Origin: Asaia bogorensis
GTDB taxonomy: Bacteria; Pseudomonadota; Alphaproteobacteria; Acetobacterales; Acetobacteraceae
Reading direction: 5' to 3'
Assembly: GCF_900465345.1 (NCBI RefSeq)
Contig: NZ_UEGO01000012.1
Coordinates: 1 to 64,000, forward strand
Length of the DNA: 64,000 nt
Positions 1-64,000 of the stretch are shown here, one piece after another; the first letter of the stretch is position 1; each line of letters opens with the position of its first letter. The notes under the pieces are model-generated. The model did not search any database. It was given only the letters and a program-made list of their open reading frames with translations, and was not told the origin of the DNA. The translations under genes were made by a program, and so were the position numbers.

Positions 1-20
1 TTGTCGGGTGGATCAGAAGA

Positions 21-135
21 CCTGGTGGCTATGGCGGGAGACTTCCACCCGATCCCATCCCGAACTCGGCCGTGAAACGCCCCAGCGCCTATGATACTGC
101 ATCTCAAGATGCGGAAAAGTCGGTCGCCGCCAGGT
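21..135 (+). rRNA. rrf: 5S ribosomal RNA
   Basis: The 5' arm CCTGGTGG pairs with the 3' arm CCGCCAGG, closing a molecule of about 115 nt. Inside is the typical 5S segment ending in CCCATCCCGAACTCGG. It lies 35 nt before an initiator tRNA, the usual end of an alphaproteobacterial rRNA operon (16S-23S-5S-fMet). The 16S and 23S genes would lie to the left, outside the window. The ends are set by helix I pairing and may be off by one or two bases. Confidence 0.95.
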
Positions 136-170
136 CCCCTGATCCACCCCACAAAACACACCACCACCCC

Positions 171-247
<77 letters not shown>

Positions 248-534
248 AAATACCCCCAATACACAATCCAGGCACAGCGCACCAGCTCTCGAGGCGGGTT
301 TTGCGTTACTGGCTTCATATCCAAATCCCGCGTCTGACAACGCATTCAATCTGCCCCCTCATCGTGCTCTGGTGCATCACGCACAACGCACTTTGCAATC
401 TCTCCAAAGATACATATGCGCGTGCACCACCCGGCATGCGCAGGGCCAGTTATGGAGCATTTAGGCCGACAGGTCCGCTGCGACGGCTTCGATAGGGGCG
501 GGGGAGAAAAGAAAGGTAGATCCAGACGAGAAAG
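248..534. other. Intergenic stretch without a convincing gene
   Basis: Nearly 290 bases between the initiator tRNA and the next short open frame. Open frames here on both strands run through the tRNA or have no recognisable family, start signal or coding character. No repeats or tRNA-like fragments were seen. Confidence 0.5.
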
Positions 535-672
535 ATGATCCAAGTGCTCATCCGCTCTTATGATCGTCTTACTCATCAGCCCGTCGCTTGGGCCATCCGA
601 AATTATTTCGATGAAGGCGGGTACCAAGCGTCAGTCATCAGCGTCTGGCTGGCCTCGTCGGTAAACATGTGA
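535..672 (+). CDS. Possible small protein, 45 aa
   Basis: An ATG-started frame of 45 codons ending in TGA. A stretch reading DRLTHQPVAWAIRNYFDEGG looks more protein-like than the flanking frames. The sequence before the ATG is purine-rich (GACGAGAAAG) and could serve as a weak ribosome binding site. A hairpin plus terminator-like element follows about 35 nt after the stop. No family is recognised. It could be a small unknown protein, the remnant of a longer gene, or a chance frame in the rRNA operon trailer. Confidence 0.25.
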   Translation: MIQVLIRSYDRLTHQPVAWAIRNYFDEGGYQASVISVWLASSVNM

Positions 673-706
673 TGGTCCGGGACAAACCTATGTCCGCCTA
701 CAGATC

Positions 707-744
707 GTCAGCTTAAATGCTGACTGATCCCGTGCGGGCTTTTG
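707..744 (+). terminator. Two stacked hairpins, terminator-like
   Basis: A perfect 6-bp stem GTCAGC/GCTGAC (707-712 with 719-724) is followed by a short stem CCCG/CGGG (729-732 with 735-738) and a CTTTTG run. This is a plausible intrinsic terminator for the rRNA/tRNA transcript or the small frame upstream. It also separates that transcript from the convergent gene ending at 815. Confidence 0.5.
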
Positions 745-814
745 TCTGGCTGCAGCACAGATCGGAGGAAAAGCACGAGCCTAGACGTACAATATCCTCC
801 TCCTAACGCCCCGA

Positions 815-1960
815 TCAGATGCACATCTCCTCGAGTAATGCCTCGCACGAACTTACGCCCATCAGCGACATGTCAGTGTGCACTTCACGCTGCAAAAGAT
901 CGATCGCATGACGGATCGACGCCTCGCCGCCCAGGCAGGCAGCATAGAGGAAGGGGCGGCCTACAAGCACTGCCGAAGCGCCACGCATCAGGGCCTTGAT
1001 CACATCCGTGCCACGTCGAAAACCACTATCAACCAGCACGGTCATATCTGCGCTTTCAGCTTTCACCGCGCTGAGCACATCAATCGGGGAGACCGCACAG
1101 TCGAGCTGTCTCCCCCCATGATTGGACACGACAATACCATCGGCGCCGAGCTCCCTGGCTAGCCGCGCATCATGGGGGGAGAGAATACCCTTTATGATGA
1201 GCGCTCCTTTCCAGTGGCGTCTCAGCATCTCGACATGCTTCCAGCTGAAGCTCGGATAACCCGTTACAGCATTAATCTCGCGCGAGAAAATCGAGGGTCT
1301 GGCAACCGGGTCGATATTGCTGATCGCGGGTATCCCGCGTTGTCGCAACGTGCGCCATCCCGTTTTGTAAAGCCAGAAAGGATGACCCATCATATCCGCT
1401 ACAAGGCGTGCGGTCGGTCTGAAGGGCATCGTATAGCCGTTGCGCTTGTTATTCTCCCGGTTCGACCCGACAGCGACATCGGCTGTGAGCATATAGGCGG
1501 AAAAACCCGCATCGGTGACACGAGCGGCCATATGCTGAATGTTGTCTTCGTCGGGCTTTTGATACCCGGCAAACCAGCATCCCGGATAGGATCGTCCGAT
1601 TTCTTCCATGGGCGTGATAGCGTTTGCGCTCAGAACGTAGGGTATGCGTGCCGCCCTGGCCGCGCGGGCCATGGCATTGTCCGCATCATAGCCAACGACG
1701 GCTGAGGCGCCCATCGGTGCGATCATGAACGGGCTGGCGTACTCCTGGCCGAACAGCGTGATTTTCTGACTACATGAGGATACATCGCGCAGGACACGCG
1801 GGATTGTTTTGATCTGAGCCAGCGCCGCGAGGTTATGCCGGACCGTAGTGCCGTCATCAGCTCCGCCAGCGACATAGCCGAAAATCGCGCGTGGCAGATG
1901 CCGTCTTGCAAGATGCTCGAAATCGTTGAGGTTCAGGATAGACGAGGCAGATTTCAGCAT
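815..1960 (-). CDS. FMN-dependent alpha-hydroxy-acid dehydrogenase/oxidase
   Basis: A 381-aa member of the FMN-dependent alpha-hydroxy-acid oxidase family (L-lactate dehydrogenase LldD, glycolate oxidase, mandelate dehydrogenase), which oxidises L-2-hydroxy acids to 2-oxo acids. The substrate-binding motif SNHGGRQLD is present with the catalytic base His281. The FMN phosphate region DSGFRRGTDV and the early motif IAPMG are also intact. No signal peptide or membrane segment was seen, so a cytosolic or peripheral enzyme is expected. Its start overlaps the stop of the MFS gene upstream by 7 nt, indicating translational coupling with that carrier. The substrate is not readable from sequence; the operon suggests a sugar-derived or short hydroxy acid. 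Confidence 0.9.
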   Translation of the reverse strand: MLKSASSILNLNDFEHLARRHLPRAIFGYVAGGADDGTTVRHNLAALAQIKTIPRVLRDVSSCSQKITLFGQEYASPFMIAPMGASAVVGYDADNAMARAARAARIPYVLSANAITPMEEIGRSYPGCWFAGYQKPDEDNIQHMAARVTDAGFSAYMLTADVAVGSNRENNKRNGYTMPFRPTARLVADMMGHPFWLYKTGWRTLRQRGIPAISNIDPVARPSIFSREINAVTGYPSFSWKHVEMLRRHWKGALIIKGILSPHDARLARELGADGIVVSNHGGRQLDCAVSPIDVLSAVKAESADMTVLVDSGFRRGTDVIKALMRGASAVLVGRPFLYAACLGGEASIRHAIDLLQREVHTDMSLMGVSSCEALLEEMCI

Positions 1961-3264
1961 GGCTCATGTCTCACGTTGATAGGCTGTTGCGCTCTTGTGT
2001 CCTCGGATCTTTTGTCCAGCGGGAGAGGGGCAATGGGGCCGACAATGAAGAGATAGGATAGTGCCCCGAGCAGGCCAAAGAACCCGGTCGCGCAAAGCGG
2101 GACAAGGAATGAACCGTGGGTCAGACTGACCATTAGCCCCGTGAAGCTCGCAATCACGATACCGGCGATATTGGCCGCGCTGTTCTGCATCCCACCAAGT
2201 GTCGCAACAAGGTCCGGGCTGGGGGCGAGGTCGGCCGGCAGCGACCAGATATTCGCACCAGTGAAGGCAATGCCCCCAAACGAAAGTGAGAGGAGCGTGA
2301 TGCAAAGCCATGTCTCGGTCACGAAGGCGGTCAGGGCAATGACCGACGAGAGAAGCAATCCGCCAACGAGGCAGGTTTTGCGTGCGGCAGTAAGGCTCCA
2401 CCCATGATGGTGGAGGCGATCGGATGACCATCCTCCGAGCCAGGCAGCCGGAATGGCGATGACACCCGGGATCATGCCGATCAGCCCAAGATCCTTGAGC
2501 GAAAACCCGTGGGCTGAAACGAGGTAGCTCGGAAACCAGGTAGCGAAGAAATAGAAGACGAAATTGGCGCAGAAGAAGCCGAGCATCATACCCCAGACGG
2601 AGCGATGTCTCAGCAGGGCTTTCCAGCTACCGGGAGGGGCTTTCAGGGCTGGTGGCTGGGCGGCTTGCAGGCGTGCAAGCTCGTCTGCGCTGACCCTCGG
2701 ATGGGCATCCGGGTCGTGATAGAGACCAAACCATACTGCGACCCAGACAAGCCCGAGTGCTCCTGCCGCCACAAAGGCGAGACGCCATCCCAGCCAGGCG
2801 ATGAGCAGCGCCACGACAGGCATCGAGAGAGCCGCGCCAGCGCGGGAGCCGCTATCGAATATGCCGGCTGCAAGGCCCCGCTCCGCCTTTGGGAACCAGA
2901 GCGATGCGACCTTGGCATTGGAGGGATAGCTGCCGGCCTCACCGACGCCAAGCGCCAGTCTGAGCCCCAATATGCTCAAGGGGCCGCGAACAAGCGCTGT
3001 CAGAGCCGTGCAAACCGACCACCAGATCACGGCAAAAGCGTAGGCAGAGCGCACCCCCACCCGATCCACGATCATGCCGAATGGCAGTTGCATGAATGCG
3101 TAGGTCCAGAAGAACCCACCCAGGATAACACCAAGGACAGCCGGATCGATATGCAGTTCGCGGGCCATGAACGGGGCGGCAATCGCGATTGTCGCCCTGT
3201 CGATATAATTGATGGTGGTGGCTGCGAAGCAGAGGATGATCATTAGCCAGCGAAGTCGGGGCAT
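1954..3264 (-). CDS. MFS transporter (organic acid type)
   Basis: A 436-aa major facilitator with about 12 hydrophobic segments. The cytoplasmic loop after the second helix reads DRVGVRSAY, the MFS motif-A region, and the family resemblance is to the anion:cation symporter group that takes up sugar acids and aromatic or organic acids. The frame stays open further upstream, but ATG at 3264 is preferred: it has a GGAGAGAG Shine-Dalgarno stretch just before it, and the extra 52 residues look non-coding. It lies between an isomerase gene (119 nt upstream) and the hydroxy-acid dehydrogenase that overlaps its 3' end, so it probably imports the substrate of this operon. Confidence 0.88.
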   Translation of the reverse strand: MPRLRWLMIILCFAATTINYIDRATIAIAAPFMARELHIDPAVLGVILGGFFWTYAFMQLPFGMIVDRVGVRSAYAFAVIWWSVCTALTALVRGPLSILGLRLALGVGEAGSYPSNAKVASLWFPKAERGLAAGIFDSGSRAGAALSMPVVALLIAWLGWRLAFVAAGALGLVWVAVWFGLYHDPDAHPRVSADELARLQAAQPPALKAPPGSWKALLRHRSVWGMMLGFFCANFVFYFFATWFPSYLVSAHGFSLKDLGLIGMIPGVIAIPAAWLGGWSSDRLHHHGWSLTAARKTCLVGGLLLSSVIALTAFVTETWLCITLLSLSFGGIAFTGANIWSLPADLAPSPDLVATLGGMQNSAANIAGIVIASFTGLMVSLTHGSFLVPLCATGFFGLLGALSYLFIVGPIAPLPLDKRSEDTRAQQPINVRHEPC

Positions 3265-3382
3265 GATCTCTCTCCGATCATGAGGGAGGAAAGGAGTGTC
3301 AGTGTGGCAGACAGGCTGGGCCGGATGAGCGCCCAGTTCTCTGCAGGCCCAAAACGGTTGGGCCCGCAGATAAGGGGAGGGT

Positions 3383-4315
3383 TCAGGCCTTGCGGGGTAG
3401 AACCCGACGCAGATACTCACGATTGGTGGCGCTGACGCTCAGGCCATCACCGCCGTAATGCTCGACCAGGAAGGCGCTTTTGAAACCATGAGCGAGGGCC
3501 ATCTTGATGGCCGCGCGATAGCTTATCACCCCGAATTCGAGGGGTGCCGGGGCCGTGACGACCATGCCGGTAGTTGCGTCTTCCGTGCGGTAGTAATTCT
3601 TGACGTGCCAGTAGCGGGCGAACGGTGCGACTTTCTGCATCATCGAGGCCCAGTGCTCGACAGGGCGGTGCAGCCGGACCAGATTGCCCAGATCGGCGTT
3701 GATGCCCACTGACGGGTGATCGACATCCTGTACGAAGCGTACCGCGCTGTCTGCCGTGCCCAGATAGGTATCCTCATACATCTCCAGCGACAGACCGACC
3801 CCGACTTCCTGCGCATGTCGCGCAAGTTCGCGGATGCGATCGACCGCTTTCTTCCATACGGACGGGTCATCAGGATTGACGCTGCCCTGCGCTGTCCAGA
3901 ACCAGAGCGCCGCCTTTTGCGGGGGCGTGAGGGGGTAGAATAGGCCGAAGGAGACTTCAGCAATGCCAAGTCTGGCCGCTGTGTCGATCACCCTGTGGCT
4001 ATAGGCCAGATTCTCGTCGCCAGCCTCGGGATCGATGACCGAACGCCTCGCCGTGGAAAGGCCCGGCATGGTCAGGCCTGCTTCCCGGACGAGATCGGCG
4101 AAGATTTTCAGGCGGGCTTCCGGCAGATCGGCGAGGCGTATCCAGGAGTCCGTGGGGTCGATTTCGGTAAATCCTGCATCGGTCACTTCAGACAGCGTGG
4201 CGGCCCATTGTTCCGGGGTCTGGTCCTGCACGCTCGATCCATCTGGCAGGATATTGGCATACTGGATCATGGCGGCGGCGATGGGCCAGTTGGTGCGATC
4301 ATAGGTGGTCGACAT
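3383..4315 (-). CDS. TIM-barrel sugar isomerase/epimerase-like protein
   Basis: A 310-aa member of the xylose-isomerase-like TIM-barrel (AP endonuclease family 2) superfamily. Acidic and histidine positions typical of the metal site appear in order: LEMYED, NADLGN, HVKNYY and FLVEHYGGD. Proteins of this fold isomerise or epimerise sugars, keto-acids and inositol derivatives, or act as dehydratases, so the reaction cannot be fixed from sequence. Start 4315 is chosen because AAGGAA lies 9 nt before it; an ATG at 4330 lacks a site. It sits between two MFS carriers, implying a cytosolic step of the same pathway. Confidence 0.8.
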   Translation of the reverse strand: MSTTYDRTNWPIAAAMIQYANILPDGSSVQDQTPEQWAATLSEVTDAGFTEIDPTDSWIRLADLPEARLKIFADLVREAGLTMPGLSTARRSVIDPEAGDENLAYSHRVIDTAARLGIAEVSFGLFYPLTPPQKAALWFWTAQGSVNPDDPSVWKKAVDRIRELARHAQEVGVGLSLEMYEDTYLGTADSAVRFVQDVDHPSVGINADLGNLVRLHRPVEHWASMMQKVAPFARYWHVKNYYRTEDATTGMVVTAPAPLEFGVISYRAAIKMALAHGFKSAFLVEHYGGDGLSVSATNREYLRRVLPRKA

Positions 4316-4380
4316 GGTCGGTTCCTTCATGATGAGGGAGGGCGAGAGGCCCTGACATCGGGCAAGGCGTCCGAGGGCGC

Positions 4381-5745
4381 CTAGTGCACAGGGCGATGCC
4401 GGGGGTGATGAGGGGGCGTTTGCTCGGCGTTGTTGGTGCGCGGCAGAAACGCCGCGATGACAAGCCCGACCACGCCGGACAGGGCGACGGCGTAAAGTCC
4501 GGCCATGGGGGTGTGCCAGAACCCGGTGGCGAAGCTGCGGATGTTTGGAGCGGCGAACCCGCCGAGATTACCCAGCGCATTGATGAGCGCGATCACGCCA
4601 GCAGCCTGAACCCCGGTGAAATGGGCAAGCGGGAAATTCCAGAACACGGCCTGCACCGTGACAACGCCTGCTGCGGCAATGCACAGACCGATCAGAGCGA
4701 CAGGGCCGTAGCCAGAGCCTGATATCACGAGCCCGATTGCCGCCGCCGCGAGACAGCCCAACAGCCCGAAGCGCGGGGCATCATGCCTCTGGACAAGTTT
4801 CGTGACGACATAGGTGGAGAGAATGGCGCAGGCCCATGGAATGGCACTGACCAGCCCGACACGCAGGCCGATTTTTTCATGCAGGATGGTCGAGACCTGC
4901 TCGGGCAGGTAAAAGACCACGCCATAGCTGGCAATCTGCATCACCATATAAAGCGCCAGAAACTGAAGCAGCTTGGTGGAATGAAGCAGGGCACCCAGTC
5001 TGACACTGTGGCCCGTCGCCCCAGCCTTACTGGCGGCCTCGCGCTCGAGGACGGTTGAGAGCGTCGCTTTCTCTTCTGTCGTCAGCCATTTGACGTCCTG
5101 CGGCCGGTCGGGAAGCACGAAATAGGTGGCGATCCCCATCGCTACGGCCAGTCCGCCTTCGAGCAGGAACATCCACTGCCATCCGGCAAGACCGAAGGCG
5201 CCATCAAGACCAAACAGCGCACCCGAGAGCGGATTGCCGAAGGTCATCGCGAGCGGATAGCCGAAATAGAACACGCCCAGGACGCGGGTGCGCTCTTTTT
5301 CGGGAAACCAGAATGTCAGATAGAGCATGATGCCGGGAAAGAAGCCGGCTTCTGTGACGCCCAGCAGCGTACGCAGGAGCACAAAGGACAGATTGCCCTG
5401 GGTGAACATCATGGCGGCCGAGACAAGCCCCCATGTCACCATGATGCGGGCCATCCAGCGTCTGGCCCCGACGCGATAGAGAATGAGATTGCTCGGGATT
5501 TCGAACAAGGCATAACCGACGAAGAAGATGCCTGCACCGAAGGCAAACATGGCATCCGAAACGCCGACATCGGTTTGCAGCGCCTGCTTGGCCGATGAGA
5601 TATTCGACCGGTCAAGAAAGGCCACGATATACATGAGGATGAGGAAGGGCAGCAGCTTGGCAAAGGCCTTGCCGGTTGCGCGGGCGCGCAGGGTGTCTTG
5701 CGAAGGCGCTTGGGCGCGCAGACTTGTTTTCTGATCGGGGCTCAT
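4381..5745 (-). CDS. MFS transporter, anion:cation symporter type
   Basis: A 454-aa major facilitator with 12 predicted membrane helices. The segment FLDRSNISSAKQALQTDVG and the later GVTEAGFFPGIMLYL are typical of the anion:cation symporter branch (tartrate, glucarate, phthalate and similar carriers). A GAGGAG site lies about 12 nt before the ATG. It is the second MFS carrier of the run and sits between the dehydrogenase-like gene at 5815 and the isomerase-like gene at 3383. Two related carriers in one operon may import two substrates or a substrate and a product. Confidence 0.9.
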   Translation of the reverse strand: MSPDQKTSLRAQAPSQDTLRARATGKAFAKLLPFLILMYIVAFLDRSNISSAKQALQTDVGVSDAMFAFGAGIFFVGYALFEIPSNLILYRVGARRWMARIMVTWGLVSAAMMFTQGNLSFVLLRTLLGVTEAGFFPGIMLYLTFWFPEKERTRVLGVFYFGYPLAMTFGNPLSGALFGLDGAFGLAGWQWMFLLEGGLAVAMGIATYFVLPDRPQDVKWLTTEEKATLSTVLEREAASKAGATGHSVRLGALLHSTKLLQFLALYMVMQIASYGVVFYLPEQVSTILHEKIGLRVGLVSAIPWACAILSTYVVTKLVQRHDAPRFGLLGCLAAAAIGLVISGSGYGPVALIGLCIAAAGVVTVQAVFWNFPLAHFTGVQAAGVIALINALGNLGGFAAPNIRSFATGFWHTPMAGLYAVALSGVVGLVIAAFLPRTNNAEQTPPHHPRHRPVH

Positions 5746-5814
5746 GGTGCATGTGCTCCTCGCTCGCGCTGATCTTGTGGGACTGGCGCGATGCTGGTCA
5801 GGCGGAAGAGAGGG

Positions 5815-6801
5815 TCAGGCAATCCGCCCTGCGAGTTCGTCTTCGATGTGAGCCCGGATGATCTCATCGAAGCTCTGCTCGGTCGTGAAACCCAGCGAAA
5901 GGGCCCGGCTCGGGTCAAATCCTCTGGCCCATCCGGCCACGATGCGGGCTATGGCCTCGTCGGGCTCCCGGCGGATAAGCGCGACGGCTTTTTCTCCGGC
6001 AACGCGGCGCAGGGCGGCAATCTGTTCTCCCACCGTGATCGACAGGGCGGGCAGGGAGAGATTGGGTCGCTCGCCCAGACGGTTCAAATCGAGCACTGCG
6101 GCATGACGCAGGAATTGCACAGCTGAACGAGGGCTCGTCATCCAGTGGCGTGTGGTGTCAGGCACGGGCAGAGTTGCCTCAAGCCCGACCAGCGGCTCGC
6201 GTATGATACCGGAAAAGAACCCGGAGGCCGCGCGGTTCGGTTTGCCGGGGCGGACGCAAATGGTCGGCAGACGCAGGCCGATACCATCGAATATCCCCCT
6301 GCGGCGGTAATCGGCCAGCAGCAATTCGTCCATGGCCTTTTGCGTGCCGTAGCTGGTTTGCGGTGTCAGGATGTAGTCATCGGGAATGACATCAGGGAAA
6401 TCACCGCCGAATACGGCGTTGGATGAGGCAAAGACAACGCGGGGTTTCCAGCCCTCACGTGCGCCATGATGGCGAATGGCCTCAAACAGCGCCCGTGTCC
6501 CATCGAGATTGACGCTATAACCCTTTTCGAAATCGGCCTCGGCCTCTCCAGACACAATGGCAGCGAGATGGAAAATGATGTCCGGGCGACCGCTCAATAG
6601 CCGGTCGGCGGCGCCTGGCTGGGTGAGGTCGCATGTCATGGTTTCGCATCGTCCCGAGAACCCGGCTGGCGCTGAAGGTGCGACCACATCCGCGAGCGTC
6701 AGGATTTCGGGGCCGTCTGTGCCGGGGAGGGGATTTGCGACCAGGCTTTCAGTAAATTTGCGCCCGATCATGCCTGCGGCGCCAATGACGAGGATATGCA
6801 T
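5815..6801 (-). CDS. NAD-dependent epimerase/dehydratase family, D-erythronate dehydrogenase-like
   Basis: A 328-aa extended short-chain dehydrogenase. The N-terminal Rossmann motif GAAGMIG binds NAD(P), and the catalytic YxxxK appears as YGTQK. The overall pattern (HLAAIVSGEAE, FASSNAVFGG, LRLPTICVRPG) matches D-erythronate dehydrogenase (DenD) better than sugar-nucleotide epimerases. DenD enzymes oxidise D-erythronate in four-carbon acid-sugar catabolism. The frame can start at GTG 6810, but ATG 6801 is preferred because AAAAGGTGA lies 5-6 nt before it. The kinase (OtnK) and decarboxylase (OtnC) normally found with DenD are absent here, so the substrate may differ. Confidence 0.82.
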   Translation of the reverse strand: MHILVIGAAGMIGRKFTESLVANPLPGTDGPEILTLADVVAPSAPAGFSGRCETMTCDLTQPGAADRLLSGRPDIIFHLAAIVSGEAEADFEKGYSVNLDGTRALFEAIRHHGAREGWKPRVVFASSNAVFGGDFPDVIPDDYILTPQTSYGTQKAMDELLLADYRRRGIFDGIGLRLPTICVRPGKPNRAASGFFSGIIREPLVGLEATLPVPDTTRHWMTSPRSAVQFLRHAAVLDLNRLGERPNLSLPALSITVGEQIAALRRVAGEKAVALIRREPDEAIARIVAGWARGFDPSRALSLGFTTEQSFDEIIRAHIEDELAGRIA

Positions 6802-6871
6802 CTGTGTCACCTTTTCGTTCGGACTGGGCCGAATGGAGATGAACGAAACCTATCCGAAAGTTAATTGCGCG

Positions 6872-7825
6872 CTAGAAGCAAGATTGAACCGACCGATCAG
6901 GAATTCTGATCGACTCCTGTTCAATGGCGCTGAAAACCAGCTGTGCCGCGGGGGAAAGCGGTCGTCCCGGCTGGCTGATGAGCGAGAAGGGCCCGAGGAA
7001 ATCGGGCATGGCAACTGAAAGACGGCGTATGAGCCCGGCTTTTTCGTAATGTTGGCTCACGCTGCAGGGGATGACCGCCAGCAGGCAGGAATGAAGCAAC
7101 AGGTCGATGGTCGCGAACATCGAAGACGCTTCGATGGGATGAGCAGGCAAGGGCAGAAGTGCAGTGGTGAATGCGGCTTCGATCGCCCGTCTCATGGGGC
7201 TTGGTGCCGTCTGGAGAATCCATTTTTCGTTCGCGACGTCCTGCAGTGTCAGGGTGCCGGGGTCGGGCATCGGGTTATGGATGCTGGTCACGACGCATAG
7301 CGGCTCCTGGGCGAGCTCACGGCAATCGAGCGCCATCGGGCCGTGCAAGCCGAGTGCGCGCCCGATAACGAAGTCCAGACGGCCTGTTTCCATACCCAGC
7401 AAAAGCGCATCGCTCGTGTCGATGGTCAGTGAGAGACTGATGCCGGGTTGCGTCTGAGCGATGCGGGCAAAGACGGGCGAAATGATGTCGGGCAGGGCGG
7501 CGACAATCGAGCCCACGCGTACCGTGCCATAGGTCCCTTCCTGCATTGCGTTCATATCGAGCTGAAGACGGTCGATATCATTGAGCATCAGGCGGGCATG
7601 ACGCGCGGCCAAAACGCCGCTTGGGGTGGGAAATACTCCCTGTGACGAGCGCTCGAAAAGACGCGTGTTCAGCGCGTGTTCGACTTCCTGCAGCAGCTTG
7701 GACACCGAAGGCTGGGAGAGATTCATCCGCTCGGCAGCGCGGTGCAGGTTATTGGTCGCCTCAAGTTCCAGAATGAGCCGGAGATGACGCAGCTTGAGAC
7801 GGTTGATGAGAGAATGGGCGGTCAT
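6872..7825 (-). CDS. LysR-family transcriptional regulator
   Basis: A 317-aa LysR-type regulator. The winged helix-turn-helix occupies about residues 10-70 (RHLRLILELEATNNLHRAAE, then QPSVSKLLQEVE). The rest is the two-lobed effector domain. It is co-directional with and 70 nt upstream of the dehydrogenase-like gene, so it may lie at the head of the catabolic run. The expected inducer is a substrate or intermediate of that pathway, an inference from context only. Confidence 0.92.
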   Translation of the reverse strand: MTAHSLINRLKLRHLRLILELEATNNLHRAAERMNLSQPSVSKLLQEVEHALNTRLFERSSQGVFPTPSGVLAARHARLMLNDIDRLQLDMNAMQEGTYGTVRVGSIVAALPDIISPVFARIAQTQPGISLSLTIDTSDALLLGMETGRLDFVIGRALGLHGPMALDCRELAQEPLCVVTSIHNPMPDPGTLTLQDVANEKWILQTAPSPMRRAIEAAFTTALLPLPAHPIEASSMFATIDLLLHSCLLAVIPCSVSQHYEKAGLIRRLSVAMPDFLGPFSLISQPGRPLSPAAQLVFSAIEQESIRIPDRSVQSCF

Positions 7826-7986
7826 GAGTTGGATATCCGCGTCACATAACGAGTGGACAGCCGCTGGGGCTCAGGGGCGCGCATGGGGCTTCAGATGCGC
7901 TCTCGCACCATGACAATTGTTGAATCATATGCTGTGTCGCGCGCAACGGCCGGGGCTTGACCCTTGATGTCATGATACGGGCGCAT

Positions 7987-8961
7987 CTAGTCCTGCGGGT
8001 TCGACGACATCTGAGGGATGCACTGGCGCAGGAGTGTCATGACGGTAAGAGCTGCCGGAGTTGGCGCGCGTTCACGCACAGTCATGATCCCCCACGGGGC
8101 CACATTGAAGGAAAAATCGATCGGCAGAATTGCGATCTGACCGAAATCCGATTGCAGGGCGGCAGCCGGTGCCGAAAGCAGGGTGAGCGCCCGACTGCGT
8201 GTGATGTAGGCGAGTGTCATCATCCAGGAATCCGACGACACGATGCGGGTTGGCAGGGGCAGTTCGCGCTCGAGAAAGAGTTCCTCGAGGCGCTGGCGCG
8301 ACCGGCTGCCGCGACGTTGGAGGATCCAGGGAAATTCGGACAGAGCTTCGAGCGTGTGCGGCCCTGAAGCTGCGAGTGGATGGTCTGGAGCTGCTGCGAC
8401 AACGAGCTGCTCTGACGCAATCTCCTCGTAGCTGACAGGATGAGCCGACGGAATGACGGGGCGACGGCCCAGCATGATGTCGATCTGTCCATCAATAAGC
8501 ATCTGAAAAAGACTGTCGCTCGGGCCACTGCGTATTTCGAGCTCGATTTCAGGATAATCATCCTGTGCGATGCGCAGCATGTCGGCGAGTGACTGCACCA
8601 CAGGACCATCAATGGCGCCAATCGAGACATGGCCAATCCTGCCATCGACAAGGGCGTTCAGTTCAACGCGCGTACGCTCGAGTTCATCAAGCATGACCAG
8701 TGCGTGGCGGGTCAGGACCTCGCCTGCAAAGGTGGGGATCATCCGTCGCCCCTCCAGCCTGAACAGCCGGATTTTCATCAACTCCTCGAGATCGCCGATG
8801 AGTTTGGAAGCGGCGGGCTGGGCCATGCCAAGACTTTCCGCCGCTGCCAACAGGGTCGAGTGGCGCGAAAAAGCCGCGAGAAGTTGCAGATGCCGAAGCT
8901 TGAGACGCGACGCGATGAACCAGAACGGGCCAAGATGGGAATGTGACATGGCAAGTTTCAT
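7987..8961 (-). CDS. LysR-family transcriptional regulator
   Basis: A LysR-type regulator of about 324 aa with an N-terminal winged helix (RLKLRHLQLLAAFSRHS, then AQPAASKLIGDLEE) and a C-terminal effector domain. The frame is open back to 9072, but those extra codons cover the regulatory region of the divergent gene. ATG 8961 (MKLAMSHSH) is therefore preferred, with ATG 8949 as an alternative; neither has a clear ribosome binding site. It is divergent to the 3-hydroxyacyl-CoA-dehydrogenase-like gene, and a perfect 14-bp palindrome lies 18 nt from its start. This is the classical LysR arrangement for a regulator controlling its neighbour and itself. Confidence 0.9.
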   Translation of the reverse strand: MKLAMSHSHLGPFWFIASRLKLRHLQLLAAFSRHSTLLAAAESLGMAQPAASKLIGDLEELMKIRLFRLEGRRMIPTFAGEVLTRHALVMLDELERTRVELNALVDGRIGHVSIGAIDGPVVQSLADMLRIAQDDYPEIELEIRSGPSDSLFQMLIDGQIDIMLGRRPVIPSAHPVSYEEIASEQLVVAAAPDHPLAASGPHTLEALSEFPWILQRRGSRSRQRLEELFLERELPLPTRIVSSDSWMMTLAYITRSRALTLLSAPAAALQSDFGQIAILPIDFSFNVAPWGIMTVRERAPTPAALTVMTLLRQCIPQMSSNPQD

Positions 8962-8978
8962 ATTAAAATAGGTATGGA

Positions 8979-8992
8979 TCGTATCGATACGA
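8979..8992. promoter_or_regulatory. Perfect 14-bp palindrome, candidate LysR operator
   Basis: TCGTATCGATACGA reads the same on both strands. It lies in the short divergent region between the LysR gene and the dehydrogenase gene at 9093, 18 nt from the regulator start. LysR regulators bind dyad sites containing T-N11-A in such divergent promoters. The binding protein is inferred from position. Confidence 0.6.
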
Positions 8993-9040
8993 ATATTGGA
9001 CGCTCCCCGTTCCGGGTGAATATTTCTACGTCCACGACAT

Positions 9041-9064
9041 CGCTGGAACATCCCGTTTCCAGCG
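9041..9064. promoter_or_regulatory. Inverted repeat, 8-bp arms, upstream of dehydrogenase gene
   Basis: CGCTGGAA and TTCCAGCG form perfect arms around an 8-nt centre, 29 nt before the ATG at 9093. In RNA it would be a leader hairpin; in DNA it could be an activation or repressor site for the same LysR regulator. No terminator T-run follows. Confidence 0.4.
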
Positions 9065-9092
9065 TCCATCAAAATGATCGTGAGGAAATATC

Positions 9093-10064
9093 ATGGCCGT
9101 TCAGACAATCAGAAGCGCCGCTGTCATTGGTGCGGGCTATATGGGCGGCGGTATTGCGCAAAGCATGGCGGCGGCCGGTATGCGTGTCACGCTGGCTGAT
9201 ATTTCGCCCGAGGCCACGCAACGTGCGCATGAACGCCTGCTGGGTGAGGCGCGCGCCTTTGAGGACCAGGGGCTCATCCTGCCGGGCAGCTATGATCGTA
9301 TCATGACCAACCTCACCACGGCGGCCTCAATCGAGGATGCCGTGCGCGACGTCGATTTCATCGAAGAGGCCGTTTTCGAGCGTGAAGACGTCAAGAAAGA
9401 GGTCCTGGGGCGCATCAGCGCAGCGGCGCGGCCCGATGCCATTATCGGGACCAATACCTCCACCATTCCTGTGCATGTGCTCGCCCCCTTTGTGACCGGG
9501 CAGGCCCGTTTTCTCACCGTGCATTTCAGCAATCCGGCACCGTTCATTCCGGGTGTCGAACTCGTCTCGGGTGTGGAAACGACAAAGGAGGTCGTGGCAA
9601 CGGTCAAGGAGATGCTGGGTCGTGTCAATCGCCAGTCAGCCGAGGTGGCAGACCGACCGACCTTCGTGCTGAACCGCCTGCAATATGTGCTGTTCAAAGA
9701 GGCGAACACCATTGTGGAAGAGGGGATTGCCACGCCGCAGGACGTGGACACGATCGTTCGCTCCACCTTCGGCTTCCGCCTGCCTTTCTTCGGGCCGTTT
9801 GCGATTGCCGACATGGCGGGTCTGGAAGTGTATGTGAATGGTTTCGTGACAGCCGAGAATGCGTTTGGCGAGCGTCTTTCATGCCCGGACACGGTGAAGA
9901 AGCTCGTTGCGGAGGGTAAATATGGGGTTAAGAACGGCGCGGGATATTACGGACAATATACGCCGGAAGAGGCCGCAGCGCTCGTGGCCTACCGGAACAA
10001 GGCCTATGCCAAGATGGCGGAATTGCTGCGGGAGCTCGGCCCGTCGCCTCTCGAAAAGAAATGA
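9093..10064 (+). CDS. 3-hydroxyacyl-CoA dehydrogenase family oxidoreductase
   Basis: A 323-aa two-domain NAD-dependent enzyme. The N-terminal Rossmann motif is GAGYMG, the catalytic histidine sits in VHFSNP, and the helical C-terminal domain reads NRLQYVLFKEA. The family includes 3-hydroxybutyryl-CoA, L-carnitine and L-gulonate 3-dehydrogenases, which oxidise a beta-hydroxyl group. Its stand-alone size (no enoyl-CoA hydratase part) and the sugar-acid neighbours favour a free hydroxy acid over a CoA ester. A GAGGAAATATC site precedes the ATG. The divergent LysR gene and the palindrome between them suggest substrate-induced expression. Confidence 0.85.
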   Translation: MAVQTIRSAAVIGAGYMGGGIAQSMAAAGMRVTLADISPEATQRAHERLLGEARAFEDQGLILPGSYDRIMTNLTTAASIEDAVRDVDFIEEAVFEREDVKKEVLGRISAAARPDAIIGTNTSTIPVHVLAPFVTGQARFLTVHFSNPAPFIPGVELVSGVETTKEVVATVKEMLGRVNRQSAEVADRPTFVLNRLQYVLFKEANTIVEEGIATPQDVDTIVRSTFGFRLPFFGPFAIADMAGLEVYVNGFVTAENAFGERLSCPDTVKKLVAEGKYGVKNGAGYYGQYTPEEAAALVAYRNKAYAKMAELLRELGPSPLEKK

Positions 10065-10088
10065 ATTTCCAAGCCTGGGCCTGATCTG

Positions 10089-10114
10089 GGATCTTCCGGT
10101 GCGCCGGAAGATCC
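10089..10114 (+). terminator. Strong hairpin after dehydrogenase gene
   Basis: GGATCTTCCGG and CCGGAAGATCC form a perfect 11-bp stem with a 4-nt loop, 24 nt after the stop codon at 10064. No T-run follows, so it may act as a factor-assisted terminator or a 3' stabilising stem. Confidence 0.6.
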
Positions 10115-10538
10115 GTCTGAAGGCCACTCACTGCATGATGCCTGTTCTGTAACGAGACGTGTGGAACATAAGGTGCACATACTGCCAAGTAGAGCCTGTC
10201 GAAAAACAGCCATTGATGCGGCTGCCTATTCGCCTGATGGAGAGAGGCCTATCACGCGGGTGCTGTGTCAAAATACTTCTCATCAATAGTCCCCTTCGCG
10301 TCGAAAATGATCGACTTTGGCACAGAGCGGTCTTTTACTATTTTAAACGATTTATTTACGGATATGATATCTTATTAACTTTATACTTATAAATATTGCA
10401 TAAAAACGATTTCATGGTCTGGAGCGAAAAACTTCGAGTTTACATTGCGCTACAGAGTGATTTAAATGGAAAATCATTGACGTTGGCGGGACGGAACTTC
10501 GAGATCATGTCAGGTAGGGTGAGTTTCCCGGGATTGTC
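10115..10538. other. AT-rich intergenic region upstream of bphO
   Basis: About 420 bases without a convincing gene. The part from about 10330 to 10400 is very AT-rich (TTTACTATTTTAAACG, later ACTTTATACTTATAA) against a GC-rich genome and may hold the promoter of the heme oxygenase/phytochrome pair. One frame lacking a start (about 10250-10385) reads protein-like for some 45 codons but cannot be assigned. Confidence 0.5.
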
Positions 10539-11114
10539 GTGCTGAGGGCTGAAAACTCCCGCCGCGCCACGCTGCGTGCGCATGTGCATGAGGCGCATGA
10601 GCAACTCGACCACCTTATTGGAGATCTCGCGACAGCGAGGGGCTATCGGCGCTATGTTGCCGGTATTGCCGGTTTCCGCCTCGCTGCCGAAAATGCCCTT
10701 CATGGGCAAACCTACCCCGAATGGTTCGATGGCTGGCGACCTGTCAGCATGCAGCGCAGCCTGAGTGAGGATCTGCGGTGTCTCGGGATCGTTCCGCCCG
10801 AGATGGGGGCGATTGCGGCCCCCGCAACGGATTCTGAACTTCTGGGTATGCTTTATACGCTCGAGGGGTCGGCACTGGGTGGACGGGTTATTGCGCGGCG
10901 CGCTGCGGCCCTTGGCTTCGATGCGGCCTATGGAGCCAGTCATCTGGCCGAACAGACGGCGACGCCAGATAACTGGCGCCGCTTCCTGGTCCTTCTGGAA
11001 AATGCTCCCGAATTTGATGCGGATGAAGCAGGGCGCGCTGCTGCCACCCTGTTCCGTCATGCGCGTGATGCCGTGAGGCTGGTCGATCGCGCCGAGGAAA
11101 AAGTCGATGGCTGA
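10539..11114 (+). CDS. bphO: Biliverdin-producing heme oxygenase (BphO)
   Basis: A 191-aa all-helical protein of the bacterial heme oxygenase family, which opens heme to biliverdin IX-alpha, CO and iron. The N-terminal stretch RAHVHEAHEQLD carries the expected proximal histidine region, and LYTLEGSALGGRVI is the characteristic distal-helix motif with a glycine run. The start is GTG at 10539; no ATG in frame gives a full domain. Its stop overlaps the bacteriophytochrome start by 8 nt, so the chromophore-making enzyme is translationally coupled to the photoreceptor. This coupling is the best evidence for biliverdin supply rather than iron scavenging. Confidence 0.88.
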   Translation: MLRAENSRRATLRAHVHEAHEQLDHLIGDLATARGYRRYVAGIAGFRLAAENALHGQTYPEWFDGWRPVSMQRSLSEDLRCLGIVPPEMGAIAAPATDSELLGMLYTLEGSALGGRVIARRAAALGFDAAYGASHLAEQTATPDNWRRFLVLLENAPEFDADEAGRAAATLFRHARDAVRLVDRAEEKVDG

Positions 11115-13665
11115 GTTTGGTCAGGTCGATCTGACGAGTTGTGATCGCGAACCGATCCACATTCCGGGGAGTATTCAGCCACATGGCTGTCTGATCACCT
11201 GCTCGATCAGTGATTTTATTGTGCTCCGGCACTCGGCCAACGCACCGGCAATGCTGCATCACGAAGGGCTGGGTATCGGGTCTGATCTGATCGCGCTCTT
11301 TGGTGCAGATGTCATTCATGACATTCGTAATGGTCTGACCCTGAGTGTGACTCAGCGTCGCCCTGTTTTCCTGCTCAATCAGGCTTTGGGTCCCGATCTG
11401 TTTTTCGATCTGGCGGTGCATATCGTCAATGGGGAGGTGGTGCTCGAATGCGAGCCAGCCGCGCCGACGCACCGCGCCACGAAGTTTCTCACCCAGCTTC
11501 ACGGCATGATGGATCGTGTACGCAAGACGACCGATATCACGCGGCTGTTCGATGTGGTGACCATGCTCATGCGCGGTCTGCTCGAATATGACCGCGTGAT
11601 GGTCTACCGCTTTGCTGATGACTGGTCTGGCAAGGTCGTCTCGGAGGCGCGGTCGCTTTCACTCGAGAGCTTTCTGGGGCAGCATTTTCCGAGCGCCGAT
11701 ATCCCGGCCCAGGCGCGCGAACTCTATCGCCGTTCGCCCATTCGAATGATTGGGGATGTGAAGTTCGTCCCGGTTCCGCTGGTTGAGGGTGAGGGGCTTT
11801 CACCGCTCGATATGTCCCTGGGGCAGCTTCGCAGCGTTTCACCGATCCATTGCGAATATCTGACCAATATGGGGGTTCGCGCCTCCATGTCGATCTCGAT
11901 CGTCATCGATGGCGCCCTGTGGGGCATGATCGCCTGTCACCATTACGCGCCCCGCGTACTTCCGATTGCCGAGCGCGCCGTCGTGCAGATGTTTGCGGAG
12001 TTCTTTGCGCTTCAGGTTATCGTCATCCTCAAGACCACGCGCCTACAGGTTGCGGAGCGAACGCACGGGCTGATCGAGAGCGTCCTGCGCAATGCCGCCT
12101 CTGTGTCCGATATGCCCGCCTATCTGCGTGGGCAGATCAGTCGACTGGCACCGCTCATCCAGTCGGATGGTATTGCCATCTGGATCGATAATGAATGGAC
12201 AGGACATGGGATCGCCGCGCCTCCCGAGGTGCAGGACCGCTTCGTGGAGCTGGCCCGCACGAAGGCCGGAACGCAGATCTGGCAGTCGGATCATCTGGTC
12301 AAGGATCACCCCTGGATCGCCGCGCATACAGCGCATGTTGCTGGTGTGTTGATCATTCCGATCTCACCCCAGCCGGAAAACTACGTTTTCCTGTTTCGCC
12401 GTGAAATCGTGCAGACCATCAACTGGGGTGGGGATCCGCAGAAGACTTATCAGCATGGGCCACACGGCCCTCGCCTGACGCCGCGCCAGAGTTTCGCGAT
12501 CTGGAAAGAGCAGGTGCATGAGCGCTGCCTTCCCTGGTCCAGCTTCGACATCGAGGCAGCGGCGCAATTGCGCTCGGCCCTGATCCAGGTGATGGGCGTC
12601 TATCATCAGCAGCAGCTTTCCGAGCGGGCTGACGCCGATTTGCGCCAGCGCATGCTAAATGAGGAACTCAACCACCGCGTGAAGAATATTCTGGCGGTTG
12701 TGCAGTCGCTCATCGGTCGCCCTGTGGCCAAAGAGCGCACCATTGAGGAATATGTCGAGATTCTGCGTGGGCGTATAAAGGCGCTTGCGAGTGCGCATGA
12801 TCAGGTTGCGCGCACCGATGGCGGTGGATTGCTGCGCACCCTGCTGGAGGCCGAACTCGAACCCTACCGACATCAGCCCACTGCCGTCATTCTTGAAGGC
12901 CCCAATCTGTGGCTCTCCGGGCCTGCCCTGTCGGTTGCCGCCCTGACATTGCACGAACTGGCAACCAACGCCGCCAAATATGGCGCGCTGTCGGTGCCGA
13001 GCGGCAATCTGCATATCCGCTGGTTCATTGACGAGGCTGAAGGCTGCTGGGTGCTTGAATGGACCGAGACAGGCGGCCCCAAAGTCAATCTGCCCAAAGG
13101 CAACGGGTTTGGCTCCATTTTGCTCGAACGTGCCATCCCGCATGAACTGGGCGGAACGGCAAAGCGGGAGTTCAGACCGGAAGGCCTTTTCATCTGCCTG
13201 ACTTTCCCGGCCCGTCATGCTGTTCTGGTGGCCGAGACAGCGACCGTGCCCGAAACTGAAGGGCCGATTGTGGCCGATACCGCCCAGACGGAGCGTCTGC
13301 ATGCGGCCAATGTGCTTCTGGTCGAGGACCAGCTTTTGATTGCGATGGAAACGGAGCAGGCTCTGAGCACCTATGGTGTGCGTCATATCCGTACCGTCTC
13401 GTCGGTCTATGAGGCATTGCAGGCCATCAAGGACCGCTGCCCGGATATTGCGCTGCTCGATTTCAACCTGGGCAAGGAAAACTCTCACGAAGTGGCAACG
13501 CTTCTGCGCAAGAAGAATGTGCCGTTCATCTTCGCAACAGGCTATGCCGACCGCACGATGATACCGGCTGAATTCAGGGATGTTCCTGTTTTGCGCAAGC
13601 CCTACTCAATCAAGAACGCCGTTCAGGAATTGCTCCGTGTTTTCCCTGAGGGAGGGGACGCCTGA
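11107..13665 (+). CDS. bphP: Bacteriophytochrome with HWE histidine kinase and receiver domain
   Basis: An 852-aa red/far-red photoreceptor. The N-terminal PAS domain carries Cys12 in TSCDREPIHIPGSIQPHG, the biliverdin attachment site. The GAF domain holds the chromophore-pocket motif SADIPAQARELY. The PHY domain has the tongue motif TPRQSFAIWKEQV. An HWE-type kinase follows, with phosphoacceptor His523 in ELNHRVKN and N-box HELATNAAKYG. A C-terminal receiver domain (about residues 735-850) carries phosphoacceptor Asp785 in LLDFNL. All core residues are present, so a working light-regulated kinase with intramolecular phosphotransfer is likely. It is coupled to bphO. The next same-strand genes, 95 nt downstream, form a DNA-repair cassette. 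No DNA-binding output domain is encoded. Confidence 0.95.
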   Translation: MAEFGQVDLTSCDREPIHIPGSIQPHGCLITCSISDFIVLRHSANAPAMLHHEGLGIGSDLIALFGADVIHDIRNGLTLSVTQRRPVFLLNQALGPDLFFDLAVHIVNGEVVLECEPAAPTHRATKFLTQLHGMMDRVRKTTDITRLFDVVTMLMRGLLEYDRVMVYRFADDWSGKVVSEARSLSLESFLGQHFPSADIPAQARELYRRSPIRMIGDVKFVPVPLVEGEGLSPLDMSLGQLRSVSPIHCEYLTNMGVRASMSISIVIDGALWGMIACHHYAPRVLPIAERAVVQMFAEFFALQVIVILKTTRLQVAERTHGLIESVLRNAASVSDMPAYLRGQISRLAPLIQSDGIAIWIDNEWTGHGIAAPPEVQDRFVELARTKAGTQIWQSDHLVKDHPWIAAHTAHVAGVLIIPISPQPENYVFLFRREIVQTINWGGDPQKTYQHGPHGPRLTPRQSFAIWKEQVHERCLPWSSFDIEAAAQLRSALIQVMGVYHQQQLSERADADLRQRMLNEELNHRVKNILAVVQSLIGRPVAKERTIEEYVEILRGRIKALASAHDQVARTDGGGLLRTLLEAELEPYRHQPTAVILEGPNLWLSGPALSVAALTLHELATNAAKYGALSVPSGNLHIRWFIDEAEGCWVLEWTETGGPKVNLPKGNGFGSILLERAIPHELGGTAKREFRPEGLFICLTFPARHAVLVAETATVPETEGPIVADTAQTERLHAANVLLVEDQLLIAMETEQALSTYGVRHIRTVSSVYEALQAIKDRCPDIALLDFNLGKENSHEVATLLRKKNVPFIFATGYADRTMIPAEFRDVPVLRKPYSIKNAVQELLRVFPEGGDA

Positions 13666-13721
13666 GGCGAGGGACTGCGGCCTTTTCTGCACGAAATTAA
13701 CAGCGTTTACCGCACCCTGAC

Positions 13722-13736
13722 GTTCTTGACTTGTTC
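13722..13736 (+). promoter_or_regulatory. LexA (SOS) box GTTC-N7-GTTC
   Basis: GTTC TTGACTT GTTC is an exact match to the alphaproteobacterial LexA operator, GTTC-N7-GTTC. It contains TTGACT, which can serve as the -35 element, so LexA binding would block the promoter. It lies 25 nt before the ATG at 13761, so transcription may start very close to the start codon. The genes it precedes are DNA-repair related, which independently supports the call. Confidence 0.8.
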
Positions 13737-13760
13737 CTGCGCGATGCCCATTTCGGGTGT

Positions 13761-14993
13761 ATGAAGAAGACCCTCGCCGCACGTCTGGAAATCCTCTCCG
13801 ATGCCGCCAAATACGATGCGTCCTGCGCATCCAGCGGCGCGCGTTCGAAGAAGAAACCGGGCGAGGAAGGGCTGGGCTCCAAGGCGCCCAACGGGATCTG
13901 TCATGCCTACACGCCCGATGGGCGCTGTATCTCGCTGCTCAAGATCCTGATGACCAATTTCTGCATCTATGACTGCGCTTACTGCATCAATCGCTCATCG
14001 TCGAAAATCGAGCGGACGCGGTTCACAGTCGAGGAGATCATCTGGATTACGCTTGAGTTCTACAGGCGTAACTATATCGAGGGTCTGTTCCTCTCATCGG
14101 GCGTCATCCGCTCCTCCGACTATACGATGGAGGAAATGGTCCGCGTGGCGCGCGAACTGCGTCTGGTCCATCATTTTCACGGCTATATCCACCTCAAGAC
14201 AATCCCCGATGCGGCACCGCACCTCATTGAGGAAGCCGGTCTCTATGCAGATCGCCTTTCCATCAACGTGGAAATGCCGACCGATGCCGGATTGGCGGCT
14301 TATGCGCCTGAGAAGGATGCGGGCCATATCCGGCAGAGCATGGGCGCGCTGCGCCTGCGTATCCAGGAGTCAGGCGACAAGACGCTGAGTGGCCGCAAGC
14401 CAAGACGCTTTGCGCCGGGTGGCCAGAGTACGCAGATGATCATCGGAGCCGATAAATCGACCGATCGCGATATTCTGCGCAGCAGTGCCTCGCTCTATTC
14501 CGGCTATGCGCTGCGTCGCGTCTATTATTCGGCTTTCAGCCCCATCCCCGATGCCTCGCTGGCCTTGCCTGCGCAGTCTCCCCCGCTCCTGCGGGAGCAT
14601 CGCCTGTATCAGGCGGATTGGATGGTTCGGTTCTATGGGTTCTCCTTCGAAGAGATCGTTGCTGAACGGCAGGATGGCATGCTCGATCTGGAGCTTGACC
14701 CAAAGCTCGCCTGGGCTCTGCAAAACCGCGCCCAGTTTCCACTCGATCTGAACCGTGCCAGCCGTGAGATGTTGTTGCGTGTACCCGGCCTTGGTCCGCG
14801 CAGTGTCGGTGCCCTGCTTTCGGCGCGCCGTCATCGGATCATCAGGCTGGAAGATGTGGAGCGTCTGAACGTGTCCCTGCGCAAGATCAAACCCTTTGTG
14901 GTGACAGCAGATTGGTCGCCTGGACGGCTGATCGACAAGGAGAATCTTGCGGCATCGTTCCGCCCGCAGCCGCAGCAATTGAGCTTGCTGTGA
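13761..14993 (+). CDS. Putative DNA modification/repair radical SAM protein
   Basis: A 410-aa radical SAM enzyme. Cys68, Cys72 and Cys75 form the CxxxCxxC cluster motif in CIYDCAYC, which binds the 4Fe-4S cluster that cleaves S-adenosylmethionine. The C-terminal part (about residues 325-385) carries a helix-hairpin-helix (RVPGLGPRSVGALL), a DNA-binding element. This matches the family known as putative DNA modification/repair radical SAM protein; its reaction is unknown. The frame is open from 13731, but ATG 13761 (MKKTLAARLEIL) fits the family N-terminus and leaves the LexA box outside the gene. Its stop overlaps the next gene's GTG start. It is the first gene of an SOS-type cassette. Confidence 0.9.
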   Translation: MKKTLAARLEILSDAAKYDASCASSGARSKKKPGEEGLGSKAPNGICHAYTPDGRCISLLKILMTNFCIYDCAYCINRSSSKIERTRFTVEEIIWITLEFYRRNYIEGLFLSSGVIRSSDYTMEEMVRVARELRLVHHFHGYIHLKTIPDAAPHLIEEAGLYADRLSINVEMPTDAGLAAYAPEKDAGHIRQSMGALRLRIQESGDKTLSGRKPRRFAPGGQSTQMIIGADKSTDRDILRSSASLYSGYALRRVYYSAFSPIPDASLALPAQSPPLLREHRLYQADWMVRFYGFSFEEIVAERQDGMLDLELDPKLAWALQNRAQFPLDLNRASREMLLRVPGLGPRSVGALLSARRHRIIRLEDVERLNVSLRKIKPFVVTADWSPGRLIDKENLAASFRPQPQQLSLL

Positions 14994-16468
14994 AGTCGAT
15001 TTCTCTCCCGGTGGATGCCGGGTTTGAACAGTGGCGCAGCACGGCAAGGGCTGCGCTATCAGAGGGGCTGAGGCCGGACGACATCGAATGGATCAATCCT
15101 GACGCAGACCAGCCGGAGCTGTTTGGGGCCGCCGAGCCGGTTGCTGCTCTGGAGCTGGCCCCTGCCAACCCGGCCTATTCTGGCGCCCATGTCAGCAAGG
15201 CAGGGCTTGCCATGCTTCGTTCGATCCTGCGGTACCGCGATCCAAAGCGTTTCGCCCTTGCCTATCGCCTGCTTTGGCGGCTCCAGACAGAGCCCGCGCT
15301 TCCCGCAATTGCCACAGATCCGGATGTGCGTGAGGCCGCGCGTATGGACCACCAGATCCGTCGCGACGCGCATAAGATGAAGGCGTTCCTGCGTTTTCGG
15401 GAGGATGGCGCAGAAGAGGGTGCGCGTCGGCATTTCGTCGCCTGGTTCGAGCCAGAGCATTACATTCTTGAGACGGTGGCCCCGTTCTTTGCCGAACGCT
15501 TTTCAGACATGGACTGGTTCATTCTAACGCCAATCGGGTCGATCCTTTTCGAGAACGGCAAGGTAGCCATTGAAAGAACGCCGTGCGAGCCGCCGGACCT
15601 GAAAGATGATGTCGAGACATTGTGGCATCGCTATTATCAGTCGATCTTCAACCCTGCGCGCATCAAGACAAAGGCGATGCGTTCGGAAATGCCGACCAAA
15701 TACTGGAAGAACCTCCCTGAGACGCGGCTGATTCCATCAATGCTCGCCAATGCCGAAAACCGTGTGGCAGCTATGGTTGCGTTGCAGAATGATGGAACAG
15801 CCCCCGGTTTTCATGAGCGCCATCAGGCCGAATGGCAGCGTAAGGCGGAGGAGGTCAGGGCAACAGAGGCCGGCCTGACGGGACTTCCGGCGCTGGCGAC
15901 GGCCTTGGAGCGCTGCCAACGCTGCTCATTGTGCCGTCATGCGACACAGGTGGTGCCCGGTATCGGGCCCGAGAACGCATCCCTCATGATGATCGGTGAA
16001 CAGCCGGGCGATCAGGAGGATTTGCAGGGCAAGCCTTTCGTCGGCCCGGCCGGACAGGTTCTTGACCGTGTTCTTGCAACTGTTGGCATCGAGCGTGAGG
16101 ATGTCTGGATGACCAATGCGGTCAAGCACTTCAAATTTGTCTCGAAAGGTCGCCGGCGAATTCACCAGACCCCGGACAGAACCGAAATCGTCGCCTGTTC
16201 GGACTGGCTTCGTCAGGAAATTGCCCTGGTCCAGCCAAAGCTCATCGTCACGCTGGGTGCAACCGCCTTGCAGTCACTGGAGGGGAAGGGTGCGAGGCTG
16301 GGTGCAAGCCGGGGGCATGTGCGCGGCGCCAATGGCCTGCGCCCGCCAAGCCTTGCTACCATCCACCCGTCCTATCTGCTTCGCCTCCCGGACCCGCAGC
16401 GGGCGCGGGAGGAGGAAGAACGGTTCGAGCAGGAACTCGCCATCGCGCGCGACTGGCTCGGTGCGTAG
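14990..16468 (+). CDS. udgX: DUF4130 / UdgX uracil-DNA glycosylase fusion
   Basis: A 492-aa two-part protein. Residues about 1-260 are the domain (DUF4130/TIGR03915) usually encoded beside the radical SAM protein; it includes FRFREDGAEEGARRHFVAWF. Residues about 295-490 are a family 4/5-like uracil-DNA glycosylase of the UdgX type. They show cluster cysteines Cys309, Cys312 and Cys315 near the domain start, motif GEQPGDQ from residue 336, and the UdgX loop RRRIHQTP with His392. In UdgX of mycobacteria the equivalent histidine bonds covalently to the abasic sugar after uracil removal. GTG 14990 overlaps the upstream stop (GTGA); an ATG at 14912 would overlap by 82 nt and is less likely. It probably acts with the radical SAM protein on damaged DNA. 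Confidence 0.9.
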   Translation: MKSISLPVDAGFEQWRSTARAALSEGLRPDDIEWINPDADQPELFGAAEPVAALELAPANPAYSGAHVSKAGLAMLRSILRYRDPKRFALAYRLLWRLQTEPALPAIATDPDVREAARMDHQIRRDAHKMKAFLRFREDGAEEGARRHFVAWFEPEHYILETVAPFFAERFSDMDWFILTPIGSILFENGKVAIERTPCEPPDLKDDVETLWHRYYQSIFNPARIKTKAMRSEMPTKYWKNLPETRLIPSMLANAENRVAAMVALQNDGTAPGFHERHQAEWQRKAEEVRATEAGLTGLPALATALERCQRCSLCRHATQVVPGIGPENASLMMIGEQPGDQEDLQGKPFVGPAGQVLDRVLATVGIEREDVWMTNAVKHFKFVSKGRRRIHQTPDRTEIVACSDWLRQEIALVQPKLIVTLGATALQSLEGKGARLGASRGHVRGANGLRPPSLATIHPSYLLRLPDPQRAREEEERFEQELAIARDWLGA

Positions 16469-16520
16469 CAGGCAGCCACCTAGCCCGCGCATTTCAGCGG
16501 CCTCCTGACGAAACTCGAAA

Positions 16521-16543
16521 AGCGCGACGGCTGTCGTCGCGCT
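16521..16543. terminator. Bidirectional terminator between convergent genes
   Basis: AGCGCGACG and CGTCGCGCT form a perfect 9-bp stem with a 5-nt loop. An AAAA run flanks the left side, giving a short U-run for minus-strand transcripts, and CCTTATCC follows on the right. It sits between the converging udgX fusion and GH13 genes. Confidence 0.7.
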
Positions 16544-16595
16544 CCTTATCCTCTCCCGCGTGTTGACGCCGCGTCCGCACCGCTCCCGGTACGCT

Positions 16596-18296
16596 TCAGC
16601 TTTCCTGTGTTTCGCGCATCCAGACTGCGGCATTGCCCGGCAGGAAGCCCGGCTTCTCGATAGGGTGGCTGGCCAGAATGATGTCGCCCTTTGGAAGATA
16701 GACAGGATCGCTGCCACAGTTCAGCACGACGCGGATCGGGCCATTCGTGAACTCGACCACGTTGCGGCGTTCCTCCGCCCAGCTGAGTTCACCATGACCG
16801 AGCCCGGCGGCTTTACGTTCGGCAAGCAGCGCGCGATAGAGCGCGAGTGTTGAGTCAGGGTCCTTTTCCTCTACCGAGACCGCATAGTTCTTGTAGTGAT
16901 CGGGCTGGGGCAGCCAGAGTTTGCCTGTTTCATTGAAGCCGAGCGATGGCCCCTTGTCGCTCCACGGCAGGGGGATTCGGCAACCGTCGCGACCGATTTC
17001 CTTGCCATCGGTGCGGAAAAAGGCGGGATCCTGCCGGTACTTCCGGTCCAGCGTGGTGTGATCCGGCAGGCCAAGCTCTTCTCCCTGATACAACGTGGCT
17101 GAACCAGGCAGGGCAAGCGTCATGAAGATCACGGCCCGTGCCCTGCGCAGGCCGAGCGCCTCGTCAGGTTGCTCATGAGCCGCATCGATTCCCTGCGGGC
17201 GTGCGCCGGCGTCCTTCAGGCCCAGCCGTGAGGCATGGCGTACGGTGTCATGGTTGGACATGACCCATGCTGTTATGGCGCCAACCTTATGCATGGCCTC
17301 AAGGGAGTCGGTGATGATTTCTCGATACTTGGCAGCGTTCCAGCGACAGAGGAGATAGTCGAAGTTGAATGTCTGCTGCATCTCGTCGGGTCGGACGTAG
17401 CGTGCAAGGCGTGAGAGCGGCTTGACCCAGGCCTCGGCAATCAGCATCCGGTCACCGGGGTAACTGGCCAGAAGCTTATGCCAGCTGCGATAGATTTCAT
17501 GCACGCCGTCGCGGTCCCACATGGGGGCGTCGCTCGGGGTCTTGTCGTCATCCTCGCCCACCATCGTGGCGCGCTCGGTATAGGGCGGAAGGCCTTTTTC
17601 CTTGATCAGACCGTGAGCCACGTCGATGCGGAAGCCGTCGACGCCGCGATCCAGCCAGAAACGCAGTACGGACTCGAATTCTGTCCGGACCTCGGGATTG
17701 TCCCAGTTCAGGTCGGGCTGACAGCTATCGAACAGATGCAGATACCATTGCCGGGGTTTGCCGTCCTCGCGCTCAGGTTCACGTGTCCAGGCGATCCCGC
17801 CAAAGACGCTCTGCCAGTTATTGGGTGGCTCATCGCCATTCTCTCCCTTGCCGTCGCGAAACAGATAACGCGCACGGGCGACACTACCGGGTTCGGAAGC
17901 CATGGCTTCCTTGAACCAGACATGCTGATCGGAGGTATGGTTGGGCACCATGTCGGCAATGACGCGCAGACCATGATCATGCGCCTGCTTGATCAGCGCT
18001 TCGTAGTCATCGACCGTGCCGAAAATCGGGTCGATCTTTCGATAATCGGAAATGTCGTAACCCGCATCCCCCTGCGGGGACTGGAAGCAGGGCGAGATCC
18101 ACAAGGCGTCGATCCCGAGATGCTCGAGATAGGGCATATGGCTGATGATGCCGGGTAGATCGCCGATGCCATCACCATTGGAGTCTGCAAACGAGCGTGG
18201 ATAGACCTGGTAAATGACCGCGTCTTTCCACCAGACAGGATTTGAACCGTTCTGAGACATCGCATTGTTTTCCATGAGATTAGTCTCAGGAAACAT
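16596..18296 (-). CDS. GH13 alpha-glucosidase (oligo-1,6-glucosidase type)
   Basis: A glycoside hydrolase family 13 enzyme of up to 566 aa. The four conserved regions are present: DMVPNHTSD, GFRIDVAHG with nucleophile Asp225, LIAEAW with the acid/base Glu, and MSNHDTVRH with the transition-state Asp. The start WWKDAVIYQVYPRSF is typical of alpha-glucosidase, oligo-1,6-glucosidase and trehalose-6-phosphate hydrolase. No signal peptide was seen, so it is cytosolic. Three ATGs (18296, 18275, 18260) are possible and none has a clear ribosome binding site. It is co-directional with a sugar/polyol binding protein 116 nt upstream, suggesting use of imported alpha-glucosides such as sucrose, maltose or isomaltose. 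Confidence 0.9.
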   Translation of the reverse strand: MFPETNLMENNAMSQNGSNPVWWKDAVIYQVYPRSFADSNGDGIGDLPGIISHMPYLEHLGIDALWISPCFQSPQGDAGYDISDYRKIDPIFGTVDDYEALIKQAHDHGLRVIADMVPNHTSDQHVWFKEAMASEPGSVARARYLFRDGKGENGDEPPNNWQSVFGGIAWTREPEREDGKPRQWYLHLFDSCQPDLNWDNPEVRTEFESVLRFWLDRGVDGFRIDVAHGLIKEKGLPPYTERATMVGEDDDKTPSDAPMWDRDGVHEIYRSWHKLLASYPGDRMLIAEAWVKPLSRLARYVRPDEMQQTFNFDYLLCRWNAAKYREIITDSLEAMHKVGAITAWVMSNHDTVRHASRLGLKDAGARPQGIDAAHEQPDEALGLRRARAVIFMTLALPGSATLYQGEELGLPDHTTLDRKYRQDPAFFRTDGKEIGRDGCRIPLPWSDKGPSLGFNETGKLWLPQPDHYKNYAVSVEEKDPDSTLALYRALLAERKAAGLGHGELSWAEERRNVVEFTNGPIRVVLNCGSDPVYLPKGDIILASHPIEKPGFLPGNAAVWMRETQES

Positions 18297-18338
18297 CTGG
18301 CTGGCAGCCGGGTTGGGTCAGTCACACTAAATTGCACC

Positions 18339-18368
18339 GATCCACCCACCCCGCGGGATGGATGGATC
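18339..18368 (-). terminator. Hairpin between binding protein and GH13 genes
   Basis: Two 14-nt arms (18339-18352 and 18355-18368) around GC form a long stem. On the minus-strand RNA all positions pair if two G-U wobbles are allowed; on the plus strand two mismatches remain. This asymmetry suggests a minus-strand RNA structure just after the binding-protein gene, either a terminator or a processing stem giving unequal expression of the two genes. Confidence 0.55.
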
Positions 18369-18412
18369 GCAGATTTCAGATCAATTGCCGCCAGACAAAA
18401 GGCGAGGACGAC

Positions 18413-19726
18413 TTACTTCTGATACCCCGCCTGACGGATGACGCGATTGGTGGCGGCATTGGCGGCTGAAAGGCCAGCGTCAACGGTGGTTGAGCCTGCC
18501 AGAACAGAGGCGATTGTCTGGCCAACCTGCGTGCCGATGCCCTGGAACGGGGTGATATCGACAAACTGAGCCCCGACATAGGGGCGCGGCTGGGCCGTCT
18601 GGCCTGAGGGGTTCGAGCTTTCGATGGCCTTCAGCACGAAAGAAGAGAAGGGTGCGACCTTCTGGTATTCAGCAGACTGATAGGACGAGCTGCGCGTGCC
18701 GGGGGGAATATTCACCCAGCCATCCGTCTTGGCCACAAGCTGGATATATTCCTTGGACGTCGCCCACTGGATGAACGTGCTGGCGGCCTCGGCATGGGTG
18801 GACGATGCCGGAATGGCAAGGTTCCACGACCAGAGCCAGGTCGGACCACCCTTGAAACTGCCGGTGGGCAGGGAGGCAAAACCGACCTTGTCAGCCACAG
18901 AACTCTGCTTGGGGTCGAATACCGTGCCCGCTGCACTGGTGGCATCGACCCAGATGGCGCAATGCCCGGTGGCGAAGAGGGACAGGTTCTCATTGAACCC
19001 GTTTGCACTGGCACCCGGCGGGCCGAAATGCTTGAGTATGGAGCTGTAATAGGTGATGGCGTTATGCCAGGCCGGGGTATTGAGCGTCGGTTTCCAGCTC
19101 ATATCGAACCACTGGCCGCCAAAGCTCGTGACCATGGTGGTGACCACCGTCATGTTTTCGCCCCAGCCCGGTTTGCCGCGCAGGCAGATGCCATAGGTAT
19201 CGGTCGATTTGTCGGTCGTCTTGGCGGCAAAGTCGCGGATCTGGTCCCAGCTTGGCGTTTCGGGCATCGTGATCCCGGCCTTGGCGAAGAGATCCTTGCG
19301 ATAAAGCGTCATGACGCTCTCGGCATAGAAGGGCAGGGCATAGACCTTGCCTTCGTAGCTCACGCTCTCACGCACAGGCGCGATGATGTCCGGCAGGTCA
19401 TAGGCAGCAGACAGATTATCGAATTTATAGAGCCAGCCCTGCTTCGCCCAGAGCGGAACCTCGTAATTGCCGATGGTGAGGATGTCGAACTGACCGGCAT
19501 GAGTAGCAATATCGGTCGTCACGCGCTGACGCAGCACGTTTTCCTCAAGCGTGACCCAGTTGAGATGGATATCGGGATGCGCCTTCTCGAATACGCCCGA
19601 CAGCTTGCGCATCTCGATCATCTGCACGTTGTTGACGGTCGCAATCGTCAGGGTCGTATCGGCCTTGGCCTGGGCGCCAAGTCCCAGCCCGAGGGCGGCG
19701 CTGGCCAGAAGCAGGGATTTCTTCAT
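18413..19726 (-). CDS. ABC transporter sugar/polyol-binding protein (orphan)
   Basis: A 437-aa periplasmic solute-binding protein. A signal peptide covers about residues 1-22 (MKKSLLLASAALGLGLGAQA). The mature part (TLTIATVNNVQMIEMRKLS, then FDILTIGNYEVPLWAKQGW) resembles the sorbitol/mannitol-binding protein SmoE of the MalE-like group. The frame is open far upstream, but ATG 19726 gives a proper signal peptide and has an AAGGACAG site 8 nt before it. No permease or ATPase genes lie nearby, so it must work with a system encoded elsewhere, serve in sensing, or be a relic. The GH13 gene follows on the same strand. Confidence 0.88.
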   Translation of the reverse strand: MKKSLLLASAALGLGLGAQAKADTTLTIATVNNVQMIEMRKLSGVFEKAHPDIHLNWVTLEENVLRQRVTTDIATHAGQFDILTIGNYEVPLWAKQGWLYKFDNLSAAYDLPDIIAPVRESVSYEGKVYALPFYAESVMTLYRKDLFAKAGITMPETPSWDQIRDFAAKTTDKSTDTYGICLRGKPGWGENMTVVTTMVTSFGGQWFDMSWKPTLNTPAWHNAITYYSSILKHFGPPGASANGFNENLSLFATGHCAIWVDATSAAGTVFDPKQSSVADKVGFASLPTGSFKGGPTWLWSWNLAIPASSTHAEAASTFIQWATSKEYIQLVAKTDGWVNIPPGTRSSSYQSAEYQKVAPFSSFVLKAIESSNPSGQTAQPRPYVGAQFVDITPFQGIGTQVGQTIASVLAGSTTVDAGLSAANAATNRVIRQAGYQK

Positions 19727-20258
19727 GTGGGCTGTCCTTGGAAAAACTCTGGTGAGGTAAGGCGCCAGGATCGGTTCTGGCTGGCAGCAGAGATGTCTGC
19801 CATGCGGGACAGGCGAAGCCATGTTCCGCGAGCGAGCTGGGTTAAATGTAACAGGTATGGCCCGCCGCCAGACGCTCGAGGAGGCGTGAACCAGGCAAGG
19901 TGATGTCAGGGCCGTTAATGGCTGAAACGATATGATGCCTGAGCATGGGCTACGTGACTCTTGGCGTTCGGGTTCCTGCGCCGCATTCCCTGAGGAAACG
20001 CGCCAGCACACGCTGTCATCCTTTCGGCAAATTAACAAGAAGATGACAAGCTCGTAACATGAATGTGTTATGCATGTCCGTGCCCAGTGGAAAGCGTGGG
20101 CATTGGCAGGTCGCCTTTCAGGGCGAGAGCTGTAGAGGCTCTGTAACAATGCATACAATCTGTAGTGCTTTCGCCCTAGTTCTCCGCATTCTTCTTGCTA
20201 ATACGGAGGTCAAGGACATCGTTTTTGGTGTCTTCACAAATATAGGAAGTCGACGAGC
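19727..20258. other. Divergent promoter region, no gene seen
   Basis: About 530 bases between divergent genes at 19726 and 20259. Open frames here lack family resemblance and start signals. The palindromic GTTAAATGTAAC near 19840 is a possible operator or promoter element for the binding-protein gene. The last 60 bases before 20259 are less GC-rich and probably carry the leader of the Spy-like gene. Confidence 0.4.
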
Positions 20259-20798
20259 ATGATCTCGAAGAAAACTTTCTGCATGTTGGCGCTGGCTGCC
20301 GCGCCTTCTTTTGCGGCGATCGCTTATGCGCATGCACCTGCTCCCGTACCGAACGGTCCTGTTCCCCCGCCGCCGGGCCATATGGGCATGATGATGCCCC
20401 CGCCGCTGATGGGCATGCTGCGCGGTGTTGATCTGACAAAGGAGCAGCGCGACAAGATCCATGCTCTCATGCATGCCCACCGTCAGGATCGTCGCGAGGC
20501 GATGCACCAGCGTCGTGATCTGGACACCCAGATTGGCGCCCTGCTTCTTGCCAAGGGGCCTGTCGACAAGGCGAAGCTCGATGGGCTGATCAAGCAGAAG
20601 GAGGCCCTGAATGCCAAGGATGAAGAGGCGATGGCCGCCGATGCCGTGGCGATCCATGATGTTCTGACACCCGAGCAGCTCGACAAGGCCCGCGTGACGC
20701 AGGATAAGCTCGACGCGCTTGAAGGCCAGATCCGTGATCTGCTGCGTCCCCCCCATGTAAAGGGCGCCGCCGACAAGGATGACGACGACGCACCCTGA
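20259..20798 (+). CDS. Spy/CpxP-like periplasmic protein
   Basis: A 179-aa exported protein. The signal peptide runs to about residue 24 (cleavage after AIAYA). A proline- and methionine-rich stretch follows (PPPPGHMGMMMPPPLMGM), then a long helical part with LTKEQRDKIHALMHAH and a second LTPEQLDKARV segment. These two LT-x-x-Q motifs are typical of the Spy/CpxP and periplasmic metal-sensor fold, which acts as a chaperone or stress sensor. The His/Met-rich N-terminal segment hints at metal contact, an inference. It stands alone, followed by a terminator. Confidence 0.75.
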   Translation: MISKKTFCMLALAAAPSFAAIAYAHAPAPVPNGPVPPPPGHMGMMMPPPLMGMLRGVDLTKEQRDKIHALMHAHRQDRREAMHQRRDLDTQIGALLLAKGPVDKAKLDGLIKQKEALNAKDEEAMAADAVAIHDVLTPEQLDKARVTQDKLDALEGQIRDLLRPPHVKGAADKDDDDAP

Positions 20799-20924
20799 TC
20801 CTGCAACGCCGCGAGGTGCTGCCGAGGGGGCGGGTAGCTGCCCCTGAAGGTCGGGTCCATGACGATCAGTGCTGCTCAGCTTGTGTTGGTCGGGCGGCCT
20901 GATTGATGTGTGACCGGGAAGAAG

Positions 20925-20967
20925 AGGGGCAGGTGGAGCGGATCGCTGTCCTGCCTGCCCCTTTTTC
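20925..20967 (+). terminator. Intrinsic terminator
   Basis: AGGGGCAGG (20925-20933) pairs with CCTGCCCCT (20954-20962), followed by a T-run (TTTT). It lies 126 nt after the Spy-like gene and before the ffh promoter, so it isolates the two transcription units. Confidence 0.7.
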
Positions 20968-21018
20968 TGTCATCGTGATGCTGAAACGAGGGCAGGCGGG
21001 CGCAGGGCAGGTTTTGCC

Positions 21019-21095
21019 TTGACTTTGCCGCCCCACCCCTTTAGCTCCCTGTCCAGATTTGAAACGCCACCTCGCGAAGACTCGCGCAGTGGCGT
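21019..21095 (+). promoter_or_regulatory. ffh promoter and leader hairpin
   Basis: TTGACT at 21019-21024 with TTAGCT about 16 nt later could be the ffh promoter. Downstream, ACGCCAC (21064-21070) pairs with GTGGCGT (21089-21095), and inside CGCG pairs with CGCG around AAGACT. This two-step stem, followed by CTTTCTGTT, lies 26 nt before the GTG start. It may be a leader regulator or attenuator; the nested perfect stems are unlikely to be chance. Confidence 0.5.
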
Positions 21096-21121
21096 CTTTC
21101 TGTTGCTTATAAGGGTTCAAC

Positions 21122-22519
21122 GTGTTCGACACGCTTTCTGGCAAGCTTTCCGGTGTATTTGAGGGTCTGTCCAAGCGCGGCAGGCTGTCCGAGGCGGATG
21201 TTGCCGAAGCGATGCGTGAAGTGCGTCTGGCTATGCTGGATGCCGACGTGGCGCTCCCCGTTGTGCGTGACTTCGTCAACAAGGTGAAGGAAAAGGCCGT
21301 CGGGACGGAGGTGCTCGAAAGCATTTCTCCCGGTCAGGCTGTTGCCAAGATCGTCAATGATGCCCTGATCGAGGCGCTTGGCGGTGCGGGCAATGTGCCG
21401 CTGAACCTTGCTGCTGCGGCTCCGGTGCCCGTCCTGATGGTCGGTCTGCAGGGCTCGGGCAAGACCACGACATCGGGCAAGATTGCCCTGCGCCTTCTGA
21501 CCCGTGAGCGCAAGCGCGTTCTGCTGGCCTCGCTCGACGTGCAGCGTCCTGCCGCGCAGCTCCAGCTTCAGCAGTTGGCCGAGCGCGTCGGCGTGGGCTC
21601 GCTTCCCATCATCGCTGGCCAGCAGCCTGTCGAGATTGCGAAGCGCGCTCTCGAGACGGGTCGTCGCGAAGGCTATGACGTCGTCATTCTCGATACGGCA
21701 GGTCGTCTGTCGATCGACGAAGCCCTGATGCAGGAAGTGCGCGACGTACGTGACGCGACCAGTCCGGTCGAGACGCTGCTCGTGGTCGATGCCATGACGG
21801 GTCAGGACGCGGTGAACACCGCGCAGCGCTTCAACGAGGCGGTCGGCATCACCGGTGTCGTCATGACCCGTATGGATGGCGATGCGCGTGGTGGTGCGGC
21901 GCTGTCGATGCGTGCCATCACCGGTGCGCCCATCAAGCTGGTGGGTCTGGGCGAAAAGCTCGAGGCGCTGGACGATTTCTATCCCGAGCGTGTGGCTGGT
22001 CGTATTCTCGGCCTTGGCGATATCGCCGGGCTGGTCGAGAAGGCCAGCGAGACGCTCGACCATGAAGAGAGCGAACGCGTCGCCAAGAAGATGATGGCGG
22101 GCAAGTTCGACCTCGACGATTATGCCTCGCAGCTGCGTCAGATCGGCAAGATGGGCTCCATCTCCGGTATCATCGGCATGCTGCCCGGTATGGGTAAGCT
22201 GAAGGACAAGCTTGGCGATCAGGATCTCGATACCTCGATCTTCCGGCGTCATCAGGCCATCATTTCCTCGATGACCAAGGACGAACGCAAGACGCCCTCG
22301 ATCATCAAGGCCTCCCGCAAGAAGCGTATTGCTGCCGGTTCCGGCACGACGGTTCAGGAGGTCAACAAGTTGCTCAAGCAGTTTGACGACATGTCCACCA
22401 TCATGAAGCGCATCAGCAAGATGGGCCTCGGTGGCATGAAGCAGATGCTTTCCGGTCTCATGTCGGGCGGTGCTCCCGGCGGGCGGCCCGGCGGTGGCTT
22501 TGGCGGCCCGCGTCGCTAA
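21122..22519 (+). CDS. ffh: Signal recognition particle protein Ffh
   Basis: A 465-aa SRP GTPase that binds 4.5S RNA and signal sequences of nascent membrane proteins and delivers ribosomes to FtsY. After the N-terminal helical bundle, the GTPase domain has the P-loop GLQGSGKTTT, then DTAGRLS and TRMDGDARGG. The methionine-rich M domain (about residues 300-450) includes GSGTTVQEVNKLLKQF and a Met/Gly-rich tail. The start is GTG with AAGGG upstream; length and N-terminus (FDTLSGKLSGVF) match the family. It opens a run with ribosome genes. Confidence 0.98.
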   Translation: MFDTLSGKLSGVFEGLSKRGRLSEADVAEAMREVRLAMLDADVALPVVRDFVNKVKEKAVGTEVLESISPGQAVAKIVNDALIEALGGAGNVPLNLAAAAPVPVLMVGLQGSGKTTTSGKIALRLLTRERKRVLLASLDVQRPAAQLQLQQLAERVGVGSLPIIAGQQPVEIAKRALETGRREGYDVVILDTAGRLSIDEALMQEVRDVRDATSPVETLLVVDAMTGQDAVNTAQRFNEAVGITGVVMTRMDGDARGGAALSMRAITGAPIKLVGLGEKLEALDDFYPERVAGRILGLGDIAGLVEKASETLDHEESERVAKKMMAGKFDLDDYASQLRQIGKMGSISGIIGMLPGMGKLKDKLGDQDLDTSIFRRHQAIISSMTKDERKTPSIIKASRKKRIAAGSGTTVQEVNKLLKQFDDMSTIMKRISKMGLGGMKQMLSGLMSGGAPGGRPGGGFGGPRR

Positions 22520-22569
22520 CCCCAACCGGCATGATTTTCACATAGTTTTCGATACCCTGGAGTAAAAAT

Positions 22570-22905
22570 ATGAGCGTTAAGATCCGCCTTTCGCGCGCTG
22601 GTGCCAAGAAGCGTCCGTACTACCACATCGTGATTGCTGACAGCCGTAGCCCCCGCGATGGCCGCTTCATCGAGAAGGTTGGCGCCTACAACCCGATGCT
22701 GCCTTCCGACCATGCTGACCGCATCCGTCTGAACGACGAGCGCATCAAGCACTGGCTGTCGAACGGTGCGCAGGCGACCGATCGCGTTGCCCGCTTCCTT
22801 GGCAATGCCGGCCTGATCGAGAAGCCCGTTTACAACGAGCAGCCCAAGCAGTCCGCGCCGAAGAAGCGCGCCCAGGAGCGTGCAGCCGCCAAGGCCGCAG
22901 CCTGA
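22570..22905 (+). CDS. rpsP: 30S ribosomal protein S16
   Basis: A 111-aa S16 protein of the small subunit. The N-terminus [20 protein letters not shown] and the region [13 protein letters not shown] are diagnostic. The C-terminus is extended by an Ala/Lys-rich tail ([14 protein letters not shown]), common in alphaproteobacteria. A GGAG site precedes the ATG. It lies 50 nt after ffh and 31 nt before rimM. Confidence 0.98.
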
Positions 22906-22936
22906 GCCATAGACCAGGGATAGGCTTCAGTATTCC

Positions 22937-23521
22937 ATGACGACCGTCAGCGCCCCTTCGGATGTATCGAAAGATATTCTGGTCGCGACCGTGGGCAGGC
23001 CCCATGGCGTGAAGGGGCTCGTGCATCTTTTCGCGGCAACCGATGATCCGGCTTCGGTCGAGGATATCGGGGCATTGCATGACGAGAAGGGGCGCGTATG
23101 GCGGGCGGAATGGCAGGGTCATGGCATCGCGCGTCTGTTCGACGCGTCGGGTCGCCCCGTTACCGACCGCGATGAAGCGTCGCGTCTCGTGAACCTCAAG
23201 CTCTATGTCGGCCGGGACTGCCTGCCCGATACGGATGAGGACGAGTTCTATCATGCCGATCTGATCGGGCTGCGCGCCGAAACCCGCGAGGGCACGGTGC
23301 TGGGCACGGTTGCGGTCATTCATGATTACGGCGCGGGTGTCAGCCTCGAAATCACGGCCGCAGGGCAGGATGGCAAGGGTCAGGATCTGATCGTGCCCTT
23401 CACCCATGCCTGTGTGCCCGAAATCCTGTTCGATCAGGGCCGGATCATTGTCGAGCCGCCGCATGAGGTGGAAGTCGAGGGTGATCTGTCGGGCAAGGCC
23501 GATGTGGCGGTGCGTTCATGA
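22937..23521 (+). CDS. rimM: Ribosome maturation factor RimM
   Basis: A 194-aa 16S rRNA processing factor that assists 30S head assembly and binds S19. The N-terminal barrel opens with [18 protein letters not shown], the RimM signature. The PRC-barrel part contains [16 protein letters not shown] and ends with [21 protein letters not shown]. Its stop overlaps the trmD start (ATGA). Confidence 0.96.
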
Positions 23522-24219
23522 CCTGGCGCGCTGACATTCTCACCCTTTTCCCGGACATGTTTCCGGGGCCGCTGGGGTTCTCCCTGGCGGGGCGGGCGCT
23601 TGAAGAAGGCGTCTGGTCTCTGGGTGTGCATGATCTGCGTGACTTTGGACGTGGGCGTCATCGCGCCGTGGATGACACGCCATTCGGCGGTGGTGCGGGC
23701 ATGGTGCTTCGGGCCGATGTGGTTGCCGAAGCGCTGGACTCGATCGAGGCCGATGGCCGACCGGTCATCTACCCGACGCCGCGTGGCGCGCGCCTGACAC
23801 AGGCGCAGTCGCGCGAGTTCGCGTCGGGTGACGGGGTTGTGGTGCTGTGCGGGCGCTTCGAGGGCGTTGACGAGCGTGTTCTGGAGCGACGCAATGTCGT
23901 GCAGATTTCGCTTGGCGATTTCGTGCTGTCGGGCGGGGAAATCCCTGCCTATGCACTGCTCGATTCCTGCGTGCGCCTTCTGCCCGGTGTGATGGGGTCC
24001 GAGCTGAGCGATGCCGAAGAGAGCTTCGGTGACGGTCTGCTTGAATACCCGCATTACACCAAGCCAGCCTCATGGGATGGCATGGATGTGCCGGACATCC
24101 TGCTTTCTGGACATCATGCTGCGATTGCGGCCTGGCGTCACGAGCAGGCCTGCCTTGTGACACAGGCCAGACGCCCCGACCTCTGGGCGGCCTATGCTGA
24201 AGCCAAGACCAACAGATAA
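23518..24219 (+). CDS. trmD: tRNA (guanine-N1)-methyltransferase TrmD
   Basis: A 233-aa SPOUT methyltransferase that makes m1G37 in tRNAs to prevent frameshifting. Typical segments are [46 protein letters not shown] and [15 protein letters not shown], the last forming the SAM-binding trefoil knot. It is translationally coupled to rimM by a 4-nt overlap and lies 25 nt before rplS. Confidence 0.98.
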
Positions 24220-24244
24220 ATTTTCGTTTTCTCGGAGAAGTACC

Positions 24245-24625
24245 ATGAACATTGTCCAGCAGTATGAGGCGCGCGAAATCGAGCGTCTGACCGCCGCCCG
24301 TCCGGTTCCCGAATTCCAGGCCGGTGACACCGTGCGCGTTGGCGTGCGCGTTGTTGAAGGCACGCGTGAGCGCGTACAGGCCTATGAAGGCGTTGTGATT
24401 GCCCGTTCCAACAAGGGCCTGAACAGCAACTTCACGGTTCGCAAGATTTCGAACGGTGAAGGCGTTGAGCGTATCTTCCCGCTCTACTCCCCCTCCATCG
24501 CCGAGATCGCTGTTGTCCGTCGCGGCAAGGTGCGTCGTGCAAAGCTGTATTACCTGCGTGAGCGTAGCGGCAAGTCGGCTCGTATTGCCGAGCGTCCCCG
24601 TGACGTTGCCAAGACGGCTTCCTAA
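24245..24625 (+). CDS. rplS: 50S ribosomal protein L19
   Basis: A 126-aa L19 protein at the 30S-50S interface. Signature segments are [30 protein letters not shown] and [28 protein letters not shown]. The frame is open upstream from 24194, but ATG 24245 is chosen because GGAGAAG precedes it and the N-terminus [15 protein letters not shown] matches the family. Only 41 nt separate it from leuC. Confidence 0.98.
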
Positions 24626-24666
24626 ATCAGGATAGTCGAAACCGGTTCATGACAAAGGAGAGTACG

Positions 24667-26066
<1,400 letters not shown>

Positions 26067-26067
<1 letters not shown>

Positions 26068-26695
26068 TGGACAAGTTCACCACACTCACCGCCATTGCGG
26101 CCCCGATGCCGGTCGAGAACATCGACACGGACCAGATTATCCCGGCACGTTTTCTCAAGACCATCCAGCGCAGCGGCCTTGGCAAGAACGCCTTTGCCGC
26201 GCAGCGCTACAACGAGGATGGGTCGGAGAAGCCGGAATTCGTGCTGAATCGCGAGCCTTACCGCCAGGCCGAGATTCTGGTCACGCTGGACAATTTCGGC
26301 TGCGGGTCCTCGCGTGAACACGCGCCCTGGGCGCTGCTGGATTTCGGTATCCGCTGCGTGATTGCGCCGAGCTTTGCAGATATCTTCTTCAATAACTGCT
26401 TCAAGAACGGGATCCTCCCGATCCGTCTGCCGCGCGAAATCTGTGAGAGCCTCATGGAAGATGCGCAGATGGGGGCCAATGCCCGCATCACTGTCGATCT
26501 TGAGAAGCAGGTCGTTCAGCGCCCCGATGGCAGCACCATTGCCTTTGATGTTGATGCGTTTCGCAAGCACATGCTGATCGAGGGGCTCGATGATATCGGG
26601 CAGACCCTGCAGCATGACAGTGCCATCGCGTCCTTCGAGCAGAAGCGTCAGAGAGATGAATCCTGGCGCCCCACCATTGTGATGGAGACGGTTTC

Positions 26696-26699
<4 letters not shown>
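26067..26699 (+). CDS. leuD: 3-isopropylmalate dehydratase small subunit
   Basis: A 210-aa small subunit of isopropylmalate isomerase. Diagnostic segments are [36 protein letters not shown] and [11 protein letters not shown]. The ATG shares one base with the leuC stop (TAATG), and the leuB GTG overlaps its own stop by 4 nt, so leuCDB is tightly coupled. Confidence 0.98.
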
Positions 26700-29027
<2,328 letters not shown>

Positions 29028-29031
29028 GGCA

Positions 29032-30237
29032 GTGAGTTTTCGTCTTGCGCAGCGCCTGCACGGCCTGCCGCAGCCTGCCACCATAGCCATGTCCGCCAAG
29101 GCGCGCGCCCTGCGTGCGGCGGGTGTGGATGTGATTTCTCTCGCATTGGGCGAGCCCGATTTTCCTTCACCGCCTGAGGCGGTGGAGGCGGCTTATCAGG
29201 CGGGGCTGCGCGGCGATACGAAATATCCGCCCGTTGGCGGCCAGCCCGCGCTCAAGGCAGCCGTTGCGAAGAAATTCCTCGACGAAAACGGGCTAAGCTA
29301 CGCGCCGGATGAAATTCTGATCGGCAATGGCGGCAAGCAGCTCATCTATAATGCGTTTGCCGCAACCATCGATCCGGGCGACGAGGTGATTGTCCCTGTG
29401 CCCTATTGGGTGAGTTATCCGATCATCGCGCAGATGATGGGTGGCGTTGCGGTTCCGGTACCCTGCCTCGAAAGCGATCGGTTTCGACTGCGTGCCCTGG
29501 CTTTGCGCGCTGTGATCACGCCGCGCACACGCTGGCTGGTTCTCAATTTTCCGAACAATCCAAGCGGGGCCATTCTCGAACGCGACGATCTGGAGGCGAT
29601 CGCCGCCGTGCTGCGTGACGCACCGCATGTTCTGGTCATGGCCGATGAGATCTATGAGCATCTGACCTTCGACGGACGCCGTCATGTGTCTCTCGCTTCT
29701 GTTGCACCGGATCTGAAAGACCGTATCCTGACGATCAATGGCATGGCCAAGGCCTATGCCATGACCGGATGGCGCGTCGGTTTTTGTGGTGGGCCTCAGC
29801 CCTTGATCAAGGCCATGACAAGCATCCAGAGCAACGCGACGTCAGGCATCTGCACACTGGCGCAGGCGGGGGCAGTGGCCGCACTGGCCACACCGGCGGC
29901 GGGACGCGATGCCATGCGCGATGTGTATCAGCAGCGGCGCGACATTGTTGTCACTGCCCTGCGCGCCATGAAGCATGTCTCCTGCGCCATGCCGGAGGGC
30001 GCTTTCTATGCGTTTCCGGGCATTGGTGTGGCGCTTGGCAAGACCACAGCCAAGGGGCGCGTTCTGACCGATGATGTCGCGTTTGCCGAGGCGCTTCTGG
30101 AAGAGGCGCATGTGAGTGTGGTGCCGGGCAGTGCCTTCGGTCAGCCCGGTCACATCCGTCTCTCCGTCGCCGCTTCGGATGATATGCTGCGCGAAGCCTG
30201 TCAGCGTCTCTCGCATTTTCTCGATACGCTGGGTTGA
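29032..30237 (+). CDS. Aspartate aminotransferase family protein (copy 2)
   Basis: A 401-aa class I PLP aminotransferase with GTG start 4 nt after copy 1. The PLP lysine lies in [15 protein letters not shown] and the N-terminal motif is LALGEPDFPSP. It follows the same plan as copy 1 but has diverged across its length, so this is not a recent duplication. Two aspartate-type enzymes in one operon suggest division between substrates such as aspartate, prephenate/aromatic or branched-chain keto acids; the assignment cannot be made from sequence. Confidence 0.92.
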   Translation: MSFRLAQRLHGLPQPATIAMSAKARALRAAGVDVISLALGEPDFPSPPEAVEAAYQAGLRGDTKYPPVGGQPALKAAVAKKFLDENGLSYAPDEILIGNGGKQLIYNAFAATIDPGDEVIVPVPYWVSYPIIAQMMGGVAVPVPCLESDRFRLRALALRAVITPRTRWLVLNFPNNPSGAILERDDLEAIAAVLRDAPHVLVMADEIYEHLTFDGRRHVSLASVAPDLKDRILTINGMAKAYAMTGWRVGFCGGPQPLIKAMTSIQSNATSGICTLAQAGAVAALATPAAGRDAMRDVYQQRRDIVVTALRAMKHVSCAMPEGAFYAFPGIGVALGKTTAKGRVLTDDVAFAEALLEEAHVSVVPGSAFGQPGHIRLSVAASDDMLREACQRLSHFLDTLG

Positions 30238-30353
30238 CCATCTTTATGGGGGCAGTATCGCCCTCGGGGTTGTCAAGCCGGGTGCGGGTCAAACCTGCTT
30301 TGGCCAAAGGGGCGACGTCTGGACGTTCGCTTCGGGGGATGCGACCATGAGGC

Positions 30354-32036
30354 ATGATCACACCCTTTCCAGAATTCAATACGCTTGATTTTCCCACCCC
30401 GAGCCGTGAGAGCCTCGATCAGGCTTACGTGGTGATCAGCGAGACACTCGATTCCGGTGATATCGCTTCGGCCATCGCCCTGTTCGATACGCAGCGCCGC
30501 GCCTATGAATCCTGGTCCGCGCTGGTCGAACTGCGTTTCGCTCAGGATACGCGTAATGCCGATTATGTGGCGGCTCGCGACTATGCCGATACGCTGACGC
30601 CTTACGCAACCGGGCTTGAGACCGATATCAAGAAGCGCCTCCTCGCGTCGCGGGAAGAGACCGCGAAGCATCTCTCCGCTCATGTGCTTTCCTTGTGGGA
30701 GGCCGATATCACCACCTTCGATGAGCGTATCGAGAATATGCTGGCGGAAGAGGCCCGTCTTTGTGCGGAGTACACGGCGCTTCTCGCAGCGGCCGAGATT
30801 CCGTTTCGTGGCGAGACGCACAACCTCTCCGGCATCGAGCCATTCCAACAGGAGTCGGATCGCGCCACGCGTCATGAGGCTGAAGCGGCGCGCTGGGGCT
30901 TTTACGAAGCAAATAGTGAGACGCTGGACCGGATCTTCGACGATCTGGTGCGCGTACGCGTCGCGATGGCCCAGACGCTCGGCTTCGACTCCTATGTCGA
31001 ACTAGGTTACCGCCGCATGCGGCGTACGGATTATACGGCGGCAGATGTGGCCCGTTTCCGCGAGCGTATTGCCACCCATGTAACGCCGCTGGTTCAGGCC
31101 CTGCTGCAGCGCCGTCAGCTTGAAATGGGATGGGACAGTCTGAAGGCCTGGGATGAGGCCCTGGTCGACCCACGAGGGAATCCGGGCCCGGCTGGCGATT
31201 ATGATCTGATGATCACCCGTGCCCGCGAGATGTTCTCACGCCTCGATGAAAGCGGTGAAATGGCCGCGTTCTTCGCTGAAATGGTCGAGCGCGACTATGT
31301 CGATCTCAAAAACCGTGGCGGGAAGGCCGGGGGTGGTTTCTGTACGTCGTTCTCCACGCAGGGTACGCCATTCATCTTTGCCAATTTCAACGGAACACAT
31401 GGCGATATCGGCGTATTCACCCATGAGATGGGGCATGCCTATCAGAACTGGAAAAGCCGCTCACAACCCGTGATCGACATGCTCTGGCCCACCATGGAGG
31501 CAGCCGAGATCCATTCGATGGGGTTGGAGTTCCTGACCTGGCCAGAAATCGACTTGTTGGTGGAAGATGGGGCAGGCGAGCGTTATCGCCGACTGCATCT
31601 GATCGAGAGCCTGTGCTTCCTGCCCTATGGCGCCTGTGTCGATCATTTCCAGCACGAGATTTACACCCACCCGGAAATGACACCGCAGGAACGCCACGCA
31701 ACATGGCGGCGTCTGGAACAGCAATACATGCCCTGGCGTGATTGGGGCGATCTGGCCTATCCGGCCAAGGGCGGCCGCTGGCAGGCTCAGCGCCACATCT
31801 ATAATTCGCCGTTCTATTATATCGATTACACGCTCGCGCTATGCGTGGCATTGCAGATCTGGCTGATTGCCCAGGTCGATGCACCACGTGCGCGCGATCT
31901 GTATCGCGGCCTCTGCGAGGTCGGCGGGAGCGAGGCTTTCTGCACCATCGTGCGTCAGGCCGGGCTGACTGTGCCGTTCGAGGACGATGCCCTGGCTGAG
32001 ATTGTGCATGAGGCCGAGCAGATGCTCATGATGTGA
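30354..32036 (+). CDS. M3 family oligoendopeptidase
   Basis: A 560-aa zinc metallopeptidase of family M3 that cleaves short peptides in the cytosol. The HExxH motif is His357-Glu-Met-Gly-His361 (VFTHEMGHAYQNW), and a further acidic zinc-ligand region is MEAAEIHSMGLEF. No signal peptide. The ATG at 30354 has no strong ribosome binding site. It follows the aminotransferases by 116 nt and ends before a hairpin shared with the convergent thioredoxin-like gene. Confidence 0.92.
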   Translation: MITPFPEFNTLDFPTPSRESLDQAYVVISETLDSGDIASAIALFDTQRRAYESWSALVELRFAQDTRNADYVAARDYADTLTPYATGLETDIKKRLLASREETAKHLSAHVLSLWEADITTFDERIENMLAEEARLCAEYTALLAAAEIPFRGETHNLSGIEPFQQESDRATRHEAEAARWGFYEANSETLDRIFDDLVRVRVAMAQTLGFDSYVELGYRRMRRTDYTAADVARFRERIATHVTPLVQALLQRRQLEMGWDSLKAWDEALVDPRGNPGPAGDYDLMITRAREMFSRLDESGEMAAFFAEMVERDYVDLKNRGGKAGGGFCTSFSTQGTPFIFANFNGTHGDIGVFTHEMGHAYQNWKSRSQPVIDMLWPTMEAAEIHSMGLEFLTWPEIDLLVEDGAGERYRRLHLIESLCFLPYGACVDHFQHEIYTHPEMTPQERHATWRRLEQQYMPWRDWGDLAYPAKGGRWQAQRHIYNSPFYYIDYTLALCVALQIWLIAQVDAPRARDLYRGLCEVGGSEAFCTIVRQAGLTVPFEDDALAEIVHEAEQMLMM

Positions 32037-32048
32037 CGATGGTAAGAT

Positions 32049-32067
32049 GATCCGGCGCGGCCGGATC
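32049..32067. terminator. Hairpin between convergent genes
   Basis: GATCCGGC and GCCGGATC form a perfect 8-bp stem with a GCG loop, 12 nt after the peptidase stop. There is no T-run. It can serve both converging transcripts. Confidence 0.55.
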
Positions 32068-32132
32068 AGGTATCGCGCCGACCCAGCCCCTTGGCATCCG
32101 TGGTTCGGGGCAGGTCGGTGCGATCGGGCGCG

Positions 32133-32681
32133 TCAGCCGCGGCGATTCCATTTGTCCAGCAGGTCGAGCACGGCCTGTGTGGACATGGCACGGGCATTGC
32201 CCAGCGTGTTCGCCCCATCGGCATTGAGCAAGGTACGCCCCGGTGTGACGATCAGGACTGTGGGCACTTCGTGAATGGTCACGCCGTATTGCTTGGCGAT
32301 GTCGAGATTCTGGTCGATGCGACCGACATTGACCGGCACGACAACGAATTGCGATTCGAGCCACTGTGCCACTTCGGGCTGCTCGAAGATGCCAGCAAGC
32401 ATGCGGCAGTCAGGGCACCAGTTGCCGCCAAAATCGATCAGAACCTTGCGCTTGGTGCGGGCCGCGGTGGCGAAGGCTTCCTCAACCTGCTTTTTGGCCA
32501 GTGCGATATCCGGATAGACATCCTTCGCCGGAGTGATCTGCACATCCTTGTCGAGCACCGGCGGCGCGGGTGGCCCGTCCTCTGCATAAGCCACGTTGCT
32601 GGTGAGGGCAGGGGCCGCCACAGAGAGCGTCGAGAGACCGAGTGCAAGGGACGTCAAAACACCGAATTTGCGATGGAACAC
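32133..32681 (-). CDS. Periplasmic thioredoxin-like protein
   Basis: A 182-aa exported thioredoxin-fold protein. A signal peptide ends near residue 31 (cleavage after VAYA, before EDGPPAP). The redox pair is Cys89-Pro-Asp-Cys92 in GNWCPDCR, and cis-proline lies in HEVPTVLIV. This resembles DsbD C-terminal or TlpA-like reductants. GTG 32681 is preferred because it gives an intact signal peptide; the open frame extends to 32999 without coding character. Likely role: reduction of disulfides or protection against oxidants in the periplasm. Confidence 0.82.
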   Translation of the reverse strand: MFHRKFGVLTSLALGLSTLSVAAPALTSNVAYAEDGPPAPPVLDKDVQITPAKDVYPDIALAKKQVEEAFATAARTKRKVLIDFGGNWCPDCRMLAGIFEQPEVAQWLESQFVVVPVNVGRIDQNLDIAKQYGVTIHEVPTVLIVTPGRTLLNADGANTLGNARAMSTQAVLDLLDKWNRRG

Positions 32682-32837
32682 GAGGCGGGCCTTTCGGGTG
32701 GCAGAGGCATTCGGGCAGGACAGCTGGACCAGAGGTCCGGAGATAAAAACGCCTGTCCGATGGCGGGGGGTTGAAAGTCTGACAGAGTATGAAATGTTCC
32801 CTGTCCCGTGGGAATACAAGAGAGCGAGGAACGCATC

Positions 32838-33149
32838 ATGAAACAGCGCCAGCCAGTGGGCGAGCCGGGCACAGAGGTCTCGATCACCACAACCCTGCTG
32901 CGCACTATCGGGCTTGTCGGCCTGACGCTCGTCCTTGCCTGCCTGATTCGTTTCGTGCCCTTTCTCTCCCACGGCGTTCAGTTCATCGCAGGAACGCAAA
33001 TCTGGCAGAAGCTCTATGCATTGCTTGGCATCGATACGAGCCTCGGGCGTGAGCAGCTTATCCTGATCGGGATCATGATGGCCTGCTTTATTGTGGCTTT
33101 GGCGGTGCAGACCGGTCTGGTTTACGCGTGGTCGCGTTTCCGGCGCTGA
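32838..33149 (+). CDS. Small membrane protein, 103 aa
   Basis: Two predicted membrane helices (LLRTIGLVGLTLVLACLIRF and a later ILIGIMMACFIVALAVQT) are joined by a loop containing SLGREQLI. No family is recognised. ATG 32838 has GAGGAA 7 nt before it and is preferred to GTG 32808. Its 3' end overlaps the convergent DUF423 gene by 28 nt. Divergent from the thioredoxin-like gene, it could share a regulatory region with it. Confidence 0.65.
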   Translation: MKQRQPVGEPGTEVSITTTLLRTIGLVGLTLVLACLIRFVPFLSHGVQFIAGTQIWQKLYALLGIDTSLGREQLILIGIMMACFIVALAVQTGLVYAWSRFRR

Positions 33150-33526
33150 GAGCGCCAGGCCAACACGGCGAGCAGCAGCCAGGACAGCATCGTGAGCGTG
33201 CCGCCCCAGGGCGCAATGAAACCGAGGGCTGGGCCGTTCAGGGCCAGCATCACCACCGGGGCAACGAAAAGGACCATGCCGAGCGCCATGAGGTAGGCTG
33301 CCCAGCGCAGGTCATTCCAGCCGCTCAAGGCAATGCCCAAAAGAGCGATGGCGTGCCACATGAGCATCTCGACCCCTCGTGCCAGCATGGCTCTGCCGCC
33401 GGCAATGAAATGCGTATCCGGCAGATGGGCATCGAGCGCAGCCAGCATGACGCCGGCACAGCCGGACAGCCCCGCCAGGGTCAGAATCAAACATTGCCAT
33501 CTCATCATGGGAAGCACACTCTTCAT
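33122..33526 (-). CDS. DUF423 membrane protein
   Basis: A 134-aa membrane protein with about four hydrophobic segments. The pattern AALDAHLP, then RGVEMLMWHAIALLG and ending in APWGGTLTMLSWLLLAV, matches the DUF423 family, of unknown function. Start 33526 is uncertain; ATG 33508 and 33505 are alternatives and none has a clear ribosome binding site. It overlaps the convergent small membrane gene by 28 nt. Confidence 0.75.
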   Translation of the reverse strand: MKSVLPMMRWQCLILTLAGLSGCAGVMLAALDAHLPDTHFIAGGRAMLARGVEMLMWHAIALLGIALSGWNDLRWAAYLMALGMVLFVAPVVMLALNGPALGFIAPWGGTLTMLSWLLLAVLAWRSQRRKRDHA

Positions 33527-33605
33527 TACTGCGCGGTTCAACCGGGAAAACAAACCTTTACCACGCGCGTTGCACCGCCGGGATAACGAGAAAGAGGGAA
33601 CGCCC

Positions 33606-34181
33606 ATGAAATTCGGATTAAGACCAGAGCTGCGTGTCGGTCTTGCGCTTTTACCGCTTTGTGCCTGCACGCCGGCCTATCCGAAGCTGCCCCCTCTTCC
33701 TGACAAGGCCCCGCCTTTCACGACGGCCGATGCTGCCTTCCTGCAGCAGGCGAACGAGCATGACCTGACACAGATCGCGCTGGCAAAGCTGACGGTCGAT
33801 CATGCGCGATCAAACGACGTGAAGACGCTGGGCCAGGACGCGCTCAAGGATTACGAGGCCCATCGCAAGACGCTTTCGACACTGGCCGGTAAGCATGACC
33901 TTGCTCTTACAACCACCGTGCTGGCTGCCGATCAGGAAAAGACAGACCGGCTGTCAAAGCTGCACGGCCCCGCATTCGACCGTGCCTATATGAAGGCGAT
34001 ACGCGACGACGCGCAGGCCAATCAGGCTTCCATCGGGACGGTGTTTACCACCACCAAGGACAGCGATGTGAAAGCAGCCGCGACCGATCTGCAGAAGCTT
34101 GATCAGCGCTATATCTCTTCGGCCTTCAGCTGGCTGCCGCAACTCGCAACGCGCAAGCACCGGTCTGGCGCTTCCCGATGA
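33606..34181 (+). CDS. DUF4142 lipoprotein
   Basis: A 191-aa predicted lipoprotein. The N-terminus ends in a lipobox-like LCAC with Cys21. The mature part is helical and matches the DUF4142 family (DAAFLQQANEHDLTQIALAKL, later QDALKDYEAHRKTL), a ferritin-like four-helix fold of unknown function seen in envelope proteins. GAGGGA precedes the ATG. Its stop overlaps the next start (ATGA). Confidence 0.8.
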   Translation: MKFGLRPELRVGLALLPLCACTPAYPKLPPLPDKAPPFTTADAAFLQQANEHDLTQIALAKLTVDHARSNDVKTLGQDALKDYEAHRKTLSTLAGKHDLALTTTVLAADQEKTDRLSKLHGPAFDRAYMKAIRDDAQANQASIGTVFTTTKDSDVKAAATDLQKLDQRYISSAFSWLPQLATRKHRSGASR

Positions 34182-34717
34182 ATGTTCGTCTCGATCGGAT
34201 CGTCACGCGCGGCGGTGATGGCGGAATGACTTCGCTCGGCGATGGCGCGCGGGTACGTAAGGACGATCCCGTGATCGAGGCGATGGGCTGCGTGGATGAG
34301 CTCAATACGATTATCGGTCTGGTGCGTCTTGCCGGGGCTTTTCTCGATGAACTTGCCCGGGTCCAGAACATATTGTTCGATATCGGAGCCGTATTGTGTA
34401 TGCCCGAACGCAATATTGACGCCGATGCAATGGCGCACCATCTCCCGTGGCTGGAAAATGAGATCGAACGGTTGCGTCGTGACCAAGAACCTCTCAGAAG
34501 CTTCGTGCTGCCGGGAGGCACGTCGGGATCATGCTGGGCCCACATGGCGCGCACGGCGGCCCGTCGTGCCGAGCGCCGGCTCGTCACGCTGGACCAGCCG
34601 CGGCTGGCTGGCGGCCTGATCTTCATGAATCGTCTTTCGGATTATTTTTTCGTTTTGGCGCGGCATTTCAACAATGACGGCAAGAGCGACGTGCTCTGGC
34701 AGCCCAGCAAGGGGTGA
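34178..34717 (+). CDS. Cob(I)alamin adenosyltransferase, PduO type
   Basis: A 179-aa ATP:cob(I)alamin adenosyltransferase. The N-terminal ATP-binding motif TRGGDGGMTSLGDG and VDELNTIIGLVR are diagnostic, as is the C-terminal RLSDYFFVLARHFN. It makes adenosylcobalamin from reduced corrinoid. It is coupled to the DUF4142 gene by 4 nt; no other cobalamin gene is in the window. Confidence 0.94.
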   Translation: MNVRLDRIVTRGGDGGMTSLGDGARVRKDDPVIEAMGCVDELNTIIGLVRLAGAFLDELARVQNILFDIGAVLCMPERNIDADAMAHHLPWLENEIERLRRDQEPLRSFVLPGGTSGSCWAHMARTAARRAERRLVTLDQPRLAGGLIFMNRLSDYFFVLARHFNNDGKSDVLWQPSKG

Positions 34718-34741
34718 GACACCGGGGTGCTGATGTGACTG

Positions 34742-34766
34742 GTCCTGAGCTGATGGGCTTCAGGAC
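34742..34766 (+). terminator. Hairpin after adenosyltransferase gene
   Basis: GTCCTGA (34742-34748) pairs with TCAGGAC (34760-34766) with an 11-nt loop, 25 nt after the stop. No T-run follows, so termination would need a factor. Confidence 0.5.
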
Positions 34767-35206
34767 GGCGCAGAGGCAGTCAACGCTTCATGATTGCCTG
34801 ATATGGTGCGATGATATTGTTATGTGACAGAACAAATTTCTGTGATATACGTTACCGAGTAATGCTAAAATCTTGAAATCAGATCCATGCATATCTTGCC
34901 TTGGCAATGCGTTTTTCAATCCTGATGCTGGCTGCTGCTATCATGTTCACATCGTGAGATTTAATTTGATCACGTATTACAAAAACTATTGTTCGACATC
35001 TTCTAGTAATGGAATTGTTACGTGAGCATGGATAACTGTTTGATTTCGATATCATCAAGGTGACAACAATAAATTAATAGTTTAGAAAAAACGAAAAATA
35101 AATATTCTGATAGGTTATCCAAAGCCTTGGATAAGTCCTTCATGAATATTTAGGTGGTGTGCTAATAAATTGGCTAATATTTTGTACCGGATACAATAAA
35201 GTGGAC
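34767..35206. other. AT-rich island, no gene
   Basis: About 440 bases, strongly AT-rich from about 34800 on (for example ACAATAAATTAATAGTTTAG), in contrast to the GC-rich flanks. No gene is seen on either strand. It contains the palindrome at 35115-35134 and leads into the coiled-coil gene. It could be a promoter/regulatory region, a protein-bound site, or foreign DNA. Confidence 0.5.
35115..35134. promoter_or_regulatory. Perfect inverted repeat in AT-rich island
   Basis: TTATCCAA and TTGGATAA form perfect 8-bp arms around AGCC, 73 nt before the coiled-coil gene start. TTATCCAAA resembles a DnaA box but lacks the usual CACA end. A likely operator, perhaps autoregulatory. Confidence 0.45.
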
Positions 35207-35818
35207 ATGAACCCGGATTTATCAAATAAAGACGACCGTTCAGAAAATGAAATCAGCGAGGACTCCCTGCGTCTTGCACTGGAGCGCCTGGGCTCTGGCG
35301 GCAGGAAACGCTCTAGCCACAATATCCCACCTAAATCATCTGCCGAGCCGCGCCGTCGCCGCTTCGTTCAGGAGGGGCAGGTTGTTGTCGAGCATCATCA
35401 GGGCTCACGCTCGACCCTGCGAACTGCGCCGTCCCCGGGTGATGATCACGCTGAGGAACTGAGCCGTCTCCGTAACCTTCTCAAAATGGAACAAAGGCGT
35501 GCCGAGGACGCCCAGCGTGAACTGGGTGACGCGCAGGTGCAGCTTCGCACCCTTGAGACACATCTTGTGCACGAAAAACTCCACGTCAAGGAACTCAAGA
35601 CGCGTTGCGCAGATGTCGAGCAGGCTCTCCTTGATTCGCAGATCCTTGTCGAGCGTTTGCGCGATCAGGCACTGACGCTCCAAACGCCATCCGATCATCC
35701 TGAGGCCACTGGCGAGAGTGTGGAGAAGAAGACGCGCGGGCCAGGACGTCCGCCGAAGATCAGACCGCCCGTTGCGCCGTCCAGCGAGCCTGAGCCGGTT
35801 CAGTGGTGGAAAGACTGA
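35207..35818 (+). CDS. Coiled-coil protein with AT-hook-like tail
   Basis: A 203-aa soluble protein without a recognised family. Residues about 1-75 are polar, with an Arg-rich patch (PRRRRF). Residues about 80-155 form a heptad-type coiled coil (SRLRNLLKMEQRRAEDAQ and so on). The C-terminus carries RGPGRPPKIRPP, which resembles an AT-hook (GRP core) that binds the minor groove of AT-rich DNA. ATG 35207 is chosen; GTG 35159 would add a hydrophobic stretch not expected here. Its position next to an AT-rich island suggests a DNA-bridging or nucleoid-associated protein, an inference. Confidence 0.6.
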   Translation: MNPDLSNKDDRSENEISEDSLRLALERLGSGGRKRSSHNIPPKSSAEPRRRRFVQEGQVVVEHHQGSRSTLRTAPSPGDDHAEELSRLRNLLKMEQRRAEDAQRELGDAQVQLRTLETHLVHEKLHVKELKTRCADVEQALLDSQILVERLRDQALTLQTPSDHPEATGESVEKKTRGPGRPPKIRPPVAPSSEPEPVQWWKD

Positions 35819-36023
35819 GGCAACGCCTCCAGGGTGGTGTAGCGGCTGAGTGACGAAACCCCGTGGGCCAGGCAACGATCTTGGCCCGGCCTGTCCAGGT
35901 CCTGAGCTTCGCGTTTTGACTATGCAGCGCTGATCGGAGGTCAGGGAGGCGGAGTCTCGCAAGACTGCCGCTTCTGCCCCGGGGTCAGGCTGTGACACTC
36001 CCCTGTTACGCCGGCTATCTGTT

Positions 36024-37964
36024 TCAGTTTGGTTTGCGAGACCGCGCGAGCTGGCGGGCAAACCACAAAAGACTCGCGGCAAATACCGTCAGACCGATGA
36101 TCTGGGCCACGCTTGCGCCGACCGGAAGTGCAAGAAGGTTGCTGTGTCCACTCATGCCGCTCAGCACGGCAATGACAACCCCTATGAGACTCTCACCAAC
36201 GATGAAGCCGGAGGCGATCATTGTGCCGGCACTATCGTCATCATGCGCTTCGCTTCGATGGGCCTTGTCGAAAAGCCGACCGATAATGGCCCCAATGGCT
36301 ATGGTGACGGATACATCGGCCGGCAGATAGATACCCATGCCCACGGCCAGCGGAGGGAGGGCGAGATTACGCAGCCTGAACAGGCGGTCGATCACGATCA
36401 GGGCGGCACCAATCGCAGCACCGATCAGGATCATGGTCCAGTCGAGACTACGCAGCAGAATGCCGCGTGCCAGATCAACCATGAGGGCGGGCTGAGGTGC
36501 GGCAAGGGCGCGTGCGGGATCCATGTCCGGACGGGGCATTGTGCCGACAAAACCATAGGCCTGATACAGCACGTTCAACACGGGCGGGATGATCAGGGCG
36601 CCCACGACGCAGCCGACCAGCAGCACGACTTCCTGCTTCCAGGGAGAGGCCCCGACAAGCTGGCCGGTTTTCAGATCCTGCAGATTGTCGTTTGAAATCG
36701 CCGCCGAGCCGGTGAGGGCCGTAAGCACGAACAGAATATAGGCAATGGCAATATGCTGGTCATGGGCCGAGAGTGCGTCCGGCACCAGATGAAGGGCTTC
36801 CAGCCCCATCAGAGCCATGCAGAGCGCCACGACACTGATGATCGAGATGCCGGAAATGGGAGAGGAGGAAGACCCGATAATCCCAGCCATGTAGCCGCAG
36901 GCGCTGGCTACAAGAAAACCGATGAACAGACAGGCAGCGAGGCCCAGAGCCAGCATGACCACCAGCAGGAAATCATGCGGAGTCACGGGCCACAGGAAGA
37001 GCGTAAATAGAGCGCCCAACCCGAGAACGAGCGCTGCGAGCAGGATGTTCATGATGGCGGGGGGCAGGTCGCGGTCCGTCTCGTCCAGCGTCTGGCGATG
37101 CGCGCCCGAAAAGGCTTCCCTCAGGCCACGCGCGACGGGGCCGAGCAGAGAACCAACGGTCCAGAGTGCCGCGATGGCGATTGTGCCAGCGCCCATGAAC
37201 CGCACCTTGTGCACCCATATCCCTGTCGCGAAATCGGTAGCCGAGACGCCAGCCGGGTGGGGCAGAATGGCCGTGAGCCAGGGCACGGCAATTCCCCAGC
37301 CCAGCACAACGCCGCCCAGCATGGCGAGCCCGCCTGTCAGCCCGACCAGATAGCCCGTACCGATCAGCGCAAAGGAGTACGCCCCCTGCAGGCGGAAGAT
37401 GGACTGACCGAGACTGAGAGTCAGGCTCCAGCCATCCTGCATCACGCGCAAGCCGGTGCTCATGAAGGTCACAACGGCAGCAAGCACGCTGCCGCGGATC
37501 AGGGATCTGAGCGCCTGCTGGTTCCCTTCCGGAGACGCGACGCGCAGGATCTCCGCGCAGGCAACGCCTTCGGGGTAGGGCAGGGCGCTATGGGTGACCA
37601 GTGCGCGGCGCAGGGGGATTGTGAACAGGACGCCTGTTGCGCCACCGAGCAGGGTGATGAAGAAGCTTTGCCAGAACGGAAAGCCGCCCCAGAACCCGAT
37701 CATGACCAGACCGGGGATGGTGGCAAACACGCAGCTCAAGGTTCCCGCCGCCGAAGCCTGTGTCTGGACCAGATTGTTTTCCAGAATCGTGCTGCCACCG
37801 AGAGCCCGCAGGACGGCCATGGATATGACGGTCGCCGGAATGGATGAGGCAAAGGTCAGGCCGATCTTGAGGCCAAGATAGACATTGGACGCGGTAAAGA
37901 TGACCGTGATCAGAGCGCCGAGAATGAGTCCTCTTATGGTTAATTCCCGTGTCGCCTTGCTCAT
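36024..37964 (-). CDS. OPT family oligopeptide/metal-chelate transporter
   Basis: A 646-aa inner membrane protein with many hydrophobic helices, matching the OPT/YSL family that imports oligopeptides or metal chelates. Family motifs include SNVYLGLKIGLTFASSIPA near the start and PYPEGVACAEIL. It is 50 nt downstream of the porin gene on the same strand, so the porin and OPT carrier may form an outer-to-inner membrane uptake route. Confidence 0.92.
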   Translation of the reverse strand: MSKATRELTIRGLILGALITVIFTASNVYLGLKIGLTFASSIPATVISMAVLRALGGSTILENNLVQTQASAAGTLSCVFATIPGLVMIGFWGGFPFWQSFFITLLGGATGVLFTIPLRRALVTHSALPYPEGVACAEILRVASPEGNQQALRSLIRGSVLAAVVTFMSTGLRVMQDGWSLTLSLGQSIFRLQGAYSFALIGTGYLVGLTGGLAMLGGVVLGWGIAVPWLTAILPHPAGVSATDFATGIWVHKVRFMGAGTIAIAALWTVGSLLGPVARGLREAFSGAHRQTLDETDRDLPPAIMNILLAALVLGLGALFTLFLWPVTPHDFLLVVMLALGLAACLFIGFLVASACGYMAGIIGSSSSPISGISIISVVALCMALMGLEALHLVPDALSAHDQHIAIAYILFVLTALTGSAAISNDNLQDLKTGQLVGASPWKQEVVLLVGCVVGALIIPPVLNVLYQAYGFVGTMPRPDMDPARALAAPQPALMVDLARGILLRSLDWTMILIGAAIGAALIVIDRLFRLRNLALPPLAVGMGIYLPADVSVTIAIGAIIGRLFDKAHRSEAHDDDSAGTMIASGFIVGESLIGVVIAVLSGMSGHSNLLALPVGASVAQIIGLTVFAASLLWFARQLARSRKPN

Positions 37965-37983
37965 GCTGTCTCTCTGTGTCGAT

Positions 37984-38007
37984 GTCGTAAGGAACTGGTC
38001 CTACGAC
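37984..38007 (-). terminator. Hairpin between porin and OPT genes
   Basis: GTCGTA pairs with TACGAC, then one bulged A, then GGA with TCC around a 5-nt loop. It lies 8 nt after the porin stop on the minus strand. No T-run; it may lower expression of the OPT gene relative to the porin gene. Confidence 0.4.
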
Positions 38008-38014
38008 GAAGCGA

Positions 38015-39724
38015 TCAGAAACGAAAGACGAAGTTGGACTGGTAGTAACTTCCGCTCTTGCCACCGGCTGCGCGCAACCCGTCCGAGCCGATGAAGCGTG
38101 CGCCATATTGTGTCCATGTGAGGTGACGATTGAGCTGCAGCGTGAGCGAGGCCTGCGGCACAATGCCGATAAACCCGCCATGCAGGTTATTGAACGTGTA
38201 AGCGCCCGAGGGACCGTAAACAGCATCATCCGTCGATTCACGCCAGAAGAAGGGGCTTTTGAATTGCAGGCTCAGCCAATTGCGTGGCGTGATGCGCAGG
38301 ACTGGCGACAGGCTCACGAGATTGCTTGGCGCAATATAGGTCGTGGTATCGAGATAGTTCGTCTGTGGATTGAACGGGGCGATGTAGGTGCCAATTGTGC
38401 CGTTATCGCTCCTTGAGGACCCACCAGAATATAAATCGGCCTGCACACCGATGAATGGATGCAGCGGCGAGGGTGTATGGCGGTAGCCAGCAATGGCGTT
38501 CAAGGCGTAAGCCGAGACGGCGCGGTTCTGTCCGGTACGGTTCAGTTCGAAACTGCCCCCCTGATAGAGCCCACCCACCGAGAATTCGAAGGATGGCGCG
38601 CCGCCATACCAGCGAAATCCGTAATCCTGACGCGCCGTCGTCCCATTGAGCGTCGACCGGTTATAGGCCAGAGCCGCCGAACTGCCGCCCAGGCGAAAGG
38701 CAATCAGGAAGAGGTCCAGAAAGGACGACACACGCTCTGCCCCAAAAGAGAAGGAAGGCGGTGCCCAGGTGACGTCGATACCGTGCAGACGCGTGCTCCA
38801 GTCGACGCGGTCATGGAACATCTTGTTGAACGTCACATTCGTGCCGACGAAATCGTAAACATCTGCGCGCAGGCGCGGCCAGATGGCATAGCCACGCACA
38901 CCGTTCCAGGAGAGGGGAACGTTGGGCGTCTCACGGTTGTAGAGAATATAGGACGGCGCATCGAGAAACTGCTGGCGTCCCACAATCACCCCGGCCTTTG
39001 CGCCAGCAAGCCTGGAGCGCAGTTCCACAAACCCCTGTTGCAGGTCGAGGCGCTTGCGATAGGTGGTGTTGTAGCCAAACCCGCCCCAGCCAGCCGCATC
39101 GCCATTCACGAGTTGGCCGAAGAAGCGCACATGATCGCCCAGGTGCAGATCGGCACCATAGAGGTTGCGCACGGCAAATCGCCCCGAGCCTGCCGGGCCA
39201 CGTGTCCCGAGAAACGGCGTCTCCTCCGACCAGTTGCGCAGGCGGGTTTCGCCGGAAAAGCTGAGCCACCAACGGCCACTGGCATTGAGCGGGATGTATT
39301 TGATGGCATCGAACAGGTCATCATGGCGCTTCCTGTCACGCAGGAAAGACCAGTCTTCCGCCCAGGGGGCGACACCGTAGCGGCCTATTGGGCCGAACCC
39401 GGCAGATTCACCGTTTCCCCGCGTGAAAACGCCCCAATCGCCCTGCGTCCCGTGCGGGGGACGGTTTTGAAGCGGGGTCACGCGTCGCGGCTGCCCCACC
39501 GGCCCGGCATGGGGAAAGTTCTGGATTTCGGGTCGGCTGGTGCCGCTTACCGTCACCTGTTCTTCTGCCGCTGTGGGATCAACCCGCGGTTTCTGGCGTG
39601 AAACCGATGGGGCGGTCGTCGCCGTGCGGCCTGTGTTGACCTGATTGATGGTTTCGCCATGCGCGGCGCAGGGAAGCGAGCCTGCAAGCAGGAGCAGGGC
39701 AGGCAGGGCAGGATATGGGCGCAT
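38015..39724 (-). CDS. Alginate-export-type outer membrane porin
   Basis: A 569-aa outer membrane protein. The signal peptide ends near residue 23 (AHGE). A proline-rich linker precedes a beta-barrel with alternating strands, ending in the aromatic C-terminus NFVFRF. The middle motif GRQQFLDAPSYILYNRET fits the alginate export (Alginate_exp) barrel group, which in sugar-oxidising bacteria serves small-molecule uptake. Real alginate export is not implied, as no polymerase genes are nearby. The porin precedes the OPT gene. Confidence 0.82.
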   Translation of the reverse strand: MRPYPALPALLLLAGSLPCAAHGETINQVNTGRTATTAPSVSRQKPRVDPTAAEEQVTVSGTSRPEIQNFPHAGPVGQPRRVTPLQNRPPHGTQGDWGVFTRGNGESAGFGPIGRYGVAPWAEDWSFLRDRKRHDDLFDAIKYIPLNASGRWWLSFSGETRLRNWSEETPFLGTRGPAGSGRFAVRNLYGADLHLGDHVRFFGQLVNGDAAGWGGFGYNTTYRKRLDLQQGFVELRSRLAGAKAGVIVGRQQFLDAPSYILYNRETPNVPLSWNGVRGYAIWPRLRADVYDFVGTNVTFNKMFHDRVDWSTRLHGIDVTWAPPSFSFGAERVSSFLDLFLIAFRLGGSSAALAYNRSTLNGTTARQDYGFRWYGGAPSFEFSVGGLYQGGSFELNRTGQNRAVSAYALNAIAGYRHTPSPLHPFIGVQADLYSGGSSRSDNGTIGTYIAPFNPQTNYLDTTTYIAPSNLVSLSPVLRITPRNWLSLQFKSPFFWRESTDDAVYGPSGAYTFNNLHGGFIGIVPQASLTLQLNRHLTWTQYGARFIGSDGLRAAGGKSGSYYQSNFVFRF

Positions 39725-39818
39725 GACGAAACGTTCCGGAGAAAGATGGTTCCCCAGCGTATCAGCATAAAACGAGAATACAAAGTGTTTCTATAAAAAC
39801 ACTATGATATTGTGTGGT

Positions 39819-40385
39819 TTAGTTCGTGTGGGCAGTGAACTTTGCCGGGCGCAGATGGGTCTGGTTGTAGTCGAGCTGCTCACGGCTGAGCTGGAAACCG
39901 ATCTTCAGGGAGTAATTGGTAAGTTGCAGATCGGGCGACGCAGGCACATCAATGATGCGCACTGGCGTACGCAGCGAGACGGTGGACTGGTTGCCGGCAA
40001 ACGAGACGGGAACCTCGAATTCCTTCTTGTCGATAATCTTGCCGTCGCGCATCACGGCCACGAAATAGGGCAGGACGATATCCTTGCCATCAGAGGCCGG
40101 GCCGCGTTCGACCGTAATGCCCAGGCTGAGGCGTGAGCGAACGGTTTTCTTGGGTGCGCCTTCACAATTGCCGGTCAGACCGCTCATGGCCGCGTGGGTC
40201 ACAAGGCTGCCTGCATCCAGTCCATGGCCGTCATACTGATAATAATCGGCTGCCGAACTCAGGATTTCGACCGGAGGGCAGACAGGGGCGAAGGCGCTCT
40301 GATCATCCTGATCGCACGCTGTAAGGGCTGTGCCCGTGCCGAGTATGGCGAGGAGAGGGAGGAACTGGCGGGCATATCTGGTCAT
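39819..40385 (-). CDS. Predicted lipoprotein, unknown function
   Basis: A 188-aa secreted lipoprotein with lipobox LTAC (Cys24). The mature part is predicted to be beta-rich, with a VRSRLSLGITVERG stretch and FEVPVSFAGNQSTVSLRTPV. No family is recognised. ATG 40385 is preferred to TTG 40391. It lies divergent to ispH and 94 nt upstream of the porin on the same strand, so it may belong to the same envelope group. Confidence 0.7.
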   Translation of the reverse strand: MTRYARQFLPLLAILGTGTALTACDQDDQSAFAPVCPPVEILSSAADYYQYDGHGLDAGSLVTHAAMSGLTGNCEGAPKKTVRSRLSLGITVERGPASDGKDIVLPYFVAVMRDGKIIDKKEFEVPVSFAGNQSTVSLRTPVRIIDVPASPDLQLTNYSLKIGFQLSREQLDYNQTHLRPAKFTAHTN

Positions 40386-40622
40386 GAACAAGGCTCTCGT
40401 CTATTCACCGGTGCGGAAACCGAGCCCGGTATGGTATGGTGGCGACACAACGCCAAATGATCATGCAATCACGGGCTCACATCAATCATGGGCTTGCATA
40501 CTGGCAACGGGTTGCGTAGCTCCCATATGCGAGCCCACATCGCGAAGCGTTGCATCATCTGACATGCGTGCTGCCATGGGGCTTGTTCGCATATACCGCC
40601 TGCCGTGAGATTGGGGAACACC

Positions 40623-41636
40623 ATGCCCGACACCTTGACCACTTCACGCCCGCAAGAGACCTCGGAGCAGGCGTCCGGGGCACAAACGCTTCGCGTTCTT
40701 CTGGCCGGGCCGCGTGGCTTCTGTGCTGGCGTGGACCGGGCCATCCGCGTGGTGGAAGAAGCCATCCGCCGTTATGGCGCCCCCGTCTATGTCCGCCACG
40801 AGATCGTGCATAACCGCACTGTCGTCGAGAATCTCGAGGAGCAGGGCGCGATCTTCGTTGAAGAGCTCGACGAGGTCCCTGCGGATGGCCATGTCGTGTT
40901 TTCGGCGCATGGCGTGCCGAAATCGGTTCCGGCCGAGGCGCAGCGTCGCAACCTGCTCTATCTGGATGCGACCTGCCCGCTGGTCTCGAAAGTGCATCGT
41001 GAAGCTGAGCGTCATTTTGCCGGTGGTGGTCCCGATGCCCGCCATATCCTCATGATCGGCCATGCAGGCCATCCTGAAGTCGTCGGCACGATGGGCCAGC
41101 TGCCCAACGGCGCGGTGACGCTCATCAACGATGCGGAAGAAGCCCGTACCGTCCAGCCCGCTGACCCGACGCGTCTTGCCTTCATCACCCAGACGACGCT
41201 CTCAGTGGATGATACATCTGAGATCGTCGCGATCCTGCGTGAGCGTTTTCCGCTCATCGAAGGGCCGAAGAAGGAAGATATCTGCTACGCCACCACCAAT
41301 CGTCAGGAGGCCGTGAAGGCCATTGCGCCAGAGAGCGACCTGGTGATCGTGATTGGCTCGCCCAACTCGTCGAACTCGCAGCGCCTGCGTGAAGTGGCCG
41401 AGCGTTCGGGCGCCAAGCGTGCGCTTCTTGTGCCCAAGCTGGCGGCGCTCGACTGGAGCGTGCTTGAAGGTGTTTCCACGGTCGGGATCACGGCAGGGGC
41501 CTCGGCACCTGAATCGCTGGTTCAGGAAATGGTCGATGCCCTCTCCACGCGCTACAAGCTCGATATCGAGGAGCGTATCGTGAAGAAGGAAAACGTGGCG
41601 TTCCGTCTGCCCAGCCCGCTTGGCGAACCCGTCTGA
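40623..41636 (+). CDS. ispH: 4-hydroxy-3-methylbut-2-enyl diphosphate reductase
   Basis: A 337-aa iron-sulfur enzyme, last step of the non-mevalonate isoprenoid pathway, producing IPP and DMAPP. The three cluster cysteines are Cys34 (GFCAGV), Cys118 (ATCPLV) and Cys221 (ICYATTNRQ), with spacings close to those in E. coli. ATG 40623 with GGGGAA upstream is chosen over GTG 40605. thrB follows after 45 nt. Confidence 0.97.
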
Positions 41637-41681
41637 GATCTGGCGGAACTCGCATGAACGCTCTTCTGTCCGCCTGAATCG

Positions 41682-42644
41682 ATGGCGGTCTATACAACCA
41701 TCCCGCCGGAGACGCTTGAGGCGTTTCTGGCGGAATACGATCTCGGTGCGCTCAAGAGCGTGGATGGGATCGCCGAGGGTGTCGAGAACACCAATTATCT
41801 GATCGAGACCGAAGCCGGGCGCGCGATCCTCACCCTGTATGAAAAGCGGGTGAATGAGGCCGAACTGCCCTGGTTTCTTGGCCTGATGCAGCATCTTGCC
41901 CGTCGTGGCCTCAAATGCCCGACCCCGGTGATTGCGCGTGACGGCGTTGCCCTGCGGCGACTCATGGATCGTCCGGCAGCCATCACGACCTTTCTTACTG
42001 GCCGACCGATCGCTACGATCACAGCGGGAGCGTGCTTTTCGCTGGGTCAGGCGCTGGCGCGGTTGCATCTGCTGGGAGACGGCTTTCGGGCGCGTCGTGA
42101 AAACAGTCTTGGCCCGCAGGCCTGGCAGCCATTGCTCGATTCCTGCCACGGGGCAGGGGACAGCCTGTATCCGGGCCTGACTGAAGAGCTTCAGCTTGCC
42201 ATTGCCGATGTGCTGAAAGCATGGCCGCAGGAAGGGACCCTCCCGCAGGGGCAGATCCATGCGGATCTCTTTCCGGACAATGTGTTTTTCGAAGGCGGGA
42301 ACGTCTCGGGGCTGATCGATTTCTATTTCGCCTGCACCGATCTCTATGCCTATGATCTCGCGATCTGCCTCAATGCCTGGTGCTTTCCCGACGAGCAGAC
42401 AGCCTCGCCTGCGCTCATTGCCGGGATGATGGGGGGCTATCAATCCGTGCGGCCGCTCGCGGCTGAGGAAAAGGCGGCCATGCCAGCGCTCGTTCAGGGG
42501 GCTGCCATCCGTTTCCTGCTGACCCGCCTCTTTGACTGGATCAACACGCCAGCGGATGCGATCGTCACACGCAAGGACCCGCTGGCCTATCATCACAGGC
42601 TCAGAGCCTGGCGCGAGAATGCGAAGGGCTTGCTCCATGTCTGA
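41682..42644 (+). CDS. thrB: Homoserine kinase (ThrB, aminoglycoside phosphotransferase fold)
   Basis: A 320-aa homoserine kinase of the choline kinase-like type found in alphaproteobacteria, making O-phosphohomoserine for threonine synthesis. [11 protein letters not shown] and the catalytic [11 protein letters not shown] are diagnostic, with IDFYFACTD as the metal-binding segment. Its last 8 nt overlap rnhA, giving an ispH-thrB-rnhA run. Confidence 0.94.
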
Positions 42645-43113
42645 GGCAGCCAAGCCGCCGCTCCCCGAGGGGGCGCCGCACGTCGAGATCTGGACCGATG
42701 GGGGCTGTCGCCCCAACCCGGGACCCGGAGGCTGGGGCGCGTTGCTCTGTGCCAACGGGCATGAACGTGAGCTTTCGGGTGGTGAACCCGAGACCACCAA
42801 TAACCGCATGGAACTTACGGCAGCGGCTGAGGCGCTTGAGGCGCTCAACCGTCCCTGTCATGTGACGCTTCATACCGACAGCGAGTATCTGCGTAATGGC
42901 ATCACGCGCTGGCATACTGGCTGGGTGAGGCGCAACTGGCGCAATGCGGCAGGTGATCCGGTCAAGAACATGGATTTGTGGCAGCGTATTCTGGAAGCAG
43001 AAAAGCGCCACCACGTGACCTGGCTCTGGGTGCGCGGTCATAGCGGCAACGTCAATAACGAACGCGTGGACCAGCTTGCCACTGCGGGGCGTGAGGCTAT
43101 CGAGCGAAGCTGA
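42637..43113 (+). CDS. rnhA: Ribonuclease HI
   Basis: A 158-aa RNase H that degrades RNA in RNA-DNA hybrids. The catalytic acids sit in [23 protein letters not shown] and [11 protein letters not shown], with a final Asp in NERVDQLA. The frame opens further upstream inside thrB, but ATG 42637 with AAGGG before it gives the standard N-terminus. Confidence 0.97.
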
Positions 43114-43119
43114 TGGCCC

Positions 43120-43249
43120 CGGCCATCGCTGGCCGACACATATCCCTGTTAAATTTCTCTTTCGCGTCCCGTTCAGACAATCAACTGCCCGATGTCTCAG
43201 GCTTTCGCCGGGTCACAACGCTGTCGGTCATAGCGGGGCCTCACCCCGC
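43120..43249. terminator. Two hairpins between convergent genes
   Basis: CGGCCA/TGGCCG (43120-43135, loop TCGC) follows rnhA, and GCGGGG/CCCCGC (43233-43249, loop CCTCA) precedes the end of the minus-strand binding protein. Neither has a T-run. Each probably ends one of the converging transcripts. Confidence 0.45.
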
Positions 43250-43275
43250 GCATCCGTTTGATGCGAAAACCCGGG

Positions 43276-44283
43276 TCAGACGGGCAGGCAGATACGATGG
43301 GCGATATCGGACGCGTTATCGGCGTCCTGCATCAGGCCGATCAGCTTGAGTTCGTCCACATATTGCTCGACCTGCACACGAAGCGGATGCCCCGTGACCG
43401 GATGGCTGGTGATTTCGCGATCCAGCATGCCCTTCGCATCGTCAGGTGCGTCCTTGTCCTTGTCCCATAGCGAGGCCAGTTCGTCGCGATGCGCGGGGAA
43501 TTCGTGCTGCGCGTCGCTGAGCGCGGCGGTGAGGGCGGCAGCGAGACCGGGGTCCTGTGCCAGGGTCCTGGTTGCAATGCCGAGTGTAAGGTCGATTCTT
43601 TCGCGTTCGGCCCCCGTCATGCTGTCGAGCATGTTCCAGCTGATCCCTTTGGTCTGTTGCAGGATTCGCCATCCCATCGGGTCATGCACGGCGACGGCAT
43701 CCAGCTCCCCTGCGCGCAGGGCATCGGCCATGTCGTCTGCAGGAATCGCGACCCAATGGACCGAATCGGTTGGATGCAGCCCGCGTCGACGAAGTTGGAT
43801 GCTGACGAATCGGCGGTCTGCACCCTCAAGGCTCATGACACCAATCTTCTTTCCAGCGAGGTCAGCCACCTTGTGCAGCTTCAGGTCGCGCCGCACCAGA
43901 AGCCGGTAGCTCCCGCCCCTGACGCCGCAGGCCAGTTTCGCCGGCAGATCTTCGGCGTCATCCTGATAAAGCGCAGGCAGCCAGTCGAGCAGGGGGCTGA
44001 GCGCGGCATCGGCGCGACCGTTCTGCACGGCATCGATCGCACTGTTTCCGCCGCCAACCTCGACGATATCGACCTGCAGATTGTAGCGCCCGAAAAGCCC
44101 CTGCTGGCACAGCCAGAGCAGGGGATCATAATCAGGTTCGGGCCAGGCGAGGCGTACGCGCCTTGGCTTTCCATCTGTCGCGATCTGTGTGCGATGATGG
44201 AAAACATGCCGTGATTGCAGGACTGTAGCGAGAATGATGCCGCCTGCACCCATGAGAACAAGTCGGCGGGAGGGCGCTGCCAT
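43276..44283 (-). CDS. ABC transporter substrate-binding protein, nitrate/sulfonate/thiamine-precursor type (orphan)
   Basis: A 335-aa solute-binding protein of the SsuA/TauA/ThiY class. The N-terminus RRLVLMGAGGIILATVLQSR may be a twin-arginine-like or uncleaved membrane anchor; the start has RR but not a full consensus. The mature part shows VRLAWPEPDYDPLLWLCQQGLF, LQVDIVEVGGGNSAIDAVQN and DLAGKKIGVMSLEG. No permease or ATPase gene is adjacent. Substrate unknown. tRNA-Asn lies 83 nt to the right on the other strand. Confidence 0.85.
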   Translation of the reverse strand: MAAPSRRLVLMGAGGIILATVLQSRHVFHHRTQIATDGKPRRVRLAWPEPDYDPLLWLCQQGLFGRYNLQVDIVEVGGGNSAIDAVQNGRADAALSPLLDWLPALYQDDAEDLPAKLACGVRGGSYRLLVRRDLKLHKVADLAGKKIGVMSLEGADRRFVSIQLRRRGLHPTDSVHWVAIPADDMADALRAGELDAVAVHDPMGWRILQQTKGISWNMLDSMTGAERERIDLTLGIATRTLAQDPGLAAALTAALSDAQHEFPAHRDELASLWDKDKDAPDDAKGMLDREITSHPVTGHPLRVQVEQYVDELKLIGLMQDADNASDIAHRICLPV

Positions 44284-44366
44284 CAGAAGAAAAACTCCAT
44301 ATGCAAAAAAAATGACAAAGGGGGGTTTACCCCATGAAAAGCTTTCGCTAGATAGTGCCTCGCCGG

Positions 44367-44442
44367 TCCCGAATAGCTCAGTTGGTAGAGCAAGCGACTG
44401 TTAATCGCTGGGTCGTAGGTTCGAGTCCTACTTCGGGAGCCA
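44367..44442 (+). tRNA. tRNA-Asn (GTT)
   Basis: A 76-nt cloverleaf with acceptor TCCCGAA/TTCGGGA, anticodon GTT in CTGTTAA, T-loop TTCGAGT and encoded CCA. It lies alone between two minus-strand genes. Confidence 0.97.
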
Positions 44443-44461
44443 GGCATTTTTCCTTCAAAAT

Positions 44462-45724
44462 TCATGTTTCATCCGGTGTGATCGTATCAAGGCGATCCAG
44501 CGCCCACAGGCGCGGGAACATCCTGATCCAGAGCCCCGCGACGACAAGCGTGCCAATGCCGCCGGCCACAACGGCGGCTTCAGTGCCGATGGCTGTCGCC
44601 AGCATACCGCTCTCGAATTCACCCAGCTGATTGCTCGAGCCGATAAACAGCATGTTCACGGCAGAAACACGGCCCCGCATGCCATCAGGCGTGGCAAGCT
44701 GCGTGAGGGCACCACGAACCACCACACTCACCACATCGGCAGCACCCAGCACGGCCAGGGAAAGGACGGAGAGGGTTAGGGAATGTGAGACGCCAAACAC
44801 AATCGTGGCGATGCCGAAAATGCCGACAGAGGCAAACATGATGGGGCCAGCATGAGATTTGAGCGGGTAGCGGGCAAGCACCAGCGAGCCCATGAGCGCC
44901 CCCACAGCCGGTGAGGCCCTGAGTATGCCCAGGCCTATGGGGCCGAGGTGCAGGATATCATCGGCATAGACAGGTAACATGGCTGTTGCTCCACCCAGCA
45001 GCACCGCGAACAGATCGAGCGAGATTGCTCCCAGCAGGTCGCGGCGACGCTTGAGGAAGGCGATACCGCCGAACAGCGATTCAAGGCTCATCGGCGAACG
45101 ATTGCCCACATAGGGCTTCAGCCTGAGCAACGAGGTCGAGACCAGAGCAACGGCAAAACCGCAGGCGCAGGTCAGGTAACAGAAATCCGCGCCCATGCCG
45201 TACAGCAAGCCACCTAGAGACGGGCCAATGATCGAGGCTGTCTGGAACAGGGAGGATGACAGCGCCGCCGCCCGCGGGAACTGTGCCGGGGTGGCGATTG
45301 AGGGCAGAAAGGTCTGCTGGCAGGGCCCCTCGAAGGACCGGAGTGCCCCGAAACACGCAACGAGTACATAGAGCGCCCAGGGCGCCAGCTGGCCCGTCAT
45401 GGTGGCGAAAGCCATGAGGAGTGCTCCGCACACCTCGATCGCCTGACAGATCTGCACGACACGCTTGCGATTATAGCGATCAGCCACATGGCCCGAGATG
45501 AAGACCAGCGCGAGCATGGGCAGGAACTGGGCGAGCCCGATAAGGCCAAGCGCCGTGACGCTGTGGGTGAGGGCATAGGTTTGCCAGGCGACCGCCACGG
45601 CAAGCACCTGTGCGGACAGGGCTGAGAGCGTGCGACCGGCGAGAAAGGGCTTGAGCCCGATGATATCGCGCAGCGCGTCGGAGGGAGGAGGGGGCGAAGC
45701 GTCGGGAGAAAGGGGCTCTGGCAT
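44462..45724 (-). CDS. MFS exporter (enterobactin-exporter-like branch)
   Basis: A 420-aa major facilitator with 12 hydrophobic segments. The motif GHVADRYNRKRVVQICQAIE and the early ALSAQVLAVAVAWQTYALT resemble the MFS_3/EntS branch, which exports drugs or siderophores. ATG 45724 is chosen though no strong ribosome binding site precedes it. The substrate is unknown; no siderophore genes lie nearby. Confidence 0.85.
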   Translation of the reverse strand: MPEPLSPDASPPPPSDALRDIIGLKPFLAGRTLSALSAQVLAVAVAWQTYALTHSVTALGLIGLAQFLPMLALVFISGHVADRYNRKRVVQICQAIEVCGALLMAFATMTGQLAPWALYVLVACFGALRSFEGPCQQTFLPSIATPAQFPRAAALSSSLFQTASIIGPSLGGLLYGMGADFCYLTCACGFAVALVSTSLLRLKPYVGNRSPMSLESLFGGIAFLKRRRDLLGAISLDLFAVLLGGATAMLPVYADDILHLGPIGLGILRASPAVGALMGSLVLARYPLKSHAGPIMFASVGIFGIATIVFGVSHSLTLSVLSLAVLGAADVVSVVVRGALTQLATPDGMRGRVSAVNMLFIGSSNQLGEFESGMLATAIGTEAAVVAGGIGTLVVAGLWIRMFPRLWALDRLDTITPDET

Positions 45725-45888
45725 GGCGCAATCACTATAGACAGCGGCCGCAATCCAGCAATGTTGTGTATGAAAATCGTCAGCACGCTTCCGCGCAGGT
45801 TTTTGCCTCACTGCAAGCGTCAGAATGCCCGCGCAGCATGGTGATTGCGCGATTGCATTTCACGGGTTGCGCAGGCAGGTTCCGCCGC

Positions 45889-46242
45889 ATGACTTCAGAC
45901 AGCGACATTGCCCCCGAATCGTCTCCGGCCCCGGTGCAGGCTGGGGCCGTTCAGCCCGATATACGTGTCGGGACCATCGCCTCGGCGCAGGAAGAGGGGG
46001 GCAAGACGCTGCTCTGGATCGATTTTGGCGCCCATCTGGGTGTCCGTCGTGCCACAATGACCCTGGCAAGAAACTACAAGGCACCGCAGCTGGTTGGCAG
46101 GCAGGTTTGCGCTGTGGTTAACCCGCAGCTGCAAAACACGACCGTCAATCAAGTGCTGGCGCTCGGCATGCCTGATCGCTCTGGCGACATGGTGCTGATC
46201 TGCCCGGACCACCGGGTGCCAGATGGAGGAAAACTGTTCTGA
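45889..46242 (+). CDS. CsaA-like tRNA-binding domain protein
   Basis: A 117-aa protein with an EMAP-II/CsaA OB-fold, seen in IRVGTIASAQEEGGKTLLWI, ARNYKAPQLVGRQVCAVVN and the final DHRVPDGGKLF. CsaA binds tRNA and has chaperone-like activity. Residues 1-22 are a flexible acidic/proline leader. ATG 45889 is preferred; the frame is open upstream without coding signs. Its stop shares a base with the next start (TGATG), coupling it to gpt. Confidence 0.85.
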   Translation: MTSDSDIAPESSPAPVQAGAVQPDIRVGTIASAQEEGGKTLLWIDFGAHLGVRRATMTLARNYKAPQLVGRQVCAVVNPQLQNTTVNQVLALGMPDRSGDMVLICPDHRVPDGGKLF

Positions 46243-46727
46243 TGGCTACCAACTACGCAACCGTCACCTGGGACCAGCTGCACCGCGATGCCCGCACCCT
46301 TGCCTCGGCCCTGATGGCGCGCGGCGAATTCAAGGGCATCGTGGCCGTCACAAGGGGCGGGCTTATCCCGGCGGCCATTATCGCGCGTGAGCTCGATTGC
46401 CGTCTTGTCGAATCCATCTCGGTCATCAGCTATTCCGGCGAGAGCGCGCAGGACCAGAAGGAACCCCGCGTGGTGAAAGCCCCGGTCGCTGCCGGTGACG
46501 GCGAAGGCTTTCTGGTGATCGATGATCTGGTCGATTCCGGTGAGACGGCCAAGGTCGTGCGCGATGTGCTCCCCAAGGCGCATTTTGCCTGCCTTTACGC
46601 CAAGCCCAACGGGAAGCCGCATACCGATCAGTATGTCATGGAAGTGGCACAGGATACCTGGGTGCTCTTCCCGTGGGACACGGCGCCGCTCTTCGTGCCG
46701 CCGCTGGCCCGTAACCTGGGCGCCTGA
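46242..46727 (+). CDS. gpt: Xanthine(-guanine) phosphoribosyltransferase
   Basis: A 161-aa purine salvage enzyme that adds phosphoribose from PRPP to xanthine, guanine or hypoxanthine. The PRPP-binding motif is FLVIDDLVDSGETAKVV; the active-site loop region GIVAVTRGGLIPAAII is typical of bacterial Gpt. It is translationally coupled to the CsaA-like gene. Short direct repeats of about 13 bases overlap its stop codon. Confidence 0.93.
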   Translation: MATNYATVTWDQLHRDARTLASALMARGEFKGIVAVTRGGLIPAAIIARELDCRLVESISVISYSGESAQDQKEPRVVKAPVAAGDGEGFLVIDDLVDSGETAKVVRDVLPKAHFACLYAKPNGKPHTDQYVMEVAQDTWVLFPWDTAPLFVPPLARNLGA

Positions 46728-46840
46728 CCTGGGCACCTGACATGGGCGCGCAACCTTTGGGCGTAACCTCGGATAATTCTTCAGTTTTTTCGAGAGTGCA
46801 CCTTTCACCCTGTCGCGAGTTGCGGTAGGGTCCGCGCGTT

Positions 46841-46917
46841 CGGGGCGTGGCGCAGCCTGGTAGCGCGCTTGTTTTGGGTACAAGAGGCCCCCGGTTCGAG
46901 TCCGGGCGCCCCGACCA
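46841..46917 (+). tRNA. tRNA-Pro (TGG)
   Basis: A 77-nt cloverleaf with acceptor CGGGGCG/CGCCCCG, anticodon loop TTTGGGT (anticodon TGG), T-loop TTCGAGT and encoded CCA. It lies 24 nt before tRNA-Arg, probably in one transcript. Confidence 0.96.
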
Positions 46918-46941
46918 CCACCACCAAGGGTATGGCGATAC

Positions 46942-47018
46942 GCGCCCTTAGCTCAGTTGGATAGAGCAACAGCCTTCTAAGCTGTGGGTCGCTGGTTCGA
47001 ATCCAGCAGGGCGCGCCA
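46942..47018 (+). tRNA. tRNA-Arg (TCT)
   Basis: A 77-nt cloverleaf with acceptor GCGCCCT/AGGGCGC, anticodon loop CTTCTAA (anticodon TCT), T-loop TTCGAAT and encoded CCA. Co-oriented with tRNA-Pro. Confidence 0.96.
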
Positions 47019-47478
47019 CTCCCCTTGTCCGTGTGTGCTCTTTCCTTCTTTATCGTAGAACTGCATTCCCCGCATTACGGTCGAGAGAACGTGTCTGTTA
47101 TGATCACCGAGCGATCAATCTGAGTGACTGGGTTCGGTCTTCCCGCCATCACGGCGCTGTCTGATTGACCCGGCCCTTCTCTTCGAGAGTTGCCCATCAA
47201 TACCTGTTGGTTATGTGACCGGACCGTTTTCGAGCCGGATGATGACACCGATCTCATGATAGCATGCCGTTTGAATGCCTCTTTCTGAACGCATCTGGTT
47301 CTGCGTTGCGAAAAAGCAACGTCGCAAGCCGCGTTGTTCCGGCTGCTTTTCCTGAGACGAAGGCATGGGTATAAGAATTCCATTCTGCCCGCATGATGAA
47401 CGTGACAGATGACCATGCCTGATGACCAGAAGATGAGAACGAACCGGCGCAGGATGCTGCCCTCATGGCCTGGACCCT
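47019..47478. other. Intergenic leader region with competing hairpins
   Basis: About 460 bases between tRNA-Arg and the diguanylate cyclase gene, without a recognised gene or integrase. CGTTGC (47304-47309) pairs with GCAACG (47316-47321) around GAAAAA; the same middle segment can instead pair with CGTTG (47332-47336). AAAAGCA and TGCTTTT would extend the second fold. This may be a regulatory leader. Confidence 0.4.
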
Positions 47479-50400
47479 ATGGATGCCGGCGCCTTGGCTG
47501 AAGGACGCTACGGACCGATGCCCTCAGGGCGCAGATGGGAAGATATCTCTATCCTCAGTGAAATCCGGGCGGGCTTGTGCAGCCTGGCTCTGGTGGTCCT
47601 GCCCGCCGCTTCGGCCCATGCGGCGTCCGGTGACGAAATCTCATCGCTCGGCAATTATGCCATCAAGCATTGGACCACGCAGGACGGCCTGCCGCAGAAC
47701 TCGATACGCGACATCGTTCAGACTCCCGATGGCCGAATGTGGTTTGCCACATGGGAGGGGCTCGTCTCCTATGACGGGCTGGACTTTCACGTACAGAACC
47801 GCGGCAGTGACCCGGCCTTGCCTGACAATGGCATAGGTGCGCTTGCGCTCGATGCTTCCGGCAATATGTGGTTCAGCGATTCCCGCGGGGATATCGGCCG
47901 TCATGACAGCGATGGCAGTTGGCATTTCTGGCAGCATGAGGCCAGCGCACCGGCGACGCTCATCCAGTCGATGAAGGTAGACAGGCATGACGATGTCTGG
48001 ATGCTTTTTGAAAATCACGGCCTGGGTACCATGACGCATGCCGGGCGATTCCATTATATCACCCCGGCGCATAACGAGCCGCTTTCGGGCATCTACCGGA
48101 ACATGGCTTTCGATGATGCGGATGCGCTGTGGCTCGGCTCCTATAGCGGCATCATCATACGCGACAGGGACGGCCATGTCCGTCAGCCCCCTGCCTCCTG
48201 GGATCTGCCGCATGGTCTGTCATGGCCGTATCACGCACCTGATGGCAGGTTCTGGATCGTTTCAGACAGCCAGATATTCTCCTTTGCGGATAACCAGCCA
48301 CGTCTGGCCTACGATCTGAGGGATCGTGGGCGTGTTACGGCATTGCTGCAGGATCGGCATGGCTCTCTCTGGGTCGGCACTGAAGATCATGGCTTGCTGA
48401 GGCTGAGCGGGAGCAGGATCGAGGTCATGCCTGATACGCTCGACCCCACGGGGGGGCGTATCCTGTCACTGGCTGAGGATTCAGAGGGGTCCATCTGGGT
48501 CGGGACCAATGCCGGGCTGTTCCGGTTGCAGGAAACGCCTTTCAGCAGTCTGCGCCGGCATAATGGTCTGTCGGGTGATTTTGTGCGTACCGTCATGGAG
48601 GATCATACCGGTGCGTTATGGGTCGGTACGGATGGCGGGTTGTCACGTATCATGCACAATGACCCGCCCGAGACCCTGTATTTGCCGACGCGCTCGGGAC
48701 ATCAGCCTGAAGTGCTGTCAAGCGTGGAAGATCAGGATGGTACGGTCTGGCTTGGCACTTATGCGGACGGGCTGTTCGCTGTCGCGCTGGATGGCACGAT
48801 CAGCCATCTTGGTGCCGAAAACGGCCTTCCAGCAGGCAATGTGCGTGCACTGGCCTTTGATCATGATCATGAGCTCGTCATTGGTACGCAGCACGGGTTG
48901 TACCGGCTTGCAGCACGCGACAGGGTAGAGCGATATGCTGCCGGTACGACGCCAACCGGCCTGATCACGGCTGTCATGGCGCGTGGGGATACCCTCTGGA
49001 TCGGGACGCTCGATGGCGCGCGGGTGATTCACGATGGCAGGACGCGCACCATACGCTTCAATGGCGTGGATGGTGCCCACACGATTTTCGGCTTTACTGC
49101 CATTGATGGCGATCTGTGGCTGACGACCGACAGGGGGCTTTACCGCTATCGACAGGGCAGGATGACCCATATCGGGCGTGAGGCCGGATTGCCGGTGGAC
49201 TCCGTTTTTACCCTCATCAGGGATCAGCGGGGTTTTGCCTGGTTGACCAGCAACCGCGGTCTGTTTCGTATTGCCCTGGCTGATCTCGATGCGGCGGCCG
49301 ACGGTAGACAGGGGACCCTGAACTACATCCAGCTGGACGAGACCAACGGGCTTGGCAGCAGTCAGGCCAGTGGCAGCGCGCAACCCGGTGCCACGCTTCG
49401 CCGTGACGGATCGCTCTGGGTCGCCACCGCGATCGGTCTTGCGACAACCGACACAAACAGTTTTGACAAGTTCCTCGTCAAGCCGCCGCCGCCGCCTGTC
49501 GCGCTCGACGGTCTCGCTCTGGACGGGCGCGACATTCCTGTTCTGCGCAAGGGGGATGTGCTTCATGTGCCGTCGCGGCACAATCTGACCATACGCTATA
49601 CAGCGCCCAGCTATCTTGCTCCCCGAGAGATCCTGTTTCGCACCACGATCACCGGCGCCGGAAGCGCCTGGACGACAACCGGGCGTTCGCGCACACTTGA
49701 ACTCACGTCGCTTCCCCCCGGGGCCTATACGCTTACGACCTCAGCCGCACATCCCGGACAGATCTGGCCCCGCCCGGTGACGCTGGTACGGTTCGTGATC
49801 GATCCCAAATGGTGGCAGCGCCGACAGTTCTGGATCTTGTGTTCAGCTATACTCTGTATCGTCATTGCCCTCTCCTACTGGGGCATCGTCTGGAGCTACA
49901 AGGCCGAGGCCAGTCGTCTGTCGCGCATCATTCGTTCGCGTACCAAGGATCTCGAAGCCCAGACACGCGAGAAAGATGCGCTTCTGGCGCGTCTGGAAAT
50001 CCAGATCGACCTTACGGCTCGTCAGGCCCGCGAAGACGCCCTGACCGGGGTTTATAATCGACGTGCATTTGATGAAGCCGTCGAGAAAATGCTGACAGGA
50101 GCCAATGCAGGTGGCCCTGATTTCTGTCTGGCAATTATCGACATCGACCATTTCAAGGCGATCAACGATACCTATTCCCATCAGACGGGTGATCAGATTC
50201 TGCGTCAGGTCGCCACTGTGCTCGAGACACATACGCATCCGGCAGACATGGTGGCCCGTATCGGTGGGGAGGAGTTCGGAATCCTGCTGCCGGCGCAGAC
50301 GCTGGATATGGCCGCAACCCGCCTGGAAAGCGTGCGTGATGCCTTCCATGAGAAAACCGACTGGGAGATTTCACGCTCGACCGGGCTCGTGACCTTCAGC

Positions 50401-50514
50401 GCGGGGCTGACCCGTTTCGAGCCTGCCGATACGATCAAGACGCTTATGCGAAGGGCCGATCTGCTTCTTTATGGGGCCAAACATGCCGGGCGTGATCGCA
50501 CCCATGCAGGCTGA
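47479..50514 (+). CDS. Periplasmic beta-propeller sensor diguanylate cyclase
   Basis: A 1011-aa membrane sensor making cyclic di-GMP. After a signal-like segment (LCSLALVVLPAASAHA), residues about 60-660 form repeated propeller blades with motifs such as QTPDGRMWFATWEG and EDSEGSIWVGTNAG. A Y_Y_Y-type domain follows at about 690-775, then a membrane helix near 783-803 and a short coiled coil. The C-terminal GGDEF domain holds GGEEF at 929-933 and DALTGVYNRRAFDE. The inhibitory RxxD site is replaced by HPAD, so product inhibition is probably absent. ATG 47479 is the longest start; ATG 47518 is possible. It precedes an HWE kinase gene. Confidence 0.88.
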   Translation: MDAGALAEGRYGPMPSGRRWEDISILSEIRAGLCSLALVVLPAASAHAASGDEISSLGNYAIKHWTTQDGLPQNSIRDIVQTPDGRMWFATWEGLVSYDGLDFHVQNRGSDPALPDNGIGALALDASGNMWFSDSRGDIGRHDSDGSWHFWQHEASAPATLIQSMKVDRHDDVWMLFENHGLGTMTHAGRFHYITPAHNEPLSGIYRNMAFDDADALWLGSYSGIIIRDRDGHVRQPPASWDLPHGLSWPYHAPDGRFWIVSDSQIFSFADNQPRLAYDLRDRGRVTALLQDRHGSLWVGTEDHGLLRLSGSRIEVMPDTLDPTGGRILSLAEDSEGSIWVGTNAGLFRLQETPFSSLRRHNGLSGDFVRTVMEDHTGALWVGTDGGLSRIMHNDPPETLYLPTRSGHQPEVLSSVEDQDGTVWLGTYADGLFAVALDGTISHLGAENGLPAGNVRALAFDHDHELVIGTQHGLYRLAARDRVERYAAGTTPTGLITAVMARGDTLWIGTLDGARVIHDGRTRTIRFNGVDGAHTIFGFTAIDGDLWLTTDRGLYRYRQGRMTHIGREAGLPVDSVFTLIRDQRGFAWLTSNRGLFRIALADLDAAADGRQGTLNYIQLDETNGLGSSQASGSAQPGATLRRDGSLWVATAIGLATTDTNSFDKFLVKPPPPPVALDGLALDGRDIPVLRKGDVLHVPSRHNLTIRYTAPSYLAPREILFRTTITGAGSAWTTTGRSRTLELTSLPPGAYTLTTSAAHPGQIWPRPVTLVRFVIDPKWWQRRQFWILCSAILCIVIALSYWGIVWSYKAEASRLSRIIRSRTKDLEAQTREKDALLARLEIQIDLTARQAREDALTGVYNRRAFDEAVEKMLTGANAGGPDFCLAIIDIDHFKAINDTYSHQTGDQILRQVATVLETHTHPADMVARIGGEEFGILLPAQTLDMAATRLESVRDAFHEKTDWEISRSTGLVTFSAGLTRFEPADTIKTLMRRADLLLYGAKHAGRDRTHAG

Positions 50515-50672
50515 TCACGGATGTATGTCGGGGCGGGTTTTGCCGATGAATACAGATCCGGAAAGATTGGGGTCAAAATGCAAACAAACAGCGGTTGTCC
50601 ACCGGGTATGTAACACCGTATGGTCGGGGCAATCAGCATCGCACATTTGTCGCACAAGCTTGAAGCCGTAAG

Positions 50673-50698
50673 CCAGAACGCTCATGTGAGCGCTCTGG
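50673..50698 (+). promoter_or_regulatory. Leader hairpin before HWE kinase
   Basis: CGCTCA and TGAGCG form a perfect 6-bp stem with a TG loop; CCAGA and TCTGG extend it with one mismatched position. It ends 11 nt before the ATG at 50710 and near its GAGG site, so it could affect translation. Confidence 0.4.
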
Positions 50699-50709
50699 AC
50701 CTGAGGTGC

Positions 50710-52656
50710 ATGGAACCGGGTATGGTCGAAAAGACAGCGACATCACATGGGGTGCGCGCCTATGATATCCTCGATACGCCGCCCGAGCGCGGCTATGATG
50801 ATCTGGTCGCTCTCGCTGCCCAGATCTGCGAGGCCCGCTCCGGCGTCGTGAGTCTGATTGATCATGACCGCCAGTGGTTCAAGGCGCGTCAGGGGATCGG
50901 TTTATGCCAGACTGATCTTGATCACGCCATCTGCGGCATGGTGGCGAGTATGGACGCCGTCATCGAGATCGAGGATCTTTCGCTCGACCCCCGTACCGAG
51001 CGCAACCCTCTGGTGCTTGGGGCGCCCTATCTGCGCTTTTACGCAGGCGTGCCACTGCGCACGCCTTTTGGCACGATCGGTGCATTGGCAGTTTTCGATC
51101 CTGTACCCAGGCCAGGTGGTCTTTCAGACGTACAGCGAGACGCCCTCGAAAAGCTCGCTCGTCTGGTTGTTGATCTGCTTGAGCTGCGCCGCCAGAGCCT
51201 GGCCAATGACCGGGCGCAGACCCATTGGCGCAGTCTCATAAAGACCATGAATGAAGGGTATTTTCTCGCTCAGGTCATTCGTGATGAGGCGGGGCATGTA
51301 CATGACTGGCGGTACCAGGAGGTTAATCCTTCATGGGAGAGCCATATGGGGGTCGCGGCCCATGAGGCGATCGGCCAGACATGTCGCGCCATCTTTCCCT
51401 GGGTTGAATCGCACTGGTTTGCGCTCGCCGCTCAGGCTGTAGATGAAAACCGCCCTGTGCCTTTCGTGCAGGAGGTGCGCAAACTGCGTCGCTGGTTCGA
51501 GGGGACGCTCTATCCGGTCGGGCAGGATTTCTTTTCGCTCACCCTTCGTGAGATCACCGCTCAGGTCGCGGCGGAAAGGCGGCAGAATGGCCTCATCGCA
51601 CTCGGAGACGTGCTGCGCGACGAGCGTGATGTTGATGTCATGACCTGCCGGGCTATGGCTGTTATTGGTGAGGCATTCGATGCAGACCGGGCGACCTATG
51701 GTGAGCTTGACCATGATATAGAGAGCCTGACCGTCAGTGAGGGATGGGCAGTAGAGGGTATGCCTTCCATCAAGGGGCGGTACCGCTTTGATGATTACGG
51801 CAGGCTGCGCGAGACACTTCTCGCCGGTGAGGCGCTCGTGATCACTGACATTCTGACCGATCCGCGCACCGCAGATGACAGTGCAGGGTGGCTGGCGCTC
51901 AATGCGCGTGGCGTCATCAATATCCCGGTGCGCGAAGACGGGCGCAATGTAGCCCTTGTACTGTTGCATTTTTCCCACCCGCATGAATGGACCACTGAAG
52001 AGATCCACTGGCTGCACAATGCGGCGGATCGTCTTGAGGTGGCCATTGCCCGCCGGCGGGCCGATGAAATGCAGGCCATGGTCAATGGCGAGATTGCCCA
52101 TCGACTGCGCAATACACTGGCCATGGTGCAGGCGGTCGCCAGAATGACACTGCGCGATGCGTTGTCAAAAGAGGATGCGAGCCGTTTCTACGAGCGTCTC
52201 CAGTCACTGGGACGGGCCCATGATCTTTTGCATGGAGACGACCAGCGTGCAGCGCATCTGGGTGATCTCATCGCCAACATCCTGCGTGATGCCAGCATGG
52301 ATGAGCGATGCCGCCTGTCTGGGCCTGTCATCCGTCTTGGCTCGAGGGCGGCGATGTCAACGGCGCTTCTAATTCATGAAATGACGACGAATGCCTGCAA
52401 GCACGGGGCGCTTTCGGTATCAGAAGGCGAGATCGAGATCAGTTGGGAAATCGAATATCAAGGGGGTAACAGCGAGCTTGTGCTGAACTGGCAGGAGCGC
52501 AATGGCCCGCCTGCCACGCAGCCCGTGCGTGGCGGATTTGGCTCACGCCTTATTTCCTTTGGGCTGATTGGAACGGGCGGCGTCGAGCTGCGCTATCGAA
52601 CTGAAGGTCTGTCGGCCAGCTTCAGGGCCGATGCAGAAAAGATCATGAGGACATGA
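50710..52656 (+). CDS. GAF/PAS/GAF HWE-family histidine kinase
   Basis: A 648-aa cytosolic kinase. The N-terminal GAF domain (about 25-165) contains RSGVVSLIDHDRQWFKARQG. A PAS-like domain follows (about 180-290), then a second GAF (about 310-450) and an HWE kinase domain. Phosphoacceptor His464 lies in EIAHRLRNTLAMVQA and the N-box is HEMTTNACKHG. No membrane segment, so it senses a cytosolic signal. ATG 50710 is chosen (GAGG just upstream); the frame extends to 50620. Its stop overlaps the response regulator start. Confidence 0.88.
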   Translation: MEPGMVEKTATSHGVRAYDILDTPPERGYDDLVALAAQICEARSGVVSLIDHDRQWFKARQGIGLCQTDLDHAICGMVASMDAVIEIEDLSLDPRTERNPLVLGAPYLRFYAGVPLRTPFGTIGALAVFDPVPRPGGLSDVQRDALEKLARLVVDLLELRRQSLANDRAQTHWRSLIKTMNEGYFLAQVIRDEAGHVHDWRYQEVNPSWESHMGVAAHEAIGQTCRAIFPWVESHWFALAAQAVDENRPVPFVQEVRKLRRWFEGTLYPVGQDFFSLTLREITAQVAAERRQNGLIALGDVLRDERDVDVMTCRAMAVIGEAFDADRATYGELDHDIESLTVSEGWAVEGMPSIKGRYRFDDYGRLRETLLAGEALVITDILTDPRTADDSAGWLALNARGVINIPVREDGRNVALVLLHFSHPHEWTTEEIHWLHNAADRLEVAIARRRADEMQAMVNGEIAHRLRNTLAMVQAVARMTLRDALSKEDASRFYERLQSLGRAHDLLHGDDQRAAHLGDLIANILRDASMDERCRLSGPVIRLGSRAAMSTALLIHEMTTNACKHGALSVSEGEIEISWEIEYQGGNSELVLNWQERNGPPATQPVRGGFGSRLISFGLIGTGGVELRYRTEGLSASFRADAEKIMRT

Positions 52657-53039
52657 TGGCACAGGCTACATCGCGCGCAACGTCTTGCTTTCCCACGGTT
52701 CTGGTGGTGGAAGACGAACCGCTGCAGCGCATGTGCCTCATGGATATGGTCGAGGAAGCCGGTTACGCTGTCGCAGAAGCTTCGGACGCCGATCAGGCCC
52801 TGATCGTTCTGGAAACCCGACCTGACATCCGTATCGTGCTGGCTGATGTCGATATGCCAGGCAGCATGGACGGACTTCGTCTCGCTGCTCTTGTGCGGGA
52901 TCGTTGGCCACCGATCGAGATCATCGTGACCAGCGGCCGCGGCGTGCCGCAACTCGCCACTTTTCCGGCACGGGCCAGATTTCTCTCCAAACCGCTGAAC
53001 GAGCAGCGCGTGAAGGAAGCCCTGACCCTCTTCGCCTGA
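52653..53039 (+). CDS. Stand-alone response regulator receiver
   Basis: A 128-aa CheY-like receiver with acidic pair in VEDEP and phosphoacceptor Asp65 in VLADVDMPGS; Ser/Lys positions appear in IVTSGRG and FLSKPLN. There is no output domain. It overlaps the kinase gene by 4 nt and is almost certainly its partner. Single receivers next to HWE kinases often pass phosphate to, or sequester, other proteins, as in general stress response circuits; no such sigma factor is in the window. Confidence 0.92.
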   Translation: MMAQATSRATSCFPTVLVVEDEPLQRMCLMDMVEEAGYAVAEASDADQALIVLETRPDIRIVLADVDMPGSMDGLRLAALVRDRWPPIEIIVTSGRGVPQLATFPARARFLSKPLNEQRVKEALTLFA

Positions 53040-53099
53040 GCGCAACTCCAGCGCGTGACGTGTACTCCGTGAGTGTCCTGACAGATCAGCGAGCAGGCG

Positions 53100-54086
53100 T
53101 CACATCGCCTGTTCGGTTACGGCCTCCTGGGCGGGGCGACGATGCGCCGCAACACATGACAGGACGCTGGCGATGATAAACACGAAGGAGCCGATCTCCA
53201 GCGGGCGTGGCAAGCGCTGCTCCCACGCAAACCCGTAGATCAGCGCAAAAAGCGTCTCGAACAGGATCATTTGCCCGGTGAGGGTGAGCGGTAGCAACCG
53301 GCTCATGCGGTTCCACAAGGCATTGCCGCAGACCGAGGCAATAAAGGCCACTCCCGCCGAAACCGCCCAGAACACAAGCCAGTCATGATGGCTATGCTGC
53401 GCTGTGTCGCTCAGGATAGCCGCAGGAAAGAGCACAAGAGACTGTGCGCCAGTCATGATCCCCGTAAGTAGGTTCCAGTCATGTGCTGAGACATGATCGA
53501 GGCGCGCAAGGGCGCGACTGTTCCCGACAGCAAAGCCGGTCCAGGAGGCCAGTGCAGCGCAGGCGCATGCAAGGCCGAGAACAGGGTTGTGCCCCGCAAT
53601 TCCCGGCGACAGTTCTACCTGAAACAGGGCCTGCCAGCCGATGCAGAAAGCGCCGATCATGCAGAAGAACAGCGATGGCGCGAGTTTGAGCAGCGGCGGG
53701 GCATCGCTGTCGCGACTGCCGATAATCGTCACGGCCACAGGCATAAACCCTATGACAAGGGAAGTCAGGGCAATCCCGCCCTTCTGCACGGCCATGGACA
53801 ACATGACATAGTAGAAACTGTTCCCCAGAAACGAGAGACGAAACAATGTGCTCCAGTCACGAGCGGCAAGAATCCGGCATAGCGCGGGCAATCGCGCGCC
53901 AATCAGGACCAGTGCAATAACGCCATAGGCGAGGTAGCGCCCGGCAGCGAGATAAAGCGGCGAGAAATGACGCACCAGTTCAGGGGCGAGAAAAACCAGC
54001 CCCCATAGAGCCCCTGCGCCTGCGCCGCATAAAATACCCAGAGGATAGGCTTGTCGTTCAGGCTGTGTGGCAGAAGGGGGTGTCAT
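53100..54086 (-). CDS. EamA/DMT family permease
   Basis: A 328-aa drug/metabolite transporter superfamily protein with ten hydrophobic segments in two EamA repeats. The start AGALWGLVFLAPELVRHFSP and the second repeat (QMILFETLFALIYGFAWEQ) fit the family. Substrate unknown. It is convergent to the response regulator and 15 nt downstream of the PepSY gene on the same strand. Confidence 0.85.
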   Translation of the reverse strand: MTPPSATQPERQAYPLGILCGAGAGALWGLVFLAPELVRHFSPLYLAAGRYLAYGVIALVLIGARLPALCRILAARDWSTLFRLSFLGNSFYYVMLSMAVQKGGIALTSLVIGFMPVAVTIIGSRDSDAPPLLKLAPSLFFCMIGAFCIGWQALFQVELSPGIAGHNPVLGLACACAALASWTGFAVGNSRALARLDHVSAHDWNLLTGIMTGAQSLVLFPAAILSDTAQHSHHDWLVFWAVSAGVAFIASVCGNALWNRMSRLLPLTLTGQMILFETLFALIYGFAWEQRLPRPLEIGSFVFIIASVLSCVAAHRRPAQEAVTEQAM

Positions 54087-54101
54087 CTTGGCTCTCTTGC
54101 A

Positions 54102-55616
54102 TCACGATCTTGCATGGCGGCGTGGTTTTCTTCCTGATCTGTTACGTGTTGTACGGTCAAGCCTCGCCGGGCTGCGGCGTCGATGCCGGCAGCGCTTCAC
54201 GCTGATCCACAGGCCAGAAAGGCATATCAGGCTGACACCGCCGAGCAGGGGCAGAATGATCCGGAGCCGTGCATCTGGCTGACGCAGCCACGAGAAAAAA
54301 TCGAGATCATGGGGACCATAGATGACCCATCGTGAGCCTTTTTCTGATGTCTCGATACGCAGCAGCGCCTCGCCGGACCGGGCATCGAGATAGAGTCTTG
54401 CCCTGTCTTTTCCGATAAGACGAAAAACCGGAAAGACGCGGCGTTTGTGACGCGTCGAGAAATAATAGGCATCATCGTTCTGCAAGAGCGTTACCTCAGC
54501 CCTTGTACCCGTCTGAGCCATCGTATCGACAAGTTCCTGCCTGGTCAGGGGTGAGGGAGCGAGTGTCAGATCCAGCCGCTGTGGGTTGCCCTCTGCCTCT
54601 GTCACCGCAAGTCCCGTTCCATGCGCACCGGGCAGGACAAGAATGTCGCGAAACGACTGATGGGGTACGCGGGTAAGAGCAGCAACTGTCTGCGTCAGTG
54701 CCGAGGCGGGCAGGGTGCCGCGCCATTGGGACATCCAGAGGGGGGAGGGCTTGTGAGCCATCAGCCCCGCCGGGTTCATGCTGAGAAACCCGGTCAGGAT
54801 CCATGACAGGAGGAAGAGCCCGAAGACCGACCCGGCAGCATGATGAACGAGATGCGCGCCGCGATAGGGTGAAAGACGACGCCCGACCCGGAAGCGGCGC
54901 AGACCGATCCAGAGCCCGAGCGTGGTCAGGGTGACGCCAAGGGCTGACAGGATAATGAGCGTGTCAGACCAGATGACGGGGTAACGGCGCAGTTGTGAAA
55001 AATACAGCCAGTGGGGGATAGCGCCAAGCCATGACCAGAACCGTGTCTTGCGGGTGGTGGCCTGCACGACATCGCCCGTCAGCGGAGAGAGATAGAGGAT
55101 CGTGTGGCGCGGGCTGTCGAAATCGAAGCAATAGAACCCTGCATCATGATCCTTGGTATTCAGGATCCATTGATCCACGCGGCGTAGCCCCCTGAAAACG
55201 GGTGGGGCGGTCTCGCCCTCCAGCGCAGCATAGCGGCCAGCGACCTCCGCAAGAGCGGCAGGGTCGGGATAGGTATCATTACGACCCAGAATTAGGCCAG
55301 TGCGCAGGTCGTAATTCCGGCTTTCTGCCTTGTCGTCCATCGCCTGCAAAACGGGCACAGATCCGGCCATAACGAGCCGGAACTGCCGATAGGAACCATG
55401 CAGATCCGGAAGCACAGGAGGGCGATCGAACCGGAGGGGCTCATGTGCCAGTCTGGCAAGCCGCTCGTCTGGCTGGGGCCAGGGCTTCCAGAGCATGACC
55501 ATCCCGGACAGGCACCAGAGAAGCATCAGCGCACCAAGGCCAATACCCAGCCAGCGATGAACCAGAAACGCCGCTCGAACGGCTTTCTTGCACAACGGCT
55601 TCGCGCGATCAGTCAT
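54102..55616 (-). CDS. PepSY-associated membrane protein
   Basis: A 504-aa membrane protein of the PepSY-TM family. Helices lie near the start (LVHRWLGIGLGALMLLWCLSGMVMLW), in the middle (HHAAGSVFGLFLLSWILTGF) and at the end (IILPLLGGVSLICLSGLWI), with large periplasmic loops between. Family members are linked with iron/siderophore uptake or ferric reductase-like redox, often near TonB receptors; none is seen here. ATG 55616 is preferred to TTG 55625. Confidence 0.85.
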   Translation of the reverse strand: MTDRAKPLCKKAVRAAFLVHRWLGIGLGALMLLWCLSGMVMLWKPWPQPDERLARLAHEPLRFDRPPVLPDLHGSYRQFRLVMAGSVPVLQAMDDKAESRNYDLRTGLILGRNDTYPDPAALAEVAGRYAALEGETAPPVFRGLRRVDQWILNTKDHDAGFYCFDFDSPRHTILYLSPLTGDVVQATTRKTRFWSWLGAIPHWLYFSQLRRYPVIWSDTLIILSALGVTLTTLGLWIGLRRFRVGRRLSPYRGAHLVHHAAGSVFGLFLLSWILTGFLSMNPAGLMAHKPSPLWMSQWRGTLPASALTQTVAALTRVPHQSFRDILVLPGAHGTGLAVTEAEGNPQRLDLTLAPSPLTRQELVDTMAQTGTRAEVTLLQNDDAYYFSTRHKRRVFPVFRLIGKDRARLYLDARSGEALLRIETSEKGSRWVIYGPHDLDFFSWLRQPDARLRIILPLLGGVSLICLSGLWISVKRCRHRRRSPARLDRTTRNRSGRKPRRHARS

Positions 55617-55742
55617 GATGAACAAGGCGCGGGCGCATGAATGGTCCAGATAGAAACGGGAGAAAGACGGCTTTTACCTGCCGCCTCGTGATTGCCCTGA
55701 CAAGACGCCTGTGTCGTACGGCGTTGCATCAATGCCGCCTGC

Positions 55743-56294
55743 TCAGGCCTCGATGAGGTTCACGCCAAGCGTGTGCAGTTCCGTCAGGCAGGCGGCAGGG
55801 TCAGGGGCAATGCCGCGACAGGCGGAGAGCGCGATATCAGTTGCGAAGCCAAGCCGTCGCGCATCCCGGGCGGTTGCGGCAACACAGTAATCGAGCGCGA
55901 GGCCGCAAAGCGTGACCTGCCCGATATCGAGCCCGCGCAGGAGGCCTTCGAGCCCGGTGGCGTGAACCTGATCGTTATCGAAAAAGGCCGAGTAGGAATC
56001 ACAGGCGATATCCAGCCCCTTATGGACGATATGGCTGAGTCGGCTCTGGTTCAGGCGGGGAGAAAAATCGGTCCCGCTCGTGCCTGCTACGCAGTGAATG
56101 GGCCAGGGACCGCCATAGGGCGTGAAAGAGCAGTGTTCAGGCGGGTGCCAGTCACGGCTGGCGATCACGGCTGCAAAATCAAGAGACAGGAGCATGTCGA
56201 TTGCCGGGAAGATTTCATCGCCATTGGGCACGCCGAGCGCACCGCCGGGCAAAAAGTCATTCTGTACGTCAATCAGGAGGAGGGCTTTTCGCAT
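55743..56294 (-). CDS. pncA: Nicotinamidase
   Basis: A 183-aa nicotinamidase converting nicotinamide to nicotinate for NAD salvage. Catalytic Asp9 sits in LIDVQNDFLPGGAL, the Lys in HIVHKGLD and the nucleophilic Cys in ALDYCVAATARDA; metal-binding residues lie in SRDWHPPEHCSF. ATG 56294 with GGAG 10 nt before it is chosen over an in-frame extension. Confidence 0.95.
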   Translation of the reverse strand: MRKALLLIDVQNDFLPGGALGVPNGDEIFPAIDMLLSLDFAAVIASRDWHPPEHCSFTPYGGPWPIHCVAGTSGTDFSPRLNQSRLSHIVHKGLDIACDSYSAFFDNDQVHATGLEGLLRGLDIGQVTLCGLALDYCVAATARDARRLGFATDIALSACRGIAPDPAACLTELHTLGVNLIEA

Positions 56295-56364
56295 GGTCAC
56301 TCCGGTGGCTCCCTGTTTCTTCAAAAGGCTAGACGCCTGCGTGCCATCGCATCATTCCGCTTTC

Positions 56365-57312
56365 CTAATGGCCAATAACATGACGCATGTCGTCTCCGAA
56401 ATGATGAAGCGCGTCCTTTGTGGACATGTGCCGCCTGTGGCCGTTTTCGGAGACAATCGTGACGGTGGCCGTCATGCCCGCTGCCAGATGCAGATCAGGG
56501 GGGAGCTTGTCGATGTGGATACGCACCGGGATACGCTGGGCCAGCCTTACCCATGTATAGACCGGGTCCACCGATGGCAGGCCCTGTGTTGCGGTCGAGG
56601 CATTCATGCTTGAAATGCCGCGGGTAATGCTCTCGACATGGCCGAACACAGGATGATGGCCGCCCATGAGATCCATCCGGACGGGGTCGCCAATCTCGAT
56701 ATTATGGACCTTGGTCTCCTCGAAATAGCCGTCCACCCAGTAGGAGGCGGAATCGATGATCTGGATATTCACATGGCCGGCTGTGGCAAAATCACCGGGC
56801 CGCATGAGCAGGTTTGTCACGTAGCCATCGATCGAACTATGCACGATCGTCCGCTCCAGATCGATGCGGGCCTGTCTGAGGGCTGCCTGTGCGGCGTCAT
56901 ACTGGGCACGGGCCTGAGCGGCGGCGGCGGCATATTGCTGTTTTTCCTCGCCGGATACAGCAACACCCGGGATGATCCGCCGCCGCTGGAACTGCGAATT
57001 CCTGAAATCGAGATCGGCCTTGCGCTCGGCCAGATTGGCTTCGGCGGAGGCGACACGCACCTTGAAGTCGAAAGGATCGATGACATAGAGCACGTCGCCC
57101 CGATGCACGAATTCGTTGTCCTGCACCCGAACTTCGATAATCTCGCCTGAAACACGCGGCGCCATGTTCACGACTTGCGCGCGGACCTGTCCGTTACGGG
57201 TCCAGGGGGCTGCGGTATAGTAATCCCACAGGATCACGATAACGATCCCGGCGACCACGAGGATCGACAGGGTGATGAACCACCGGATCAGGCGGGAGGC
57301 ACGAGCGAGCAC
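56365..57312 (-). CDS. HlyD/EmrA-type membrane fusion protein
   Basis: A 315-aa periplasmic adaptor. An N-terminal membrane anchor (WFITLSILVVAGIVIVILW) precedes the biotinyl-lipoyl part (RVSGEIIEVRVQDNEFVHRGD), a helical hairpin and a beta-barrel. It resembles the AaeA adaptor. GTG 57312 is preferred: it lies 13 nt after the DUF1656 stop with GAAGG upstream, while longer starts overlap that gene. It bridges the FUSC pump to an outer membrane channel, not encoded here. Confidence 0.88.
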   Translation of the reverse strand: MLARASRLIRWFITLSILVVAGIVIVILWDYYTAAPWTRNGQVRAQVVNMAPRVSGEIIEVRVQDNEFVHRGDVLYVIDPFDFKVRVASAEANLAERKADLDFRNSQFQRRRIIPGVAVSGEEKQQYAAAAAQARAQYDAAQAALRQARIDLERTIVHSSIDGYVTNLLMRPGDFATAGHVNIQIIDSASYWVDGYFEETKVHNIEIGDPVRMDLMGGHHPVFGHVESITRGISSMNASTATQGLPSVDPVYTWVRLAQRIPVRIHIDKLPPDLHLAAGMTATVTIVSENGHRRHMSTKDALHHFGDDMRHVIGH

Positions 57313-57325
57313 GAGCGGATTACCT

Positions 57326-57526
57326 TCACAAAAGCCAGGTATAAAGGCCAAGCAGACAGACAAGCAGGCCGAATTGCGCGAGTGGCGGATTCCAGAAAAA
57401 ACGCCACAGATTGAGACGGCCGAAGCACCAGCGCACAATGGCCAGCGTGAGGAGAGCGAGAAACAGATTGGCGACAAAGGCCGAGACGAGAACGCCTTCG
57501 AGGTCGATGACTTCACTCATACCCAT
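57326..57526 (-). CDS. DUF1656 small membrane protein
   Basis: A 66-aa protein with two hydrophobic segments (LVSAFVANLFLALLTLAIV and AQFGLLVCLLGLYTWLL), typical of the DUF1656 (AaeX-like) family between FUSC and HlyD genes. The function is unknown but the gene order is conserved. Starts 57529, 57526 and 57520 are possible. Confidence 0.85.
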   Translation of the reverse strand: MGMSEVIDLEGVLVSAFVANLFLALLTLAIVRWCFGRLNLWRFFWNPPLAQFGLLVCLLGLYTWLL

Positions 57527-57553
57527 CACCCGTGTCGCGTGTGGAAGTCCCGC

Positions 57554-59605
57554 CTACCATCGCCGACGCCCCAGGCCGAAATGGCGCAAGGTCGACCGAT
57601 TATCCTCAAGTGTGGACCGCACAGCCTCAAGACTGCCCGCGCAGAGCACGGCCAGATTGCGCTCATGGTCGCGCGCCGTGCGCGCGATATCGAGAAAGCG
57701 GTTGCTGATTTGTGGCAGGGCATGACCAAGGGTGGGAAACGAAGCGGTATTGATCAGCCCATGTGCTTCAGTAGCGAGAAGGCGCAGGCACGGCGAGGCC
57801 GCAGCCTCATCCAGATAATGACGCACCCGCGCCAGCGTGGTGGCGAGATCTTCCAGCATGACGAGGCGATTGAAGACATGGCGGTTGACGCGGCGATGCG
57901 CGTCCATGCGTTTTGTCCAGGTCAGCAATTGCGCGAGCCTGTCATATTTAAGGCTGAGCAAACGTGCCCCGGCTGGCTTCCCGTTTCCATGCAGCTGGGC
58001 CTCGAGATCCTGACCGATTGAGGCAGCGATACGAAAACGCCGGCTTTTGGGCGTGGGAGGGAAAAGCAGGACCAGAATGACGAAGGCAACGACACCCGAG
58101 ATCAGATAGAAAATATTGCGCGAGATGAAGGCGAGCGGATCGTAATCCTGATGATTGCTCAGACCGAGAATGATCGGAAAAAACGCCCCGTAATTGAACC
58201 CGATGGCGCTTGTGCGGGCGTTCATCAGCATAACGCAGGCGAAGATCGTGTGGGGCAGAAAGACCAGGGCCAGCGCACCGAAAGCAGCGATATGCGGAAG
58301 CACGAAATAATTCATGACGATGGCCACAGCCACGGCCAATGAGAGGCCCAGTATTGCCCCCATGCCGAATTGGGAGGTGTCGAGTGCGGTGGAAGCGAGC
58401 GTCAGGATCAGCGCGGCCTGTGACAGAGCCGCCATGGAGGCAGGCTGATCGCTGGCGATGCAAAGCCCGGCGGTGATCGAAAACCCCAGCAGGACCCGTA
58501 ACGCGTTGATGAACGCGGCGACGTGATCGGCATGCTGGCCGAGCTGTGCCAGTTTGAGGGCGTTTCCTGCAGGGGTGGCGTGCTGAAGCGTATCAATGCC
58601 CGTCGCGATGTGTAGCCGGTTGCTGAGCATGACGGCGCTGCGCTCCAGAAAATGCGCATCATGGGCGTCGGGGTGATAATCCGGTGCTTCCGCCTGCATG
58701 GCGTCCATCAGGGAGCCAACCGTCTCGTAACGGTCGCTATTGTCCTCACGTAACTCGTGCCATGCCAGCACGTGACGATGCGCGAGAGCAGAGACACTCT
58801 TGTGACGCAGGATATGGGCGATGGCGCGTCCCGACCCAAGAACGGTGAGCATGCCGATAATCGCAAGACGCGCCCCGGCGCTACGCCGCGTTGAGCGGTC
58901 GATCTCGGTACGGGCATAGGTAATCTGGGCCGAGAGCGAAAGAATCTCGCCTGCGATGGCGGTAGTCTCCATCGCATCAGGCACGGAATCGCCCCGCATG
59001 GCGTCGCGTCCGAAAGCCCGGATCTGACCCGCCTTGGCCTCGAGACTATCCGCCAATTTCTGCCACGCCTTGGGTGAGCCGGTAAGCATGTTGACGAAGG
59101 CCACAGAGGCAATGCCAATCGCCACACAGCTTGCGCGGGAAAGGGCGACGTCAAACACATTCTGCGGTGTGTCGATTACGTTGATGGCGACCAGAGCGAT
59201 CGTGTAACCCGCGAGTAGCGCGCCATAAGAGCGGAAATGGCGTTCCAGCGACCCGATATAGGTGCAGCCTGCCAGCCACAGCGCGCATCCACCCAGCATC
59301 ATGCCGCGATCCTGGCTGAAACAGGCGATGAGCAGGATGGAAGCCCCCACACCAAGGGCCGTGCCAACCAGCCGGTAGAGCGCCTTGGAAAGGGCCTGTC
59401 CGCGCAAAGGCTGGGTGATGATCATGACGGTGACAGCGGCACCAGCAGGAGAGTCGAGCTGCGCCCAGAAGGCGGTGGCAAGGGCGAGACAGACGGCCGC
59501 CCAGCTGCGCAGGGAAAAACCGATCCATCCGGGCGGGAAGGGTGGGTTGGGCAGATCGGCGGGGACGGGCCACCAGCGTATGCGTGTTTCCACCCCCTCT
59601 GACAT
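57554..59605 (-). CDS. FUSC family efflux pump (aromatic acid exporter type)
   Basis: A 683-aa inner membrane protein of the FUSC/AaeB family with two clusters of membrane helices and a cytosolic domain. The N-terminal region WIGFSLRSWAAVCLALATAF, then TVMIITQPLRG, is diagnostic. It forms a three-gene set with DUF1656 and HlyD for export of aromatic or carboxylic acids such as p-hydroxybenzoate. The usual LysR partner (AaeR) is not adjacent. Confidence 0.9.
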   Translation of the reverse strand: MSEGVETRIRWWPVPADLPNPPFPPGWIGFSLRSWAAVCLALATAFWAQLDSPAGAAVTVMIITQPLRGQALSKALYRLVGTALGVGASILLIACFSQDRGMMLGGCALWLAGCTYIGSLERHFRSYGALLAGYTIALVAINVIDTPQNVFDVALSRASCVAIGIASVAFVNMLTGSPKAWQKLADSLEAKAGQIRAFGRDAMRGDSVPDAMETTAIAGEILSLSAQITYARTEIDRSTRRSAGARLAIIGMLTVLGSGRAIAHILRHKSVSALAHRHVLAWHELREDNSDRYETVGSLMDAMQAEAPDYHPDAHDAHFLERSAVMLSNRLHIATGIDTLQHATPAGNALKLAQLGQHADHVAAFINALRVLLGFSITAGLCIASDQPASMAALSQAALILTLASTALDTSQFGMGAILGLSLAVAVAIVMNYFVLPHIAAFGALALVFLPHTIFACVMLMNARTSAIGFNYGAFFPIILGLSNHQDYDPLAFISRNIFYLISGVVAFVILVLLFPPTPKSRRFRIAASIGQDLEAQLHGNGKPAGARLLSLKYDRLAQLLTWTKRMDAHRRVNRHVFNRLVMLEDLATTLARVRHYLDEAAASPCLRLLATEAHGLINTASFPTLGHALPQISNRFLDIARTARDHERNLAVLCAGSLEAVRSTLEDNRSTLRHFGLGRRRW

Positions 59606-59983
59606 GTGCCTCCAACCCGAAATCTGACCCGCGCAACAGGAACGCCCCGCAGGCTCAGAAGGTCAAGCACGCAGCGGCCTGGTGCAGGCCGGGAAATCCT
59701 TTGTCAGATACGGGTCTGTAATGGTGCCTCCGTTGGAGGCAGATTTGGGAGGTCTCGGCAGGATATCGACGGGCTTTCCTGTGATCGAAGCCCGCCATGA
59801 CATTGTGCGCTGTCAGGATTGCCGCCGTGATACGGACAAGCAGGGGGCTCACCCGGAGGCGGTTCTTCAGACGCTCCGGTTTTCTCTAAGCGTCAGGAGA
59901 ATTTCGATTGCCGCCGTTTCGGATAGCCGCCCGATATGACGAGTATCCCTGATTTGAGGCGTGGCCAACGCTGGAAACGGTGC
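59606..59983. other. Promoter region of the efflux operon, no gene
   Basis: About 380 bases between the FUSC start and the end of the CNNM gene, both on the minus strand. No convincing gene, repeat or strong operator was seen. Confidence 0.4.
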
Positions 59984-61315
59984 CTACGCGTCACCCTGCG
60001 CCATACGGGATACCAGAAGCTGATTGATGCGGAAACCATCCACATCGACCACCTCAAAGCGATAGCCCGCGGCCTCGACCCGGTCGGCCTTACGCGCCAT
60101 GCGGCGCAGGCGATGCATGACGAAACCACCGATCGTGTGAAACAGATCGCGCTCGGCGTCGAGGTTGATATCGAGCTCACGGAACACGTCCCCGATGGGA
60201 GCCGCTCCATCGATGAGCCACGAATTTGCGTCGCGTCGCACAATGGCCTGCTCTTCAAACGGGCTTGCCAGTCCATCCATGAGCGCGCCCATGATGTCCT
60301 TGAACGTGATCAGACCGACCACGAGACCATATTCATTCACGATCAGCGCAAAGCCTGCACCATGCGAGTCGAATTGCGCCAGTGTGTCCCACAAATTCAG
60401 CGTGTCCGGCAGCGAAAGCGTGTCACGACGCATCCGGAAAATCTGGTTGGTAATAGGCTGGCTCGGATCGGTGTAGGCTGGCACCTCATCCACGACCGCG
60501 ACCAGAACGTCCTCAGCGCGGATCGAGCCGATCACGTGATCGAGCCCGCCATCACAGAGCGGATAGCGTGAGTACGGACGGATGCGTACCTTGTCACGCT
60601 GAGATTCAAGGCTCTCCTGCACGTCGAGAAAAACGATCTCGTCTCGCGGGGTCATGGCCGAGGTTACAGAGCGATCCTGCAGCGCCAGAACATTCTGGAT
60701 CAACTGGTGCTCTTTTTCCTGCAACACGCCGGATGCCGTGCCTGCGGCCAGCATGGCGTTCAGATCCTCAGGCGTGACGGGCTCGACAGCAGAGGCTGCC
60801 GGGATGCGCAGCAGGGCGAGCAGCCAGTCTGAAATCACCGAGAAAATCCAGACGGCGGGGTAGAGCACTCTCAGCGCCCCGGTAAGGAACCAGCCGACAC
60901 GCAGCGCCACACGGTCCGGATTGTTCAGGGCGATACGTTTTGGCAGCAGATCAGCAAACAGGACAAACAGGCCCGTCACGATCACAAAGGCCAGCGTCGC
61001 CGCCGTCTTGGTGGCGACACCTGGTGTCAACCCGGCTTCGATGAGGGCCGTGCTGAAGGCCGGTGTGAGAAGCTCACTGGATATGACACCGCCAAGAACG
61101 CCTACGGCATTGAGGCAGATTTGTAGGACGGTGATGACCTGCCCGCTATTACGCCGCAGCTTGAGGAAAGCCGCCGCACGGGCGTCACCCTGATCGGCCA
61201 GCGCACGCAGGCGAATGTCACGCGCTGCGGCAAAGGAGATCTCGGAGAGTGATATCAGGATCGAGACGGCAATCGCTGCCACCATGGCCGCGAGGCCCAG
61301 AAGCAGCAGCATCAT
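59984..61315 (-). CDS. CNNM/CorC (HlyC) family membrane protein with CBS domains
   Basis: A 443-aa protein with an N-terminal DUF21 membrane domain (about 1-200), two CBS domains (about 210-340, including TPRDEIVFLDVQESL and GLITFKDIMGALMDGL) and a C-terminal CorC_HlyC domain. Family members are linked to magnesium/cobalt efflux or resistance. It is upstream of no obvious partner; ligA lies 84 nt to the right on the same strand. Confidence 0.9.
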   Translation of the reverse strand: MMLLLLGLAAMVAAIAVSILISLSEISFAAARDIRLRALADQGDARAAAFLKLRRNSGQVITVLQICLNAVGVLGGVISSELLTPAFSTALIEAGLTPGVATKTAATLAFVIVTGLFVLFADLLPKRIALNNPDRVALRVGWFLTGALRVLYPAVWIFSVISDWLLALLRIPAASAVEPVTPEDLNAMLAAGTASGVLQEKEHQLIQNVLALQDRSVTSAMTPRDEIVFLDVQESLESQRDKVRIRPYSRYPLCDGGLDHVIGSIRAEDVLVAVVDEVPAYTDPSQPITNQIFRMRRDTLSLPDTLNLWDTLAQFDSHGAGFALIVNEYGLVVGLITFKDIMGALMDGLASPFEEQAIVRRDANSWLIDGAAPIGDVFRELDINLDAERDLFHTIGGFVMHRLRRMARKADRVEAAGYRFEVVDVDGFRINQLLVSRMAQGDA

Positions 61316-61399
61316 GTGCCTGACTCCTCATTCTGAATGGGCTGGAAAAAGAAGAGCCTGCTTTGATGTTTTTCTTGGCTCATGGCGCAGTATCCGCCC

Positions 61400-64000
<2,601 letters not shown>

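Follow-up and report, generated by a model that had tools for sequence, protein, structure and literature searches.

Related operons and the Asaia locus

A two-gene operon combining COG1573 and COG4277, and described as a putative UDG base excision system, is listed as SOS-regulated in Bacteroidetes, and the 2021 paper listing it cites earlier reports of the same operon in Verrucomicrobia and Alphaproteobacteria (PMC8565304). A role as a mutagenesis-related enzyme has been predicted for DUF4130, which was linked there to uracil glycosylases and to radical SAM proteins resembling SplB (PMC3765255). For UdgX the chemistry is described, but the physiological role is largely unknown (PMC10359453).

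The Asaia operon analyzed here lies in the window, i.e. the whole 64-kb stretch of DNA under study (Table 1). Like the COG1573-COG4277 operon, it joins a UDG-family gene and a helix-hairpin-helix (HhH)/radical SAM gene under predicted LexA control, whereas the LexA motifs of the two differ. COG4277 is presumably the same family as TIGR03916. The Asaia domains show no difference from the NCBIfam families TIGR03916, TIGR03915 and TIGR03914, which are families without a known reaction. Since NCBIfam already names both proteins and the operon type is listed as SOS-regulated (PMC8565304), the operon type and its SOS control are not new in outline, and the original prediction, made from the sequence alone, went too far in calling the pathway undescribed. 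Its statement that the radical SAM protein has no known reaction agrees with the literature found by our searches, in which none is described. Our main reading, to which we give a probability of roughly 0.6, is that of a conserved LexA-repressed repair operon, in which a core of radical SAM protein and DUF4130 acts on damaged DNA and UdgX is optional.

Table 1. Features of the Asaia operon and its promoter region, with positions in the window.
Feature	Position	Strand	Basis or content
LexA operator (predicted), GTTCTTGACTTGTTC = GTTC-TTGACTT-GTTC	13722..13736	+	pattern match, spacing-specific conservation
TTGACT hexamer, possible -35 element	13726-13731	+	inside LexA box
Possible -10 region, CCCAT-TC-like	13747..13755	+	footprint alignment of Asaia relatives; -10 role inferred
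Radical SAM protein, 410 aa, TIGR03916 (putative DNA modification/repair radical SAM protein)	13761..14993	+	profile match
DUF4130 (TIGR03915)-UdgX (TIGR03914) fusion, 492 aa	14990..16468	+	profile matches
UdgX domain	15728..16444	+	motif A GEQPG (E337, Q338), R-loop RRRIH (H392), motif B HPSYLLR (R465)

The encoded proteins

The product of the first gene matched TIGR03916 with 552.6 bits (curated cut-off 343.5; model positions 2-395 of 415) and the Pfam domain Radical_SAM (PF04055). Its closest named orthologue is that of Asaia lannensis, to which it is 95% identical, and the host is accordingly an Asaia-like acetic acid bacterium. The CxxxCxxC motif and C-terminal HhH that had been predicted were both recovered, the former as CIYDCAYC (C68, C72 and C75) and the latter as an HhH-like region at approximately residues 325-371, with weak matches to the ComEA and RuvA HhH profiles (E 0.02-0.2). 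The cluster motif is invariant in 140 sequences, as are three extra cysteines N-terminal to it, namely C22, C47 and C56. A structural model of the protein had a pLDDT of 86, with low confidence for residues 22-33 and 42-50 (pLDDT below 50 in the region 22-50). The closest solved folds among the top 50 listed were HydE, lipoyl synthase and biotin synthase, tied at a Z of about 16 over 212-226 residues with 10-17% identity. Lipoyl synthase holds an auxiliary cluster on three N-terminal cysteines before the SAM motif. Because of this arrangement, a second Fe-S cluster on C22, C47 and C56 is a lead, although the C-x24-C-x8-C spacing seen here differs from that of lipoyl synthase.

Membership among the spore photoproduct lyases (SplB) was rejected, as the protein had no SplB family match and only those to TIGR03916 and the general PF04055. 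With SplB-like enzymes it has the radical SAM CxxxCxxC motif and the SOS association in common. SplB uses a cysteine located after the cluster motif, whereas the Asaia protein has no cysteine C-terminal to it. SplB was also missing among the top 50 structural matches listed, an absence that is not evidence against SplB likeness.

Two Asaia-related genomes (loci L014-L017; genomes G001 and G006) have the radical SAM coding sequence broken into two frames that overlap, either by a frameshift or by an assembly error. Homologues with 45-56% identity were also found in ten records filed as phage (e.g. CAKLQH020000003.1 and MT835514.1), among them contigs of fecal phages and a record of 240 kb for an Acinetobacter phage; either phages carry these repair genes or bacterial DNA may have been filed wrongly.

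The second gene starts at a GTG (14990) and overlaps the stop codon of the first (TGA, 14991-14993) by 4 nt (GTGA), as originally noted. Pfam assigned DUF4130 and UDG to its product, in which DUF4130 spans residues 86-244 (TIGR03915, 206.3 bits against a cut-off of 112.25) and UdgX residues 247-485 (TIGR03914, 275.5 bits against 189.95). Conserved polar and aromatic residues of DUF4130 are H128, R135, W152, E154, N221 and R224. E337, H392 and R465 of the UdgX domain are invariant in 97 fusion proteins and correspond in the alignment to E52, H109 and R184 of Mycobacterium smegmatis UdgX. The model of the domain superimposed on 6ajo with a Z of 31.0 and an rmsd of 1.6 over 198 residues (47% identity), and the structural match list of the whole fusion model was filled by the UDG domain. 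The fold, motif A (GEQPG), the RRIH of the R-loop and motif B (HPS-LLR) are thereby common to the Asaia domain and the M. smegmatis protein (6ajo, 6ail), the R-loop reading KRRIH in the latter and RRRIH in the former. A further difference is that the M. smegmatis chain consists of the UDG domain alone, whereas the Asaia domain is fused to DUF4130 and sits beside a radical SAM gene in a predicted operon. From these residues, Asaia UdgX would be expected to excise uracil and to crosslink covalently to the AP site via H392.

Core and optional parts of the operon

With enough downstream DNA read, each of the 140 loci was found to have DUF4130 next to its radical SAM gene. Two loci taken as lacking it (L078 and L081) were discarded as exceptions, as longer sequence placed DUF4130 further downstream. 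The UdgX domain, fused in most loci, is absent in about 20 of the 140, and by parsimony its presence and absence involve at least 11 changes on the tree. When ten DUF4130-only genomes were searched for a relocated copy, no protein above the UdgX cut-off was found. In the Alphaproteobacteria, DUF4130-only operons whose box could be assigned unambiguously keep the LexA box in 10 out of 10 cases. The radical SAM protein thus has DUF4130 as its invariant partner, and UdgX is an optional module. Consequently, weight moves off the self-trapping glycosylase, which the original prediction had stressed as the key partner without naming DUF4130.

Across the phylum, 53 out of 299 sampled genomes had TIGR03916 above cut-off, and the same gene pair is annotated by NCBI on plasmids. 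One genus (L002 / L189) has a hemerythrin-like gene separating the radical SAM and DUF4130-UdgX genes. Directly upstream of the Asaia operon, at 10539-13665 on the plus strand, are a probable heme oxygenase-like gene and a bacteriophytochrome gene with HWE kinase and receiver domains. A functional tie of these to the operon was rejected; because the adjacency is not kept beyond Asaia and a single close relative, they are probably mere neighbors.

The strict linkage of the radical SAM protein to DUF4130 bears on what the enzyme acts upon, which may be a protein or a small molecule instead of DNA. Most simply, it would modify the DUF4130-UdgX protein, either for maturation or for release of the UdgX-DNA crosslink. 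Such a linkage would also fit a pair of enzyme and substrate protein, and the near folds among the top 50 listed include LipA, RlmN and the PFL-activating enzyme, with protein, RNA and small molecules as substrates. However, binding to nucleic acid is suggested by the HhH-like region at the C-terminus, and since the radical SAM protein stays with DUF4130 where UdgX is absent, crosslink release cannot be its general role. On balance, we find protein modification unlikely.

The explanation offered for the COG1573-COG4277 operon, i.e. base excision of SOS-misincorporated uracil, in which UdgX does the main work and the radical SAM protein and DUF4130 are accessories (PMC8565304), would fit the complete UdgX catalytic motifs in most fused members. 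It is nevertheless rather improbable, given that the operons without UdgX keep the radical SAM gene, DUF4130 and mostly the LexA box, that their genomes, in the ten searched, offer no UdgX above cut-off elsewhere, and that a crosslinking, single-turnover glycosylase is ill-suited to bulk repair.

The LexA box and its conservation

The perfect GTTC-N7-GTTC overlapping TTGACT that had been pointed out before the radical SAM gene was found there, with 24 nt between the end of the box and the start codon (ATG, 13761). Approximately 16-17 nt 3' of TTGACT, the alignment of Asaia relatives shows a conserved CCCAT-TC-like element, which as a -10 region would put the transcription start at or adjoining the ATG. 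In the same relatives the 15-mer box is identical, with flanking promoter DNA that has diverged. Most species have, in place of the box over TTGACT seen in Asaia, a GAAC-N7-GAAC near the start codon, in many cases surrounding a -10 element similar to TATAGT, and the orientation flips about six times on the radical SAM tree. Either placement would be expected to block RNA polymerase. At L069, L107 and many other loci, the box and the -10 are very near the start codon, some 50 nt upstream of the codons for the conserved LxDAAKYD, and the mRNA there may be leaderless or nearly so.

The window holds two such boxes against 1.59 expected, a number reached in 46 out of 100 shuffles, and in the whole genome the pattern occurs 100 times, compared with 67 times for its reverse. 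The second perfect box in the window (7667-7681), situated off the operon, was taken as a chance match at this expected number. The operon box is significant because of its position and conservation, not because of the count in the window. The original prediction had staked itself beforehand on the box being kept before orthologues in related genomes, and 121 out of 124 distinct alphaproteobacterial orthologues, in a sample picked by similarity to the Asaia radical SAM protein and including related species that are not independent, have a perfect GTTC-N7-GTTC in the 200 nt upstream of the gene, counting both strands. For the same 124, spacings of 2-6 and 8-13 gave 0-3 matches, as did the reversed motif and control windows elsewhere in the loci.

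Outside the Alphaproteobacteria, the direct repeat at spacing 7 was found in none of 17 orthologues. Instead, 12 of these 17 (beta/gamma-type, same phylum) have CTGT-N8-ACAG, with no matches at other spacings. We take this motif to be the E. coli-type LexA box. The operator type follows the lineage while the operon always keeps one, which is as LexA control predicts, and the predicted control would have outlasted a change of LexA operator. That the box arose by chance, with the operon lying outside LexA control, as the 1.59 matches expected per window could suggest, is barely credible in view of the conservation with its spacing and position controls and of the other operator type taking over outside the class. 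By this comparison of upstream regions, LexA control of the operon is strongly supported, in line with the original view of the pair as one damage-inducible operon.

The same motif, GTTC-N7-GTTC, is the SOS operator of Caulobacter (PMC12700426). In the host genome, where 40 out of the 100 genomic box regions were examined to sample the regulon, lexA (178.5 bits) has a perfect box, GTTCTTAATAAGTTC, 58 nt upstream, and another perfect box is found between an ImuA-like gene (71 bits, below the family cut-off of 150) and an SRAP gene; these two boxes are located at L037:2098 (C28) and L026:780 (C18), respectively. A one-mismatch box, GATCATGATATGTTC, lies about 98 nt before the start of recA, and no box was found near the start of uvrA.

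Proposed mechanism

In the LexA-repressed repair operon that we favor, LexA bound to the box over the promoter would keep the operon off, and RecA-driven cleavage of LexA upon DNA damage would turn it on, as the conservation of the box suggests. The radical SAM protein, with its HhH-like C-terminus as a putative DNA-binding region, and DUF4130 would form the functional core, which would act on damaged DNA through 5'-deoxyadenosyl radical chemistry. Where present, UdgX would excise uracil and, judging from its catalytic residues, remain covalently on the abasic site via the R-loop histidine as in M. smegmatis UdgX, thereby anchoring the complex at uracil/AP-type lesions.

A more specific version is tentative, and we would sooner bet against it than for it: the radical SAM protein and DUF4130 would carry out a radical DNA lesion repair unlike that of spore photoproduct lyase, with an auxiliary cluster on the three N-terminal cysteines and with UdgX repeatedly recruited for the capture of uracil/AP-type intermediates.

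Significance

To our knowledge, very few radical SAM DNA repair enzymes are known biochemically. The operon is widespread, no reaction for it appears in the literature that we found, and its predicted LexA control is kept across a change of operator. With DUF4130, and not UdgX, as the fixed partner, the radical SAM protein and DUF4130 are the pair to be taken up first in joint biochemistry.
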